Part shown: piece after piece, positions 1 to 64,000 of the stretch
How positions within the stretch are numbered: position 1 is the stretch's first letter
How the letters are laid out: every line of letters starts with the position of its first letter
Assembly: GCA_012735315.1 (NCBI GenBank)
Contig: JAAYHS010000116.1
Location: 1-64,000, forward strand
From: Bacillota bacterium
Lineage (GTDB): Bacteria > Bacillota > UBA4882 > UBA8346
Direction: 5' to 3'
DNA length: 64,000 nt
Notes under the pieces: model-generated
Seen by the model: only the letters and a program-made list of their open reading frames with translations
Databases searched by the model: none
Told to the model about the DNA's origin: nothing
Made by a program: the position numbers and the translations under genes

Positions 1-3
1 ACA

Positions 4-78
4 GGAGGTGTCAAGAGTAGGTTAAAACGCATATATTTCAGGTCTCCCTGAAATGTGCGCAAAATTCTTGACACTACC
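4..78. repeat. Long imperfect inverted repeat at window edge
   Basis: The outer arms 8-16 and 66-74 are perfect complements (GTGTCAAGA / TCTTGACAC), extendable to 4-16 / 66-78 with few mismatches. Inside them a second stem pairs ATTTCAGG (about 34-41) with CCTGAAAT. It could be a mobile-element end, a MITE-like remnant or a hairpin. No transposase is visible beside it, and the window edge cuts off the left context. Confidence 0.5.
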
Positions 79-166
79 ACTTCAAAGCAGAGAGGGTGGC
101 CGGAGGCCGGGTAAGTTGGGGTTGGGGGCACGTTAAAGGATGAAAATGAGAAGACGAGCGATCTCC

Positions 167-322
167 GCCGGGGGTTCAAACCCCCGGCTGGGTATATTAA
201 AAGCGTTCTAAATCCCTCCGGGATCGGTCATCCTTCGCTATCCGGCTTCGAAGCACTACGGAGCCCGGTGGACCGGGCTTTGGAATGTTTTTTATTGCTA
301 GCCGCGGGTTTCAACCCGTGGC
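167..322. repeat. Three short GC-rich palindromes
   Basis: Three hairpins lie close together: 167-188 (10-bp arms GCCGGGGGTT, 2-nt loop), 262-279 (8-bp perfect arms, GG loop) and 301-322 (10-bp arms with one G-T wobble). None has a T-tract, so they are unlikely to be simple terminators. They resemble interspersed extragenic palindromes. No gene is evident around them. Confidence 0.55.
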
Positions 323-371
323 GGACCCAGATTGCAAGTGGATTCATCAAATACGGAAGGATTAAATTGGT

Positions 372-600
372 TCCTCATCAGGAGAAAGTTTCCCCCATCC
401 AGGGGAAAGTCTCCCCCACTTGGGGGAAAAGATCCCCGAGTTGGGGGATTTCATCCCCCACTTGGGGGGAACCATCCCCCATCTGGGGGAAACGATCCCC
501 TAATTGGGGGAAAAGATCCCCAACTTGGGGAATCTCGTCCCCCACTTGGAGGAGACCATCCTCCACCCGGGGGGAATCATCCCCCAACTGGGGGAAAAAG
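372..600. repeat. 21-bp palindromic tandem repeat array
   Basis: Ten consecutive units start at 391, 412, 433, 454, 475, 496, 517, 538, 559 and 580, each exactly 21 bp with no indel; a degenerate unit precedes them at about 372-390. Each unit holds a C-run and a G-run (pattern TCCCCC..TTGGGGGA), so every unit can fold on itself or with its neighbour. Because 21 is a multiple of 3, several frames on both strands stay open and encode false heptapeptide repeats. I see no ribosome site or family match supporting a protein. Confidence 0.85.
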
Positions 601-910
601 CCCCTTTCGAATGCCAGTCCCTCCATGCTGACAAACGTTTTTAATCTTTCGGATAATAAGAGCCAAATTGAGTGTAAAAAATAATTTTACTTTTATTATT
701 TTCGAAAAGAAATAAAGTATAATTAGAAGAAAAAGCGGAATCGGTTATCTCCCGGGGCATTTTCATACATTCACAAAGACTTCAGCTTTAAATTGCTGAG
801 ATGTTTAAAACGCTCTAAAAGACATCTTTGATGATACATTAATTTGAAAATCAATGGGCAATGGTCAAACAACGATTCGTAACCCCCCATAACCAAAGGA
901 GGCCACTAAA

Positions 911-1408
911 ATGTCCCTTGAAATCCTAAAACAACGCCACAGTGTGCGCAAGTATCAAAACCGTCCGGTAGAGCGGGAGAAACTGGAGGCGATCGTGGAT
1001 GCCGCCCGGTTCGCGCCTACGGCCCGAAACGAACAACCGTGGGAGTTTGTGATTGTAACCGACCAAGAGCGGTGTTCCCGATTGGGCGGACTTACCGACT
1101 ACGGCAGATTCATTTCGGAAGCGCCGGCTTGTATCGCCGTCTTCTGCCGCGACACCAAATATTACTTGGAGGACGGGAGCGCCGCCGCCACCTATATCTT
1201 GTTGGCAGCGACCGCTTTGGGTTTGGGATCCTGTTGGGTGGCGGGGGATAAAAAGGCCTACGCCGAACAGGTAAGGGAGTTCTTGGGAGTTCCGGACGGT
1301 TATAAACTGGTGGCTTTGATTCCCGTCGGATACCCGGCAGAGGAGCAGCGGAAAAACAAACGGAGTCTGGCGGAAGTTGTCCATTGGGAAGCTTGGACCG
1401 CCGGTTAA
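911..1408 (+). CDS. Nitroreductase family protein
   Basis: This is a 165-residue flavoprotein of the nitroreductase superfamily, expected to bind FMN and reduce nitro or quinone-like substrates with NAD(P)H. The N-terminus has the family signature (RHSVRKYQNRPV, residues 9-20), followed by AARFAPTARNEQPWEF (about 32-47), and the central AAATYILLAATALGLGSCWV helix region is typical of FMN-binding members. The length is at the short end of the family. The start is supported by AAAGGAGG at about 895-903. It stands alone, convergent with the glutamine synthetase. The natural substrate cannot be told from sequence. Confidence 0.9.
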   Translation: MSLEILKQRHSVRKYQNRPVEREKLEAIVDAARFAPTARNEQPWEFVIVTDQERCSRLGGLTDYGRFISEAPACIAVFCRDTKYYLEDGSAAATYILLAATALGLGSCWVAGDKKAYAEQVREFLGVPDGYKLVALIPVGYPAEEQRKNKRSLAEVVHWEAWTAG

Positions 1409-1419
1409 AGGCTGGACCG

Positions 1420-3345
1420 TTACTCCAATAAATTTCTGATATATTCATGATATTTAACCTTCAGCAACTCCATTTTAGCCGCCATTTCCAACTGCAGATC
1501 CGAAACCAACTGATAATCCCGGTCTTTGATGGCTGCCCGGATCCGGCTGAAAAGTGATAATTGTCCGTGGCGATCCTGCAGCAGCTCGATTCGGAGTTGT
1601 TGAATTTCCGCCCATTTGGTTTCGTCATAATCGGTGCCGTTCCAATCATCATTTCGCTTGACGAAACTCCGGACCAGCGCCGTATTCTCCGGGATGATCC
1701 GGTCGCGCAACTCGGTGATCCAGAGGATGAGCATCGCCTCGCGGTAGGATTCGATTATTTTCGAGTCCAGGACGCCTAAATTGGTTAATACTTGTGTTTT
1801 TTCGGGGTAGCGGTCTAAATTTCGCAAAGCCTCCCAGACAGTGGCCGGGGGTTTGCCGAAAAGCCGGTCGCGTTCCTCGGCGTCAAAGGCCTCAAAGACA
1901 TTTTCCTCGCTCCGGTAACAACGTTCCTTTTCCAAATAAGCGGCGGCCTCACCCGGTTTTTTCGAAAATTCCCGTTCCAGTTCGGCGGCGGATTTGTTCG
2001 ATTTCAGCGCGTATTTGATGCCGTCAATCGCTCCCGAGTATAAAGCGGCGAGAGCCAAGTAGGTGTTGGTGTGAGGGTTGGGGGAGCGGATTTCAAATCT
2101 GGTAGCCAAAGGATTTTTCAGATCTCTAATCAAGCCGGCCAAGACGGTCCGGTTCCGGCTGGGAGTATTCAGATTGTGCCCAATGGACGCCACAATACAA
2201 ACAGGGGCTTCAAAACCGGGTTTTAAACGGTTAAAAGCATCATTGCTGGCGGAGATGAAGGCGCCGATCGTTTCATAATTTTTAAGTATTCCCATTAAAG
2301 CGCCCCAGCCCAAAGGACTCAAGTAGTTTTTTTGGGGATCGGCGGGAGTAAAAAGGTTTTTTACCATTCCGTTCTTGAGTTTTACGGCGATGCTTAAGTG
2401 AGTGTGTTCGCCGCTGCCGGCCACTCCCTCAATGGGTTTGGCGTTGAAGATAGCTTCGAGACCGTGAAGGCGAAAGACTTCTTTAATGACGATCCGGGCT
2501 AAAATCTCATTATCGGCGGTTTGGAGCGGGTCCGCGTACTTCCAGTCGATCTCCAACTGCTCCATGATATCGTTAAAATGGCCGTCGCCGCCGATTGTAG
2601 CTTTAACGCCGCCCACTTCCTTATGGCCCATTTCCGGGTTTAGCCCGTACTTCTCCAGTAAAATCAGCGAGTTTTCCAGAGCGGTCCGCACCGCTCCTTT
2701 AGTCCTTTTCCAGTATTGCTCATGCAAGGTTTGGGAAGTGGTCAATTTTTCAGTTTCAATTTTAGCTCCCGGGGTCCGCACCCAAAACTCCAACTCGGTG
2801 GCCGCTGTAAACAGAATGGCTTCAATTTCGGACACGTCGATACCCATATCGGACAGGCGCCCCGGGTTCGCTTTAAATAGTTCAAGCAATTCTTCTTTGA
2901 CGCGGTTGAGGGTTTGGGCTAAAATCGATCGGGAATCGACTTTGTGACCGGCGTGGATTAGAAAGGAAGGGATCCGTAAAGTGCCGAGAGGAATGCCGGT
3001 TTTGGGATCGAGATGTTCATAATTATAATCAACGAACCAATTTACCGAGGGATCAGCGATAAAATCGACTTTGCCGTTATTTAAGGTTGCGATTTTGGGG
3101 AGAACCACGCTGGAACCGTCGGTTTGAATTCCACCGCTTAAAAACTCTTCCACATTTTTTAAAAAGCTGGATACCGGTATCTTTTCATCGGTATCGTTGC
3201 CGCCCAGATCGACTCCGACTAGGGAAACGAATTTGATTTGCGGATTCTCGATTAAAACTTTTTCCAATCCCTGCGGGTTCCTTAATTCCGGGGGGACGAG
3301 ATATAATAAATTATCGTTTGAAAAGCATTTAAACGGATCGTTCAT
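1420..3345 (-). CDS. Glutamine synthetase, long form
   Basis: The 641-residue protein carries glutamine synthetase catalytic signatures: TELEFWV (about 182), GGDGHFND, NAKPIEGVAGSGEHTHLS (ATP/metal region) and RFEIRSPNPHTNTYLALAA. It should ligate ammonia to glutamate using ATP. It is clearly longer than the about 440-470 residues of bacterial type I enzymes, with roughly 200 extra residues after the catalytic domain ending in a charged helical stretch. Long GS forms occur in clostridia; I am sure of the superfamily, less sure of the subtype. It is monocistronic; a weak GGGAAG lies upstream. No GlnR-type operator was recognised. Confidence 0.88.
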   Translation of the reverse strand: MNDPFKCFSNDNLLYLVPPELRNPQGLEKVLIENPQIKFVSLVGVDLGGNDTDEKIPVSSFLKNVEEFLSGGIQTDGSSVVLPKIATLNNGKVDFIADPSVNWFVDYNYEHLDPKTGIPLGTLRIPSFLIHAGHKVDSRSILAQTLNRVKEELLELFKANPGRLSDMGIDVSEIEAILFTAATELEFWVRTPGAKIETEKLTTSQTLHEQYWKRTKGAVRTALENSLILLEKYGLNPEMGHKEVGGVKATIGGDGHFNDIMEQLEIDWKYADPLQTADNEILARIVIKEVFRLHGLEAIFNAKPIEGVAGSGEHTHLSIAVKLKNGMVKNLFTPADPQKNYLSPLGWGALMGILKNYETIGAFISASNDAFNRLKPGFEAPVCIVASIGHNLNTPSRNRTVLAGLIRDLKNPLATRFEIRSPNPHTNTYLALAALYSGAIDGIKYALKSNKSAAELEREFSKKPGEAAAYLEKERCYRSEENVFEAFDAEERDRLFGKPPATVWEALRNLDRYPEKTQVLTNLGVLDSKIIESYREAMLILWITELRDRIIPENTALVRSFVKRNDDWNGTDYDETKWAEIQQLRIELLQDRHGQLSLFSRIRAAIKDRDYQLVSDLQLEMAAKMELLKVKYHEYIRNLLE

Positions 3346-3601
3346 TGATTTACACTTCCCACTGATCGATTTTAATGAAGCTTATTCTAACTTATAATTA
3401 AACTTTCCTGCAAAACAAGGATCTTTTTTACAATTTGGAAACTTTGACGCTAAAAACGCTCTCCAAAAGTTGCGGTTTCATGTAAAAACGAAGCCGGTTT
3501 TAATTAAAAATCGTTCTTCAAAGCAGGATAATTCGACTTAATGCCAAATAGAATAGATACATTAAGATCATTTTACCATGTTCGCGTCTAAGCAGGAATA
3601 G

Positions 3602-4636
3602 ATGGAGACATTAATTCTCAAAGTTAATCGTGATCAACCGCGCGGCTTGGAACCGGCGGCTCGAATTTTGCAAAGCGGAGGTCTGGTCGCTTTTCCTACC
3701 GAAACCGTTTACGGCTTGGGCGCGATCTTTAATAATGAGACCGCCTTATTGAATATTTTCGCGGTCAAAGGAAGACCGGCGGACAATCCGTTAATCGTGC
3801 ATATTTATGGTTTGGATCAATTAAGCCGGATTGCCGGTTCAATCAGTCCTTCAGCTGAGAAATTAATCGACCGTTTTTGGCCGGGGCCTCTCACCTTAAT
3901 CTTTCCCAAAAAGCCGGAGGTATCTTCGAGGGTTACCGCCGGGCTTGATTCGGTAGCGGTTCGCATGCCGTCCGATCCGGCAGCTAGAGAGTTATTGCGG
4001 TTGACGGGCATTCCGGTGGCCGCTCCCAGCGCCAATTTGTCCGGTAAACCCAGCCCGACCTTAGGCGAACACGTGATTAACGATTTATTCGGGAAGATCG
4101 AATGTATTATCGACGGTGGGGCGTGTCCGGCCGGAGTTGAATCAACGGTCCTATCCCTGACCGGAACCGTTCCGGTGATTCTCCGCCCCGGGACGGTAAC
4201 CCGGGAAGATTTGGAGCAAGTCCTGGGTCAACCTATTTTGGAAGCCGGCGAGGGAGAGGTGGAACGGCCTCAAGCTCCCGGTATGAAATACCGGCATTAT
4301 GCTCCGGCGGCCCCGGTTTTTTTATATGAAGGGGAACCGGAAAAGATCATCCGGGAAATCAACCGCAGCTTGAAGGAGAAAACCTCAGGAACCAAAGCGG
4401 TGGTTTTAGGGACAACCGAAAATCTTTCCAAATACCATAACGAGTGGGTGCTCGACCTGGGACCCCGTGACGACCCCGGGGTAATAGCCGCTAGAATTTA
4501 TCAATTATTGCGTTTTTGCGATCAGTTCGGGGCGGATTTGATCTTAATCGAAGGCATCCCCGAAGGCGGCGTGGGGACGGCGGTAATCAACCGGTTGCGG
4601 AAAGCGGCGGGAGGTAATGTTATTCATGTTTCGTAA
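3602..4636 (+). CDS. L-threonylcarbamoyladenylate synthase (TsaC/Sua5)
   Basis: Makes threonylcarbamoyl-AMP from threonine, bicarbonate and ATP for the t6A37 modification of ANN-decoding tRNAs. The N-terminal YrdC domain (about 1-205) has GGLVAFPTETVYGLG, the KGRPADNPL loop and PSANLSGKPSPT. The linker PGMKYRHYAP joins it to a C-terminal Sua5 domain (about 235-344), so this is the two-domain Sua5/YwlC type of normal length. The downstream gene overlaps its end, suggesting co-transcription. Confidence 0.93.
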   Translation: METLILKVNRDQPRGLEPAARILQSGGLVAFPTETVYGLGAIFNNETALLNIFAVKGRPADNPLIVHIYGLDQLSRIAGSISPSAEKLIDRFWPGPLTLIFPKKPEVSSRVTAGLDSVAVRMPSDPAARELLRLTGIPVAAPSANLSGKPSPTLGEHVINDLFGKIECIIDGGACPAGVESTVLSLTGTVPVILRPGTVTREDLEQVLGQPILEAGEGEVERPQAPGMKYRHYAPAAPVFLYEGEPEKIIREINRSLKEKTSGTKAVVLGTTENLSKYHNEWVLDLGPRDDPGVIAARIYQLLRFCDQFGADLILIEGIPEGGVGTAVINRLRKAAGGNVIHVS

Positions 4637-5360
4637 AGGATTGTTTTTTATCTGTTTAGCGGTTATCAGCCAGTTGGCGACTGCCGCCGGTCTAGCGGAA
4701 TGCCTTGTTTCGCCCCGGATCGGAGAAAGTCTCGAATATAAAGTGATCGTTAAGTCGCTGTTTCACGGCGCCAACCAAACGGTGCGGGTGGTCGAATCCG
4801 GCGTTTACCGGGATCGCCCGACGCTTAAAATTCAATGTGTTTTAGAGACGGTGGGATTGGTGAAGAGTTTAACCGGATACCGGGAAACCGAGGAAGTTAT
4901 CCTGGACTCGGAAGGATTGTTTCCGTGGGTTATCCGGCATGAAATCAGGGATAAAGGAGACATCGAAATTGAGGAAGTGATTTTTGATTATCCGAACGGC
5001 ACGGCGATCAGGCTGTATTCCAAAAACGGCGGACCGGAGGAAAGAACCGAAATTCCGGTCCCCGGTTATGTTCAAGATGGGCTTTCGTTGCAGTTTTTCC
5101 TGAGAGAAAATTTTACGCCGGGTGAAAATGAAATCTATTTTTATTCCAATGGCAAAATTAAAAGAATAAATTATCAAATATCCGAAATAAGAGAAGAATT
5201 AAAGATGGAATGCGGTACTTTCAACAAATACTACCGGGTTGATAATCCGGAAAGCAAGATTACGATTTTGATAGCGGATAACCCCGCCCATTATCCGTTG
5301 GTAATTCGGAAGAACGCCAAGATCGGCGAAGTCGAAGCAAAATTGATTGCGATTAATTGA
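4626..5360 (+). CDS. Exported DUF3108-like protein
   Basis: The protein begins with a basic stretch and hydrophobic signal peptide (FRKGLFFICLAVISQLATAAG), followed by a soluble beta-rich domain of about 210 residues. The pattern of IGESLEYKV near the start of the mature part and a late TKYYRV-like strand resembles DUF3108 proteins, which are periplasmic or cell-surface beta-barrel-like domains of unknown role. The ATG at 4626 is chosen; an in-frame ATG at 4617 would add three residues. The gene overlaps the tail of the TsaC gene and probably shares its transcript. Confidence 0.65.
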   Translation: MFRKGLFFICLAVISQLATAAGLAECLVSPRIGESLEYKVIVKSLFHGANQTVRVVESGVYRDRPTLKIQCVLETVGLVKSLTGYRETEEVILDSEGLFPWVIRHEIRDKGDIEIEEVIFDYPNGTAIRLYSKNGGPEERTEIPVPGYVQDGLSLQFFLRENFTPGENEIYFYSNGKIKRINYQISEIREELKMECGTFNKYYRVDNPESKITILIADNPAHYPLVIRKNAKIGEVEAKLIAIN

Positions 5361-5386
5361 CCCGCAATTTGAGCGACCGCCGTAAT

Positions 5387-5578
5387 TCAGTGATAACCTG
5401 ATTCCGAGTTAAGGATTGCGACTTGGTTTAAGCGCGTTGAATTGCCGCAAACGCCGCATTCCCAGATTAGATGTCCCTGATAAGGAACGCTTTTAAAAGT
5501 GATTCGATTGTTGCAAGTTGGGCATTCCAAGCCGAACCAAGCGGTGGTTTTTTTGTAAAAAGGCCATCTTAGATTCAT
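5387..5578 (-). CDS. Small zinc-ribbon-like protein
   Basis: A 63-residue product with two CxxC pairs (CPTC at about 19-22 and CGVC at about 36-39) spaced as in a zinc ribbon. It sits alone on the minus strand between an exported protein and the phosphatase gene. The upstream ribosome site is weak, so expression is uncertain. Function is unknown; a metal-binding or nucleic-acid-binding role is only an inference from the cysteines. Confidence 0.5.
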   Translation of the reverse strand: MNLRWPFYKKTTAWFGLECPTCNNRITFKSVPYQGHLIWECGVCGNSTRLNQVAILNSESGYH

Positions 5579-5685
5579 AATTTCTCGTTAAGCGACAGGA
5601 TTTTTTAGACTATTGTGGAACTATGTAGTTGTTTTATTATATCCATTAATGGCTGGCTTAAAACGTAATGGAGGAGACGCCGTCA

Positions 5686-6384
5686 ATGATCAAGCGCGTG
5701 CTTTTCGTTTGCGCCGGGAATACCTGCCGCAGCAGTATGGCTGAGGCATTGCTTCGTAAAATGTTAATTGAAGATTTAGGTGAAAAAGCAGCGACTATTC
5801 AGGTTGTATCCGCCGGGACCAGCGCTATGACAGGCGACATAGCTTCTCCCAATGCCATTGAAGTGATGAAAAAAGAGGGAATTAATTTAAAAGAGCATCG
5901 CGCCCGAAGAGTCACCCCCGAAATGGTAAATTCCGCCGACTTGGTATTAACGATGACTTTAGATCAGAAAAAGGCGGTTTTAATTATGAACCCGACAGCA
6001 AAAAATAAAGTCTTTACCCTAGCCGAATTCGCGGAAGGCGTTAAAGAAATCGAAGAATTGATGGTTCGAGCCGAAAAAATCCGTCTCCAAATGGAAGAAA
6101 AACGGCGCAAATTTTTGGAACACCGCAGTACGGAACTGGAAGATTTACGCCGGAGAATGCGGGAGCTTGACGGAGAACTACGCCAAATCGAGCAAAAGAT
6201 GGAACAAGAGATCGCCGCGGAAAAAAAGGAATTGGAGCGGATTCAGGAAAAATTGACCGCTTTGGAAATCCCCGATCCCTATGGCCAGAATATTGAGGCT
6301 TATCAAATATGCGCTTCCGAAATAAAACAAAAACTAAAAGCCGTGGTTGCCAAGATCAAAGAATCGCTGGCGGACAATGTTTGA
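5686..6384 (+). CDS. Protein arginine/tyrosine phosphatase with coiled-coil insert
   Basis: Low-molecular-weight phosphatase fold. The P-loop C9-AGNTC-R15-S16 has Thr at the position that in Bacillus YwlE favours phosphoarginine, so arginine phosphatase activity is plausible. The catalytic Asp lies in DPYG (D197). Between the core (to about residue 117) and DPYG sits a highly charged heptad-like segment (about 118-194) absent from standard family members of about 150 residues. Start: ATG 5686 is preceded at 5670-5676 by GGAGGAG; the earlier ATG at 5668 overlaps that site and is rejected. Confidence 0.85.
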   Translation: MIKRVLFVCAGNTCRSSMAEALLRKMLIEDLGEKAATIQVVSAGTSAMTGDIASPNAIEVMKKEGINLKEHRARRVTPEMVNSADLVLTMTLDQKKAVLIMNPTAKNKVFTLAEFAEGVKEIEELMVRAEKIRLQMEEKRRKFLEHRSTELEDLRRRMRELDGELRQIEQKMEQEIAAEKKELERIQEKLTALEIPDPYGQNIEAYQICASEIKQKLKAVVAKIKESLADNV

Positions 6385-6436
6385 GTTCCACATTGTCAAT
6401 GCTCGCGTTTTAGAGAAGTATTTAAAAACAAGATAA

Positions 6437-7078
<642 letters not shown>

Positions 7079-7425
7079 TCCGGAGATCTCGTAATCAAAA
7101 GCAAATCGATTAATGTTGCGCTAATAAAGTTCGTTTTTAGAACCGGAATAATTATCATTATAATTAAGTTGCTTTCTTAGGCTTTCAAGAGTATAATCAT
7201 CTTTGGAATGAGACGAAAGCGATTAAATAAGCGAAACTTTACCGGCTTTTTACGGTCGGGTTTTTTTTAGGTTAAAAAGCGGCCGTTGTAAAAGGCCGAT
7301 GTGGTAGACAGTTAAGCCCTACGCGGACATAAAAGGGTCTCCGGAATATGGTCTTTACGGATGGGATCCGGTCAAAATCAGGTCTGTTGATTTTGAACCG
7401 GCGACACGACCATCAGGAGCGGGGT
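7079..7425 (+). other. Leader/intergenic region before ATP synthase operon
   Basis: No convincing gene. Around 7239-7268 a short ACCG/CGGT stem is followed by a run of eight T, a plausible upp terminator. At about 7281-7300 CGGCC and GGCCG can pair around an AT-rich loop. An open frame from 7348 runs into the AtpZ-like gene but lacks a ribosome site of its own. The rest probably carries the atp promoter; I could not pick one confidently. Confidence 0.45.
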
Positions 7426-7659
7426 GTGGTTGAGATTAATCGAAAACGCAATAATCAAAATTGGCGAATGGTCGCCTTATACGGCTCGCTCAGTATTAAC
7501 TTGGGGATAATGATTTTGGGCGGGTATTTTTTAGGCCGGTTGTTGGAAAAACAATATCAATGGAGCAATATGTCGTTAACCGGTTTGCTGACCGGATTAT
7601 TTTTGGGCCTTTATCAAATGTTTATCGTCGCTTTTAAGGCCACTGACAAAAAGAAATGA
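7426..7659 (+). CDS. AtpZ/AtpI-like small membrane protein
   Basis: A 77-residue protein with two predicted membrane helices (GSLSINLGIMILGGYFLG and LTGLLTGLFLGLYQMFIVAF) of the AtpZ/ATPase gene 1 type, thought to assist F-ATPase assembly or Mg supply. The GTG at 7426 is chosen because AGGAGCGGG lies just upstream at about 7415; an ATG at 7348 would give a 103-residue form without a good ribosome site. It overlaps the next gene by four bases (ATGA), showing translational coupling in the atp operon. Confidence 0.75.
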   Translation: MVEINRKRNNQNWRMVALYGSLSINLGIMILGGYFLGRLLEKQYQWSNMSLTGLLTGLFLGLYQMFIVAFKATDKKK

Positions 7660-7994
7660 AATATCTATCTTTTTTGCTGATCGGAGCATCGATTGCGCTC
7701 TTTTTGCTAAGAGAACAAGGAGTCGTCGGCGCTTCGGTTTTAGGAGCGACTGTTTTAATAGTCGATTATTGGTGTTTGAGGTTGAGATTCGAACTGGTTC
7801 GTCGGAGCCGGACCGGTTTCAAAATGTTTCCCGTGATGGCGGTGTTTATGCTCCGGCTCCTAAATGTCATCACCTTTTCGATGATTGGGAATCGGTGGTT
7901 GGCGCCGGCCGCTTGGCGATTATTAGTATTGATTTTACTGTCGATTCCCATTTGGAATCTGTGGGAGTCAAGCCGTTTGGCGAACCGCTGTTAA
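7656..7994 (+). CDS. ATP synthase subunit I
   Basis: A 112-residue protein with about four hydrophobic segments and arginine-rich loops, the size and topology of ATP synthase subunit I, an assembly factor for the c-ring. Sequence similarity within this family is low, so the call rests mainly on position: it overlaps the AtpZ-like gene and directly precedes subunit a. Confidence 0.7.
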   Translation: MKYLSFLLIGASIALFLLREQGVVGASVLGATVLIVDYWCLRLRFELVRRSRTGFKMFPVMAVFMLRLLNVITFSMIGNRWLAPAAWRLLVLILLSIPIWNLWESSRLANRC

Positions 7995-8038
7995 TTAGCG
8001 GACCTTGTAGAACCGGATAATTGAAAGGATCGTGCGTA

Positions 8039-8701
8039 ATGGAACATTCGGTGAAGATCTTTATTTGGGCGGGGCTCAAATTTGATCTGCGGATAATCGC
8101 CATGACCTGGGTGGTGATGGCTATTATATTCATGCTGGTTTGGTTCGCTTCGCGCAAATTGGAACGGATCCCGAAGCGATGGCAATGTTTATTGGAAATA
8201 ACCGTAGAGTTCATTAACAATACGGTCATCGATAGTTTGGGGATTCATGGGGTCAGATACAGCTATTTTTTCGGTTCATTGTTTCTGTTTATCCTTTTTT
8301 CAAATATGCTCGGTTTAGTGCCCGGCTTTGTTTCTCCCACCAGAGATGTCAGCGTCACTTTAGGACTTTCGGTTTTAGTAGTGATTTGGATGCAGTATAT
8401 CGGGGTCAAGGAAAACGGTTTAAAGGGGCATTTAAAACATTTTTTCACTCCCAATTTCTTCTTTTTCCCCTTACACTTGCTGGAATTGTTTACCCGCCCG
8501 CTAACCTTGGCGTTGCGGCTGTTCGGTAATATTTACGCCGGTGAAATATTGATCGAAAAATTAACTGAGACTTTTCATATTATAATCCCTAGTTTATGGC
8601 TGTTAATGAGTGTCGTTATCGGAATAATTCAAGCTTATATTTTCACGATTTTAAGCGTTGCCTATACCGGGGTCTCAATTTTAGAAGGTCCCGCCGAATA
8701 G
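8039..8701 (+). CDS. atpB: ATP synthase F0 subunit a
   Basis: Stator membrane subunit forming the ion half-channels against the c-ring. Several membrane helices are visible, and TRPLTLALRLFGNIYAGE holds the essential Arg (LALR) and the conserved Asn/Glu. The C-terminal helix IIQAYIFTILSVAY is characteristic. Start ATG 8039 is preferred: AAAGGA at 8024-8029 is well spaced, whereas the TTG at 8021 overlaps it. It is separated from atpE by a 175-bp gap containing an inverted repeat. Confidence 0.95.
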   Translation: MEHSVKIFIWAGLKFDLRIIAMTWVVMAIIFMLVWFASRKLERIPKRWQCLLEITVEFINNTVIDSLGIHGVRYSYFFGSLFLFILFSNMLGLVPGFVSPTRDVSVTLGLSVLVVIWMQYIGVKENGLKGHLKHFFTPNFFFFPLHLLELFTRPLTLALRLFGNIYAGEILIEKLTETFHIIIPSLWLLMSVVIGIIQAYIFTILSVAYTGVSILEGPAE

Positions 8702-8739
8702 GATTGGATGCTTTTGGCGAGGGGAATAAAAGTTTTTAA

Positions 8740-8803
8740 CTCTGTGTCTCTGCGTCTCCGTGGCTAATTCATTTATTGGCCACAGAGACACAGAGGCACG
8801 GAG
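8740..8803. repeat. Inverted repeat between atpB and atpE
   Basis: The arms 8740-8764 and 8779-8803 match as reverse complements at 21 of 25 positions around a 14-nt loop. Both are built from short CTCTGTG-like words. This type of GTGTCTCTG palindrome is scattered in many environmental bacterial genomes, with unknown role (from general knowledge, not searched). Inside an operon it could stabilise or process the mRNA. Confidence 0.75.
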
Positions 8804-8879
8804 AAAGATTAAAATAAAAGTATTTTCTAACGGCCCCAATAAGGCTCGGTTATTTTTAAAAACGTGAAGGAGGATTTTG

Positions 8880-9116
8880 ATGGACTGGAATACCTTAACA
8901 ACATTAATCGTTATCGGAGCGATTTGTGTCGGAGCCAGTTTTGCGGCGGCGTTTTCCGACTCTAAAGTGGTGGCTACCGCCCTGGAAAGTATCGCCCGTC
9001 AGCCCGAAGTGGAGCAAGGTTTATTCCGAGCGATGTTGATCGGGATCGGTTTAGTGGAATCAATTCCAATTATCACCGTGGTTATTGCCTTTATCCTCCT
9101 GGGAAGATTGGGATGA
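8880..9116 (+). CDS. atpE: ATP synthase F0 subunit c, atypical helix 1
   Basis: A 78-residue two-helix proteolipid. The loop ALESIARQPE (34-43) and helix 2 with ion carboxylate E60 followed by S61 are canonical. Helix 1 is not: aligned with the Bacillus GxGxGxG packing motif it reads A22-A-A-F-S-D-S28, with small residues replacing the glycines and an acidic D27 where others have Asn or Gln. The ES pair resembles Na+-type rings, but the helix-2 Tyr of Ilyobacter is Ile here, so the ion is unresolved. Start ATG 8880 follows GAAGGAGG. Confidence 0.92.
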   Translation: MDWNTLTTLIVIGAICVGASFAAAFSDSKVVATALESIARQPEVEQGLFRAMLIGIGLVESIPIITVVIAFILLGRLG

Positions 9117-9169
9117 GTCTTGACATCTTAAAAAAACGCCATTTTGGTTGATGAAAAAGGGGGTTCAAA

Positions 9170-9688
9170 ATGGGAGTACAATTTGACACCGGGACCTTCT
9201 TAGCGATGATCTTAAATTTTATAATTTTAATGTATGTCCTGGTCCGACTCCTATACCGTCCCATCCAGGGTATTTTGGAAGAACGTCGCCTTAAGATATC
9301 CCAGGCTTTGAGCGAGGCCGAAAAGATCAAAAAAGACGCCGAGCAATTACATAGCGATGCTCAAAAGAGATTGGAAGAATCTCACATTGAGGCCTATGAA
9401 ATTGTGGAACGAGCCCGAAATGAAGCCGAACGGCTCCGCGAGGAACTGATTACTCAAGCCCGGCAAGAAGCGGACCAATTGCGCCAAAGAGCCCAGGCAG
9501 AAATTGAGCGCGCCAAAACGATCGCCCGTTCGGAACTGAGGGAGGAAGCGGTTGAATTGGCGTTGTTGGCCGTTAAAAAAGTTTTGGGAAAATATCAAAC
9601 GCCTCAATTAAACGAAGCGATAATTCGTGGAGTTTTGGAAGAAATGAGCAAAGGGGCAGCTGAAAATGACCTCCCGCGTGGCGTCTAA
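9170..9688 (+). CDS. atpF: ATP synthase F0 subunit b
   Basis: Peripheral stalk subunit: one N-terminal membrane helix (FLAMILNFIILMYVLVRLLY, about 10-29), then a long Ala/Glu/Arg-rich coiled coil with the conserved RPIQGILEERR start. Length (172) is normal. It overlaps atpH by 23 bp, implying coupled translation so that b and delta are made together. Confidence 0.95.
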   Translation: MGVQFDTGTFLAMILNFIILMYVLVRLLYRPIQGILEERRLKISQALSEAEKIKKDAEQLHSDAQKRLEESHIEAYEIVERARNEAERLREELITQARQEADQLRQRAQAEIERAKTIARSELREEAVELALLAVKKVLGKYQTPQLNEAIIRGVLEEMSKGAAENDLPRGV

Positions 9689-10214
9689 TTATGCCCGGGC
9701 TTTAGTGGATTTGATGAAGGAACGGGATTCCCTGGATTTTACGCGCGAGACGGCCGAGGTTTTAATTCAAAACTTGGACGATTCCGAGATTATTTCCTTC
9801 TTAAACCACCCAAAAGCGCCCGTCGGGGAGAAAAAGGCGATTTTAAAAAAGTTGGCCCCGCCGGAAACACCGCAGGAATTTTTGAATTGTTTAGACTTGA
9901 TCCTGGAACGGGGGCGCCAGGGAGTTTTAGTCAAAATTTTAGAGAATATAGTGGAAATGGTATTGATGGAACAGGGCTACGAGATCGTAACGCTGATTTC
10001 GGCGCAGCCGATTTCAGAAGCGGAGCAACGGTTTATTTCGGAAAAACTGGAGACCGTTTGGGGTAAAAAGATTCATCTAAAATACCGGGAGAACCCCAAT
10101 CTATTGAGCGGAATCATTATTCAGCGGGGCGATAAGTTATATGACGGTTCTTTAGTCGGGAGATTGAACGAAATTAAAGAAAGTTTAAGCAACCCGGAAA
10201 TTAATATTATTTAA
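9666..10214 (+). CDS. atpH: ATP synthase F1 subunit delta
   Basis: OSCP-like subunit that joins the stalk to the alpha3beta3 head. The N-terminal SNYARALVDLMKE helix and C-terminal GIIIQRGDKLYDGSLVGRLNEIK are family hallmarks. The length of 182 is typical. Its start lies inside the end of atpF. Confidence 0.95.
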   Translation: MTSRVASNYARALVDLMKERDSLDFTRETAEVLIQNLDDSEIISFLNHPKAPVGEKKAILKKLAPPETPQEFLNCLDLILERGRQGVLVKILENIVEMVLMEQGYEIVTLISAQPISEAEQRFISEKLETVWGKKIHLKYRENPNLLSGIIIQRGDKLYDGSLVGRLNEIKESLSNPEINII

Positions 10215-10257
10215 TTAGAAAGCTCTGTCTTGATCAGGTATTTAAAGGATGGATGAA

Positions 10258-11775
10258 ATGCGGTTTACAACTGAAGAAATAGTTTCGGTTATCAAAGAAC
10301 AGATCGCCGGTTATCATTTGGATTTGGAAGCCCAGGAAACCGGGACCGTGCTGGAAGTCGGGGACGGAGTCGCCAGAGTATACGGTCTTCGCAAAGTAAT
10401 GATGGGAGAATTGTTGATCTTCCCGAATCAAGTCTACGGATTAGCCATGAATCTTGAAGAAGATCATGTCGGGTGTGTTTTATTAGGCGATGAAACGCTC
10501 ATTAAAGAAGGCGATTTGGTTCGGCGCGCCAAACGGGTGATTGAAGTTCCCGTGGGCGAGGCGTTGATCGGCAGAGTAGTCAACGCCTTGGGGCAACCGA
10601 TTGACGGCAAAGGTCCGGTGATCACCAACGATTTTAGGCCGGTAGAGAACGACGCGCCGGGGATTGCGGAACGGGAGCCGGTAAAAGTCCCGCTTCAAAC
10701 CGGGATCAAAGCAATTGACACCATGATTCCCATCGGCCGCGGTCAACGGGAATTAATCATCGGCGACCGGCAAACGGGGAAAACGGCCATCGCTCTGGAT
10801 ACGATATTGAACCAAAAACATTCCGGCGTGATTTGTATTTATGTTTCAATCGGCCAGAAGACTTCCAAATTGGCTCAGGCCGTTCATGTATTGGGAAGCA
10901 AGGGAGCGCTGCTTTATACGATCGTGGTTGCCGCGACCGCTGATGAGCAAGCCACGATGCAATACTTGGCGCCTTTTGCCGGGTGCGCGATGGGCGAGTT
11001 TTTTATGCGGCAGGGGAAAGACGTCTTAATCATTTATGACGATCTGTCCAAACATGCCGTCGCCTACCGGACCATGTCATTGTTGTTGCGCCGCCCGCCG
11101 GGCAGGGAAGCGTTTCCCGGGGATATTTTCTACTTGCATTCCCGTTTATTGGAAAGGGCGGCTAAGTTAAACGCCGCCAGCGGGGGCGGTTCGATGACCG
11201 CCATCCCGATCGTTGAAACTCTGGCCGGCGACGTTTCCGCATATATACCAACCAATATTATCTCCATAACCGACGGTCAAATCATTTTAAGCAGCGAGTT
11301 GTTCTTTGGAGGAGTGCGTCCCGCCATCAATGTCGGTTTATCCGTCTCCAGGGTCGGGGGCAATGCTCAGATTAAAGCGGTGAAACAAGTTGCCGGCCGG
11401 TTGCGGTTGGATTTGGCTCAGTTTAGGGAGTTGGAATCTTTCGCCCAATTCGGAGCGGAACTGGATCAGACTACCCAGGCCAGGTTGAACCGGGGGTTTC
11501 GCATTGTTGAAGTGCTGAAGCAAGAGCAGTACCAGCCGATGTCCATTTATAATCAAGTGGTGTTGATTTTTGCGGTTACCCAAGGATTTCTTGACGATTT
11601 GCCGGTTGAATCAATCCGCCGTTTTGAAAAGGATTTGCTTCATTTCATGCAAATCGAGGCCCAACCATTTTACCGGCGTTTGGATGAAATCCGTTTTTTG
11701 GATAAAGAGTTGACCGACGAGTTAAGGAAGTTGATTACCCGGTTTAAGGAACGTTTCCAAGCGGGTAAAAGCTAA
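10258..11775 (+). CDS. atpA: ATP synthase F1 subunit alpha
   Basis: Non-catalytic nucleotide-binding subunit. Walker A is GDRQTGKTA, and the visible [14 protein letters not shown] is the alpha/beta signature. Length about 505 is normal. The ATG at 10258 is preferred because AAAGG sits about 8 nt upstream; an ATG at 10249 overlaps that site and would add MDE. Position between delta and gamma is canonical. Confidence 0.97.
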
Positions 11776-11786
11776 AGGACGAGAAG

Positions 11787-14546
<2,760 letters not shown>

Positions 14547-14588
14547 TTGGATTTGGATAACTGTTAAATAAGGGAATTGCTGGAATAT

Positions 14589-14617
14589 AAAACCTCAACA
14601 AGAGGTTTTTTACTTTT
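14589..14617 (+). terminator. Terminator of the atp operon
   Basis: The 6-bp stem AACCTC (14591-14596) / GAGGTT (14602-14607) with a 5-nt loop is followed by a T-rich tail. It lies about 45 bp after atpC. Confidence 0.85.
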
Positions 14618-14717
14618 TATGGAGAAGATCGATCAAGGTTTAGGGAAGTTAAGCATATTTGGAATGTATTTAAATTTGATTAAATCGAATATAAAAAGCA
14701 TTTAAGAGGTGAGGGAA

Positions 14718-15056
14718 ATGGGCATCAACAATTTGTACATTTCGGAGAAGTCTAAAGCCGCTTTGACGGAGATTCAAAAACGGTTAATCGCCGAATTTGA
14801 CGTTGATGAACTGGTGGTTTTTGGAGCGGGGGTAAAAGAGGCGGCAGTTGATGATTCCGACCCCGACTTGTTGGTGATAACCAAGGAGGAGCTTAGTTAC
14901 AGCCAGAAAAAAATGATCAAGGAATTTGTGGACGGGATTAACAGTGAATACGGCGCCAACTACCGATTGATGGTTTTCGACAGGAACACCTGGGAAGTTT
15001 GGGCGGGTCAGTCGCTTTATCAGGAAGTCACCCGTGACGGAGTATCGATTTGGTGA
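14718..15056 (+). CDS. Nucleotidyltransferase-like protein
   Basis: A 112-residue protein with a polymerase-beta-type nucleotidyltransferase layout: VVFGAGVKEAAVDDSDPDLLVI matches the G[SG]..(x)D.DL pattern with DPD as metal ligands, but the usual GS pair is GA-G. Such minimal proteins often pair with HEPN toxins (MNT/HEPN), yet no HEPN gene is adjacent. Start ATG 14718 follows GAGGTGAGGG; a GTG at 14709 overlaps that site. Activity is uncertain because the GS loop is altered. Confidence 0.6.
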   Translation: MGINNLYISEKSKAALTEIQKRLIAEFDVDELVVFGAGVKEAAVDDSDPDLLVITKEELSYSQKKMIKEFVDGINSEYGANYRLMVFDRNTWEVWAGQSLYQEVTRDGVSIW

Positions 15057-15300
15057 AGAATGTTCTGAGGCGGCCTGCCGAATTTTTTTGCGAAGACTCC
15101 TTGTGTACCGTGCCGCTATGGGTGGACCAAGCAAGTTTCCGCCGTCGAAAATCACCTCCCGGCAACGACATTCATTGAATAAATTGGTTGCATATTAAGG
15201 GAAGTGTCGGCAGATACGACGATTGGCTTAAAGCCGCCGCCATTATTATTATGGACCGTTTTTTCGGGAAATATACCTCATCAATTACAAACTAAAAGGA

Positions 15301-15546
15301 TCATTGATCAAATCTCTTAGCGGAGATTATAATTACCGGGTCCTTCGGGACATCTTGAAAGGGCCCGACCGTTCCGGTGGGGACATTTTGAATCCGGTCC
15401 ACGATCTCCAGACCCTCGATGACTTTACCGAATACGCAATAACCGTAACCTTCCGGGGAGTCGTCCCGGTGATCCAGGAAATGATTATCAACGACATTAA
15501 TGTAAAATTGAGAGGTTGCGCTGTCAACCACCATGGTTCGGGCCAT
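15301..15546 (-). pseudogene. Cyclophilin-type peptidyl-prolyl isomerase, C-terminal remnant
   Basis: The 81 residues align with the C-terminal half of PpiB-like cyclophilins: [41 protein letters not shown] and a [10 protein letters not shown] tail. The N-terminal half with the catalytic Arg/Phe region is missing. Just upstream, a different frame reads AKL where the family has a residue run into MART, consistent with a 1-bp deletion at about 15547-15550. Further upstream no cyclophilin sequence is recognisable, so this is a decayed gene. Confidence 0.75.
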
Positions 15547-15745
15547 GGCAACTTAGCATAAGCGGAAAGATACGTCAAGGCCGGTTCGGCGCTTTCAAGC
15601 CTTATTTCCGTCGTTTGGGAATGGGAGTTAAAAGAATCCGGTTTTATTTCCGATACAATAAATATCGGGAAATAAAAAGTCCGTTGCTTTCAGCAATCAT
15701 TCCTTCGGTTGCTTTGGATGTTTTCGATTAAAAAAGGAGGTTCAA

Positions 15746-16234
15746 ATGGGAGAGTTAAAAACCGAATTGAGCAGCTTCGATTTGACCGGATTTATCGATA
15801 AAATATTCGATTTTATGCGGCGGAATGAGATTTCATTGTCGGGAATAGTTTATTTTTCGGAAGATGGCGATCTGGTAGAGTTGGATGTTGAGGAAATCAA
15901 TCATGCTTCAATCCGGAATTATTTATCCGAGGGCAAGATAATATTCGTGCCTTTCAGCGATATTAACGTCGGCGATCCGATCCCGTGCGCCGATGGAAAT
16001 CAGTATTTAATCTCCGATTCGAGCGATCTTGATGAAGAAGTGGCCATCCCGGTCGAACAGGTGGAATCGGTGGGTTATTTACTGCGAGTTGAAGGGGAGA
16101 CGCTCAAAATTAGCCCGGCTGCTTTAAAAGGCGGGGACTATTATGAGATTGATTTTACCGAGGAGGAAAGTTTAAGGAATTTTAGGGAGCCGATGCAAAA
16201 TTTCATTAACGGATTTAGAAAAGAAGTTCAGTAA
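15746..16234 (+). CDS. Uncharacterised acidic protein
   Basis: A 162-residue acidic protein without signal peptide or membrane helix. It has a strong AAAAAAGGAGG site at about 15730-15740 and a strong terminator after it, so it is very likely expressed as a single gene. Repeating hydrophobic/acidic strands suggest a small beta-rich domain (about 30-130). I do not recognise a family. Confidence 0.7.
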   Translation: MGELKTELSSFDLTGFIDKIFDFMRRNEISLSGIVYFSEDGDLVELDVEEINHASIRNYLSEGKIIFVPFSDINVGDPIPCADGNQYLISDSSDLDEEVAIPVEQVESVGYLLRVEGETLKISPAALKGGDYYEIDFTEEESLRNFREPMQNFINGFRKEVQ

Positions 16235-16312
16235 TTATCAGGCGCAAATATTAGGGAATCATTTCGGAGCGATAATCTTTCGATCATTCCATCAATTATA
16301 AATTTATGAATC

Positions 16313-16342
16313 AACCCTCCGGATTAAAGCGGAGGGTTTTAC
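16313..16342 (+). terminator. Terminator after the acidic protein gene
   Basis: Perfect 9-bp stem AACCCTCCG (16313-16321) / CGGAGGGTT (16330-16338), 8-nt loop, followed by TT and an AT-rich tail. Confidence 0.85.
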
Positions 16343-16398
16343 AATTGTTTGTTGATGATCCTGTTGAATTTGAATAAGTTATGCCCTCTTTAATATGG

Positions 16399-16485
16399 GG
16401 ACTCACCTTCCGGGAGGAATGCACATAGCATAATGTTGACGGAATTGATTACGTCAAGTTTCTTAAGGATTAGGGAGGTGAGTCC
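16399..16485 (+). promoter_or_regulatory. Candidate structured leader hiding the LysM ribosome site
   Basis: GGACTCACCT at 16399-16408 is the exact reverse complement of AGGTGAGTCC at 16476-16485, which is the ribosome site running up to the ATG at 16486. Between the arms are two further hairpins: TTCC/GGAA at about 16408-16419 and TTGACG/CGTCAA at 16436-16457. The fold is a closed three-way-like junction that would block initiation. It matches no riboswitch class I recognise. Confidence 0.5.
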
Positions 16486-17472
16486 ATGAGTGGGGATTAT
16501 GAGAACGATTTCTTTGAATTGGAACTTGAAGAAGGGGATTCTTTGGAAACCCTGACCAAAGCTTTTGAAATCACCAAAGAGGTAGTGACGGAGAATAACC
16601 CCGAGATTAATCCGGCCCAACTGACTCCCGGACAAAGAATTCGACTTCCGTTTCCGGTACGGTGCCGGGGAACCGTTTATATTGTCCGGCGCGGCGATAC
16701 TTTGGCCGAAATAGCCCGGCGGTTTAATACCACTGAGGCCGCGATTCGCAGAGAAAATCCATTTTTGGTTATTATCGGGTTAAGGGCCGGTTTGCCTTTA
16801 TGCATACCGGCGCCACAGCCGGTTTGTCCCGGTTTTATCTATACAATAATGGCCGGCGATACTTTGTCGGGGATTGCCCGCCGGTACAACACGACCGTAG
16901 ACGCAATATTACGGGTAAATCCGGATTTGGACCCGAACCGGCTTTTCATCGGCCAACGTATTTGCATTCCAGCGCCGCAACCGCCGGCTTGTCCGGGATT
17001 TATTTATACGATCGTTTTTGGAGACACCTTGTTTTCGTTGGCGGCCCGCTTTAATACAACGGTACAGGCTATTTTACAAGCTAATCCGGGATTGGATCCG
17101 AATCTGCTATTCGTCGGCCAACGAATTTGCATCCCTGTACCGCAACCGCCGCCTTGTTCGGGATTTTTTTATACGGTAGCGGCCGGCGACACGCTTTTCG
17201 GCATCGCCGCCAGGTTTAATACGACGGTGCAAGCGATTCTCCAAGCCAATCCGGGGCTTGATCCGAACCGGATCTTTATCGGGCAGCAGATCTGTATCCC
17301 GGCGCTCCAGGTTTGCCCCGGAGTTTTTCATGTCGTGGTTGCGGGGGATACCTTATTCAGGATCGCGCGGCGGTATAATGTTTCGGTGGATGCCATTCTG
17401 GCCGCCAATCCGGGATTGGACCCGGACCGGTTATTTATCGGGCAAAGGATTTGTATTCCGACTCAAAGATGA
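16486..17472 (+). CDS. Six-LysM-domain protein
   Basis: A 328-residue protein made of LysM modules at about 10-55 (divergent), 63-107, 118-163, 174-219, 230-275 and 285-326. They are joined by short Pro/Cys linkers of the IPAPQPxCPGF type, and the last four repeats are highly alike. There is no signal peptide, membrane helix or catalytic domain, so it may coat peptidoglycan after non-classical release or act in the spore or cell envelope; LysM repeat proteins of this form are common in spore-forming Bacillota. Its ribosome site pairs with an upstream arm. Confidence 0.88.
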   Translation: MSGDYENDFFELELEEGDSLETLTKAFEITKEVVTENNPEINPAQLTPGQRIRLPFPVRCRGTVYIVRRGDTLAEIARRFNTTEAAIRRENPFLVIIGLRAGLPLCIPAPQPVCPGFIYTIMAGDTLSGIARRYNTTVDAILRVNPDLDPNRLFIGQRICIPAPQPPACPGFIYTIVFGDTLFSLAARFNTTVQAILQANPGLDPNLLFVGQRICIPVPQPPPCSGFFYTVAAGDTLFGIAARFNTTVQAILQANPGLDPNRIFIGQQICIPALQVCPGVFHVVVAGDTLFRIARRYNVSVDAILAANPGLDPDRLFIGQRICIPTQR

Positions 17473-17512
17473 ACAGTGCGTCGGCGCCCCGGAGTACGGG
17501 GTGTTTTTTTTA

Positions 17513-17618
17513 ACGCTGATGACGCTGATAACGCAGATGTCGCTGATGATGCTGATGACGCAGATGACGCAGATAACGCAGATGATGCTGATGGCGCTGA
17601 TGACGACCACTGATTATA
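17513..17618. repeat. 9-bp tandem repeat (GCAGATGAC type)
   Basis: About a dozen nearly identical 9-bp words (GCTGATGAC, GCAGATGAC, GCAGATAAC and variants) follow each other directly, starting about 40 bp after the LysM gene. The same family reappears at 44160-44297 after corA. As 9 is a multiple of 3 it yields a false MTQ-rich open frame. Confidence 0.85.
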
Positions 17619-17682
17619 TTGATTTCGAAGTGGGCTGATGATCTGATGACGGGGAATTATAAACCGACTGAGTTAGCCCAAT

Positions 17683-17732
17683 CCCCTCTCTATTGAACTG
17701 GCTTGAGTTGATTGCTTCGTTATAGAGAGGGG
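17683..17732. repeat. CCCCTCTC hairpin, copy 1
   Basis: Perfect 11-bp arms 17683-17693 and 17722-17732 around a 28-nt loop. Related CCCCTCTC hairpins occur at 19463-19506 and 44466-44514, so this is a dispersed element and not a simple terminator. Confidence 0.75.
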
Positions 17733-17876
17733 GATCAAGGGGGTGAGTTGGTTATTGTTCGCCAACACAATTAGCATGCAGGAACTTGTTAACTCAACCT
17801 TCATATGGTAAACTGGTAATGCTTGGTTTGGAATGGCTTTTTGATTACAAAAAAACCGTTTAAAAGGTCGGGCATT

Positions 17877-18038
17877 ATGAGTCAATTAACTTCACCGGAA
17901 GAAAATATTGATATTCCTTGCTCGGCGCCGACCGAGACCAAAATAATGAATGACGCCGGATTCAAACGGGTTAAAGTGGTTTACGAACATTTCAGCGCAA
18001 CCCATAATAATGCCTTGTTGGTAGGTTTTAAGGATTGA
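17877..18038 (+). pseudogene. Possible methyltransferase C-terminal remnant
   Basis: The 53 residues from MSQLT to the stop contain ETKIMNDAGFKRVKVVYEHFSATHNNALLVGFKD, resembling the last strands of class I SAM-dependent methyltransferases, where a GF..V.V segment precedes a final G.K. No SAM-binding region lies upstream, so if real this is only the tail of a lost gene. Weak evidence; a genuine small protein is possible. Confidence 0.35.
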
Positions 18039-18222
18039 TAGCTATGAAATATTTATAGTTACTCAAGTCAGCAATAGCGAAAAGCGATTTATTAGCCGGC
18101 AAATACCGGCGGTTGCTGAAAAAACGGCGGGAAAATCATTATTCGGTAGCAGGTTGGGTTGTACTTTGCGAGAAATAAATGTAAAATAAGGATAAATTCT
18201 ATTTTCACGGAGGTTATCGAAC

Positions 18223-19392
18223 TTGAAATCTTACACTCTCAAGTACGGCTGTAATCCCCATCAAAAACCGGCCCAAATCTATGTTCATCAGGGCGAGTTG
18301 CCTTTGGAAGTGTTGAACGGCAATCCCGGTTATATCAATTTCATGGACGCCCTCAACTCCTGGCAACTGGTGAAAGAATTGAAGCAGGTTTTGAAGATGC
18401 CTGCCGCCGCTTCCTTCAAACATGTCAGCCCGGCCGGCGCCGCCATCGGCCTGCCGCTGAGCGATGCTTTAAAAAAGGCTTATTTTGTCGAAGATCTGGA
18501 CTTGTCGCCTTTAGCGGCCGCTTATGCCCGGGCCAGAGGGGCGGACCGGATGTCTTCCTTCGGCGATTGGGCCGCCTTGAGCGATGTGGTTGATCTGCCC
18601 ACCGCTCAAATCTTAAAACGGGAGGTCTCCGACGGGGTGATCGCGCCGGGATACGCTCCGGAAGCATTGGAGCTCCTCAAAACCAAAAAGAACGGCAAAT
18701 ACAATATCGTCCAAATCGATCCGAATTACGAACCGGGGGATATGGAAGTCAGGAGTATTTACGGGATTATCTTTGAACAACAGCGGAATAAGAAAGTCCC
18801 CGGTTACGAGGATCTCCAAGAGATCGTGACCGCCAATAAAAACTTGTCCGATGAAGCCAAGCGGGACCTGATCATTGCGATGATCACCCTGAAATATACC
18901 CAGTCCAACTCGGTGTGTTACGTTTACGACGGGCAAGTCATCGGCAACGGCGCCGGACAGCAGTCCCGGATCCACTGCACCCGTCTGGCCGGAGACAAAG
19001 CGGATCTTTGGTACTTGAGGCAGCATCCGGCGGTATTCGATCTCAAATTTAAAAAAGGCCTAGGCCGTCCGGATCGGGACAATGCTATCGATCTCTTTTT
19101 AAGGGATGATATCACCGACAATGAGCTCAAAGTATGGCAGGAGTTGTTTGAAGAAAAACCGGCAAGATTATCCAAGGAGGAAAAGAAGAAGTGGATCTCC
19201 GGATTAAGTGGGGTTTCCGTTGGTTCCGACGCTTTCTTCCCCTTCCGGGATAATATCGACCGGGCCTATCAAAGCGGAGTCCGTTATATTGTCCAGCCCG
19301 GCGGATCGGTGCGGGACGACAGCGTAGTGGCCGCCTGCGATGAATACGGAATCGTGATGGTTTATTCTAATTTAAGGCTGTTTCATCATTAG
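18223..19392 (+). CDS. Stand-alone AICAR formyltransferase
   Basis: Catalyses the penultimate purine step, formylation of AICAR with 10-formyl-THF. The 389-residue protein corresponds to the transformylase part of PurH only: [12 protein letters not shown] at the N-terminus, [16 protein letters not shown] with the catalytic Lys-His, [29 protein letters not shown], and [14 protein letters not shown] near the end. The IMP cyclohydrolase domain is absent, so cyclisation must be done elsewhere. The TTG start at 18223 follows CGGAGG. No other purine genes are adjacent. Confidence 0.9.
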
Positions 19393-19395
19393 GTA

Positions 19396-19507
19396 TTATA
19401 GAAAAGACGATTACGATTACGAGCGCCGCTTCGCTGAGCACGAGCACGAATAAAGCATGCTGCCCCTCTCCGAACCTTCAAAATCAGTTGCGTTCGCGGA
19501 GAGGGGT
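19396..19507 (+). repeat. Composite repeat element, copy A
   Basis: It reads GAAAAGACGATTACGA, then CCGCTTCGCTGAGCACGAGCACGA, a short AAAGCAT spacer and a CCCCTCTCCG hairpin (19463-19506). The same parts in the same order occur on the minus strand at 44466-44604. No coding function is visible, and it lies between converging genes. Confidence 0.75.
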
Positions 19508-19522
19508 GTTGCTGTTGAATAA

Positions 19523-20338
19523 CTAAGATTGATCGGATAACGGGTGGGGCGAGGCGGCGGTTTTTTGCTTGACAATCTCCGCCACCAAAACCTCGGGATG
19601 CCGGTAGCGGGGTTTTTTCTTAGTGCTTTTACCGCATTGGATCGCCTGTTTTGGACAATGGTGGAGGCAAGCCAGGCATTCTTCGCAATGATGGAGCCAT
19701 TCCGGTTCGGTTTGGCTCATTTTGATATTATTAACCGGGCAAACCTGCTCGCAAACGCCACAGCTGATACAAGAATCCTCTACTGTGAAACGGCGGTCGC
19801 TGTTTCGGACATTCGCGGCCCAACGGTTATAGATTAAGGGGCGCAAAAAACTCCCGAAAGCTCTTTCTTTGAGACGGGCATTGGTTTTGATGTATTTTAC
19901 GATTTGAGGGATTTTAACCTCGCAAGCTTGAAATTGTTTTCGTTGTTCCGCTTCCCGGGGCAGGTTTAACATTGGGATATAATTGTCGGGCAACGTAATG
20001 TAGAACCCGGCGTCAAGCCTGTATTTCCACCGTTTCATGATCTTGGCCAGCTGGGGGATGGCGCCGCCGGCTAAAGGATTGCCTTTGGTAACAACGGCGA
20101 AAATATAACGAACCCCATCCAAGCTGATCTTCTCCAAAAAGTCTTTTACCAGCAGAGGAATTCCCATGTAATACAAGGGAAAGACGAAACCGACCGTCTC
20201 ACCTCCGGGTTTGATACTCCGGGCGTTTGCCAAAGAAGCAATCGGGATCAACCGGCAATCATCAAGTTGCTGTTGTAACTTTTTAGCGACCGCCAACGAG
20301 TTGCCGGTGGCCGAAAAGTAATAGATGGTAGTAGCCAT
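19523..20338 (-). CDS. EFR1-type flavodoxin-ferredoxin protein
   Basis: A fusion of a flavodoxin-like N-terminal domain (about 1-165; FMN phosphate loop YYFSATGNSLAVA) with a C-terminal double 4Fe-4S ferredoxin (CISCGVCEQVCPVNNI and CEECLACLHHCPKQAI, about 190-235), the EFR1 family layout. It should pass low-potential electrons, but the partner is unknown. The LysR gene lies 38 bp upstream in the same direction, so the two may be co-transcribed. GAGGAG precedes the start. Confidence 0.88.
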   Translation of the reverse strand: MATTIYYFSATGNSLAVAKKLQQQLDDCRLIPIASLANARSIKPGGETVGFVFPLYYMGIPLLVKDFLEKISLDGVRYIFAVVTKGNPLAGGAIPQLAKIMKRWKYRLDAGFYITLPDNYIPMLNLPREAEQRKQFQACEVKIPQIVKYIKTNARLKERAFGSFLRPLIYNRWAANVRNSDRRFTVEDSCISCGVCEQVCPVNNIKMSQTEPEWLHHCEECLACLHHCPKQAIQCGKSTKKKPRYRHPEVLVAEIVKQKTAASPHPLSDQS

Positions 20339-20375
20339 TATATTCTCCTCTCATATTTCAGTGGTTCATCGATAG

Positions 20376-21281
20376 TCATTTATTCCCCAAATGAATATTC
20401 TCTAGAAAGCAGTTTATGAACTCCTTATCTTCAGTAGAAAGACTCTTATTTTTTTTATATATAAAATAAATCGCCCTGTTTAAATCCAATCCTTCTATAT
20501 CGGCAACTTTTAAAAGTTTATTATAAATTTCGTTGATAATGGACCTACGGGATAGGATCGAGATACCGATTCCACAAATGATTCCTTGCTTGATAGTTTC
20601 GGTGTTGTGCATATCGATAATATTCTTTGGCATTGCGCCGATCGAACTTAGTTTAGAAAAAACAAATTCTCTAGTTGCCGATTTTACTTGGGAAACAAGG
20701 AAAGGGTAATCAACAATATCCTGCGGGGTAATTTTCGACAGGTTAGCAAGTGGATGATTGTTGGGGAAGGCAAGCGCCATATCGTCTTGACATAAAAGAC
20801 GACAGATGTATTTTGAATTATCGGTTGTGTATTGGGATTGAGGTATTAGCGCAAAGCTGATTTGGTCCTGCTCCAACAGATCGATAATATTAGATAAAAA
20901 ATCGACAGTAAAATTAATTGCAATGTTAGGCCACTTTTTTTTGAATTCGCTTATTACGGGAGGCATCAAATAGATACCGATATAATTTGTTACTCCAAAG
21001 TAGATTGAGTTTGCAACAGGGCGATTTAGAGCGTATAAATCCTTTTTAAGCTGAATCAAATCTTGTTCAAGTTTTTTTCCAAATTGATATAGCAGCTCGC
21101 CGTTTTTATTAAGTGTTAGTTTTTTGCCGTTTCTATCGAAAAGCGGATATCCTATTTCTTTTTCTAGGGACGTTATTTGTTTGGATAATGCAGGTTGCGA
21201 ACAATAAAGCAATTCTGCGGCTTTTGACAGGTTTCCCTGGTCTACGATTGTACAAAAGCTTAAAATTTTGCCAATATTCAT
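20376..21281 (-). CDS. LysR family transcriptional regulator
   Basis: A 301-residue regulator with an N-terminal winged helix (FCTIVDQGNLSKAAELLYCSQPALSKQITSLEKEIGYPLFDR, about 10-52) and a periplasmic-binding-like effector domain (about 90-295). It is divergent from the anion permease operon and shares its control region, the classic arrangement for a LysR protein activating the neighbouring transport operon in response to its substrate. Lower GC than core genes nearby suggests an acquired block. Confidence 0.92.
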   Translation of the reverse strand: MNIGKILSFCTIVDQGNLSKAAELLYCSQPALSKQITSLEKEIGYPLFDRNGKKLTLNKNGELLYQFGKKLEQDLIQLKKDLYALNRPVANSIYFGVTNYIGIYLMPPVISEFKKKWPNIAINFTVDFLSNIIDLLEQDQISFALIPQSQYTTDNSKYICRLLCQDDMALAFPNNHPLANLSKITPQDIVDYPFLVSQVKSATREFVFSKLSSIGAMPKNIIDMHNTETIKQGIICGIGISILSRRSIINEIYNKLLKVADIEGLDLNRAIYFIYKKNKSLSTEDKEFINCFLENIHLGNK

Positions 21282-21315
21282 AGTTAATCTCTTGTCTCCG
21301 CCGAGGATTTAATTT

Positions 21316-21426
21316 ATATAACAAATAGTTATATGTGTTTCCTAAAAGGAATTGGACATTCAATATAAATGCAATGTATAATGACGATGACCGGTCAATA
21401 ATCATAACCTTATTTATATAATAAGG
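21316..21426 (+). promoter_or_regulatory. LysR-type operators and permease promoter
   Basis: Two perfect 7-bp palindromes with 5-nt spacers lie in the divergent region: ATATAAC/GTTATAT at 21316-21334 and CCTTATT/AATAAGG at 21408-21426. Between them is a -10 box TATAAT at 21377-21382 with a -35-like TGGACA at 21353-21358 (18-bp spacer). This places one dyad upstream of the promoter and one downstream of the start, as in LysR-regulated operons. Confidence 0.55.
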
Positions 21427-21453
21427 GATTATAAAAAGGAGGTCAATATATCT

Positions 21454-22944
21454 ATGCAAACCATGCAAAGTTTGTCGGAGATCACAATGGCTAAAAAAGG
21501 CCCGTCCACTTTTGAGAAGTGGATGAAAATTACCGGGGTAACAATTGCTCTCATCATATTTGCCCTCATTTACACAATGGAAACTCCCATTAAAATGACG
21601 ATGCAAGGGAAAGCCTCTCTAGCCGTTTTTTGCATGGCGTTTGTGCTTTGGGTTACCCAGGCGATTCCAACATATGCTTCGGCTTTAGTGGCAATTGTAG
21701 CGCTCGTCTTTACCGGCGCTTGGAGTCAAGATTCCGCGCTGGCTGTATTTGGACAGGACATTATCTGGTTAATGCTGTCGGCGTTCATCATTACGGCCGG
21801 TATGGAAAAATCAGGTTTTGCAAACAGATTAGCGTTATATATCGTATCAACCTTTGGCACCACTGCCAAAAAAGCGCTTATTGCCTTAGGCGTCGTTAAT
21901 CTTCTTCTGGCATTTGTTGTGCCCTCAACAACAGCGCGGGCAGCAATGATGTTACCTATTTGCCTTATGATTTTAAAAGTATATAGGGCTAACCCCGGAG
22001 TAAGCAACTTTGGTAAACAACTTATGATTCAAGAGATCCACTTTAACAATATTTCCACAAGCGGTATTCTTACGGCAACCGCTCCCCAAATATTAGCTGT
22101 CGGCTATATATTGAGCATGGCTCAGGTTGATGTTTCTTGGAGTCAATGGTTGATAGCGAGTATGCCGATCGCTATTCTTACTTTGATCACTTCTTTTGTT
22201 ATTGGTAACTTCTTATTTAAATCCGAGGTAGATACTCCTCCGGTAGAGCAAACTGAAACTGGCGAATTAAGTTTAAAAGAACAATTAAAAGCATTGGGTC
22301 CGATATCAAAAAATGAAATCAAGGCTTTGATAATTTTCTTTTTGACAATTGCATTGTGGGCAACGGATGGACACCACTTAAAGCTTTTCGGTTTTCAAGT
22401 TAGTTTGGTTATGACGGCTGTTCTTTCCGGTACCTTGTTCTTTATGCCATATATCGGTATCTTATCATGGAAAGAAGCCAAAATTCCTTGGGACTTGATG
22501 ATTTTCTCCGCTGGAGCTTATGCTGTAGGCTTAGCCTTGGATGCATCCGGCGCTGCGTCGTTCTTGCTTAATTCGATCTTTGACAGATTTAACCTTGAAA
22601 CGTTAAGTCCCTTCATGCTGTATATGATCGTAATGTTCATTGCAAGTTTTAGTCATCTCGTTTTCACCAGCAAAAACGTACGAGTGGTTATTCTGTTGCC
22701 TGCCATTATTTTACTTGCGAAATCATTAGGAATAAACCCGCTATTATTGGCTTTGCCTGCTTGCTTTACAATTTGCGATAGTATCACGCTTCCGCCGCAC
22801 TGCAAACCTAATTTGATCTTTTATAGCACCGGGTATTTTACAGTAAAAGACCAATTTATATATGGTATGTTAGTCTTGTTCGCCAAATGGCTTATTTTAG
22901 GCGCAGCTTACTTTACATGGTTTAGAATCGTTGGTATCGTATAA
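21454..22944 (+). CDS. DASS/SLC13-type anion permease
   Basis: A 496-residue membrane protein with about 12 hydrophobic helices, related to the divalent anion:Na+ symporters that carry dicarboxylates, tartrate, sulfate or similar anions. The first substrate loop reads FVVPSTTARAAMMLPI in place of the usual SNT, and the second reads SHLVFTSKNVRVVILLPAI, so specificity is not predictable. AAGGAGG lies upstream. It is first in an operon with three further genes under the divergent LysR regulator. Confidence 0.85.
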   Translation: MQTMQSLSEITMAKKGPSTFEKWMKITGVTIALIIFALIYTMETPIKMTMQGKASLAVFCMAFVLWVTQAIPTYASALVAIVALVFTGAWSQDSALAVFGQDIIWLMLSAFIITAGMEKSGFANRLALYIVSTFGTTAKKALIALGVVNLLLAFVVPSTTARAAMMLPICLMILKVYRANPGVSNFGKQLMIQEIHFNNISTSGILTATAPQILAVGYILSMAQVDVSWSQWLIASMPIAILTLITSFVIGNFLFKSEVDTPPVEQTETGELSLKEQLKALGPISKNEIKALIIFFLTIALWATDGHHLKLFGFQVSLVMTAVLSGTLFFMPYIGILSWKEAKIPWDLMIFSAGAYAVGLALDASGAASFLLNSIFDRFNLETLSPFMLYMIVMFIASFSHLVFTSKNVRVVILLPAIILLAKSLGINPLLLALPACFTICDSITLPPHCKPNLIFYSTGYFTVKDQFIYGMLVLFAKWLILGAAYFTWFRIVGIV

Positions 22945-22962
22945 CAAAAGGGGGGTAATGAT

Positions 22963-23697
22963 ATGAAAAAAATGCGTGCAATTTTAATGGCAGCCATTTT
23001 AATTATAGCACTTTCGGGGTTAACGGCTATTGCTTCGGCAACGGAATTATTCACCGTTATCACGTATGATGAAGTATTTACTCCGGCTAATGCCGTCGAT
23101 GCTGTCTTAACAGTGGAAATAGAAGCCAAGCCTGATACCGATGGGTATATCTATATAGCTAAAACCGTTAAAGATATGAAACCGGTTGGAGAAGTAACCG
23201 GTGAAAATATCGGCGGCAATAAACTTGAAGAGTATAAAATGGGTAACATCAATTGCTATCGTGTTAAAGTAAACGATCCTTATCGGACGGTAAAAGCAAA
23301 GGTTCAATTTGATTGCTTAAACTTTTATAACGCTGCGGCCAAGGCCGATCAAAACGGGAGAGCCAACATACCTGTAACTCATGTTTTTACCAACTTTTTT
23401 GTAAATCCAATTGGAACATACAATTTAAAAGTTGTGTTGCCCGAAAAGACAGAGATCGTTAAAGTTTCCACTCCATCCAAATATGCCGACTTCAAACTTA
23501 GCGATGAAAACGGCTTAAAAGCTATTGCTATTAGTAAAAGTAAGTTGGCTCCGGCAGCCGCGGCAAAACTAGACTATACGATGAACACTTCCGCTTCAAT
23601 ATTCGATAAAATATTAATTTGGACTTTTTGTTTAGCAATCGGCTTGTTTGTTTTATTTGCAAGGCTGAGAGAGAATAAGAGTAGTGATCAAAAATGA
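22963..23697 (+). CDS. Exported membrane-anchored protein, unknown
   Basis: A 244-residue protein with an N-terminal signal peptide (KKMRAILMAAILIIALSGLTAIASA), an extracytoplasmic domain of about 180 residues rich in beta-strands and lysine, and a C-terminal helix (ILIWTFCLAIGLFVLFARL) with a basic tail, i.e. a type I anchored surface domain. I recognise no family. It overlaps the next gene by four bases and follows the permease by 18 bp, so it may capture substrate for the permease or sense it. Confidence 0.75.
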   Translation: MKKMRAILMAAILIIALSGLTAIASATELFTVITYDEVFTPANAVDAVLTVEIEAKPDTDGYIYIAKTVKDMKPVGEVTGENIGGNKLEEYKMGNINCYRVKVNDPYRTVKAKVQFDCLNFYNAAAKADQNGRANIPVTHVFTNFFVNPIGTYNLKVVLPEKTEIVKVSTPSKYADFKLSDENGLKAIAISKSKLAPAAAAKLDYTMNTSASIFDKILIWTFCLAIGLFVLFARLRENKSSDQK

Positions 23698-24953
23698 AAA
23701 TATCCAAAAGTGCAAGAGCAATTATGTTAATTTCTGATGGTTTAGGGGATCGTCCGATCCCCGAATTTGGAGGAAAGACCCCACTCGAATATGCGCATAA
23801 ACCAACAATTGATGCCTTATGCGCCCAAGGGTGCGCGGGATTGGTCCACCCGTATCAGGCAGGCGCAAGATGTGGTACCGACTGGGGTCACCTCTGTCTT
23901 TTTGGATATAATCCTGAACAATATTACACCGGGAGAGGCTCGATTGAAGCGGCCAGCGCAGGTATTGTTTTGCGTGAAGGCGATGTGGCTTTTCGCGGCA
24001 ACTTTGCCACTGTTGACGAGGGGCTTACCGTGATCGATCGGAGAGCCGGAAGAATTTCAGAACCTGAGGATATATTGTTATTGTTAAGTTGCATTGATGG
24101 AATGGAGATCGATGGCTGTAAATTTATTGTCAAGCCCCTCACCGAGCATAGGCTGGCATTGGTAATGCGCGGTAGGGATTTGTATGGAGAAATAAAGGAT
24201 ACGGATCCTGGAACAGCGCAGGAGGGCGCTGTTGTTAAAAATCCGGTTATCGGATGCAGCGGCCAAGAAAGAAGAACAGCCGAACTGCTTTGGAAGTTCT
24301 TACAAGAAACCCATAAATGTTGGCAAAATCATCCAGTGAATAATGCGAGAATACAAAAAGGACTTTTACCGGCAAACTTTATTCTTACTCGCGGTAGTGG
24401 AGTAGCTATGGTTTTACCGCCTTTTCAAACCAAATTTCCCGGTGTAAAGGTTGCTTGCGTGGCAGGAGATGCAACTATCATCGGAATTTCTCAAATGTGC
24501 GGCTTTGACGGTTACACGCAACAAGATTTTACCGGCAGCTTTGAGACGAACTATCTGGGCAAGGCCGCACTTGCTCAAAAACTACTGGAAGATTACGATT
24601 TAGTTATCGTGCATGTTAAAGCCACCGATTTATGCGGACACGATAACTTGCCCGATAAAAAGGCGAGTGTTGTTGAAGAAATTGATAAGATGTTTAAATA
24701 TTGGGTTAACAATACCGATCCTAATTCCACGTACTTTGTAATGACTGCGGATCACTCTACGCCGTGTCGTTTTCGTGAACATTCGGCGGATCCGGTTCCT
24801 ACGTTTTTCTATGGCCCGGATGTCCGAACTGATAGTGTAGCATTTTATGGTGAACGCAGCTGTGCCCTAGGGATATTGAACAATTATACCGGCGCACAAC
24901 TGATGGCTACCATCATGGATTATCTTGGATTTGCTGAAAAATATGGGGCTTAG
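23694..24953 (+). CDS. ApgM-like alkaline-phosphatase superfamily protein
   Basis: The 419-residue protein matches the archaeal-type cofactor-independent phosphoglycerate mutase family: SDGLGDRP (metal Asp D15), GYNPEQYYTGRGSIEAASAGI, AFRGNFATV, KATDLCGHDNLPDKK and MTADHSTPC (metal ligands). The nucleophile loop is G61-T62-D63 rather than the usual GSD, so Thr replaces Ser. It could be a phosphoglycerate mutase or a phosphatase/hydrolase for a related substrate imported by the permease. It overlaps the preceding gene. Confidence 0.82.
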   Translation: MKISKSARAIMLISDGLGDRPIPEFGGKTPLEYAHKPTIDALCAQGCAGLVHPYQAGARCGTDWGHLCLFGYNPEQYYTGRGSIEAASAGIVLREGDVAFRGNFATVDEGLTVIDRRAGRISEPEDILLLLSCIDGMEIDGCKFIVKPLTEHRLALVMRGRDLYGEIKDTDPGTAQEGAVVKNPVIGCSGQERRTAELLWKFLQETHKCWQNHPVNNARIQKGLLPANFILTRGSGVAMVLPPFQTKFPGVKVACVAGDATIIGISQMCGFDGYTQQDFTGSFETNYLGKAALAQKLLEDYDLVIVHVKATDLCGHDNLPDKKASVVEEIDKMFKYWVNNTDPNSTYFVMTADHSTPCRFREHSADPVPTFFYGPDVRTDSVAFYGERSCALGILNNYTGAQLMATIMDYLGFAEKYGA

Positions 24954-24980
24954 CGTTTCGAACAAGGGAGGTTAACATTG

Positions 24981-26252
24981 ATGTCTTCTAACAAGATTAA
25001 GATATCCGCTTTAGGCGGGAGTGGCGAGAACGGCAGAAACTGCTTTATTATAGAAACTATTGATGGAGCCATATTGTTGGATTGCGGAGTTAAAAGGGAA
25101 AAAAAGGGGCAACAGGTTGGGTTTTATCCCAGCCTTACGGCGGAATTGGTTTCCCGTATTAAGGCTGTTTTTTTATCCCATTGTCATGAAGACCATACCG
25201 CGGCGTTACCTTTATTGTATCAGCTCGGATACAAGGGCGCGGTTTACGCATCTGCAGAAACAATTGAGGCCACGCCCGCATTTATAAAAAAATGGATGAG
25301 ATATGTACAAAAAAATAACGGTGAGTTGCCATTCACGAATGAAATGGTCGATCAAATAGAATATCACGCCTTGAAATTAGGACCAAATAACGTTGAGGGT
25401 ATCTCTTTGACGACCGGTCGTAGCGGTCACGTGTTGGGGGGTATGTGGTACGTTTTCAATTTTGGAGGGAAACGGGTACTTTATACAGGCGACATTACTC
25501 TAGACGCCGCCATTCTGGAGATGGATATACCGCCCGAATGCGATATCGCCATTATGAATTGCGCCTATGCCGGAAAACAAATCAACCAGAAACAGCAATA
25601 TGCCGCTTTACTCGCATCGATTCAAGCTGCTCTGGCGCAAGGCGGAAAAGTGTTGTTGCCTTTACCCCCGAAAGGTAGGGGTATCGATCTTTATCTCTAT
25701 CTTAAGGAATACTTACAAAATACAGTTATCTATGTGGAAAAATCCATTGTTCAAAATTGTGAAGCGCTTTTGCAGAAAAAACAATGGATCAAAAGCGGCA
25801 TTGGGAATAATCAAGGCGCTGGTAACAATGTTATTATAGTCGAAAATGATGAACAAAGGCACTCCGCGTCGAATATCCCGGAAGGCGCAGTTTATCTCGT
25901 GACGGATGGTATGTTGACCACGGCGGATGGTTTGTATTATTTCAACCGGATTAAATCAGACAGTAGCAATAAGGTGATTATAACGGGTCATGCCGCAGAG
26001 GGCACCACGGGGGCTTTAATTTTTGACAAAGAATATTGCGCAACAAATGGGATAGCCCTTACAGCGGAAAAGATTATCTTTAAAGTACATTTGGATGATT
26101 CGGATATTATGGCCCTAAATGAAAAAGTAAAAGCTAAAACCATAGTTTTGTTCCATAGCAATGAAGAAAATAATCGCAACCTGTATCACAGTATGTCATC
26201 AGTTGGCGTAAACGCAATGACCTTGGCATATCCGAATTTTATTACGGTATAA
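24981..26252 (+). CDS. Metallo-beta-lactamase / beta-CASP-like hydrolase
   Basis: The 423-residue protein has the metal motif HCHEDH (about 65-70), SGHVLGG (later His), YTGDIT (bridging Asp) and, after an inserted domain of about 170 residues, ITGHAAEGTTG and FHSNEEN, the layout of beta-CASP RNA-processing enzymes. As last gene of the transporter operon it may instead have a small-molecule substrate. The ATG at 24981 follows GGGAGG; a TTG at 24978 is also possible. Confidence 0.78.
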   Translation: MSSNKIKISALGGSGENGRNCFIIETIDGAILLDCGVKREKKGQQVGFYPSLTAELVSRIKAVFLSHCHEDHTAALPLLYQLGYKGAVYASAETIEATPAFIKKWMRYVQKNNGELPFTNEMVDQIEYHALKLGPNNVEGISLTTGRSGHVLGGMWYVFNFGGKRVLYTGDITLDAAILEMDIPPECDIAIMNCAYAGKQINQKQQYAALLASIQAALAQGGKVLLPLPPKGRGIDLYLYLKEYLQNTVIYVEKSIVQNCEALLQKKQWIKSGIGNNQGAGNNVIIVENDEQRHSASNIPEGAVYLVTDGMLTTADGLYYFNRIKSDSSNKVIITGHAAEGTTGALIFDKEYCATNGIALTAEKIIFKVHLDDSDIMALNEKVKAKTIVLFHSNEENNRNLYHSMSSVGVNAMTLAYPNFITV

Positions 26253-26388
26253 TAAATCGGTAACTTAGGTATCTATTCTTCTAAAAGATAAGCTATTTTG
26301 ATTTTCGAATCTGCGCTTTTATGTTTTATATTTATTAAATTTTTTAATCTTAGGCACCGTTTTTTAACCGACTTACATTAAGACAGGG

Positions 26389-26414
26389 GCTGTCCCAAAA
26401 GATTCCGGGGCAGC
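26389..26414 (+). terminator. Possible terminator of the DASS operon
   Basis: GCTGTCCC (26389-26396) pairs with GGGGCAGC (26407-26414) with one wobble. The stem is followed by CTTTT farther on rather than a tight T-tract. The GGGGCTGTCCCAAAA wording also resembles sequence found near insertion-sequence ends, so a mobile remnant is an alternative. Confidence 0.4.
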
Positions 26415-26477
26415 TCTAAACTTTTGATAATGGCAATTGTTATTTTATACTATATGATTAATAATTCTTCTAATGAT

Positions 26478-26516
26478 TAAAAATGGGGTGACTAAATTGC
26501 TTTGAAGTCACCCCTA
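26478..26516 (-). terminator. Terminator of the 26525 gene
   Basis: Perfect 8-bp stem GGGGTGAC (26485-26492) / GTCACCCC (26507-26514). Read on the minus strand it is followed by ATTTTTAA, so it ends the minus-strand gene next to it. Confidence 0.7.
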
Positions 26517-26524
26517 ATACAGTT

Positions 26525-26899
26525 TTACGGATCGCAGATTTGACAGATGGTGCTGAAGGGCTTGCTGGGATGGACAATGGTTAATCCTTGGGCGCATGGT
26601 ACGCGCCGGTTCTGAACTTTGAGCACGACCACTTGCAAGATTGACAAAACGGCTAAAACTCTGGCAAACGCGGTGTTGAGGTTGCCGCTTTGTAAAAGCC
26701 GCAGCGCTTGCCCCAATCGATTCAGAATATCACGTTTCGCTTTTTTAGCGATCGGGAGTTCCCGGACACTTCCTTTTAATAATCGGACCTGGTTAATAAT
26801 TTTGTCGAGAGTTCTGCGAGATGCGGGCCGGGATAAAAGATCGGCCAGTTTTTGGGAGATCTTTTCGATCCTTCTTAAAATGGTACAAGTATTCGCCAT
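26525..26899 (-). CDS. Uncharacterised helical protein
   Basis: A 124-residue basic protein, largely alpha-helical by its spaced Leu/Ile pattern (residues 1-95), ending in a Cys-containing tail (CAQG, CQICDP) that could bind metal. There is a GGAGG ribosome site and its own terminator, which supports expression. No family recognised. Confidence 0.65.
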   Translation of the reverse strand: MANTCTILRRIEKISQKLADLLSRPASRRTLDKIINQVRLLKGSVRELPIAKKAKRDILNRLGQALRLLQSGNLNTAFARVLAVLSILQVVVLKVQNRRVPCAQGLTIVHPSKPFSTICQICDP

Positions 26900-27145
26900 T
26901 TCACTCCACCTCCCATTCCATCATATGAAATGAAGGTCGTTAAAAACTATATCTTAGCCGGATTAGGGCTGTATTACTAAAAATTTCTGTTTTTGTACTA
27001 TGTCAAAGCTCATTACAATTTTAGTTGTTGCAAGGTATTAATAAGGTATTAATTAAGGAGGAAATATCCGGAAGCAATCGAATATGATCGATATCCTCTT
27101 ATAGATTTTTGAAGAATAATTTCGGTGAAGGATAGGGTAGGGAAA

Positions 27146-27961
27146 ATGACCTGTTTTAACATATTCTCGGTCATATTGGCATTGATGGCCGGAGTCGCCG
27201 CCGGCCAGGGGATTTACCATCCCGAAGTTTATTCAGCCGTAGAGAGCGATTATTTGAAGTTGGTAAGCAATCAAGATTTCACGGTATTGGTCATTTTCGT
27301 TCCGTTGTTGTTGACTTCCACTTGGCTGGCGGCTCAACGACAATACCGCGGGACATTAGTCTGGCTGGGTGCAGTGGGTTTTTTGAGCTATGTTTACACG
27401 GGTTATGCTTTGGCCGGTGTTTCCGAAAGACTGTTTCTTTTGCATTCCGCAATCGCTTCGTTATCATATTTTTTATTATTAATCCGACTGGCTGTTATTG
27501 ATCACGAAGAGATCCGCCTTCGTTTTACCCCGGTCGCTTCCTACGCTTTCACGGCCTCCTTTTTGCTGGTCGCCGCTTTTTTGATCGTGGCGTTATGGTT
27601 GCCGAAGTTGGCGCCTTCGTTTTCCAATAAAACAATGTTGGAGATGGCCTTATTAAAAACGAAGGCTGTTTTCGCGATCCGGGTTTTGGACATCGTATTT
27701 TTAGGTCCCCTTTGTTGTTTAACCGGGATTTGGTTGTTCGGCCGCAAAGCGGCGGGCTATATCTTAACCACAATGCTGCTGATCATCGCAGCCGCGAAAT
27801 TTGGAACGATGCTTAACGATTGGCATTCTCTTCACATCTATCCCAATTCGCTATTTGCCGGTTTGACTTTGGTCTCTCTGGTATCAACCGTCCGTTTTTT
27901 GAAGAAATTGAGAGAAGAAAGGTTAACCAGCTATCATGACCGCATTTCTAAAAGTTGTTGA
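27146..27961 (+). CDS. Polytopic membrane protein, unknown
   Basis: A protein of about 271 residues with roughly seven to eight hydrophobic helices and short loops. No cofactor ligands pattern or transporter signature is evident. ATG 27146 has AGGGTAGGG just upstream; a GTG at 27125 would add seven residues. It stands alone with the next gene about 100 bp on. Function not assignable from sequence. Confidence 0.65.
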   Translation: MTCFNIFSVILALMAGVAAGQGIYHPEVYSAVESDYLKLVSNQDFTVLVIFVPLLLTSTWLAAQRQYRGTLVWLGAVGFLSYVYTGYALAGVSERLFLLHSAIASLSYFLLLIRLAVIDHEEIRLRFTPVASYAFTASFLLVAAFLIVALWLPKLAPSFSNKTMLEMALLKTKAVFAIRVLDIVFLGPLCCLTGIWLFGRKAAGYILTTMLLIIAAAKFGTMLNDWHSLHIYPNSLFAGLTLVSLVSTVRFLKKLREERLTSYHDRISKSC

Positions 27962-28066
27962 TCGGTTTCCATTTTTTAAGATTTTAAATAATTACGGCTT
28001 AAGCGACGGTACTCTTGCCGGGCGGGCAGGCAACAAGTTCTTAATCTCACGCGAGGGAGGTCCTTT

Positions 28067-28633
28067 ATGTATTTGTTGTCGTTATTTTTGACCGCGTTTT
28101 TGATAATTTCGATCATCAGTACCGCTTGGCCGGTTAAACTTTATCACTACCTGATTTTAAAACAATTAGCCTCCAAATTAAACACCGTACCTCAGAAAAA
28201 GGGCTTGTTGTTTTCGAGTTCATATGCGGAAATAGTCGTTAACTATCGCGGAAAGGATTTTCAAATCAGATTTATTGAGAACGGGGTCGGTTCATTGAAA
28301 CCCGTCTCCGGATTGGAAATCAGGCTTTGGGAATCTACCGGATTGGTAATGGAGTTTTACCGGGCTAAGCGGGTTAATCGGACTTGGGGAGACTTCAAGC
28401 GGTTTATTACCGGCGACAACCGAATTGACTCGGAATGGTTTATCATAACCACCGATCTCCCTCAAGCGGAGCAACTCTGGTCGACCAGTCAAATAGTTCG
28501 GATTTTAACTGCGCCCAAATTGGAGCAAATTTTGATCAACCGCCAGGAAATAATCATCCAGCTGAAAGGCTACCCTTCCGATGAAGCCGTTCTGAAGCTT
28601 ATCGATCAATTGGTATCCTGTTTTGAACAATAA
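28067..28633 (+). CDS. Uncharacterised membrane-anchored protein
   Basis: A 188-residue protein with one N-terminal membrane helix (LLSLFLTAFLIISIISTAW) followed by a soluble alpha/beta domain of about 160 residues. A strong GCGAGGGAGG site precedes it. It contains no motif I recognise, and it lies directly before the valS T-box. Confidence 0.65.
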   Translation: MYLLSLFLTAFLIISIISTAWPVKLYHYLILKQLASKLNTVPQKKGLLFSSSYAEIVVNYRGKDFQIRFIENGVGSLKPVSGLEIRLWESTGLVMEFYRAKRVNRTWGDFKRFITGDNRIDSEWFIITTDLPQAEQLWSTSQIVRILTAPKLEQILINRQEIIIQLKGYPSDEAVLKLIDQLVSCFEQ

Positions 28634-28642
28634 ATTCTTCTC

Positions 28643-28671
28643 TTGACACGCTTCCCGAATGATTGTATATT
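28643..28671 (+). promoter_or_regulatory. valS promoter
   Basis: TTGACA at 28643-28648 and TATATT at 28666-28671 are separated by 17 bp, a near-consensus vegetative promoter just ahead of the T-box leader. Confidence 0.75.
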
Positions 28672-28689
28672 AAGTTAGAAGATATTATT

Positions 28690-28918
28690 TAATAATGACA
28701 ATGACCGAAAGGAGTAAGCTTTTCGATGGTGGAAGAGAGGGGCCGGGCGGTGCGAGGCCCTACCTGAAAAAGCCGAAGGTCGTTCGGGAGTCGCCGGGGT
28801 GAACTTGAGTAGCTCCGGCCGGGTAAGCCCGTTATCGCGTTGGAGCGCCCTGGTGGGTAATTAGGTGGTACCGCGGAAGTAAGACTTTCGTCCTTTTGAC
28901 GATGGTCTTTTTTTTTAA
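28690..28918 (+). ncRNA. T-box leader (Val)
   Basis: A tRNA-sensing attenuator. The invariant T-box core GGTGGTACCGCGG is at about 28864-28876, followed by the terminator hairpin AAGAC..GTCTT with a long T-run ending at about 28917. Upstream are the AGTA element, a GGTG terminal loop and the CCCGTTATC stem III region. GTC at 28779-28781 sits where the specifier codon is expected, which would read tRNA-Val and agrees with the downstream gene. Uncharged tRNA-Val should switch on valS. Confidence 0.9.
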
Positions 28919-29043
28919 TCAAAGGCAAGAGACGCGAGTGAGACTGATAGAATTGTAGGACATACGGAAATCAATCGGCAGTCGGGCTATGATTTTTACT
29001 CATATCTTGTCCCTCGCGCCTTATTATTAAGGAGGTTATCGGA

Positions 29044-31740
29044 TTGAGTCTACCAAAAGTATATGATCCGCGAGCAGTTGAAGAGAAATGGTATCAATTT
29101 TGGCTTAAACAAAACTATTTTCATGCCGAAACGGAGGGTGAAGGAGAACCTTTTTGCATCGTCATCCCCCCTCCGAACGTAACCGGAGTGCTTCACTTGG
29201 GACATGCCTTGGACAATACCCTTCAAGATATCCTGATTCGGTGGCGCCGGATGCAAGGTTATAATACTTTGTGGGTGCCGGGAACCGATCACGCCGGGAT
29301 CGCCACCCAGGCTAAGGTGGAGGAGTCGCTAGCCAAAGAAGGGTTGAACAAACATGATTTGGGGCGCGAAAAATTCTTAGAACGGGTCTGGGCTTGGAAA
29401 GAACAGTATGGCGGGACTATCATCAATCAACTTAAGCGGCTGGGCGCTTCCTGCGACTGGGAGCGGGAGCGGTTTACCATGGACGAAGGTTGTTCGGCGG
29501 CGGTCCGGGAAGTTTTTATCCGTCTTTATGAAAAAGGGCTGATTTACCGCGGCAGTTATCTGATTAACTGGTGCCCCAAATGCCAGACTACTATTTCCGA
29601 TATTGAGGTCGAACATGAAGAGCGTGACAGCTTTCTCTGGCATATTCGCTACCCCTTGGCCGACGGTTCCGGATACTTGAAAGTGGCCACCACCAGGCCG
29701 GAGACGATGTTGGGGGATACCGCGGTGGCGGTTAACCCGGAAGATAACCGTTACCAATCTTTAATCGGCAAGGAATTAATTTTGCCGGTGATGAACCGGA
29801 GAATACCGATCATCGCCGATCCGTACGTAGACATGGACTTTGGGACCGGAGCGGTTAAGGTGACCCCGGCCCACGATATTAATGACTTTGAGATGGGCCT
29901 CAGACACAATCTGCCGCAAATCACGGTAATCGGCTTTGACGCCAAGATGACCAAGGAAGCCGGTAAATATGCCGGGTTGGACCGGTACGAATGCCGGGAA
30001 CGTTTAGTGGAAGAGTTGAAGCAAGAGGGTTATTTGGTTGAGGTTGAACCATACCGGCATGCCGTCGGTCAGTGCTATCGTTGCGACTCCGTTATCGAAC
30101 CCTTGATCTCCAAACAATGGTTCGTCAAAATGAAACCCTTAGCCGAACCGGCGATCCAAGCCGCGCTCGACGGCAAGATTACTTTCATACCGGAGCGCTT
30201 CACCAAGATTTATCTGGGATGGCTCGAAAACATCAAAGACTGGTGTATATCACGGCAGTTATGGTGGGGACACCGGATTCCGGTATGGTATTGCCGGGAC
30301 TGTAACGAGACGATCGCCGCCCGGCGCGATCCCGATCAATGTCCGAAATGTAAGAGCAGCCGCCTTGAACAAGACCCGGATGTTTTGGATACCTGGTTCT
30401 CATCGGCGCTCTGGCCGTTTTCCACCCTTGGCTGGCCGGAACAAACCACGGAACTGAAGAAGTATTATCCAACTTCGGTTTTGGTCACCGGCCGGGACAT
30501 TATCTTTTTCTGGGTGGCGCGGATGATCTTTATGGGATTGGAGTTTATGAAGGAGGAACCCTTCAAAGATGTTTTGATTCACGGTCTGGTTTTGGACAAA
30601 TACGGCAAAAAAATGAGTAAATCAAGGCCGGAAACGATTGTCGATCCCCAAGACGTAATCGATAATTATGGCGCGGATACGCTGCGGTTCACTTTAGCTA
30701 CCGGCACCGCCCTTGGTCAGGACCAACGGTTCCAAATGGAAAAAGTGGAAGGCAGCCGGAATTTTACCAATAAAATTTGGAATGCGGCCCGTTTCGTCTT
30801 AATGCACGAAGAAGCGAATCAGGCGGGCGACTTAATCGACAATTTACAGGCTTCGTTGGTGCAATCCTTCATGTTGGGCGAAACCGACGCGCTGCCTCAC
30901 GAATGGTTGTCTCTCCCGGAACGGTGGATATTAACCCGTTTACAAAAGGTTACCGCTGAAATCACCAGATTGCTGGAACAATATGATATTGGCGCCGCCG
31001 CTTCCTTAATCTATGAGTTTTTATGGAATGAATACTGCGATTGGTATATCGAGCTATCCAAACCCCGGCTTTATCAAAAGGAAAATGTTTTGGAGCGTCG
31101 CGTCGCTTTGGCGGTGTTAACCAGGGTCTTACGGCAGACCATGGAATTATTGCACCCCTTCATGCCGTTTCTCAGCGAGGAGATTTGGCAAGCCTTGCCT
31201 CACATTGGTGAGAGTATTATGATCGCCGAATGGCCGGCGGCCTCGGAAAAATTGCAGTTTGAAAAGGTTGAGGCCGAGATGGGCATGGTGATTGAAGTAG
31301 TCCGCGCCATTAGGAATGTCAGGTCGGAGGCTAATGTTCCGCCGGGGAAAAAGATCACGGCTATTTTCAGCTGCGCCGCCGAGAAACAGGAAATATTAGA
31401 GCGGAATCTTGAACATCTCACTAATCTGGCCGGTTTGGAAAATCCTCAATTTATTGCCGAAAATGAACCCAAACCTGAAAAAGCGGTAGGCGCGGTTGCC
31501 GGAGGAGTTACTATCTTTGTGCCGCTCGCCGGTTTGGCGGATCCGGTTAAAGAGAAAGAGCGGCTCATGAAAGAATTGAATCAGTTGGAGGCGGAGATTA
31601 ACAAGTTGGAGGCGAGGATTACAAATCCGGCGTTTTCTCAAAAAGCGCCTCCGGAGGTCGTCGCCAAGGAAAAAGCCAAACTGGAAAGGTTTAAAGAAAA
31701 AGCCGCTAAAATCGAAGAACGTTTGCGTGATTTGGTCTAG
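29044..31740 (+). CDS. valS: Valyl-tRNA synthetase
   Basis: Class I synthetase charging tRNA-Val. HIGH motif is [13 protein letters not shown] (about 39-51), KMSKS motif is KYGKKMSKS (about 519-527); an editing domain with [17 protein letters not shown] lies between, and the C-terminal coiled-coil arm (about 830-898) is present. Length 898 is usual for Bacillota. TTG start at 29044 is preceded by AAGGAGG. Expression is controlled by the T-box. Confidence 0.97.
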
Positions 31741-31762
31741 AGTTAATCATCCAAATTAGGCG

Positions 31763-31868
31763 GTTTCATAATTCCGGTTTTCCGGATTTCCATACAATAT
31801 ATTGATAGCCTAAAAGAAAACCCACACTATATATTGTATGGAAATATTAATTATTGTAATTATGAAAC
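31763..31868. repeat. Long nested inverted repeat after valS
   Basis: The outer arms GTTTCATAATT (31763-31773) and AATTATGAAAC (ending 31868) are perfect complements. Inner arms around CCATACAATATA and ATATATTGTATGG also pair, giving a hairpin-like element of about 106 bp. It is not T-tailed, so a MITE-like remnant is likely. Confidence 0.6.
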
Positions 31869-31883
31869 ACGCTTAAATACTAA

Positions 31884-31921
31884 AAAGAGCCGGTATTTTT
31901 GAAAACCCGGCTCTTTAATTT
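31884..31921. terminator. Bidirectional terminator between valS and the Na/Pi gene
   Basis: Perfect 10-bp stem AAAGAGCCGG (31884-31893) / CCGGCTCTTT (31907-31916), flanked by A-rich and T-rich tails, serving the convergent genes on both sides. Confidence 0.8.
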
Positions 31922-31935
31922 TAAGTTGGGTCGGT

Positions 31936-33609
31936 TTATTGCTTTTCCAGATCTAAAACCGCTTCGGCAATGTTGTTGCAATGGTCGGCGATTCGCTCCA
32001 GGTTTTTCATCACTTCCACGTAACAAACGGCGGAATTCGGGTTGCAGGTACCCTGGTTTAAGCGGTTGATATGGTTAAAGCGTAACTGTTCTTCAAGTTG
32101 GTCCATTTCTTTCTCAAGCGCCAAAACATGATGCGCGGCGGTGAAATCGGAGTTTTTGAGAGCGTCAATCGCTTGGGACACCATTTCCGAAGTAAGGTGA
32201 AAGATATTCTCCAATTCTTGATTAGCCTGGTCCGAAAACTTGAGACCTTCTTTAGTTTTATATTCGGACAGTTCGATCAGGTTAACGCAGTGGTCGCCGA
32301 TCCGTTCGATATCCCCGACCACATGCATCAGATCGGTCAAGCGTAATGCTTCCGGTTCGGTTAAGGAGACTCGGGAAACAACGGTGGACATATAGTTAAT
32401 GGTTTGTTCTTGTAAGTAGTCCAGGGTCTCTTCGATCTCCTCAATCTGTGATTTCTTGGAAGAGTCGGAAGTGAGGAAAGCGTTTTTAACGGTAGCCAGC
32501 ATATTAGCGGCAAATTCGCCCATCCGGACCAGTTCTTTGGCGGAAAGTTCCAAAGCGACCGCCGCGTTATTGACAACTCTAGGGTTGAGAAATTTGATCC
32601 CTTTTTCAATATAAAGGTCTTCGCCGGGAACCAATTTCGTCACCAATACCGCTAAAAAGCCGATAAAAGGAGTCCAGATCAAGGTGTTCAGGGCATTAAA
32701 AGCGGTATGGGCATTGGCGATTTGGCGTTTGATAACATCGGCGGCGGTTATTCCTTGGGCGGGATTAACTTGAGGTGAAATTGAGAGGATAAACTTGATG
32801 AAGAACGGCATTGTTATTAAAAAGAAGATACAACCTAAGATTTTAATGAGGGTGTGCGCCATCGCGGCTCGTTTTGCGGCTTTATTCGCTCCGATACTGG
32901 CTATGAGAGCGGTGATGGTGGTGCCGATGTTGTCGCCCAAAAGGATTGGTATGGCTGAAGTCAAGGGTATTAGTGGTTGAATTATATTATTGATGATTAC
33001 CGGCTGGGAGGCGAGGGTTTGAAGAACGCCAATCGTAGCGCTGCTGCTTTGGACGACTATGGTCATAACCGTTCCGATTAAAACTCCCATCACGGGATGT
33101 TTGCCGAGATTAATGATCCAATCGACGAAGATCGGATGGTCGGCTAAGGGTTTCAGCATATCGGACATAATATTTAAGCCGATAAATAATACTCCGAGTC
33201 CGAAGACGACCTCTCCGATGTATTGCCAATTTTTACGTTTAACAAAGAAAAAAACTAAAAAGCCGACGGCGGCGAATAAATATGCGTAATCTCCAATTTT
33301 AAAAGCGATTAGTTGAGCGGTGATCGTGGTCCCGATAGTGGCGCCGAGAATTACTCCGATTGATTGTTTTAAGGTCATTAACCGGGCGTTGACGAATCCC
33401 ACCACCATTACCGTGGTGGCGCTGCTGCTTTGGATGATGGCGGTCACTAACGTTCCGACCGCGATTCCACTGAGGGGGTTTTTGGTAATGGTTTCGAGAA
33501 TGATGCGTAATCTTTCGCCGGCGGCCTTTTTGAGACCTTCGCTCATCAGGTTCATTCCATAAATAAAGAGGGATAGACCCCCGGCTACGCCAAATATGAT
33601 ATCTTTCAT
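31936..33609 (-). CDS. Na+/phosphate symporter with PhoU-like tail
   Basis: A protein of about 557 residues with two Na/Pi cotransporter repeats in the membrane half (about 1-300; duplicated signatures TAIIQSSSATTVMVVG and TIVVQSSSATIGVL with the QSSSAT motif) and a C-terminal PhoU-like helical domain (about 330-550). It should take up or adjust phosphate with Na+. Start: GGAGTGAG (33613-33620) fits the ATG at 33609 better than 33612 or the upstream start at 33639. Confidence 0.92.
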   Translation of the reverse strand: MKDIIFGVAGGLSLFIYGMNLMSEGLKKAAGERLRIILETITKNPLSGIAVGTLVTAIIQSSSATTVMVVGFVNARLMTLKQSIGVILGATIGTTITAQLIAFKIGDYAYLFAAVGFLVFFFVKRKNWQYIGEVVFGLGVLFIGLNIMSDMLKPLADHPIFVDWIINLGKHPVMGVLIGTVMTIVVQSSSATIGVLQTLASQPVIINNIIQPLIPLTSAIPILLGDNIGTTITALIASIGANKAAKRAAMAHTLIKILGCIFFLITMPFFIKFILSISPQVNPAQGITAADVIKRQIANAHTAFNALNTLIWTPFIGFLAVLVTKLVPGEDLYIEKGIKFLNPRVVNNAAVALELSAKELVRMGEFAANMLATVKNAFLTSDSSKKSQIEEIEETLDYLQEQTINYMSTVVSRVSLTEPEALRLTDLMHVVGDIERIGDHCVNLIELSEYKTKEGLKFSDQANQELENIFHLTSEMVSQAIDALKNSDFTAAHHVLALEKEMDQLEEQLRFNHINRLNQGTCNPNSAVCYVEVMKNLERIADHCNNIAEAVLDLEKQ

Positions 33610-33801
33610 CATCTCACTCCAATCGCGATTGCTAACCAAGTTTTTTATTTCTCTTTCTGGGTTAAAAAACCTGCCTTCGGATTAAGATTATGGTTAAAAA
33701 ATGATTAAAATATGAATCTAAAGGGTGCGAATGAAAGCATGCTTGAAAAAAAACGACCTAAAATGTAGTATAATAAAAATAATAAAAAGATGGAGCGAAC
33801 G

Positions 33802-34980
33802 ATGAACGTTAATCGTGTTTTTTTAGTAGTCTTGGATGGAGTCGGCGTCGGCGAACTCCCAGATGCGGTTTTATACGGCGATCAAGGCAGCAACACCTTG
33901 GGTAACCTTTCGCGCGCCGTGGGAGGTTTAAACCTTCCCCACCTGGAGCGGGCGGGGTTGGGTAAACTTACTCCAATTCAAGGAATGGACCCGGATGTGC
34001 CGGGCGGCATATTCGGGAAAATGGCCGAAGCCTCTCCTGGCAAGGACACCACTACCGGGCATTGGGAGATGGCGGGGTTGATTTTAGCCAAACCATTTCC
34101 GGTTTATCCTCATGGTTTTCCGGATGAAATAATTTCGGAATTTATAACCCAAACCGGAAGGGGAGTTTTGGGCAACAAACCGGCATCCGGCACGGTAATT
34201 ATTGAAGAATTCGGGGCGGAGCATCTGAAAACCGGTTCTTTGATCGTCTATACTTCCGCCGACAGCGTCTTCCAAATCGCGGCCCATGAGGAGGTTGTGC
34301 CCCTGGCCGAACTGTACCGCTACTGTGAAATCGCGCGCCGGATTTTACAGGGAGAGCATGGAGTGGGACGGGTGATCGCCAGACCGTTCCTGGGAAAACC
34401 GGGCGGATTTTACCGGACTGCGGGCCGTAAGGATTTTTCTTTAAAACCGGTGGGACCCACCGTGCTCGATCGGATGAAGGAAGCGGGTTTAACCGTCTAT
34501 GGGGTTGGGAAAATCGAAGATATCTTTGCGTGGCAAGGTTTGACCGATTCCAATCATACTCATAACAATGAAGAGGCCTTATCCTTTATTAGCGAATTGA
34601 TCGCCGGAGATTTTAAAGGCTTAGTCTTCGCCAATCTCGTCGATTTCGATATGCTCTACGGACACCGTAACGATATCGCCGGGTTTTACCGCGGCTTACA
34701 AGAAGTTGACCGGTGGCTGGGCGAGAATCTGCCCCGGCTTCATCAGGGCGATGTACTGATAATCACCGCCGATCATGGAGTGGATCCTACCACCGCCGGC
34801 ACCGATCATTCGCGGGAATACACGCCTTTATTGATCTTGGGACCGGGATTGCCCACGGGAGTCGATCTCGGGATTAGGAACACCTTCGCCGATATTGCCG
34901 CTTCGCTTTGTGATTGGTTTAATCTCGAACCTTGGCCGGTGGGAAAAGCGATTCAGTTATCAGTGAGCAGTAATCAGTAA
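33802..34980 (+). CDS. deoB: Phosphopentomutase
   Basis: Interconverts (deoxy)ribose 1- and 5-phosphate in nucleoside salvage. Alkaline-phosphatase fold: [14 protein letters not shown] (metal Asp), [13 protein letters not shown] with the phospho-Thr, and [22 protein letters not shown] near the C-terminus. Length 392 is normal. ATG 33802 follows GGAGCGA; an ATG at 33790 overlaps that site. It precedes the nucleoside phosphorylase gene, which supplies its substrate. Confidence 0.96.
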
Positions 34981-35015
34981 ATTGTAAAGGGTTTGCAGAA
35001 TGATTTTCTCGGTCT

Positions 35016-35047
35016 TTAACCGGGATTAACCGGTTAATCCCGGTTAA
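35016..35047. promoter_or_regulatory. Perfect 32-bp palindrome between deoB and the phosphorylase gene
   Basis: Positions 35016-35047 equal their own reverse complement over all 32 bases with no loop, built from TTAACCGG half-words. A CCTTTTTTGGG follows at about 35055. It could be a deoB terminator, but the absence of a loop and its symmetry also suit a dimeric protein operator for the next gene. Confidence 0.6.
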
Positions 35048-35132
35048 TTCGGTTCCTTTTTTGGGGGCCGGATTTTGCGCCGGCCGCGGGGCTTTCTAAT
35101 TATTATTGTTTTTAATGAAAGGAAGATTTCGG

Positions 35133-36434
35133 ATGCGGGTTTATGATTTAATTTGGAAAAAACGCGAAGGCGGAGAACTTACGGCAGCCGAAATAGCTTT
35201 TTTAATCTCCGGTTTTGTTAACGGGGAGATACCCGATTATCAAATGAGCGCCTGGTGTATGGCGGTCTTTTTTCGGGGAATGACTTTTGAGGAATGCGCC
35301 GCTTTAACCCTGGCGATGGCCGATTCCGGCGAGAAGATTGATTTAACTGAAATACCGGGTATTAAAGTTGATAAACACAGCACCGGCGGGGTCGGCGACA
35401 AAACTTCCCTGGTGTTGCTGCCTTTAGTCGCGGCGGCCGGAGTACCGGTGGCCAAAATGTCCGGCCGCGGTCTGGGACATACCGGGGGCACCATTGATAA
35501 GTTGGAGTCGATCCCCGGATTCCGGACCGAATTGGATCGTGATCAGTTTTTAAAACAGGTCTCCCGAATCGGGATTGCCTTAATGGGGCAGACCAAAACG
35601 TTGGTTCCTGCCGATAAAAAGCTTTATGCTTTGCGGGATTTAACCGCAACGGTTGAAAGCATACCGTTAATCGCCGCCAGCATCGTTTCTAAAAAACTGG
35701 CCGCCGGCGCCGATGCCGTGGTTTTGGACGTTAAATACGGCGACGGCGCTCTGATGAGGGATTACGGAGACGCTTTAAAGTTGGCCCGGACCATGGTGGA
35801 AATCGGAAACCGGACCGGTCGGCGCTTTAAGGCTATATTGAGCAATATGGATCAACCTTTGGGGATGGCTATCGGCAACAGTCTCGAGGTTGCCGAAGCG
35901 ATCGCCACTTTAAAAGGAGAAGGGCCTTCGGATTTAACCGAACTTTGTATGACCCTCGGCGGTCTGATGGTATTTTTGGCCGGAATTTGTGAAACGCCGG
36001 AAGCGGGTAAAGGGATCATTTGGAAAATACTGACTTCGGGCGCGGGTTTGGCGAAATTTAAGGAACTTATCGAAGCTCAAGGCGGCAACCCCGGAGTATT
36101 GGAGGACCCGGGAATGCTGCCGACGGCGCCGGTGGTGGAAAGAATCGCCGCTCCCCGCAGCGGATGGATCGAGCGGTTGGAATGTCGCGCCTTGGGTTTG
36201 GCGGCGATGGAGTTGGGCGCGGGACGCACCCTGCTCGATGACGTCATCCGGCCGGAAGTAGGATTAAAGATCCATGCCAAAGTCGGAGCCTATGTGGAAA
36301 AAGGCGCTATTTTAGTTGAAATTCACGCCCGAAGTGCGGATGACGCCGGGAAGGTTATTCCGAGAGTGTTAAATTGTTTCCGGTTTTCCGAGGAACCGGT
36401 AAAAGAGCCGATCTTAATTAATGAAAGCCTCTAA
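35133..36434 (+). CDS. pdp: Pyrimidine-nucleoside phosphorylase
   Basis: Cleaves uridine/thymidine with phosphate. The glycosyltransferase family 3 signatures are clear: SAWCMAVFFRGM, KHSTGGVGDKTSL, MSGRGLGHTGGTIDKLESIPG and VVLDVKYGDGALM. Length 433 matches the Bacillus enzyme. ATG 35133 is preceded by AAAGGAAG; the 35106 start is rejected. Together with DeoB it feeds ribose phosphate into central metabolism. Confidence 0.94.
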   Translation: MRVYDLIWKKREGGELTAAEIAFLISGFVNGEIPDYQMSAWCMAVFFRGMTFEECAALTLAMADSGEKIDLTEIPGIKVDKHSTGGVGDKTSLVLLPLVAAAGVPVAKMSGRGLGHTGGTIDKLESIPGFRTELDRDQFLKQVSRIGIALMGQTKTLVPADKKLYALRDLTATVESIPLIAASIVSKKLAAGADAVVLDVKYGDGALMRDYGDALKLARTMVEIGNRTGRRFKAILSNMDQPLGMAIGNSLEVAEAIATLKGEGPSDLTELCMTLGGLMVFLAGICETPEAGKGIIWKILTSGAGLAKFKELIEAQGGNPGVLEDPGMLPTAPVVERIAAPRSGWIERLECRALGLAAMELGAGRTLLDDVIRPEVGLKIHAKVGAYVEKGAILVEIHARSADDAGKVIPRVLNCFRFSEEPVKEPILINESL

Positions 36435-36583
36435 TCCGTTTTAACTGGTTGTTTTAACCATCAGGCCAATAATAGTACCGATAACCGGATAATCCCGTTT
36501 AATATCGTTTTTTGTAATTATAAATCTATTTAACTTGAAAAATAACACTTGTTTCATCATATGGAATGAGTTATATTTAATAA

Positions 36584-36599
36584 TTGTGAGCGCTTATCA
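36584..36599. promoter_or_regulatory. LacI-family-like operator before rnfC
   Basis: TTGTGAGCGCTTATCA is a near palindrome centred on GCGC and resembles catabolite or LacI-family operators (two mismatches to a cre-type consensus). It lies about 110 bp upstream of rnfC. Weak evidence. Confidence 0.3.
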
Positions 36600-36708
36600 G
36601 CGATCACGATAATTCCGGAGCCGTCCGCTATTCATCCGCTATTTCTTTGATTTGACGGCCGGTTTTTTGAAGAAATCGTTATTAATAGACGACTAGCGAG
36701 GTGACGAA

Positions 36709-38028
36709 ATGCGCGTTAAAACCTTTAAGGGAGGAGTGCATTTAAATTATTTTAAAGAAGCTACCGCTTCTAAAAGCATTGAAGTCATGCCCGATCCCGA
36801 GCAGGTCATTCTTCCCGTTTCGCAACATTTAGGCGCTCCGGCGGAAGTAATTGTCGCAGTCGGAGACGAAGTTAAGGCCGGACAAGTAATCGCCCAAGCC
36901 AAGGGGTTTGTATCGGTTCCGGTTCATGCCAGTATTTCCGGTAAAGTTACCGCCATCAATCAAATGCCCCATCCCGGCGGCAAGAAAGTCACGGCGATTG
37001 TAATTGAAAACGATAACAGCGGCGCCGATGTTTTTGGGGCCAAGTCCGGTTTGGCGGAATTGACCGGTCAACAAATTCGGGAATTAATGCAAGCGATTGG
37101 TTTGGTAGGCATGGGCGGGGCCGGGTTCCCCACGCATGTCAAGTATCAGCCCATGGAAGGCAAACGAGTGGAAGCGGTGATCTTGAATGGGGCCGAATGT
37201 GAACCGTATTTGACTTGCGACCACCGTTTAATGGTTGAAGTTCCTCAAAAGGTTATTCTAGGGCTCCAAGCGATGATGAAAGCCGCCGGGGCTGAAAAGG
37301 CTTATATCGGTATCGAGGTCAACAAGCCCGACGCCATTGAGACTTTGACCCGGGAAGCGGCCTCCGACCCTCGGATTGAGGTAGTGCCGTTAGAGGTGAA
37401 ATACCCGCAGGGCGAAGAGAAAATGCTGATTAACGCGATTACCGGCCGGGTGGTTCCTTCCGGCGGTTTGCCTCTTGATGTGGGAGTGGTCGTGAACAAC
37501 ATCGCGACTGCCGTCGCTTTGGCTGAAGGGATTCAAGAGGGTATGCCGTTGATTAGCCGGGTGGTTACAGTTACGGGAGCGGTGAAGAATCCTCGGAATG
37601 TAAGGGTCAAATTAGGGACCTCGGTTGATAAATTGATCGATTTTTGCGGGGGGTTCACCGGGACGCCCGGCAGAATTATTTTAGGCGGGCCGATGACCGG
37701 TCCGGCCCAGTATCGATTGGATATTCCGGTCATCAAAACGACCTCCGGCGTTTTAGTGCAAGACCGGGGCGAAGTCAAACTTTTGGAGGACTCTCCTTGC
37801 GTTCGCTGCGCCCGTTGCGTCGATGTCTGTCCGTATAATTTAATGCCTTGTTTCTTGGCAAACGCGATCGAAGCCGGCGATTTGGCGTTGGCTGAAAAAT
37901 ACGGAATCATGGATTGCCGGGAATGCGGTTCCTGCACCTTTGTCTGCCCGGCGCGCCGGCCGATTGTCCAAGATATTAAAGCCGCTAAAGCTAAGATAAC
38001 GGCCGCCAAGAACAAGCAAAAGAAATAG
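36709..38028 (+). CDS. rnfC: Rnf complex subunit C
   Basis: Ferredoxin:NAD+ oxidoreductase subunit binding NADH, FMN and two 4Fe-4S clusters. GLVGMGGAGFPTHVKY is the nucleotide-binding loop, and the clusters are CVRCARCVDVCPYNLMPC and CRECGSCTFVCPARRP near the end. The 439-residue length fits clostridial RnfC. GAGGTGACGAA precedes the ATG. It is the first gene of the rnfCDGEAB set in standard order. Confidence 0.96.
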   Translation: MRVKTFKGGVHLNYFKEATASKSIEVMPDPEQVILPVSQHLGAPAEVIVAVGDEVKAGQVIAQAKGFVSVPVHASISGKVTAINQMPHPGGKKVTAIVIENDNSGADVFGAKSGLAELTGQQIRELMQAIGLVGMGGAGFPTHVKYQPMEGKRVEAVILNGAECEPYLTCDHRLMVEVPQKVILGLQAMMKAAGAEKAYIGIEVNKPDAIETLTREAASDPRIEVVPLEVKYPQGEEKMLINAITGRVVPSGGLPLDVGVVVNNIATAVALAEGIQEGMPLISRVVTVTGAVKNPRNVRVKLGTSVDKLIDFCGGFTGTPGRIILGGPMTGPAQYRLDIPVIKTTSGVLVQDRGEVKLLEDSPCVRCARCVDVCPYNLMPCFLANAIEAGDLALAEKYGIMDCRECGSCTFVCPARRPIVQDIKAAKAKITAAKNKQKK

Positions 38029-38170
38029 CCATTTATCGATTAGCAAAAATCTTGTTGGACAATGAGCCAACAGGTCGCGAAAATGGTAACATCATTTCCA
38101 AGATCTTATCTTAAGGATTACTGATAACTGTTCACTGTTCATTGTTGACTGAAAATAGGGAGGCGATTTG

Positions 38171-39142
38171 ATGCTTGAGACGCAAGTAGTGGTGTCGCCG
38201 ACGCCGCATATCAAGGATGCATTATCCACTGAAAAAGCGATGAAGTTGGTATTTTTGGCGTTGCTGCCGGCGACCCTGTTCAGTTTTTGGAATTTTGGAT
38301 TTAAAGCTTTAAGTCTGGTCCTGGTTTCAATCGCGGCCTGTATTTTGACCGAATATCTAATTCAAAAGGCCCTGAAAAAACAGGTGACCATTAAAGACGG
38401 GAGCGCCGCCTTAACCGGCTTGTTGTTGGCGTTGACCGTAACCCCGGAACTCCCGGTTTGGATGATCATCATCGGCGCGGTAGTAGCGATTGGGCTCGGC
38501 AAGCATATCTTCGGCGGGTTAGGGCATAACCCTTTTAATCCGGCGTTGATCGGACGGGCTTTTTTGATGGCTTCCTGGCCGGTGGCGATGACCACTTGGT
38601 CTTGGCCGGGTCAGACGGTAAATTGGGCCGGCGATAAAGCGGACGCCATAGCCGGGGCCACGGTTTTGAACCTCGCTAAAATGGGAACGCTTCAGAGTTT
38701 ACAATTAAAAGTTCCTTATTGGAATTTATTATGGGGAAATATATCAGGTTCGTTAGGCGAGACTTCGGCCCTTTTATTGCTTTTAGGCGGATTATTCCTA
38801 ATCGTTAAAGGAATTGTCGATTGGCGGATTCCCGGCGCTTATTTGGGCACGGTAATCGTGTTATCTTTCGTATTTCAAAAAGATCCGGTGTTTCAGCTGC
38901 TAGCCGGCGGTTTATTTTTGGGCGCCTTCTTTATGGCCACCGATTGGGTTACTTCGCCGGTGACCAAGAAAGGGCGAATTTATTTTGGAATCGGTTGTGG
39001 GGTTTTAACTATGTTAATCCGGTTGTTCGGCGGTTATCCGGAAGGGGTTTGTTATTCGATATTAATAATGAACGCTTTTACTCCTTTATTGGATCGATTA
39101 ACTCTGCCGCAACGTTTTGGGGAGGTGAAAACCGGTGCGTGA
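38171..39142 (+). CDS. rnfD: Rnf complex subunit D
   Basis: Membrane subunit with about nine helices and a covalent FMN on Thr, expected in the GATVLN segment (DAIAGATVLNLAKMG). GKHIFGGLGHNPFNPALIGRAFL is the family hallmark. ATG 38171 follows AGGGAGGCG; TTG 38168 is an alternative. The gap before it (38029-38167) holds no gene. Confidence 0.95.
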   Translation: MLETQVVVSPTPHIKDALSTEKAMKLVFLALLPATLFSFWNFGFKALSLVLVSIAACILTEYLIQKALKKQVTIKDGSAALTGLLLALTVTPELPVWMIIIGAVVAIGLGKHIFGGLGHNPFNPALIGRAFLMASWPVAMTTWSWPGQTVNWAGDKADAIAGATVLNLAKMGTLQSLQLKVPYWNLLWGNISGSLGETSALLLLLGGLFLIVKGIVDWRIPGAYLGTVIVLSFVFQKDPVFQLLAGGLFLGAFFMATDWVTSPVTKKGRIYFGIGCGVLTMLIRLFGGYPEGVCYSILIMNAFTPLLDRLTLPQRFGEVKTGA

Positions 39143-39710
39143 TTCCTTGCGTTTAATCATTATTCTGGGGGTAATTAGCGCGGTTGCCGGCGGGGCCTTG
39201 GCATTAGTCAATTCTTTTACCGAACCGCTGATCGCAGCCTACCAAGCCAAAGCGGAAGCCAATGCTTACCAGCAGGCTTTACCGCAAGCCGACAGCTTTA
39301 CCTCCCTGCCGGAGTTAGTGGCTGAGGTTAAAAACAATCCCGCTACCTCCGATATCGAAGACATCAAAGCCGGTTTTAAAAACGGAGTTCAAGTGGGTTG
39401 GGTTCTCAAAGTGTCAACAACCGGTTTTAGCAGTGATATCGTGATGCTGGTTGGAATCGACAAAGACGGTAAGTTAGGAGAAGCGGTGATATTAGATCAA
39501 AAAGAAACCCCGGGGTTGGGGACTAAAATCACCGAGGCCGAATTTATCCGGCAACCGGCCATTAAAAACGCAGTCCCCGGTGAAGATTTGCGCCTGAATA
39601 AGGATAATGGAAAAGTTCAGGCAGTCTCCGGAGCCACGATCTCGTCAAGAGCGGTGGTGCGGGGGATCAATCAAGTATTTAGTTTTTACAAGAATCAAAC
39701 CTCGAATTAA
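39135..39710 (+). CDS. rnfG: Rnf complex subunit G
   Basis: Single N-terminal membrane helix with an outward FMN-binding domain. The flavinylation motif SGATISSR (about 170-177) is present, with Thr as the expected attachment site, along with QKETPGLGTKI. Starts with GTG at 39135 inside the end of rnfD. Confidence 0.95.
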   Translation: MRDSLRLIIILGVISAVAGGALALVNSFTEPLIAAYQAKAEANAYQQALPQADSFTSLPELVAEVKNNPATSDIEDIKAGFKNGVQVGWVLKVSTTGFSSDIVMLVGIDKDGKLGEAVILDQKETPGLGTKITEAEFIRQPAIKNAVPGEDLRLNKDNGKVQAVSGATISSRAVVRGINQVFSFYKNQTSN

Positions 39711-39727
39711 AATACGGAGGTGAACCG

Positions 39728-40351
39728 ATGAACTTCCTCAAAATATTAAAAAACGGTCTATTTAGTGAAAATCCCACCTTTCGTCTGGTCTTAGGCATGT
39801 GCCCTACCCTGGCGGTAAGCGTGGCCGTTGTTAACGGGATCGGAATGGGTTTGGCAGCTACGGCGGTGCTGGTGGGTTCGAACCTTTTAGTTTCGTTGCT
39901 TCGAAACGTGATTCCTTCGGAAGTAAGGATTCCTTGTTTTATTGTAATTATCGCTTCGTTTGTAACCATTGTCGACAAATTAATGGCCGCTTATACGCCG
40001 GGATTGCATTCGGTTTTAGGGATTTTCATTCCTTTAATAGTGGTTAACTGTATCATTTTGGCTCGGGCGGAAGCCTTCGCTTCTAAGCAAAACGCCTGGC
40101 GTTCCTTGGCGGACGGCGTTGGCATGGGCTTGGGATTTGCGTTGGCCTTGTCGGGATTAAGCGCGATCCGTGAAATATTGGGAACCGGAACTTTACTGGT
40201 GGCCAAAGATTTCGGCTTTGAAGGTTTCAAATTGTTTCCTAAGGAAAATGCGGCTTTAATCATGATTTTGCCCCCGGGAGCATTTATTACCCTGGGTTTA
40301 ATGCTTGGATTTTTTAATTGGTTAAGCCGCCGGAAGGAGGCCAACCAATGA
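39728..40351 (+). CDS. rnfE: Rnf complex subunit E
   Basis: Six-helix membrane subunit homologous to RnfA; conserved segments [17 protein letters not shown] and [16 protein letters not shown] are seen, with the Cys residues expected to help hold a membrane iron-sulfur site. Ribosome site CGGAGGTGA is strong. Length 207 is normal. Confidence 0.95.
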
Positions 40352-40992
40352 TCGATGTTTTAGTAATTATCTTCGGCGCTATTTTAGTCAATAACTTTGT
40401 TTTAGTTCGTTTTTTAGGTATTTGTCCTTTTTTGGGGGTCTCTCGTCAAGTTGAGACTTCGATCGGAATGGGGATGGCGGTTACCTTCGTCATGGGCTTG
40501 GCTTCAGGGATCACTTATGGGATCCAGAAATTATTATCATATTATCAGGTTGAGGTATTGCAAACCCTCACCTACATCTTGGTAATTGCCGTATTGGTCC
40601 AGTTCGTGGAGATGGTTATTAGAAAAACCAGTCCCGGTCTTTATCAGGCGTTGGGCATTTATTTGCCGTTGATTACCACCAACTGCGCCGTACTGGGTGT
40701 GACTTTGATTAATTTTAACAGTAATTATAATTTTTTAATATCGATACTTCACGGAATCGGAGCCGCCCTTGGATTCACCCTTGTATTAATAGCGTTTGCG
40801 GGTATCCGGGAACGGTTGGCTGCGGCGCCGATTCCCAAGTCGTTACAAGGATTTCCGATTGCCTTACTAACCGCGGGGTTGCTTTCCATCGCCTTTTTAG
40901 GATTTAGCGGTTTAAATTTAAAAGGCTTCTTTGAGTATTTTGCCAATTTTAATTTGGTAAACTATCAATCATATTTGAGTAGTTTATTTTAA
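40348..40992 (+). CDS. rnfA: Rnf complex subunit A
   Basis: Six-helix subunit with [20 protein letters not shown] and [12 protein letters not shown], the paired Cys loops of the RnfA/RnfE core. ATG 40348 has AAGGAGG 9 nt upstream and overlaps the rnfE stop. Confidence 0.95.
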
Positions 40993-41007
40993 TTCGGAGG
41001 TGAAGTG

Positions 41008-41835
41008 ATGTCCCCGATTATTATTGCTTTAGCTTTGTTGGGAATTATGGGGGCGGTTTTCGGCGCTATTCTCGCCTTCGCCTCTAAGAAACTGGCGGTG
41101 GATACCGATCCCAGAGTGGGAGAAATTCTCGCCGTGCTACCGGGCGCTAATTGCGGGGCTTGCGGTTATCCCGGCTGCAGCGGCTTGGCGGAAGCGATTG
41201 TCAGCGGCGCTGCTCCGGTGGGGGCCTGTCCGGTAGGGAAAGCGGCGGTAGCCGCCAAAATCGCTGCGATTATGGGCGTCGAATATGACGCTAACGTTAA
41301 GCCTAAAAAAGCGAGGGTTATTTGCCAGGGAGGCAAGGCGGAACGGGTCGATCGTTATTATTACATGGGCGTGGCCGATTGCGCCGCGGCCGGAATGTTA
41401 AACGGCGGCCCCAAAATGTGCGAATACGGCTGTCTTGGGCTGGGCAATTGTGTCCGGGCTTGTATGTTCGGCGCTTTAAAAATTAACGATAACGGCCTTC
41501 CGGAGGTTGATCCCGACCGTTGTACCGGTTGCGGCGCTTGCGTACAGGCTTGTCCGAGGGGATTAATGAAACTGATCGATGAAACCTACCGGGTGATGGT
41601 TCTTTGTAAAAACCATGACAAGGGTCCTGATGTCCGGAAAGCCTGTAAAGTAGGGTGTATCGGTTGCGGAATCTGCGCAAAGAATTGCCCGGAAAAAGCG
41701 ATTACCCTGACTGATTTTCTGGCGGAGATCGATCCCGCAAAGTGCACCGCCTGTGGTATTTGCGTGGAGAAATGCCCGATGAAAACCATCAAGTTCGTGC
41801 AAGAAGGAGAAAAAATAAAGGCTAAGGTAGGTTAA
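41008..41835 (+). CDS. rnfB: Rnf complex subunit B
   Basis: Soluble electron-entry subunit taking electrons from ferredoxin. One N-terminal membrane helix, then the cluster motif NCGACGYPGCSGLAEAI...C (about 44-75), and several 4Fe-4S sets (CTGCGACVQACP, CIGCGICAKNCP, CTACGICVEKCP). Start ATG 41008 follows CGGAGGTGAAG. Last gene of the operon. Confidence 0.95.
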   Translation: MSPIIIALALLGIMGAVFGAILAFASKKLAVDTDPRVGEILAVLPGANCGACGYPGCSGLAEAIVSGAAPVGACPVGKAAVAAKIAAIMGVEYDANVKPKKARVICQGGKAERVDRYYYMGVADCAAAGMLNGGPKMCEYGCLGLGNCVRACMFGALKINDNGLPEVDPDRCTGCGACVQACPRGLMKLIDETYRVMVLCKNHDKGPDVRKACKVGCIGCGICAKNCPEKAITLTDFLAEIDPAKCTACGICVEKCPMKTIKFVQEGEKIKAKVG

Positions 41836-41852
41836 ATAAAGAAGAATCCTTC

Positions 41853-41886
41853 AAGACCGGCCCGTAAAAGGCTGGTCTTATTTGTC
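41853..41886 (+). terminator. Terminator of the rnf operon
   Basis: 10-bp stem AAGACCGGCC / GGCTGGTCTT with one wobble, 7-nt loop, then ATTTG. Confidence 0.75.
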
Positions 41887-41976
41887 AAAAGAGATAGTGC
41901 CGGAATTTTCTTAAATGTGATATACTGTTAACGGTAATTGTGATAAAATTTTTAATAATTAAGATTGGGGAGGGAA

Positions 41977-42840
41977 ATGATGAAATTCGCTAAAAATTTA
42001 ATTATTATTTTTTTGTTATTTGCCATAGTCCTCGGGGCATTTGCCGCTGCTGAGGAAAACCGGAAAATTGTTGTCGCCGTTGTTGATTTTACCGATCATA
42101 CCGGAAAGAACCTACAGAATATCGATCAAGTCTCCACGGAGATTTTGAGCACATTGCTACATAACACCGGCAATTTCATCGTTGTCGAAAGGGCTAAACT
42201 CCAATCGATCTTAGCTGAACAAGGTTTTACCATGTCGGGATTGGTTGATTCCACTAAGAACGCTGTTCAGGTTGGAAGATTACTAGGAGCTGATTTTTTA
42301 ATAACCGGTTCAATCTTAACATACGGAGAGAAGATCGTAACCTTTAAAGGTTATGGAATCTCAACCGAAAAAATTGTGACCGAACTAAATCTTAACCTCA
42401 AAATATTGGATGTTAACACCGGGAATATTGAATACGCGTCCTTACTTTCGGCTCAAGATGAAGTATTAAATACCAATAACAACACAACTAGAAGCGATGT
42501 GAACGAAAGAGTCCTATTAAATAAGGCTCTCGAATCGGGAGTCAAGGAAATATCGGTTCAAATGGAAGCTAAAAAGAGAAGCGTTCCTGAAAAAGTGAAT
42601 GTTCAGTTCTTTTCAACTCCCGCGGGCGCCGATGTTGAAATCGGTAATGTCTTTTACGGGAATACTCCGGTTACTATAAGACTAAACCCCGGCTTGCAGC
42701 AGGTTCGAATCAGCCTTGCCGGTTACGAACCCTGGGAAAAAACGATCAACGCCTATGAAGGGTTGGAGGTTAAAGCGGTTCTCGAAAAGAAACAGGAAGA
42801 AAAGAAAGTAAAAATTGAGATCAACGACGGTAGTAATTAA
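41977..42840 (+). CDS. Exported CsgG-like protein with PEGA domain
   Basis: A signal peptide (FAKNLIIIFLLFAIVLGAFAAA) is followed by a domain (about 30-195) with VVAVVDFTDHTG and FIVVERAKLQSILAEQGF, the curli-assembly CsgG / lipoprotein-associated pattern, and a C-terminal PEGA-type repeat (about 210-270: STPAGADVEIGNVFYGNTPVTIRL). It probably sits at the cell surface. No lipobox Cys is seen. GGGGAGGG precedes tandem ATGs at 41977 and 41980. Confidence 0.78.
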   Translation: MMKFAKNLIIIFLLFAIVLGAFAAAEENRKIVVAVVDFTDHTGKNLQNIDQVSTEILSTLLHNTGNFIVVERAKLQSILAEQGFTMSGLVDSTKNAVQVGRLLGADFLITGSILTYGEKIVTFKGYGISTEKIVTELNLNLKILDVNTGNIEYASLLSAQDEVLNTNNNTTRSDVNERVLLNKALESGVKEISVQMEAKKRSVPEKVNVQFFSTPAGADVEIGNVFYGNTPVTIRLNPGLQQVRISLAGYEPWEKTINAYEGLEVKAVLEKKQEEKKVKIEINDGSN

Positions 42841-42916
42841 AAGGGATGAGCTGGGAAACAAAAGCAATGGGTTCTTTAACTTTGAATTTTTTTCAAAATT
42901 ATTTAGTGAAAGATAG

Positions 42917-42945
42917 TTGACAACGGATTGCGGCAGGAATATAGT
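42917..42945 (+). promoter_or_regulatory. Promoter of corA leader
   Basis: TTGACA (42917-42922), 17-bp spacer, TATAGT (42940-42945). Transcription would begin near 42952, leaving a leader of about 220 nt before corA. Confidence 0.75.
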
Positions 42946-42951
42946 GAAATA

Positions 42952-43172
42952 AGAAGTAAAATTTAAATATCAAAAGGCAGGTGAAGACAATGGACGGAGA
43001 CTCTAGCAATTGGCGACTTATTGTAAAAATTAATCGGCAACGGGTTCCATTGTCGAAAGCCGCCGTTCTAAGACGCCGCTCTCTTTTTCTCTGAAATGCC
43101 GTCGGCGCTTCTTCCAATGGAACTCGAATTAGCAATCATACCTTCAATCATACCTTGGAAGGAGTCGGTCGC
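42952..43172 (+). ncRNA. Candidate switching leader RNA of corA
   Basis: The segment 43044-43054 (GTTCCATTGTC) can pair in two mutually exclusive ways: TCCATTGTC with GACAATGGA upstream (42986-42994, 9 bp) or GTTCCATTG with CAATGGAAC downstream (43115-43123, 9 bp). A further stem joins AAGACGCCG to CGGCGCTTCTT (about 43070-43112). This is the logic of a riboswitch ahead of a metal transporter. I did not find the complete M-box consensus, so the class is open. Confidence 0.5.
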
Positions 43173-44159
43173 ATGCTTCAAGCTTATCTTACCGTAAACC
43201 ATGAACTAACCGCCGTTGAAAACTTAGCCGAAAAAGGGATTTGGATTAACCTGATTAATCCCACGGAAGCTGAGTTAACGAAAGTCGCCGCTTCGGCCGG
43301 GATAAATCTCGACCTGTTACGGGCGGCCCTTGACGCAGAGGAACGTTCCCGAATTGAGGTTGAGGACTGTCAACTCCTGATCTTAATTAATGTTCCAATT
43401 TCCGAGGGAGAAAACGGCGCTCTTTTTTACGATACCATACCGCTGGGGATGATTGTCAGCGAGCATTCGTTTGTTACCGTATGTTTAAAGGAAAATCCGA
43501 TCATCACCGAGTTTGAGTACGGCAAAAACCGTTCCTTGTATACCTTTAAAAAAACCCGCTTCGTTTTACAGATGCTGTTTAAAACCGCCACTTATTTTTT
43601 GCGTTACCTGCAACAGATCGATAAAAAATCAAGTGAAATTGAAAGCAAATTGCATGTTTCCATGAAGAATGAGGAATTAATCAAACTTTTAAACCTTCAA
43701 AAAAGTTTGGTTTACTTTACCACCTCGCTGCGGGCCAACGAAATCGTGATGGAAAAACTATTGCGGTTACAACTGAAGTCGCCGTTGACCAATGTCGATC
43801 CGGATACGGCATTGACCACGCAAATCTTGAAAATGTACCCCGAGGACGAGGAACTACTGGAAGACGTAATTACCGAGAACAAACAGGCGATTGAGATGTG
43901 TCAAACTTATAGCGATATTTTGACCGGCACCATGGATGCTTTTGCCTCGATCATTTCCAATAATTTAAATATTGTGATGAAATTCTTGACTTCGGTGACG
44001 ATTGTGATGGCCCTTCCGACCATGGTCGCCAGTTTTTACGGGATGAATGTCGCCTTGCCGTTTCAGAATTCACCGTTCGCGTTTATGTTTACCATTATTA
44101 TTTCCTTGGTATTGGCGCTAATCGGCGTGGTGTTGCTGCGGAGGAAGAATATGTTTTGA
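43173..44159 (+). CDS. CorA family Mg2+/divalent cation transporter
   Basis: A 328-residue CorA-like channel protein: cytoplasmic N-terminal domain, long stalk helix (about 150-270), two membrane helices near the C-terminus and the selectivity motif YGMN between them (ASFYGMNVALPF). It would import Mg2+ or a related ion. ATG 43173 is chosen: GGAAGGA lies at about 43157-43163, while the TTG at 43155 overlaps it. Confidence 0.9.
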   Translation: MLQAYLTVNHELTAVENLAEKGIWINLINPTEAELTKVAASAGINLDLLRAALDAEERSRIEVEDCQLLILINVPISEGENGALFYDTIPLGMIVSEHSFVTVCLKENPIITEFEYGKNRSLYTFKKTRFVLQMLFKTATYFLRYLQQIDKKSSEIESKLHVSMKNEELIKLLNLQKSLVYFTTSLRANEIVMEKLLRLQLKSPLTNVDPDTALTTQILKMYPEDEELLEDVITENKQAIEMCQTYSDILTGTMDAFASIISNNLNIVMKFLTSVTIVMALPTMVASFYGMNVALPFQNSPFAFMFTIIISLVLALIGVVLLRRKNMF

Positions 44160-44297
44160 ACGCAGATGACGCGGATATCGCAGATGACGCAGATATCGCA
44201 GATGACGCAGAGAACGCAGATTACGCAGATGATGCGGATATCGCAGATGACGCAGAGAACGCAGATGACGCAGATGACGCGGATATCGCCGATGACG
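44160..44297. repeat. 9-bp tandem repeat, second array
   Basis: Directly after the corA stop, GCAGATGAC-type 9-mers (with GCAGATATC, GCGGATATC, GCAGAGAAC variants) run for about 138 bp. They belong to the same family as 17513-17618. Both arrays sit immediately behind a gene's stop codon. Confidence 0.85.
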
Positions 44298-44465
44298 CTG
44301 ATGTTGTTGGCCATAGTGCTTAACAGTCGGATCATGATCGGATTCGGCTGTTTTGTTTTGCTCCGTTTTCCGGAGAGACATTTTTTTGATTGGCTTTGGT
44401 TGGTGAAGCGGGGGCGTGAAAGCCGCCTCACCCTCAAATCATGGGTGGCTATAGATTTAACACGT

Positions 44466-44604
44466 GTCCCCTCTCCCCGAAGGAAAGTTTATTCCGACTG
44501 TTGTGAGAGGGGACAATTGTTGATAATGCTTTTCGAACATCTCGTACTCGTGCTCGTGCTCGTGCTCAGCGAAGCGGTACTCGTAATCGTCTTTTCTGAA
44601 CATA
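44466..44604 (-). repeat. Composite repeat element, copy B
   Basis: On the minus strand: GAAAAGACGATTACGAG, CCGCTTCGCTGAGCACGAGC with extra CACGAG words, an AAAGCAT spacer, then a CCCCTCTC hairpin (GTCCCCTCTC 44466-44475 with GAGAGGGGAC 44505-44514). It matches copy A (19396-19507) part for part. The rest of 44298-44750 holds no convincing gene. Confidence 0.75.
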
Positions 44605-44708
44605 ATTTCGAGAGAGCTTAAAGGAAATGGATAGGGGTTAACGAATACTATATTGAGGCTTCAATCGGTGTTAAAAGTCCGGCGCCGAAAGATAAAGCGC
44701 CGAATATA

Positions 44709-44734
44709 TTAAAAAAAGCCCGCCGGCTTTTTTA
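44709..44734. terminator. Terminator after tRNA-Pro
   Basis: AAAAGCC / GGCTTTT stem with a GC-rich tetraloop, A-run on one side and T-run on the other; on the minus strand it ends the tRNA transcript. Confidence 0.65.
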
Positions 44735-44750
44735 GTAATTAGTTCAAAAA

Positions 44751-44827
44751 TGGTCGGGGTGAGAGGATTTGAACCTCCGGCCTTTCGGTCCCGAACCGAA
44801 CGCTCTACCAAGCTGAGCCACACCCCG
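44751..44827 (-). tRNA. tRNA-Pro (CGG)
   Basis: A 77-nt cloverleaf on the minus strand: acceptor CGGGGTG / CACCCCG, D arm GCTC..GAGC, anticodon stem TTCGG/CCGAA with loop TTCGGGA (anticodon CGG, reading proline CCG), T loop GGTTCAAATCC, and CCA encoded at the 3' end. Confidence 0.95.
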
Positions 44828-44843
44828 AAAAACTGCATTTATT

Positions 44844-44872
44844 AGTATAACAGAGAGTCCGGTGTTTGTCAA
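44844..44872 (-). promoter_or_regulatory. tRNA-Pro promoter
   Basis: On the minus strand, TTGACA (44867-44872) and TATACT (44844-44849) with a 17-bp spacer, close upstream of the tRNA. Confidence 0.8.
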
Positions 44873-45017
44873 AGGAATCTTTACGAAATATTTCGCGTTT
44901 AGGTCCCGCAACGCGTCGAAATGCCAGATCACGCAAGCGAGCTTTGAACCGGCGTTGGCAGCGGTTTGGCTTTTAAAGGCAACGGTTTACTAACTACGAA
45001 AATTTGGGGGTTATGAG

Positions 45018-46604
45018 ATGAACGTCACTTTTTGCGGAGCGGCGGGTTGTGTTACCGGATCTTGTTTTTTGTTTGAAACGGAGAGGTCTCGTTTTATAGT
45101 CGATTGCGGTATGTTCCAGGGGAATAAAGAGATCCGGAATCTAAACGAACGCGATTTTCTTTTTAATCCGGCGGATTTGGATTTTGCGTTGTTGACCCAC
45201 GCCCATATCGATCATTCGGGGTTGATTCCGAAGCTGGTTAAAAACGGTTTTTCCAATAAAATATACGCCACTAAGGCTACGGTCGAATTGTGCGGTATTA
45301 TGTTGCCGGATTCCGGTCATATCCAAGAGATGGAGGTTGAATGGCGCAACCGGAAGCGGGCCCGTAAAGGACAGCCTCCGGTGGAACCATTGTATACCTC
45401 GATTGAAGCGATTAATAGTCTTAATAATTTTCAAGCCGTCGAATACGAAGAAGAAATCGAGCCCGCGCCCGGAGTCAGGGTCCGGTTTTTAGACGCCGGT
45501 CATATCCTGGGTTCTTCAATCATCGAGATTTATGTTAATGAAGCCGGAACTACCACCAAAATCGTTTGTTCCGGCGACTTGGGTCAAAAAAATCAACCGA
45601 TTATCAATGACCCGACTTATGTGCAAAACGCCGATTATCTGCTTTTGGAATCGACCTATGGAAATCGGTCTCATGAGGATTCAGGCGAAAAAGTCCGGTT
45701 GTTAAAGAAAATAATCGTTGAAAGTATTGAAAGCGGAGGGAATCTAATAATTCCCGCCTTTACGGTGGGCCGGACCCAAGACTTGCTCTACCATATCCGG
45801 AACTTATTGCTTAAAGGCGAGATACCCCGGGTCCCAATTTATATCGATAGTCCGATGGCGGTATCGGTCACTGAAATCTACCGTGACAATCCGGGATATT
45901 ACGACGAACCGACGCTGCAAATGTTGGCCAACAACGAAAGTCCTTTTGAATTTAGCAATCTTCATTTTACGCGCAGCGTCGATGAGTCGCGGCGGTTAAA
46001 CGCGATCGCCAAGGGAGCGGTGATCATCTCCGCCAGCGGAATGTGCGAGGCCGGCCGGATTTTGCATCATTTAAAACATAATTTGTGGCGTCCCGAATCC
46101 CACATTTTATTCGTGGGTTATCAAGCGGAAGGAACTTTGGGCCGGAGACTCCTGGAAGGCGCTAAAGTAGTTAAAATCATGGGGGAAGAGATCGGCGTCA
46201 GGGCTCAAATCCATTCAATCGGCGGATTTTCGGCCCATGCCGATCAAGCCGGTTTATTGGATTGGCTGGCTGCTTTTGAGAAAAAGCCCCGCGGGGTGTT
46301 TATAGTTCATGGCGAAAACAACGCTCAGCGGGAACTGGAGGCTTTGATACGCCGAAAAATCGGTCTTGAAATCACGATCCCGGCTTGGGGCGAAAAGTAT
46401 GAGTTGAACGCCGAGGCTCATCGCCAGGAGGCGCCGCGTCCCGCTCTGGTCAACTTCAAACTGGACCGGGCCGTAACCGACTTGGAACATTCGGTTTTGA
46501 ATTTGCGCCGGCAAATTGAAGAGAATTCCTTGGACAAAACCGAAGCGCAATTGGCGGATATTCGTAGATTGCTTGCCGAAGTGGAAGTCATGCTTAAAAA
46601 ATAA
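45018..46604 (+). CDS. Beta-CASP metallo-beta-lactamase RNA-processing protein
   Basis: A 528-residue enzyme of the YSH1/CPSF-type family found in bacteria. The metallo domain has HAHIDHSG (about 55-62), DAGHILGS and CSGDLG; the beta-CASP domain has STYGNRSHED, PAFTVGRTQDLLY and ISASGMCEAGRILHH; the last RMMBL part has GFSAHADQAGLLDW and VHGE. It probably acts as an RNA endo/exonuclease. The C-terminal about 50 residues form a helical extension. Confidence 0.92.
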   Translation: MNVTFCGAAGCVTGSCFLFETERSRFIVDCGMFQGNKEIRNLNERDFLFNPADLDFALLTHAHIDHSGLIPKLVKNGFSNKIYATKATVELCGIMLPDSGHIQEMEVEWRNRKRARKGQPPVEPLYTSIEAINSLNNFQAVEYEEEIEPAPGVRVRFLDAGHILGSSIIEIYVNEAGTTTKIVCSGDLGQKNQPIINDPTYVQNADYLLLESTYGNRSHEDSGEKVRLLKKIIVESIESGGNLIIPAFTVGRTQDLLYHIRNLLLKGEIPRVPIYIDSPMAVSVTEIYRDNPGYYDEPTLQMLANNESPFEFSNLHFTRSVDESRRLNAIAKGAVIISASGMCEAGRILHHLKHNLWRPESHILFVGYQAEGTLGRRLLEGAKVVKIMGEEIGVRAQIHSIGGFSAHADQAGLLDWLAAFEKKPRGVFIVHGENNAQRELEALIRRKIGLEITIPAWGEKYELNAEAHRQEAPRPALVNFKLDRAVTDLEHSVLNLRRQIEENSLDKTEAQLADIRRLLAEVEVMLKK

Positions 46605-46621
46605 TCGGCCGCTCATAGTTT

Positions 46622-46708
46622 TAACCGCTAATACACGCGAATTAACGCTGATTAATTTTTTTGTATCATAAGGTTTTTATTCGCGTTTATCAGTGTTCAT
46701 TTGCGGTT
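46622..46708. repeat. Inverted CGCGAAT/CGCTAAT repeat
   Basis: AACCGCTAATACACGCGAATT (46623 onward) and the stretch ending GCGGTTT (46708) form imperfect arms around an AT-rich loop. This wording resembles interspersed palindromes seen in many environmental bacteria. No gene lies here. Confidence 0.5.
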
Positions 46709-46835
46709 TCGGCGCATTACAAATTAATCATAAATTATATTTTTGTCTTGGAAAACTTCACCGAGAGCCTTGTCAAAATCATATGATGTTTTTAGATGAG
46801 TCGAAAATTTAATTCCCGGGGAGGGCTGTCTCGGG

Positions 46836-47183
46836 ATGGAATTAAAATTCGGGAGACATTATTTTGCCGACCTCTATTTATGCCAGAATCAACTTTGGGA
46901 AAACACCTCGCGGTTAACGGCGGAAATCTCCAAAGCCCTGCCGGTAAATAATCTTAGTTTAAAAGTACGGACTTACGAACAACCGGTTATTTTGATTAGC
47001 GCCGACTTTGAGGCGGTTTTCATTCTAATGCAAATGTTTCCGGCGCAAAAATTTTTGGCTTTGGATTTCTTTTCATGGGATCCTGATTTCGATCCGGTCC
47101 ATTACAGCGAAAGTTTAATCGAGATATTCGCGCCGCAAGTAGTGGCCGCCGAAACCAGACTCCGGGCCGAACATTTGAATTAA
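46836..47183 (+). CDS. AdoMet decarboxylase-like protein without catalytic serine
   Basis: The 115 residues follow the SpeH/SpeD-type bacterial AdoMetDC pattern: FGRHYFADLYLC near the start, then PVILISADFEAVFILMQMFPAQKFLALDFFSW where active enzymes have LISESH..IHTWPE..YAAVDIFTCG. The processing Ser that becomes the pyruvoyl group, the His after it and the later Cys are all replaced. It is probably a non-cleaving paralogue with a regulatory or unknown role. GGGGAGGG supports the start. Confidence 0.65.
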   Translation: MELKFGRHYFADLYLCQNQLWENTSRLTAEISKALPVNNLSLKVRTYEQPVILISADFEAVFILMQMFPAQKFLALDFFSWDPDFDPVHYSESLIEIFAPQVVAAETRLRAEHLN

Positions 47184-47367
47184 CCGCCCGGGAGCCTGTG
47201 ATTTGGTTTCCTTTCCGAATAATCAATACTGTTGCGGGTAATCTAATTGCGAGCGATTGGGGATAGTGATTCGGAACGCGGCGATTATTGATAACCTCAG
47301 TTTTCAATTACGATTAGGTTGACTTAATTAGAGTGATAAACTTAGATGGGCGAAAAGGGGGCGCCGG

Positions 47368-48846
47368 ATGAGAGTCGATGCTTATGAGCGGATTATTAAG
47401 GTTTGTCGGGAACAAGCCATCGCCAGAAAAATCTATTTAATAGCGCGGTTGCAAAGCAGAAAAGATTTAGCGGTCATTATCAATAACGGCCGGACCGAAG
47501 AGATTAGCACCGGGATCCTGGAAGGAATAGGCGTTCAGGTCATAAATGAAAAAGGGTTTATGGGATTTGCGGCCGCCGACAAGTTGAGCGTGGCAATAAC
47601 CGAGGAATTGATTGAAAAAGCCGCCTTTCTGGCTGAATGCGCGGAAAAGTATCGGGGCGAATCCAATCAAGAGATTTATAAGGTTCCGCCTCTCAACAAA
47701 CGGATCGAAGTCAAACCGGATTATCCGTATGATGGTCTGTCGTTAACCGAGATTGAAGAGCGCTTACAGTCGTTCAATCGGGAATTAACCGCCGATCCCC
47801 GGCTTTCAGCGCGCACCGTTTTTCGACTGACCGACGAAGAATGGCGGATTGCTCGATCCGACGGCACCGATGTTATTTTTAACACGCCGCGTTCTTTCGT
47901 TTTTCATGTGGTTACCGCCAAATCGGGTTCGAGGACGGCCACCACTTACGCCAATCTCCCCGGCGCCGATCTTGGGGTGCTGATTGACCCGGAGAATCAA
48001 AACCGGTTAAAAAAGCGGGCGCGTAAAGCAGCCGACCTTGGTTTGGAGCTTTTAAACGCCGCCGATCTTCCGGCCGGTCATTATAAATTGGTAATTGATA
48101 ATGCTTTGGCCAAAGGTTTGGCTCACGAAGCTTTTGGACATGCCGCGGAAACCGACGCCTTGGAAAGCTCGATTTTGGGAGAGAAGGGCCGCCTGAAAAT
48201 CGGGATGAAGGTGGCCGGTCCCAAATTGTCAATCATTGACGGTCCGGTTAAAGGCGATTATGCCTATCAACCCGTCAGCGCGCTGGGTATTGAACGTCAA
48301 ACCGTAAAAATCGTGGACCACGGCATCTTGAAAGCGGGGTTGGCCGATATTTTTTCCGCGGCCAAAGCCGGGACGCCATATACCGGCGCCGAGCGGGTCG
48401 AAAATTTTTATCAAATCCCGATCGCCCGGATGTCGAATATTCGCATTGAAGTCGAGGACCCGATCCCTTTGGAGTTGCCGCCGGAGGAGATTAAACCGGT
48501 TGATTTATACCGGATCTTGGTATCCAACGGATTAATTAAGCCGGAGGAAAAGGTGTTATATTTGACCGGTTTCCAAGGCGGTCAGGTCAATCCCGCCCAC
48601 GGCGATTTCGTCTTTCACTGCAGCGGCATTTATCAGCTGGGAGAAAGACCGGTGCTCTTTAAGCCCGCGATCTTCAGCGGCAAAGTGCTTTCGGCGCTCC
48701 AATCGGTAGTGGCCGCATTGGGTCCCTTGCAAATCGACGCTATGGGAACCTGCGGTAAAATGGGCCAAGCCGTTCCCAGTTGCGGCGGTTCGCATTCATT
48801 TTTATTAATCGACGTCAACCCGGAGATTATGATTGGGGGTAAGTGA
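47368..48846 (+). CDS. tldD: TldD metalloprotease subunit
   Basis: A 492-residue zinc protease of the TldD/PmbA family, which processes modified peptides with its partner TldE. The zinc site HEAFGHAAETD (HExxxH) lies at about 252-262, and a C-terminal Cys-containing CGKMGQAVPSCGG segment near residue 470 is typical. It overlaps or abuts tldE downstream. No peptide precursor gene was seen nearby. Confidence 0.93.
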   Translation: MRVDAYERIIKVCREQAIARKIYLIARLQSRKDLAVIINNGRTEEISTGILEGIGVQVINEKGFMGFAAADKLSVAITEELIEKAAFLAECAEKYRGESNQEIYKVPPLNKRIEVKPDYPYDGLSLTEIEERLQSFNRELTADPRLSARTVFRLTDEEWRIARSDGTDVIFNTPRSFVFHVVTAKSGSRTATTYANLPGADLGVLIDPENQNRLKKRARKAADLGLELLNAADLPAGHYKLVIDNALAKGLAHEAFGHAAETDALESSILGEKGRLKIGMKVAGPKLSIIDGPVKGDYAYQPVSALGIERQTVKIVDHGILKAGLADIFSAAKAGTPYTGAERVENFYQIPIARMSNIRIEVEDPIPLELPPEEIKPVDLYRILVSNGLIKPEEKVLYLTGFQGGQVNPAHGDFVFHCSGIYQLGERPVLFKPAIFSGKVLSALQSVVAALGPLQIDAMGTCGKMGQAVPSCGGSHSFLLIDVNPEIMIGGK

Positions 48847-48847
48847 A

Positions 48848-50155
48848 TTGGAGTTAGCGCTCAAATTATCCGAGTTGCTGTTTAGTTACGCCAAACAAGA
48901 CTCCGATCTAAAAGACTGGCGTTTTGTGATCCACCAATCCCGCGGTTTGGAAGTCGGCTTAAAAGACAATCAAATCGGAGGGCCATATTCGGCGCCCGCC
49001 TACAAAAGAAGCATCTCGGGGGAGCTATATCTAATCTGGAAGAATCATCGTTTTACATCATCCAAACTCGATTTAAAAACGATTGAAACCTTTTGGGAGC
49101 ATATCGGCGCCTGGAAAGCGACTTCTTATTATGATCCCGACGGGGCCGGACTATATAATCCCGAGAAAATTCCCGAAGTATTAGTCGAGGACGCCAAGGT
49201 AAAATTGATAATCGGCGCGGAAATCGGAGAGCCGTTCGAACTGCTGGATCAAGGTCGAAAGCGGTTGCTGGATTTCGGAATGCGAAAAGTCGACGGCAAG
49301 GTCGTCTGTTATGAAGATTTGAGAACCGTGGTCAATTCTCAAGGTTTGTTGGAGTGTTACACCCAAACTCCGGTTGAGTTTTATTTTCAGGTAAACGATA
49401 GCTACGGCCGTTCTTATCATGAGAAAAAATGGCCTGATCAGAGCGAGTTTAACCGAATTATCGAGGACATCGGTCGTATCGGACAACTTCTGGAGAATCC
49501 GGCGCCCAAGCTAAAGTCCGGCCCGATTAAACTCTTGTTTTACCCCGATGTTTTTGAGGCGTTTTTACGACATTTTTTAATCAATAATTTGTACGGCAAC
49601 CTGGTGGTAAACCGTCAAAGCCGCTTTACCGAGGCGGATTTCTTAAACCGGGCGTTGGTTTTACGGGAAGATTTACAATTGCGAATCAACACTTTATTGC
49701 CGTTGCGTTCTTTTTCATATCGGTGTTCCAACGAAGGCGTGCCCGGAGGAGAAGTCGACTTAATCAACGCCGGCCGGTTACAGACCCCGATTTTAAACGT
49801 AAAATACGGCCGCAAAATCGGAATGCCTCCCACTCCGCTTCCGGCGGGAGGAAGGGGGTTCTTTTTACGGAGCAACATGGCGATGCCTGCTTGGGATGAC
49901 CTTATTCGGACGATTGATCGCGGTTTGCTCGTTTTGTCGGTATTAGGGCTTCATACTCAGGATTCCAGTTCGGGCAGTTTTTCGCTCACCGCGGATCAGA
50001 GTCTTTTGGTTGAAAACGGTCGCATCATCGGCAAAACGAAAGCCGTAATCAACGGCGATTTTTTGAATTCCTTAACCCAAGACGAGAGTCAACTGGGTTT
50101 AATCGAATGCGAAGATAATCCCGGATATTTAATGGCGGCCACCGCCAGCGTCTAG
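48848..50155 (+). CDS. TldE/PmbA partner protein
   Basis: The non-catalytic partner of TldD: same fold without the HExxxH site, about 435 residues. The late SGSFSLTADQSLLVENGRIIG and preceding GGxG-like region fit the family. Start: TTG at 48848 after GGGGGTAAG, two bases past the tldD stop; a TTG at 48833 would overlap tldD. Confidence 0.85.
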   Translation: MELALKLSELLFSYAKQDSDLKDWRFVIHQSRGLEVGLKDNQIGGPYSAPAYKRSISGELYLIWKNHRFTSSKLDLKTIETFWEHIGAWKATSYYDPDGAGLYNPEKIPEVLVEDAKVKLIIGAEIGEPFELLDQGRKRLLDFGMRKVDGKVVCYEDLRTVVNSQGLLECYTQTPVEFYFQVNDSYGRSYHEKKWPDQSEFNRIIEDIGRIGQLLENPAPKLKSGPIKLLFYPDVFEAFLRHFLINNLYGNLVVNRQSRFTEADFLNRALVLREDLQLRINTLLPLRSFSYRCSNEGVPGGEVDLINAGRLQTPILNVKYGRKIGMPPTPLPAGGRGFFLRSNMAMPAWDDLIRTIDRGLLVLSVLGLHTQDSSSGSFSLTADQSLLVENGRIIGKTKAVINGDFLNSLTQDESQLGLIECEDNPGYLMAATASV

Positions 50156-50559
50156 GTTTTAGAGCAGTGTGAAGCGAATGGAAGTTGCCGGAAGAGTATC
50201 GGTTGGGCAATTGATTCCTTTAATACCGGTTAGCCTTTGTGTCTTCAGGCAGCCGGTTTTTTACAAAATTGTTATTTGTTAGATACTCATTCGTCAGATA
50301 ATCTTATTCGGCAGGCAATGTTCGCCTGAAAATGTTTTTTCAGGGAACGCGCTATTTACTTTGAAAGTCCTTAGTCCGGCGGTAACCCGAATTTATTAGT
50401 TCGACGGTCAACGACGACAGGATCTTGACAACAATATCCTTTCTCATATATTCTGTTAGGGTAGGAATCTCTCGTAGTTGTAGTTACCTTCAACCATGAT
50501 GATATCCTGCCGATATATTTTTATTCTGTTAGGGTAAGCAAAAAAGTGGTGAACAATTA
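50156..50559 (+). other. Intergenic region with terminator and duplicated motif
   Basis: At about 50235-50270 ACCGG..GCCT pairs with AGGC..CCGGT before TTTTTT, a terminator for tldE. A promoter-like TTGACA (50424-50429) and TATTCT (50449-50454) follow. The 15-mer TATTCTGTTAGGGTA occurs at 50449-50463 and again at 50522-50536. No gene seen. Confidence 0.5.
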
Positions 50560-50757
50560 ATGTGGATGGTAGTTTATATCGCCCCTAACCGCAAAGTGGC
50601 CAATATTCTAAAAGAGCTATTGGAAACCGAGGGGATCTTGGTTAAATTAAAAGAATCGAAATATTCCAGTAAAGAAGAGAAAAATATTGAAGTGATGGTT
50701 TCGGAGATGGAAATCGAGGAAGCCAACGAAGTGATTAATAATGCCTTACGGAGATAA
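50560..50757 (+). CDS. Small DUF2007-like signalling protein
   Basis: A 65-residue protein with VVYIAPNRKVANILKELLETEGILVKLK, resembling the putative signal-transducing DUF2007 fold: a ferredoxin-like domain with a glycine-containing helix-strand pair. It lies about 135 bp before accD. The ribosome site is modest. Confidence 0.6.
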   Translation: MWMVVYIAPNRKVANILKELLETEGILVKLKESKYSSKEEKNIEVMVSEMEIEEANEVINNALRR

Positions 50758-50893
50758 GCAAGCAGGAATCCGATTTTTTTTCGCGAATATTGCTTTTTTT
50801 AATTGATAATTATTTCGATCATGATGCAACTTTCTGATCAATACGCCTCAATGTTTTTCAATGTCGAGATGGGGCTGGACGGGAGTGGAGTTT

Positions 50894-51781
50894 TTGTTAA
50901 AGGATTTATTTAAGACAAAACCCAAATATATTACGGTTAAACCGGAACGGGAGTTGCAAGCGGGCGTCGATTCGGCGGTTGAAAAGAAAGAAATTCCCGA
51001 CGGTTTATGGGTGAAGTGTACTCGTTGCGCTCAAATAACATATCATAAAGACCTCGATAAGAATTTCAAAGTCTGTCCGAAATGTAGTTTTCATTTTCGG
51101 ATTAGCGCCAAGGAGAGGTTGAAATTATTAGTCGACGACGGCGGTTTTGAAGAAACCGAAACCGACTTAAAAACAGTGAACTTTTTAAATTTCCCCGAAT
51201 ATGACAGTAAATTGAAAAAATCTCAAAAAGCCACCAATTTAACGGAAGCCGCCATTACCGGAAAAGCGATCATGAACGGTATCCCCGTAGTCTTGGCTAT
51301 TATTGATTTTAATTTTGTCGGCGGTTCAATGGGTTCGGTGGTGGGGGAGAAGATTACCCGCGCCATCGAGTTGGCAATCGCCGCCAAGCTGCCTTTTATA
51401 GCCGTATCCGGCGGCGGCGGCGGCGCCAGAATGCATGAGGGGATTATTTCTTTGATGCAAATGGCCAAAACCAGCCAGGCATTGAATAAGCTCTCGGAAG
51501 CCGGATGTTTATATATTTCGGTGCTTACCGATCCGACCATGGGCGGAATTTTTGCCAGTTTTGCATCCCTGGGCGATATAGTCATCGCCGAACCCGACGC
51601 TTTAATCGGTTTTGCCGGTCCGCGCGTCATTCAGCAAACGATTCGCCAGACATTACCGCCGGGTTTTCAAACCTCCCAATTTTTACTGGAACATGGAATC
51701 ATCGATTTAATTGTTGATCGTAAAGATTTGAAGACTACCCTCACTCAGCTCGTCAAATTTCATACTACGGAGGTAAAGTAA
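50894..51781 (+). CDS. accD: Acetyl-CoA carboxylase carboxyltransferase beta subunit
   Basis: Transfers the carboxyl group to acetyl-CoA with AccA for fatty-acid synthesis. The Zn ribbon CTRCAQITYHKDLDKNFKVCPKC (four Cys) is followed by the crotonase-like domain with SGGGGGARMHEG. TTG 50894 is preferred: GGGAGTGGAG precedes it and the protein then begins LLKDLFK, as in relatives; the track start at 50861 adds 11 residues. The stop overlaps accA. Confidence 0.93.
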   Translation: MLKDLFKTKPKYITVKPERELQAGVDSAVEKKEIPDGLWVKCTRCAQITYHKDLDKNFKVCPKCSFHFRISAKERLKLLVDDGGFEETETDLKTVNFLNFPEYDSKLKKSQKATNLTEAAITGKAIMNGIPVVLAIIDFNFVGGSMGSVVGEKITRAIELAIAAKLPFIAVSGGGGGARMHEGIISLMQMAKTSQALNKLSEAGCLYISVLTDPTMGGIFASFASLGDIVIAEPDALIGFAGPRVIQQTIRQTLPPGFQTSQFLLEHGIIDLIVDRKDLKTTLTQLVKFHTTEVK

Positions 51782-52746
51782 TGGGTAGCAATTTGGGGCC
51801 GATTTTTGAATTTGAAAAGCCTATTATTGAATTGGAAAAACAGATCGAAGAAATCCGCCATTTTTCCCAGGAAAAAAAGATTGATCTGACCGAACAAATC
51901 ACGACGATGGAACGGAAGGCGGCGGAGCTGCGGGCGGAAATATACAACAATCTTACTTCCTGGCAGCGAATCCAAATCGTGCGACACCCGAAACGCCCAA
52001 CTTTTTTGGATTATGTAGGGATGATTTTTACCGATTTTATCGAATTACACGGCGACCGCCTTTACCGGGACGATCCGGCGATGGTCGGCGGAATCGCTTA
52101 TTTGGAAAATATTCCGGTTACGGTTATCGGGCAGCAAAAAGGAAGAGACACTAAAGAAAATATTTATCGTAATTTCGGAATGCCCCATCCCGAGGGTTAC
52201 CGGAAGGCCTTGCGACTGATGAAACAGGCTGAAAAATTTAACCGGCCGGTAATTTGTTTAGTGGATGTAGTAGGCGCATATCCCGGCATTGAAGCCGAAG
52301 AAAGGGGCCAAGGCGAAGCCGTTGCCCGTAGTATTCGGGATATGGCTAATTTAACCGTGCCCGTAATAGCGGTGATTACCGGCGAAGGAGGCAGCGGCGG
52401 CGCATTGGCGGTAGGTGTCGGCAACCGGGTATTGATTATGGAAAATGCCTATTATTCCGTAATTTCACCGGAAGGGTGCGCTTCGATTTTGTGGAAAGAC
52501 GCTTCCAAAGCCGCAGAAGCCGCCGAAGCGCTTCAGATTACCGCCGATCATTTATTAAAAATGGGCGTAGTGGATGAGATTATCCCGGAACCGTTGGGAG
52601 GCGCTCATAAAAATCCCCAGGCCGCCGCTGAAAACTTGAAAAACGCTTTAATTAATAATCTTCAGCCTCTCTTGAAGCTATCGGGCGAGGCTTTGTTGGA
52701 AGAACGTTATCGGCGGTTCCGCGGGTACGGTTATTATTTGGAATAA
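51781..52746 (+). CDS. accA: Acetyl-CoA carboxylase carboxyltransferase alpha subunit
   Basis: 321 residues: coiled N-terminus, then RHPKRPTFLDYVGMIF, ELHGDRLYRDDPAMVGGIA and GEGGSGGALAVGVGNRVLIMENAYYSVISPEGCASILWKD, diagnostic of AccA. ATG 51781 shares its first base with the accD stop, so the pair is translationally coupled. accB and accC are not in the window. Confidence 0.97.
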   Translation: MGSNLGPIFEFEKPIIELEKQIEEIRHFSQEKKIDLTEQITTMERKAAELRAEIYNNLTSWQRIQIVRHPKRPTFLDYVGMIFTDFIELHGDRLYRDDPAMVGGIAYLENIPVTVIGQQKGRDTKENIYRNFGMPHPEGYRKALRLMKQAEKFNRPVICLVDVVGAYPGIEAEERGQGEAVARSIRDMANLTVPVIAVITGEGGSGGALAVGVGNRVLIMENAYYSVISPEGCASILWKDASKAAEAAEALQITADHLLKMGVVDEIIPEPLGGAHKNPQAAAENLKNALINNLQPLLKLSGEALLEERYRRFRGYGYYLE

Positions 52747-52778
52747 TAATCAGATAAGCTATACCGGGAGGAGTATTT

Positions 52779-53765
52779 ATGAAAATCGGTATTTTGACCA
52801 GCGGCGGAGACGCTCCTGGAATGAATGCCGCGATTAGGGCGGTTGTTCGTAAAGCCCTTTATCATGATTGCCAAGTATATGGAATTAAAAAAGGTTTTGA
52901 AGGAATCATCAGCGGCGAGATTATTCCGATGAATTCCCGATCGGTCGGTGATATTTTACAGCGAGGCGGCACTATTCTCCAATCCGCCCGTTCCGATGAA
53001 TTCATGACGTCCGAAGGACGGCGGAAGGCCAAGCAGGCGCTGTCGGATTTGGGTATCAACGGGCTGGTCGTGATTGGCGGCGGCGGTTCTTTGCAAGGAG
53101 CGCAAGTCATCGCTAATATGGGATTTCAAACAGTCGGCATCCCGGCCACGATTGATAACGATATCGGCTGCACCGATTATTCAATCGGGTTTGATACCGC
53201 GGTGAATACCGTGCTCGAAGCGATGAACAAGATCCGGGATACCGCCTTTTCTCATAATCGGGTTTATGTAGTGGAAGTTATGGGCAAGAATTCCGGTTTT
53301 ATCGCAGTAGCCGCCGGTTTGACCGGCGGAGCCGAGGCGATCCTGATCCCTGAAATTTCCTTTGATTTGGACGAGATCTGTCGTCAACTTCATAAACACG
53401 CTCAACTGGGTAAAGCTCATAGTATTATTTTAGTCGCCGAGGGTTTGTATGGCGATCCTAAGGAGATTGAAGAATCAAGCGGTTTTAAAGTTGGCAATTA
53501 TATTCGCAATCAAACCGGTTGTGATACCCGGATTACCGTGTTGGGACATATCCAACGGGGCGGGACGCCGACCTTTTTCGATCGCAAATTAGGCGCCTTA
53601 ATGGGGGCCGAGGCCGTCGAACTTTTGATAAACGGCGCTACCGAAAAAATGGTCGGCTTTGTCGGCAACCGGATCCAGGTTTGCGATATTAAGACGGCGA
53701 TCAAAACCAAAAAAACCATCGATTACGGCGAACTTGAACTGTCTCACATCATGGCCGGGCTTTAA
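52779..53765 (+). CDS. pfkA: 6-phosphofructokinase
   Basis: ATP-type phosphofructokinase, 328 residues: TSGGDAPGMNAAIRAVVR (ATP site), IPATIDNDI with the catalytic base Asp, MGKNSGFIAVAAGL and GHIQRGGTPTFFDR. The nucleotide loop reads IGGGGSLQGA (G102) where most ATP enzymes have GGDGS, so the Mg-binding Asp is Gly here. It lies 32 bp after accA and before pyk, likely one unit. Confidence 0.93.
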   Translation: MKIGILTSGGDAPGMNAAIRAVVRKALYHDCQVYGIKKGFEGIISGEIIPMNSRSVGDILQRGGTILQSARSDEFMTSEGRRKAKQALSDLGINGLVVIGGGGSLQGAQVIANMGFQTVGIPATIDNDIGCTDYSIGFDTAVNTVLEAMNKIRDTAFSHNRVYVVEVMGKNSGFIAVAAGLTGGAEAILIPEISFDLDEICRQLHKHAQLGKAHSIILVAEGLYGDPKEIEESSGFKVGNYIRNQTGCDTRITVLGHIQRGGTPTFFDRKLGALMGAEAVELLINGATEKMVGFVGNRIQVCDIKTAIKTKKTIDYGELELSHIMAGL

Positions 53766-53934
53766 AAAGCTTGATACCGGGTTGAAATTGGAAATTATTC
53801 GGTTCATCGCTTTACTTTTGATAAGTTCTTTAGTTGCGGCCCGCTGCGCAATCTTTATCCCGCCTAGGAGTTACTAGTATTTACGGACGCAAACAACCTC
53901 AAGTAATATTTGCGGTTGCTACTAGGAGGCTGTC

Positions 53935-55356
53935 TTGAAAAAAACCAAGATAATCTGTACCCTTGGTCCGGCGAGTTCCAACCCGGCGGTTCTGGAAAAG
54001 ATGATTGACGCCGGGATGGATATCGCGAGGCTTAATTTTTCGCACGGAGTCCACGAGGAGCACGCATACCGTATTAAACTTATCCGCCAGGTCGCTGCCA
54101 AACTTGGAAAATCCGTCGGTATTCTTGCCGATCTGCAAGGGCCGAAAATTCGAATCGGCAAGTTGCCGGTGGAGCCGCTGTATCTCAATGACGGAGAACT
54201 GATCTTTCTAACGATCGATCAGGCGCGCGAAAGGACTCCCGGTTATATTTTTGTTGATTATCCTTCATTGCTTAATGATGTGGTTCCGGGCGGCAAAATA
54301 TTCTTGGCGGATGGAATGATCCAACTTAAAATCTTGGAGATCGGGGAGACCGATTTGCAATGCGAAGTGGTCCGTGGCGGAGAGCTTACCTCTAAAAAAG
54401 GGGTAACCTTGCCCGGAGTGTCGGTGAATCTTCCGGCTTTAATGGAAAAAGACCGTTCCGACCTGGAATTCTTAATCAAGGAACAAGTGGATTTCATCGC
54501 GATTTCCTTTGCCAGAAAAGCGGAACATATTTTGGAAATCAGGGAACTGGTCGAAAGTTTGGGAGGAGACCAGATTTTAATCGCCAAAATCGAAAATGAA
54601 GAAGGACTTAATAATAGCGAAGCGATTTTAGAAGCCGCCGACGGGATCATGGTAGCCCGGGGAGACTTGGGGGTTGAAGTCCCGCCTGAAGAAGTGCCGT
54701 TAATTCAGAAGTATTTAATCGAGCTTTGTAATAATGCCGGAAAACCCGTCATTACAGCCACGGAAATGTTGGAATCAATGGTGCGGAACCCCAGGCCTAC
54801 CAGGGCCGAAATCACCGACGTAGCCCATGCGATAATGGACGGCGCCGATGCGATAATGCTTTCCGCCGAGACTGCCGTGGGCAAATTTCCGGTAGCGGCG
54901 GTGCAAATAATGTCAAGGGTTGCGGAATGCACCGAAGCTGCGTTGAATTATGAAGGAATTTTAGCGAAAAAGCGGATCGGAGCCTCTCCTACCGTGGCCG
55001 ACGCCATCAGCCGCGCCACTTGTCAGACCGCGCAGGATCTGAAAGCCGCCGCGATTATTACCTCTACCCAATCGGGCAGCACCGCGCGAATGGTCTCCAA
55101 GTATCGGCCTCAGGCCACGATCGTAGCCGTTACTCCCTCGCCGAGAGTCGCCAATCAGTTGACTATTTCCTGGGGAGTCAATCCGGTGCTCGCTCCGGCG
55201 GCCGGCAATATTGACGAGATGTTCGATGTGAGTATTAAAGGGGCTAAAGAGGCGGGGTATATTAACGCCAACGACTTAGTAGTGATTACCGCCGGAGTCC
55301 GTACCGGAGTTCCGGGATCGACCAATTTATTGCAAGTTTTAACCGCGCCGGAATAA
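53935..55356 (+). CDS. pyk: Pyruvate kinase
   Basis: 473 residues: TKIICTLGPASSNPAVLEKMIDAGMDIARLNFSHG, DLQGPKIRIG, KIENEEGL and the signature MVARGDLGVEVP. The C-terminal PEP-utilising extension found in some Bacillus enzymes is absent, so it is the short form. TTG start at 53935 follows GGAGG. Confidence 0.96.
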   Translation: MKKTKIICTLGPASSNPAVLEKMIDAGMDIARLNFSHGVHEEHAYRIKLIRQVAAKLGKSVGILADLQGPKIRIGKLPVEPLYLNDGELIFLTIDQARERTPGYIFVDYPSLLNDVVPGGKIFLADGMIQLKILEIGETDLQCEVVRGGELTSKKGVTLPGVSVNLPALMEKDRSDLEFLIKEQVDFIAISFARKAEHILEIRELVESLGGDQILIAKIENEEGLNNSEAILEAADGIMVARGDLGVEVPPEEVPLIQKYLIELCNNAGKPVITATEMLESMVRNPRPTRAEITDVAHAIMDGADAIMLSAETAVGKFPVAAVQIMSRVAECTEAALNYEGILAKKRIGASPTVADAISRATCQTAQDLKAAAIITSTQSGSTARMVSKYRPQATIVAVTPSPRVANQLTISWGVNPVLAPAAGNIDEMFDVSIKGAKEAGYINANDLVVITAGVRTGVPGSTNLLQVLTAPE

Positions 55357-55381
55357 ACCGATAATAAAGCGAAAATAATGT

Positions 55382-55411
55382 TTGACAATAGTTGGCTTCC
55401 TGTCTTATAAT
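55382..55411 (+). promoter_or_regulatory. metK promoter
   Basis: TTGACA (55382-55387), 18-bp spacer, TATAAT (55406-55411), ahead of the SAM riboswitch. Confidence 0.8.
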
Positions 55412-55485
55412 TTAAAACGTGCGATTAACCGTTATCATATTTAAATAGATTGCCAAGCGGTAAAAAACTAAATAATTGATTTCAT

Positions 55486-55595
55486 ACTCATCAAGAGAGG
55501 TGGAGGGAAAGGGCCCGATGAAACCCGGCAACCCGAGAATTTGGTTAATAATTCGTTGGGTGCCAATTCCCCCAGAGGGTTCTGGAAGATGAGAC
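55486..55595 (+). ncRNA. SAM-I (S-box) riboswitch
   Basis: Conserved parts in order: CTCATCAAGAGAGGTGGAGGGA (P1 and junction), GGCCCGATGAAACCCGGCAACC, a variable P3, GGTGCCAATTCC and the closing GGAAGATGAGA. This is the classical SAM-binding aptamer; bound SAM should favour the terminator at 55610 and reduce metK. Confidence 0.95.
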
Positions 55596-55609
55596 ACTTT
55601 TAGGTTTTC

Positions 55610-55640
55610 ACCCTTCCACTCCGGAAGGGTTTATTATTAT
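55610..55640 (+). terminator. Riboswitch-controlled terminator of metK
   Basis: ACCCTTCC (55610-55617) / GGAAGGGT (55623-55630) with a 5-nt loop, then TTATTATT, directly after the SAM aptamer. Confidence 0.85.
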
Positions 55641-55669
55641 AATCATAACATTAAGGAGATGGTTTTGAA

Positions 55670-56851
55670 GTGACCAGTCGCGCATTGTTCAGCTCGGAAT
55701 CAGTAACTGAAGGACATCCGGATAAAATTTGCGATCAGATTTCCGATGCCATTTTGGACTCTATTTTGACCGAAGACCCTAAAGCTCGGGTGGCATGCGA
55801 AACCGCGGCCACGACCGGTCTGGTTCTGGTTATGGGCGAGATTACCACCGATTGTTATGTTGATATTCCCAAAGTGGTCCGGGAAACGATTCGCGAAATT
55901 GGTTATACCAGGGCTAAATATGGATTCGATTGCGACACCTGCGCCGTAATCACCTCAATCGACGAACAATCGCCAGATATTGCCCTCGGAGTTAACCAGG
56001 CTCTTGAAGCCAAAACCGGCGCTATGAGCGAAGCGGAAATTGAAGCGATCGGCGCGGGCGACCAGGGTATGGTTTTCGGTTTTGCCTGCGATGAGACTCC
56101 CGAATATATGCCGATGCCGATTAGTTTGGCCCATAAATTAACCAGGCGCCTTGCCGAGGTTCGTAAAAAGGATATTTTGCCTTATTTGCGGCCGGACGGC
56201 AAGAGCCAGGTGACTGTTGAATATGAGGACGGAATACCGAAGCGGATCGATACGGTCGTTATCTCCTCCCAACATGACACCGTGGTTGAACACGACCAAA
56301 TCGAACGGGACATTATTGAAAAAGTAATTAAAGAAGTAATTCCCAGCCAATTTTTGGATTCAAAAACCAAGTATTTGGTCAATCCGACCGGCCGGTTTGT
56401 GATTGGCGGCCCGCAGGGCGATTCCGGCTTGACCGGCCGTAAAATAATCGTCGATACTTATGGAGGCATGGCCAGACACGGCGGCGGGGCTTTTTCCGGA
56501 AAAGATCCGACCAAAGTCGATCGTTCGGCGGCTTATGCCGCCCGTTACGCGGCCAAAAACGTAGTCGCCGCCGGGTTGGCTAAACGTTGCGAAATTCAAA
56601 TCGCTTATGCGATCGGTGTAGCCCGGCCGGTTTCGATTCTGGTCGATACTTTTGGGACCGGGATCATCCCCGATACCGAAATTGCCGGCCTGATCGAAAA
56701 AGTTTTTGATTTTCGTCCGGCCGCCATTATCCGGGACTTGAACTTACGAAGACCGATTTATAAACAAGTGGCCGCCTATGGTCATTTTGGCCGGGATGAC
56801 CTTGATTTGCCTTGGGAAAAATTGGACAAGGTTGATTTACTGAAGAAATAA
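55670..56851 (+). CDS. metK: S-adenosylmethionine synthetase
   Basis: Makes SAM from methionine and ATP. 393 residues with [31 protein letters not shown] and [23 protein letters not shown] signatures. GTG start at 55670 follows AAGGAGATGG. Controlled by the SAM riboswitch. Confidence 0.97.
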
Positions 56852-56876
56852 ACGAGAGATTTTCTAGGGCTGAAAA

Positions 56877-56905
56877 AAAGAACCGTATTTCCGGTTCTTT
56901 TTACT
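56877..56905 (+). terminator. Terminator of metK
   Basis: 9-bp stem AAAGAACCG / CGGTTCTTT with a 6-nt loop and TTAC tail. Confidence 0.85.
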
Positions 56906-57218
56906 TTACCCGCGATTCGGGAATTATTTTTAACTAAAGTTCATTTTGGACAATGCCGAATCAGTTAATAGAATTATGTTTCATTAAACTGATCGTATCC
57001 CCATTGCTCGATCCGGATTTTAAGAATTGATTTGCCTCAAGGTTGTTCTTAGATCTTTTCCGGTGAAGAAGGAAACGATAATTTTTCCCGTTCACGCGCG
57101 ACCAAGCGACGCTGGCGCTCGAAATCGCCTTTTCATCCAAGGCTTTTATCGGGATGTTTTTCGATTAGAAGCGCGGACGATGGTTTTAAAATTTGAACCG
57201 GTATGATATATGATATAA
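56906..57218 (+). other. Intergenic region without a gene
   Basis: About 310 bp of mixed sequence with short open frames that lack ribosome sites and family signs. I see nothing further in it. Confidence 0.5.
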
Positions 57219-57230
57219 GTGGGTGTAGTG

Positions 57231-57887
57231 ATGCCGATTAGCATCCTGATCGTCGACGGCCAACCGGCGGTCGGACAAAATTTAAAACGTAAAATTGGGA
57301 CCATTGAAGAATTTACCGTAATTGGCGAAGTCAAATCCTTCGGTGAAGCTGTGGTTGAAGTATTGTCGTCCAAACCCGACGTTGTTTTGATTGATTTGGA
57401 CCTGCCTGAGAAAAACGGGGTGGAGTTAACCAAGGAATTGACGGAAAAAGCGCCGGAGGTGAATGTGTTGCTTTTGGCCGGCGACAATGATCAACAGAAC
57501 ATCTCGAAAATTATTAAAGCCGGCGCGTTGGGGTATATATTGAGGGATTCCGACCCCCAAACTCTCCGGGCGGCTATCACGGCGGTAGCCAATGGCGAAG
57601 CTTACATTCAATCTTGTTTGTTAACCAAATTAATCAATGAATTTCGAGAAATCCTATCCGATGAGAAAACGGTAAAAGCGCCGGAAGATTTACGACTGAC
57701 TCAGCGGGAAATGGAGATCGTTTCGTATATCGCTTGCGGTCAAAGCAATAAAGACATTGCGCGGAAGTTGTTCATCAGTGAAAAAACCGTTAAAAACCAT
57801 GTCAGCAGTATCCTCAAGAAAATGGAACTGGGAGACCGTACTCAGGTTGCGGTTTATGCCTATAAAAAGGGCTTGGTTACGCGGTGA
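57231..57887 (+). CDS. NarL/LuxR-type response regulator, atypical receiver
   Basis: About 218 residues: a receiver domain (about 1-115) and a LuxR helix-turn-helix (LTQREMEIVSYIACGQSNKDIARKLFISEKTVKNHVSSILKKM). The phospho-accepting Asp is present in VLIDLDLPEKNG, but the usual acidic pair is DG (VDGQPAV), the switch Thr/Ser is Ala (LLLAGDN), and the late Lys is Arg (GYILRDS). It may be regulated without phosphorylation. No histidine kinase is near. ATG 57231 or GTG 57219 may start it. The Flp pilin gene follows. Confidence 0.85.
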   Translation: MPISILIVDGQPAVGQNLKRKIGTIEEFTVIGEVKSFGEAVVEVLSSKPDVVLIDLDLPEKNGVELTKELTEKAPEVNVLLLAGDNDQQNISKIIKAGALGYILRDSDPQTLRAAITAVANGEAYIQSCLLTKLINEFREILSDEKTVKAPEDLRLTQREMEIVSYIACGQSNKDIARKLFISEKTVKNHVSSILKKMELGDRTQVAVYAYKKGLVTR

Positions 57888-57924
57888 GCGTTAATTTAAA
57901 TTAAGGAGTAAAGGCTAAGCGCTA

Positions 57925-58104
57925 ATGAAGTTAGTGAAGTTAATTTCGCGACTTATCAATGAGGAAAAAGGCGGGAGCGCAATCGAATATGGCTTAATAA
58001 TCGCCTTAATCGCAACGGTAGTGATTGGGATTTTATTAGCCTTAGGGGGAAATGATCGGTTTTTCGGCACTATTACGGATTCCGTGAATAATTCGGGGAT
58101 ATGA
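57925..58104 (+). CDS. Flp-type pilin, lone gene
   Basis: 59 residues: a short basic leader, then E-K-G-G followed by SAIEYGLIIALIATVVIGILLAL, the class III prepilin pattern in which a peptidase cuts after Gly and the hydrophobic helix packs the pilus. It belongs to Flp/Fap pilins of Tad systems, but no tadA, rcpC, peptidase or other tad gene is in the window. It follows the response regulator by 37 bp, and AAAGG precedes it. Confidence 0.85.
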   Translation: MKLVKLISRLINEEKGGSAIEYGLIIALIATVVIGILLALGGNDRFFGTITDSVNNSGI

Positions 58105-58252
58105 TTAAAACGTTTAGATTCCATCATTTTTTAAACTTTGTCTATTCCGGCAAAGTTTTATCTTTTACTTACGTTGAGGTGGTTTTTAGGCCTGATCCGG
58201 AATAAGATTATTCATTGCAAGCTATTATTAACATCGACAATGGAGGAGCGAT

Positions 58253-59917
58253 ATGTCCAAACAATTGGAATATACTCTGCCGGATGGAACCAAATGCGCT
58301 TATCCGGCGGGAACGAGTTTGCGGCAAATTGCCGCTGATTTCCAACCGCGGTATACTTCGCCGATAGTGGCGGCGATCTTGAACAACCAATTCCTTGATT
58401 TGCTTCATATTCCCCAAAGCGGCGGCGCTTTGAGGTTAATCGATCTTTCCGACCGGGACGGCATCCGGGTCTATTCCCGGAGTTTGTCGCTGGTGCTGTT
58501 TCGAGCGGCCTACGAGGTACTGCCCGGCTGTAAGGTGAGGATCGAACATTCTTTAAGCAAGGGAATTTACGGAGAGATCGAATGCCCCAATAATCAGCCG
58601 TTGACTGAAAAGGAAGTCCGGTTGATAGCGGAACGGATGCGGGAGATTATCGACGCCGATGAGCCGATCATTAAGGAAACCGTCCATTTGGAAAAAGCGA
58701 TTCGCTTTTTTGAGCAAGAGAAGCGGCTCGATAAGGTCCGTCTCTTGAAATATAAAGAAAAACCGGAACTTCACATCTACCGCTGCGGTAATTACACCGA
58801 CTATCTGTATGGTTATATGACTCCGTCAACCGGATATTTAAAGCAATTCGAACTGAAATATTATTTCCCGGGATTCATTTTGAGATTTCCCTCGGTGGAG
58901 AGTCCCGCGGCGATCCCCAAATTTGTGGAACAACGAAAGCTGTTCCGGGTATTTTTTGAATTTGAAAAATGGGGGCGGATCTTGGAGGTGGCGGATGTAG
59001 GCGCCCTTAATGAGCAAATCGTTAGCGGCAAGGGCGGTGATTTGATCCGGATTGCCGAAGCCTTGCATGAAAAGAAAATAGCTCAAATCGCCGATCAAAT
59101 AAGCGCCGATCGCGACCGGATCCGGATCATCTTGATCGCCGGTCCGTCATCCTCGGGTAAAACCACGTTTGCGCAGCGGTTGGCGGTTCAGTTGCGGGTA
59201 AACGGGTTAAGGCCGATTTCAATCTCCATCGACGACTATTTTATCGACCGCGATCGGACTCCGCTCGGTCCCGACGGTTTGCCCGATTTCGAGTGTCTCG
59301 AAGCGATTGATCTGGAGTTGTTTAACGAGCAAATTACCGCTTTGATTCAGGGTCTCCCGGTCATAATGCCCCGCTATGATTTTCAAAAAGGAAAGCGCGA
59401 ATTCAGAAGCGAACCGATGCGGATCACCGAAGATCAACCGATTATTATCGAGGGTATTCATGGTTTGAACGATCGCTTAACCTCGGAAATTCCCAAGGAT
59501 AATAAGTTCAAAATTTATATAAGCGCTCTGACGCAGTTAAATATCGACGACCACAACCGGATTCCCACCACCGACAACCGGATTATCAGAAGAATCGTTC
59601 GGGATCACCAATTTCGCGGACATGACGCGATTGCGACCATCGGGTGGTGGCCCATGGTCCGGAGGGGCGAAGAAAACTATATTTTCCCTTTCCAAGAGGA
59701 AGCGGATGTAATGTTTAATTCAGCTTTAATTTATGAGTTGGCGGTATTGAAAACTTATGCCGAACCTTTATTGGCCGGTATTACTCCCGACTACCCGGAA
59801 CATACCGAAGCCAAACGGCTGTTGAAATTTTTGAGTTATTTCAAACCCCTTGCCGATGATGAGGTGCCGTTGAATTCCATTCTCCGGGAGTTTGTAGGCA
59901 GCAGCTGTTTCCGATAA
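58253..59917 (+). CDS. Uridine kinase-like nucleoside kinase with TGS/tRNA-synthetase-like N-terminus
   Basis: 554 residues. The N-terminal part (about 1-260) resembles the TGS and second-additional domains of threonyl-tRNA synthetase; the C-terminal part (about 285-550) is a P-loop kinase with Walker A IAGPSSSGKTTFAQRL and ISIDDYFIDRD as in uridine kinases. This fusion is known in Bacillota as a nucleoside kinase. The nucleoside substrate is not established. GGAGG precedes the ATG. Confidence 0.85.
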   Translation: MSKQLEYTLPDGTKCAYPAGTSLRQIAADFQPRYTSPIVAAILNNQFLDLLHIPQSGGALRLIDLSDRDGIRVYSRSLSLVLFRAAYEVLPGCKVRIEHSLSKGIYGEIECPNNQPLTEKEVRLIAERMREIIDADEPIIKETVHLEKAIRFFEQEKRLDKVRLLKYKEKPELHIYRCGNYTDYLYGYMTPSTGYLKQFELKYYFPGFILRFPSVESPAAIPKFVEQRKLFRVFFEFEKWGRILEVADVGALNEQIVSGKGGDLIRIAEALHEKKIAQIADQISADRDRIRIILIAGPSSSGKTTFAQRLAVQLRVNGLRPISISIDDYFIDRDRTPLGPDGLPDFECLEAIDLELFNEQITALIQGLPVIMPRYDFQKGKREFRSEPMRITEDQPIIIEGIHGLNDRLTSEIPKDNKFKIYISALTQLNIDDHNRIPTTDNRIIRRIVRDHQFRGHDAIATIGWWPMVRRGEENYIFPFQEEADVMFNSALIYELAVLKTYAEPLLAGITPDYPEHTEAKRLLKFLSYFKPLADDEVPLNSILREFVGSSCFR

Positions 59918-59994
59918 ATGAAAATTAAGCGGATCGACTTGACGTTTTTCAGAAAATAATGTTAAAATTAATCGAACCAGCCACTTGGCAATGG

Positions 59995-60045
59995 TGATAA
60001 ATCCGGAACAAAGGTCTTCTTTCTTCCGGTCGTTTTTTTATTATA
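59995..60045 (+). terminator. Terminator after kinase / before lysA
   Basis: CCGGAACAAAG (about 60003) pairs with CTTTCTTCCGG (ending about 60030), then TTTTTTT. It could end the kinase transcript or act as an attenuator in a lysA leader, since TTGACG..TTAAAA lies about 60 bp upstream. Confidence 0.55.
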
Positions 60046-60079
60046 TAGGGAGGCTGGACTTTCAAGGAGGTTTTCGGTT

Positions 60080-61429
60080 ATGAAATTGCGTGAAAACATG
60101 AGAATCAACGCCGCCGGTCATTTGGAGATTGCGGGCTGCGACACGGTGGATTTGGCGCGGGAGTATGGGACTCCCTTATATGTATTGGATGAAGAAATGG
60201 TCCGTTATCAATGCCGCGCTTACCGTGAAGCGTTAGCCGAATATTATCCCGATTCGATGGTTGTCTTTGCCGCTAAAGCTTTAATGACCATGGCGATCAC
60301 CCGGATTATCGACGAAGAAGGTCTGGGGCTGGACGTGGTTTCCGGCGGCGAACTTTATACCGCTTATAAAGCCGGTTTTCCAATGGAGAAAATCATTTTT
60401 CACGGCAACAACAAATCGCCCGAAGAATTACAAATGGCTTTGGAATACGGGGTTGGAATAATCGTAGTGGACAACCTTTTAGAACTGGAGCGTTTAAATA
60501 AAATGGCGCTCCAAAAAGGGAGAAAAGCTTCCGTTTTATTCCGGTTAACACCGGGCGTTGAAGCGCATACCCACTCTTACACCCAAACCGGTCAGCAGGA
60601 TTCCAAGTTTGGGTTGGGAATCCGGGACGGCGTCGCCCGTGAGGCGATTACCCATGCTTTGACATTGCCCGGTATTGAGGTTAAGGGGGTCCATTGTCAT
60701 ATCGGTTCTCAAATATTCGATATTGAACCTTATAAGCTGGCGGTCAATGTCATGTTCGATTTTTTGGAGGAACTCAGAACGGCTGCCGGTTTTGAGGCGG
60801 AAATTTTAGATATGGGCGGCGGTTTAGGTATCGTCTATCATGAAGGGGATCAACCGGCGACGATTGAGGAATGCGTGCAATTAATAGCCGGCGCGGCCCG
60901 TGAAGAAGCCGAGCGGCGCAATTATCCGTTGCCCAAATTGGTTTTAGAACCCGGGCGTTCATTGGTGGGCGAAGCGGGGACTACTTTATATACGGTCGGT
61001 AGTATTAAAGAAATTCCCGGAATAAGATGTTATCTGGCGGTTGACGGCGGTATGGCCGATAATCCGAGAGTGGCTTTGTATCAAGCCGAATACGAAGGGT
61101 TGATCGCTAATAAGGCCAACCGCAAACGGGAAAAACTAGTGACGATCACCGGTAAATGTTGCGAATCCGGCGATATGTTGATTTGGGATATTTTAGTGGC
61201 CGATCCCGAACCCGGCGACATTCTGGCGATCTTTTCAACCGGGGCTTATAATTACTCCATGGCCAGCAACTATAATCGGTTGCCGAGGCCGGCTATGGTT
61301 TTGGTCCAAAAAGGACAAGCCGACTTGATTGTAGCCCGTGAAACATATGAGGATTTGATTGCCTTAGATCGAGTACCGGCGCGCTTACGCTTACAACAAT
61401 TCTCAGCCGTTTCCGGCGACCGGCCCTAA
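60080..61429 (+). CDS. lysA: Diaminopimelate decarboxylase
   Basis: Last step of lysine synthesis. 449 residues: PLYVLDEEMVRYQCRAY, FAAKALMTMAITRI with the PLP Lys, VKGVHCHIGSQIFD, EPGRSLVGEAGTTLYTVGS, CCESGDMLIWD with the catalytic Cys, and GAYNYSMASNYNRLPRPAMVLV. AAGGAGG precedes the ATG. No lysine riboswitch was recognised in the leader. Confidence 0.95.
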   Translation: MKLRENMRINAAGHLEIAGCDTVDLAREYGTPLYVLDEEMVRYQCRAYREALAEYYPDSMVVFAAKALMTMAITRIIDEEGLGLDVVSGGELYTAYKAGFPMEKIIFHGNNKSPEELQMALEYGVGIIVVDNLLELERLNKMALQKGRKASVLFRLTPGVEAHTHSYTQTGQQDSKFGLGIRDGVAREAITHALTLPGIEVKGVHCHIGSQIFDIEPYKLAVNVMFDFLEELRTAAGFEAEILDMGGGLGIVYHEGDQPATIEECVQLIAGAAREEAERRNYPLPKLVLEPGRSLVGEAGTTLYTVGSIKEIPGIRCYLAVDGGMADNPRVALYQAEYEGLIANKANRKREKLVTITGKCCESGDMLIWDILVADPEPGDILAIFSTGAYNYSMASNYNRLPRPAMVLVQKGQADLIVARETYEDLIALDRVPARLRLQQFSAVSGDRP

Positions 61430-61523
61430 AGGGAGCCGACTTTAACCGCTAACGGAAGGATAATCCGGCGCTCGTGTTGAATATCTTAAGGGTTCGGTTA
61501 AAAACAATCCAAATGCTGTCTAA

Positions 61524-62066
61524 ATGGAGAGGTGCTTCTTGGGTGGGGTATTGAAGCGAATTTTTTGGTGGTGGAGACCGGGAATGAACAAAGAAGGCCG
61601 AAAACTAATCGACGATTATCTGGATGATGCGGGTAAATTTCTGTTTTCGCAAATGAGTAAAGCCGATCAGCATCATTCCATTGCGGTAGCTCAAACTATT
61701 CTTACTCAAGCCGCCTATTTACGGGGCGTTAAAATTAAATCATTGGTTAAAGCCGCATTATTGCACGATATCGGCAAGGTTGAAGGAGATTTTAACTTAT
61801 TAAGCAGGTTATTCGTGGGAATAATCCGGAGGGTTAAACCCACTCTCCGCGGGAAGTTGGCTATTACCAATCCCAGTAATTTGTGGGAAAAAATTAAATA
61901 TGGCTGTTATGTCGATCTGGTTCATCCTGCCCGGGGAGCTCATATGGCCAAGATATTCGGGATTGAGCCGGCGGTGGTGGAGATGATCAGGCGTCACCAC
62001 GACCCTCCCTGTGACGGCCAAAGTCCGGAATTAACCTGGTTACAGACGGCGGACGCTAAAAACTAG
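61524..62066 (+). CDS. HD-domain hydrolase
   Basis: An HD-superfamily protein of about 175-180 residues: H..(QHHSIAVAQTILTQ), LLHDIGKVEGDF (HD pair), HPARGAHMA and RRHHDPP give the metal ligands. Phosphohydrolases of this kind act on nucleotides or cyclic di-nucleotides, but the substrate is unknown. Start unclear: GGAGAGGTG (61526-61534) favours the TTG at 61539; the ATG at 61524 precedes it. Confidence 0.78.
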   Translation: MERCFLGGVLKRIFWWWRPGMNKEGRKLIDDYLDDAGKFLFSQMSKADQHHSIAVAQTILTQAAYLRGVKIKSLVKAALLHDIGKVEGDFNLLSRLFVGIIRRVKPTLRGKLAITNPSNLWEKIKYGCYVDLVHPARGAHMAKIFGIEPAVVEMIRRHHDPPCDGQSPELTWLQTADAKN

Positions 62067-62070
62067 TTCC

Positions 62071-62245
62071 GAGTTCCGGGTTCCGGTTTCTCCGTTCCGC
62101 GTTCCGAGTTCCGGGTTCCGGTTTCTCCGTTCCGCGTTCCGAGTTCCGAGTTCCGGGTTTTGCGTTCCGAGTTCCGAGTTCCGGGTTTTGCGTTCGGGGT
62201 TCCGAGTTGTCAGTTTCCAGTTCCCAGTTTCCAGTTCCCAGTTTC
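62071..62245. repeat. Heptamer-based higher-order repeat array
   Basis: A 35-bp block is repeated exactly (62071-62105 and 62106-62140), then a 28-bp block occurs twice with one difference (62141-62168 and 62169-62196). All are built of GTTCCG-type 7-mers (GTTCCGA, GTTCCGG, GTTCCGC). It then drifts to CAGTTTC/CAGTTCC 7-mers (about 62211-62245). Non-coding, between an HD protein and scpA. Confidence 0.9.
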
Positions 62246-62310
62246 GGATTTCGAGTTACTGAACGGAGCTGAAATTAACAGAAAGCCAAGAATCAAAACG
62301 GCGGTTGGAG

Positions 62311-63057
62311 ATGGACTATCAAATTGAATTAGATGTTTTTCAAGGGCCTCTCGACTTACTGCTTCATTTAATTGAAAAAGAAGAGGTAGATATTTATAAC
62401 ATCCCGATAGCGATCATTACCGAAAAATACTTGGATTATCTTCACACCCTACAAATGTTGAATTTGGAGGTAGTCGGCGATTTTCTGGTAATGGCCGCTA
62501 CTTTAATGCAGATTAAAGTGAAAATGTTGTTGCCCCAGAGTTCATTTTCATCCGAGGAAAGCTTTGAGGACGACGAAAGCGACCCTCGCCTGGAGCTTGC
62601 CCTGAAGTTGATCGAATATAAAAAAATTAAAGAAGCGTCACTCAGTCTTCAGAAATTAGAAAAAAACCGACTGCTGTATTATACGCGCAGCGGCGGCGAG
62701 TTCGCCGACAAAATGGTTACACCCGCAAGCGATCCGCTTAAAGATTTATCGGTTTGGGACTTGGTTGAGGCTTTTAAAGTGATCTTGGAGAGTCTTGAGG
62801 AAAAGCCGTTTGAATGTTTGCCCAAACGAGAGGTTTCCATTAAACAACGGATGACGGAGATCATGGATTTGGTAAGTAAGGAAGGGACGTTGCTCTTCCA
62901 AAAAGTTTTTGCGGAAGTTAAAACCAAACTCGGTTTAATAACCTGTTTTTTAGCGGTCTTGGAATTGGTCCGGATTCGAAAAATTTCAGTTTCCCAGTCG
63001 GCGCTTTTTGGCGAGATTATACTTTCACTTCCGAAAAAGGTGAGTAACACGGCATGA
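62311..63057 (+). CDS. scpA: Segregation and condensation protein A
   Basis: Kleisin subunit of the SMC-ScpAB condensin. 248 residues: YQIELDVFQGPLDLLLHLIEKEEVDIYNIPI at the N-terminus (SMC neck contact) and a C-terminal winged helix ending in VRIRKISVSQSALFGEI. ATG 62311 or TTG 62305 may start it. It overlaps scpB. Confidence 0.95.
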   Translation: MDYQIELDVFQGPLDLLLHLIEKEEVDIYNIPIAIITEKYLDYLHTLQMLNLEVVGDFLVMAATLMQIKVKMLLPQSSFSSEESFEDDESDPRLELALKLIEYKKIKEASLSLQKLEKNRLLYYTRSGGEFADKMVTPASDPLKDLSVWDLVEAFKVILESLEEKPFECLPKREVSIKQRMTEIMDLVSKEGTLLFQKVFAEVKTKLGLITCFLAVLELVRIRKISVSQSALFGEIILSLPKKVSNTA

Positions 63058-63635
63058 ATTTGTTAATGGCGCGAGCGGTTATCGAAGCGTTAATCTTCGC
63101 TTCCTCGGAACCGGTAACCGCCAAAACCATTTCCGATATTACCGGTATTAGCGAACACACCATCAAACAAATTATCAACGATCTGATCGATGAGTACCGG
63201 AGCCAAAAACGGGGCATTCAAATTAATGAAGTAGCGAACGGTTTTCAGTTTTGTACACATCCCGAATGCGCTCCCTATATCGATAAACTGCAAAAAGTTC
63301 CGCGTAATGTCGGATTATCTCAGGCGGCCATCGAAACCTTGGCGATCATCGCTTATAAGCAGCCGATTACTAAGGCGGAGATCGAAGCTTTACGCGGCGT
63401 AAGCGTGGAGAGCGCGCTGGCAACCTTGATGGAACGGGGTTTGATTGAAGAAGCGGGCCGCAAGGACCGTCCGGGTAGACCGATTTTATACCGGACTTCC
63501 CGTCAATTTTTAAAATATTTCGGGCTTAAGGATTTGAATGATTTACCTAAAATTCCGGAGTGGATCGGTCAAGAAAAACCCCCTGATGAACAGCGGGAGA
63601 CAACGGAGGCTGAAACGGATGTGGGAATTAATTAA
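63054..63635 (+). CDS. scpB: Segregation and condensation protein B
   Basis: Double winged-helix partner of ScpA, 193 residues: ARAVIEALIFASSEPVTAKTISDITGI, then AAIETLAIIAYKQPITKAEIEALRGVS and GRKDRPGRPILYRTSRQFLKYFGLKDLNDLP. It overlaps scpA by four bases. Confidence 0.95.
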   Translation: MNLLMARAVIEALIFASSEPVTAKTISDITGISEHTIKQIINDLIDEYRSQKRGIQINEVANGFQFCTHPECAPYIDKLQKVPRNVGLSQAAIETLAIIAYKQPITKAEIEALRGVSVESALATLMERGLIEEAGRKDRPGRPILYRTSRQFLKYFGLKDLNDLPKIPEWIGQEKPPDEQRETTEAETDVGIN

Positions 63636-63927
63636 AAAACGGATAAAATTTCAACCCACCAGAGATAATAATTATTATTGGGGGCTGGCGCTATTACAGG
63701 CGGGCATTCTTACTATATTTTGGTATTTAAAGTTTGATCTCTTTGAACCGTTATCGTTTTTAATCACTTTTTTGATTTGCGGGTGGGGTTTTGTCTTGTT
63801 ATGGAAAAGCGATAATGATCTGCGTTTCAAACAAGCGCAAACGCGGATTGAACAACTTGAACGCGAGTTGTTATACACCAAATTAATGATAACTCCGGCG
63901 CATCTATTGAAACGAAATCGCAGGTAG
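63619..63927 (+). CDS. Small membrane protein with coiled tail
   Basis: About 102 residues: two membrane segments (YYWGLALLQAGILTIFWYL and FLITFLICGWGFVLLW) then a helical RFKQAQTRIEQLERELLY coil. ATG 63619 follows GGAGG at about 63606; it overlaps scpB. Unknown family. Confidence 0.65.
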   Translation: MWELIKKRIKFQPTRDNNYYWGLALLQAGILTIFWYLKFDLFEPLSFLITFLICGWGFVLLWKSDNDLRFKQAQTRIEQLERELLYTKLMITPAHLLKRNRR

Positions 63928-63936
63928 ATTCGGATC

Positions 63937-64000
63937 ATGTTATTGACAGCCAAGGGCCGTGTTTTATCGATTCTTGAAACGGATGATCATATTCAGGAAC
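63937..64000 (+). CDS. Partial gene at window end
   Basis: The frame opens ATG at 63937 and reads MLLTAKGRVLSILETDDHIQE before the window ends. The start GRVLSI..HIQE might fit a DUF3866-like protein, but 21 residues are too few to assign. The ribosome site is weak. Confidence 0.35.
   Translation, partial: MLLTAKGRVLSILETDDHIQE

Follow-up and report, generated by a model that had tools for sequence, protein, structure and literature searches.

A putative leader-peptide attenuator for Mg2+ uptake upstream of corA in Bacillota

The leader of the corA gene probably controls Mg2+ uptake by translational attenuation through a leader peptide: a ribosome on a short upstream open reading frame (uORF) would determine whether the Shine-Dalgarno sequence of corA is accessible. 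The uORF starts with acidic codons and overlaps the first of four segments that form mutually exclusive helices, and comparable uORFs precede genes for Mg2+ transporters of other families. An earlier sequence-only reading had taken the leader for a metal-sensing riboswitch. Its identification of a corA leader with exclusive pairing behind a strong promoter stands, and so does, by inference, the connection to Mg2+; the metal-binding aptamer is not supported.

Architecture of the corA leader

Pairing within the leader is organised around one shared arm. The 11-nt segment GTTCCATTGTC (43044-43054) is complementary to GACAATGGA (42986-42994) and to CAATGGAAC (43115-43123), exactly at the positions reported from the sequence. 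The pairing is real: none of 5000 dinucleotide-shuffled versions of the leader contains two perfect 9-nt helices with a common arm. Among 1276 sampled 221-nt stretches of the plus strand, three contain such an arrangement, one of them being the corA leader itself. The downstream helix grows to 12 bp (43041-43052 with 43115-43126). In addition, a third helix that the first reading had missed joins GCUUCUUCCAA (43107-43117) to UUGGAAGGAGU (43155-43165) and masks the corA Shine-Dalgarno sequence. Since this helix overlaps nucleotides of the downstream partner of 43044-43054, the leader comprises four segments: segment 1 pairs with 2 (helix A), 2 with 3 (helix B) and 3 with 4 (helix C). The features are as follows.

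42917-42945, + strand: predicted promoter, TTGACA-17 nt-TATAGT (consensus scan, 11/12 matches)
42976-42983, + strand: uORF Shine-Dalgarno sequence GGCAGGTG, kept in relatives
42986-42994, + strand: segment 1, includes the ATG of the uORF; forms helix A with segment 2
42990-43094, + strand: uORF (leader peptide) MDGDSSNWRLIVKINRQRVPLSKAAVLRRRSLFL, 34 aa, MDGDSSNWRL... (translated sequence)
42993-43010, + strand: conserved codons 2-7 (D-G-D-S-S-N), proposed Mg2+-sensitive ribosome-destabilising stretch (consensus over 52 leaders)
43041-43054, + strand: segment 2, uORF codons 18-22; forms helix A with segment 1 or helix B with segment 3
43107-43126, + strand: segment 3, 3' of the uORF stop; forms helix B with segment 2 or helix C with segment 4
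43155-43165, + strand: segment 4, includes the corA Shine-Dalgarno sequence; forms the sequestor, helix C, with segment 3
43157-43164, + strand: corA Shine-Dalgarno sequence GGAAGGAG (read from the sequence)
43173-44159, + strand: corA, Mg2+ channel, 328 aa from ATG (Pfam PF01544, E 2.9e-53)

This layout, with the target Shine-Dalgarno sequence in segment 4, is that of a classical attenuator. The computed energies of the two folds are nearly equal, as a switch requires: -53.2 kcal/mol for A plus C and -54.7 kcal/mol for B. The total folding energy of the leader is ordinary (z = 0.59 and 0.06), so it is the arrangement and not the stability which stands out. The promoter noted in the first reading is indeed close to consensus, and a scan of the leader for intrinsic terminators found no terminator-like site.

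The uORF, likewise overlooked in the first reading, lies 6 nt behind GGCAGGTG; its ATG at 42990 falls inside segment 1 and its 34 codons end at 43094, 12 nt 5' of segment 3. Together with its Shine-Dalgarno sequence (42976-43094), this short translatable frame overlaps segment 1. In genomes of the same class, GGCAGGTG also stands 5' of ordinary genes, for instance an ORF in L119; it is thus a plain strong ribosome-binding site, which argues that the uORF is translated. For the same reason the conserved motif AAAGGCAGGTGAAGACAATGGA, considered as a block of a new aptamer, was discarded: it turned out to be the Shine-Dalgarno sequence followed by the start codon.

Across 52 leaders, the N-terminal consensus of the uORF is M-[DE]-[GSA]-D-[PGS]-[SG]-[SNR] (position 3 is also given as x), and from codon 8 onward conservation is absent and the remainder of the peptide drifts. 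Acidic codons, and in many leaders a proline codon, are therefore found among the first residues: the corA uORF begins M-D-G-D, and Pro occupies position 5 in 21 of the 52 leaders. Neither Pro at position 5 nor Ser/Gly at position 6 belonged to the requirements of the rule used to search corA leaders. With just two acidic residues and lacking proline, the MDGDSSN start of the corA leader is weaker than MgtL in this respect. Among 51 distinct uORFs, the N-terminal codons are skewed (AGT for 46 of 60 Ser, CCT for 22 of 29 Pro), which suggests a constraint at the level of the codon or the RNA besides that on the peptide.

Two repeats lie downstream. Immediately 3' of the corA stop codon, 44160-44303 holds 16 degenerate copies of the 9-bp repeat ACGCAGATG, also with a 45-bp period, and a short CTCGTG hexamer repeat (4.5 copies) is present at 44541-44567.

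Recurrence in relatives and association with Mg2+ transporter genes

Of the 29 class genomes, 9 have a corA gene, and an acidic-start uORF with a GGCAGGTG-like Shine-Dalgarno sequence precedes it in eight (MDGDSSNW, MESDPSGW, MEADSSNL, MTDEDGYP, MDDGNTSY, MEADGSSW, MDTDGSNS and MEGDPGSS); the sole exception is G013, whose corA leader has no uORF. A broader set drew 129 corA leaders from Bacillota and some further bins. Such a uORF is present in 41 of them, a number which includes apparent same-genome duplicates (L040/L120, L046/L121, L050/L122) and at least two cases which look false (L132, inside an M-box, and L188, an edge artefact); shuffles average 4.4 (at most 9), and the reverse strand has 1. 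The uORFs of corA leaders are 11-41 aa long. Most of the named relatives among the matches listed are Bacillota. A candidate uORF is also present in one cultivated relative, Anaerospora hongkongensis DSM 15969 (L195).

The helices recur as well. The sequence-only reading had named a lack of alternate stems in relatives as grounds for its own rejection, and stems are in fact supported in other corA leaders. As a triple, helices A, B and C exceed every one of 100 shuffles in the corA leader, G001 and G017; in G006 they exceed 99 of 100. Bulged helices or a differing geometry make this ungapped test fail in several leaders, for which reason duplexes were tested with anchored regions. In these tests the regions were set beforehand: A around the uORF start, B between the uORF body and the stretch 3' of the uORF, and C around the corA start. 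For the eight class corA leaders, the combined p values are 5e-4 (A), 7e-10 (B) and 0.003 (C). For 17 more distant leaders they are 3e-9 (A) and 1e-11 (B), and helix C is not significant there (p=0.14). With helix A anchored on the uORF start, its best partner spans the start codon in the class leaders. The arms of this helix covary, for example GACAAUGGA/UCCAUUGUC in the corA leader versus GGACAGUGGAGG/CUUUCACUGUUC in G017. Relatives keep the start of the uORF, and their helices are not copies but are rebuilt out of other sequence. A DNA similarity search with the whole leader returned mostly chance matches beyond the family.

The pattern is not restricted to corA. A search for AGGTG, a spacer and ATG-Asp-x-Asp over 399 Bacillota genomes returned 66 places in 58 genomes. 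Among the 62 places examined there are 35 short ORFs, of which 20 lie directly 5' of CorA, MgtE or an MgtE-domain/NRMT operon; within the class, 9 of 12 pattern places stand directly 5' of such transporter genes. As the pattern was derived from corA leaders, the mgtE cases are the independent ones. In the class, 15 of 21 complete mgtE leaders carry the uORF (MDADSSN, MDTDPYP, MESDLYG, MEPEGES and others). NRMT genes have it in two of six cases and lack it in four. Taken together, mgtE and NRMT leaders of the class contain the uORF in 17 of 27 cases, compared with 1.4 (maximum 4) in shuffles. In ten of these leaders, the helices are supported as well (p=7e-5, 8e-4 and 0.002 for A, B and C). G013 has a uORF 5' of mgtE, though none 5' of corA. 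Neither an acidic uORF in any of the six mgtE leaders of genus g12 (L259, L260, L263, L279, L282, L283) nor an M-box in their genomes is present, so that another control may exist there.

The NRMT assignment in G008, where the uORF starts MEEDSSRL, is based on structure and signature. The best solved relative of this Nramp-family protein is 7qia (EleNRMT, a Mg2+ transporter; E 8e-111), the next Nramp following at 1e-25. Compared with the NRMT signature (PMC8806188), the protein carries DAGG and the NRMT-site Thr, and the transition-metal Met is absent (Thr here; NRMTs have Ala). A possible split transporter was seen at L240 (G072): an M-box and then an acidic uORF (MDPDGSNI) lie upstream of an ORF whose product reads as an MgtE N-terminal/CBS protein, and an NRMT-like gene comes next.

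The downstream genes thus encode Mg2+ transporters (CorA, MgtE, NRMT), and comparison among leaders strongly supports both the attenuator architecture and this Mg2+ link.

The M-box and the riboswitch reading

The sequence-only reading found the M-box signature incomplete and considered a variant or a new class. An Rfam search of the leader strand with E up to 10 returned no family, M-box (RF00380) included, and a single chance-level match lies on the opposite strand. The source genome (G000) also contains no M-box match, and the idea of an M-box variant was rejected. A T-box, a SAM riboswitch and a tRNA were found elsewhere in the window (the whole 64-kb stretch of DNA analysed), and M-box matches in other corA leaders show that the RF00380 test works. 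Two of these elements are ordinary, namely the T-box leader at 28692-28898 (118.8 bits), 5' of an ORF (29044-31740) reading as valyl-tRNA synthetase, and the SAM riboswitch at 55485-55595, 5' of an ORF (55670-56851) reading as S-adenosylmethionine synthetase.

A new class of riboswitch, whose RNA would bind Mg2+ or another metal directly and switch between the helices, could account for a set of mutually exclusive helices whose last one sequesters the Shine-Dalgarno sequence of a metal transporter gene. We hold it to be highly improbable, as what is conserved is a translation start and not an aptamer fold: conservation is confined to the helices and the region of the uORF start (Shine-Dalgarno sequence, start codon, acidic codons), the sequence that follows is unconserved, and no conserved, aptamer-like unpaired nucleotides were seen between the helices.

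M-box riboswitches (ykoK, RF00380) control the same genes (CorA, MgtE, NRMT). The M-box is absent from 26 of 29 class genomes, and two of the four class M-boxes lie on the same strand 1.4-1.5 kb 5' of NRMT copies without a uORF. Elsewhere in the phylum, both elements share one leader: at nine loci (L054, L055, L064, L135, L148, L180, L225, L240, L242) the uORF sits between M-box and transporter gene. Depending on the lineage, the uORF hence takes the place of the M-box or comes after it.

Proposed mechanism, comparison with known systems and significance

We propose that the ribosome itself is the sensor. In the OFF state, helices 1:2 and 3:4 would form, and the corA Shine-Dalgarno sequence would be buried in the latter. 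A ribosome running through segment 2, or a failure to initiate, would leave 3:4 in place and the Shine-Dalgarno sequence closed. If a ribosome were held on, or repeatedly lost from, M-D-G-D-S-S-N, segment 1 would be covered and segment 2 free; helix 2:3 could then form, 3:4 would open and corA would be translated. The N-terminal acidic residues would destabilise the ribosome at low Mg2+, as reported for mgtL and mgtQ. That Mg2+ is the signal for the corA leader is inferred from the start of the peptide and from the genes served; translation of the uORF, destabilisation of the ribosome and control at the step of translation are likewise proposed.

A computation with ribosome footprints is consistent with this scheme for many leaders. 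In these, the opening energy of the target Shine-Dalgarno sequence is lowest with the ribosome at codons 1-5 and returns to the ribosome-free value by about codons 7-9. With the ribosome at codons 1-5, the mean opening gain over 30 leaders is 1.7 kcal/mol versus -0.35 for shuffles (Wilcoxon p=4e-4). For the corA leader itself the gain is modest (1.0 kcal/mol, a value that 3 of 15 shuffles match). Opening shifts the opposite way by more than 1 kcal/mol in 6 of the 30 leaders, both NRMT ones included. A cruder occupancy model with one large late block gave no significant result; in mgtE leaders this block extends over part of segment 3 as well.

The pairing logic has precedents. In erm-type translational attenuators, 1:2 and 3:4 alternate with 2:3, and a ribosome over segment 1 frees the target Shine-Dalgarno sequence; the signal is an antibiotic-stalled ribosome, not Mg2+. 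The corA leader would share this logic, with Mg2+ as the proposed signal. A leader of the mgtL/mgtQ kind is expected to show Mg2+-dependent abortion of its translation, countered by bL31. The likeness to mgtQ-mgtB of Salmonella (PMC8092293) extends to a short uORF with acidic codons near its start (Asp2 and Glu5 in mgtQ), to 1:2 plus 3:4 versus 2:3 with the target Shine-Dalgarno sequence within 3:4, and to a Mg2+ transporter downstream. For mgtQ the attenuation logic was demonstrated by mutation, Asp2 and Glu5 being required (PMC8092293). However, mgtQ is enterobacterial, 8 aa long and located between two genes of an operon, whereas the corA uORF has 34 aa and lies in a 5' leader in Bacillota. 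The Bacillota uORFs have their own consensus, M[DE]xD[PGS][SG]S, and serve CorA, MgtE and NRMT; we claim no sequence relation to mgtQ. By analogy, then, the leader would work like mgtQ, with a consensus, host range and gene set of its own.

In mgtL-mgtA and corL-corA of E. coli and Salmonella (PMC11552253), efficient translation of the leader ORF represses a Mg2+ transporter, as proposed here, and there are alternative folds; acidic and Pro codons of mgtL destabilise translation at low Mg2+ (PMC11552253). These leaders act through Rho, whereas in the Bacillota corA leader, which has no Rfam match, a sequestor covers the Shine-Dalgarno sequence. The pe20 locus of Mycobacterium tuberculosis (PMC12810186) resembles some Bacillota relatives in having an M-box followed by a conserved small ORF, uORF2; its peptide is specific to mycobacteria and is described as a regulated ORF, not a sensor (PMC12810186). 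The corA motif of PMC6429828 is gammaproteobacterial.

Three further readings of the same features were weighed. The uORF and helices could act on transcription, through Rho or an intrinsic terminator, instead of on translation initiation, as the Rho-dependent mgtL and corL do (PMC11552253) and as the weakness of helix C outside the class would allow; since segment 4 is the corA Shine-Dalgarno sequence itself and the leader has no intrinsic terminator, we regard this as unlikely, if worth some weight. Sensing of charged tRNA (Ser, Pro, Asp or Gly) by the leader peptide would fit the frequent Ser and Pro at positions 5-7 and their strong codon skew. It is nonetheless improbable, because no single amino acid forms a run, constancy is highest at the acidic positions 2 and 4, and the genes served are not amino-acid genes but Mg2+ transporters of unrelated families. 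We give hardly any credence to a functional micropeptide that is co-expressed with the transporter and to which pairing would be secondary: a conserved, M-box-linked small protein has been reported in mycobacteria (PMC12810186), but here conservation is limited to the first ~7 residues, and both the length and the remainder of the peptide vary freely.

Ribosome-mediated attenuation in response to Mg2+ is thus the reading we prefer. In the literature searched, where coverage of subscription journals is thin, no description of such a leader in Bacillota was found. It seems fairly likely that these leader peptides (M[DE]xD[PGS][SG][SNR]) constitute a hitherto undescribed family of Mg2+ sensors that spans Bacillota, which serves three unrelated transporter families with rebuilt helices, replaces or follows the M-box and extends the use of the ribosome as a sensor beyond enterobacteria. 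The uORFs would provide a set of natural variants of a ribosome-destabilising sequence which are directly testable, and the present analysis corrects the new-riboswitch reading that such leaders invite. Genes for Mg2+ transporters could be located simply by this peptide start, which recurs 5' of CorA, MgtE and NRMT either by itself or downstream of an M-box. If the proposal is true, Mg2+ sensing through the stability of the ribosome at an acidic nascent N-terminus would be no enterobacterial peculiarity.
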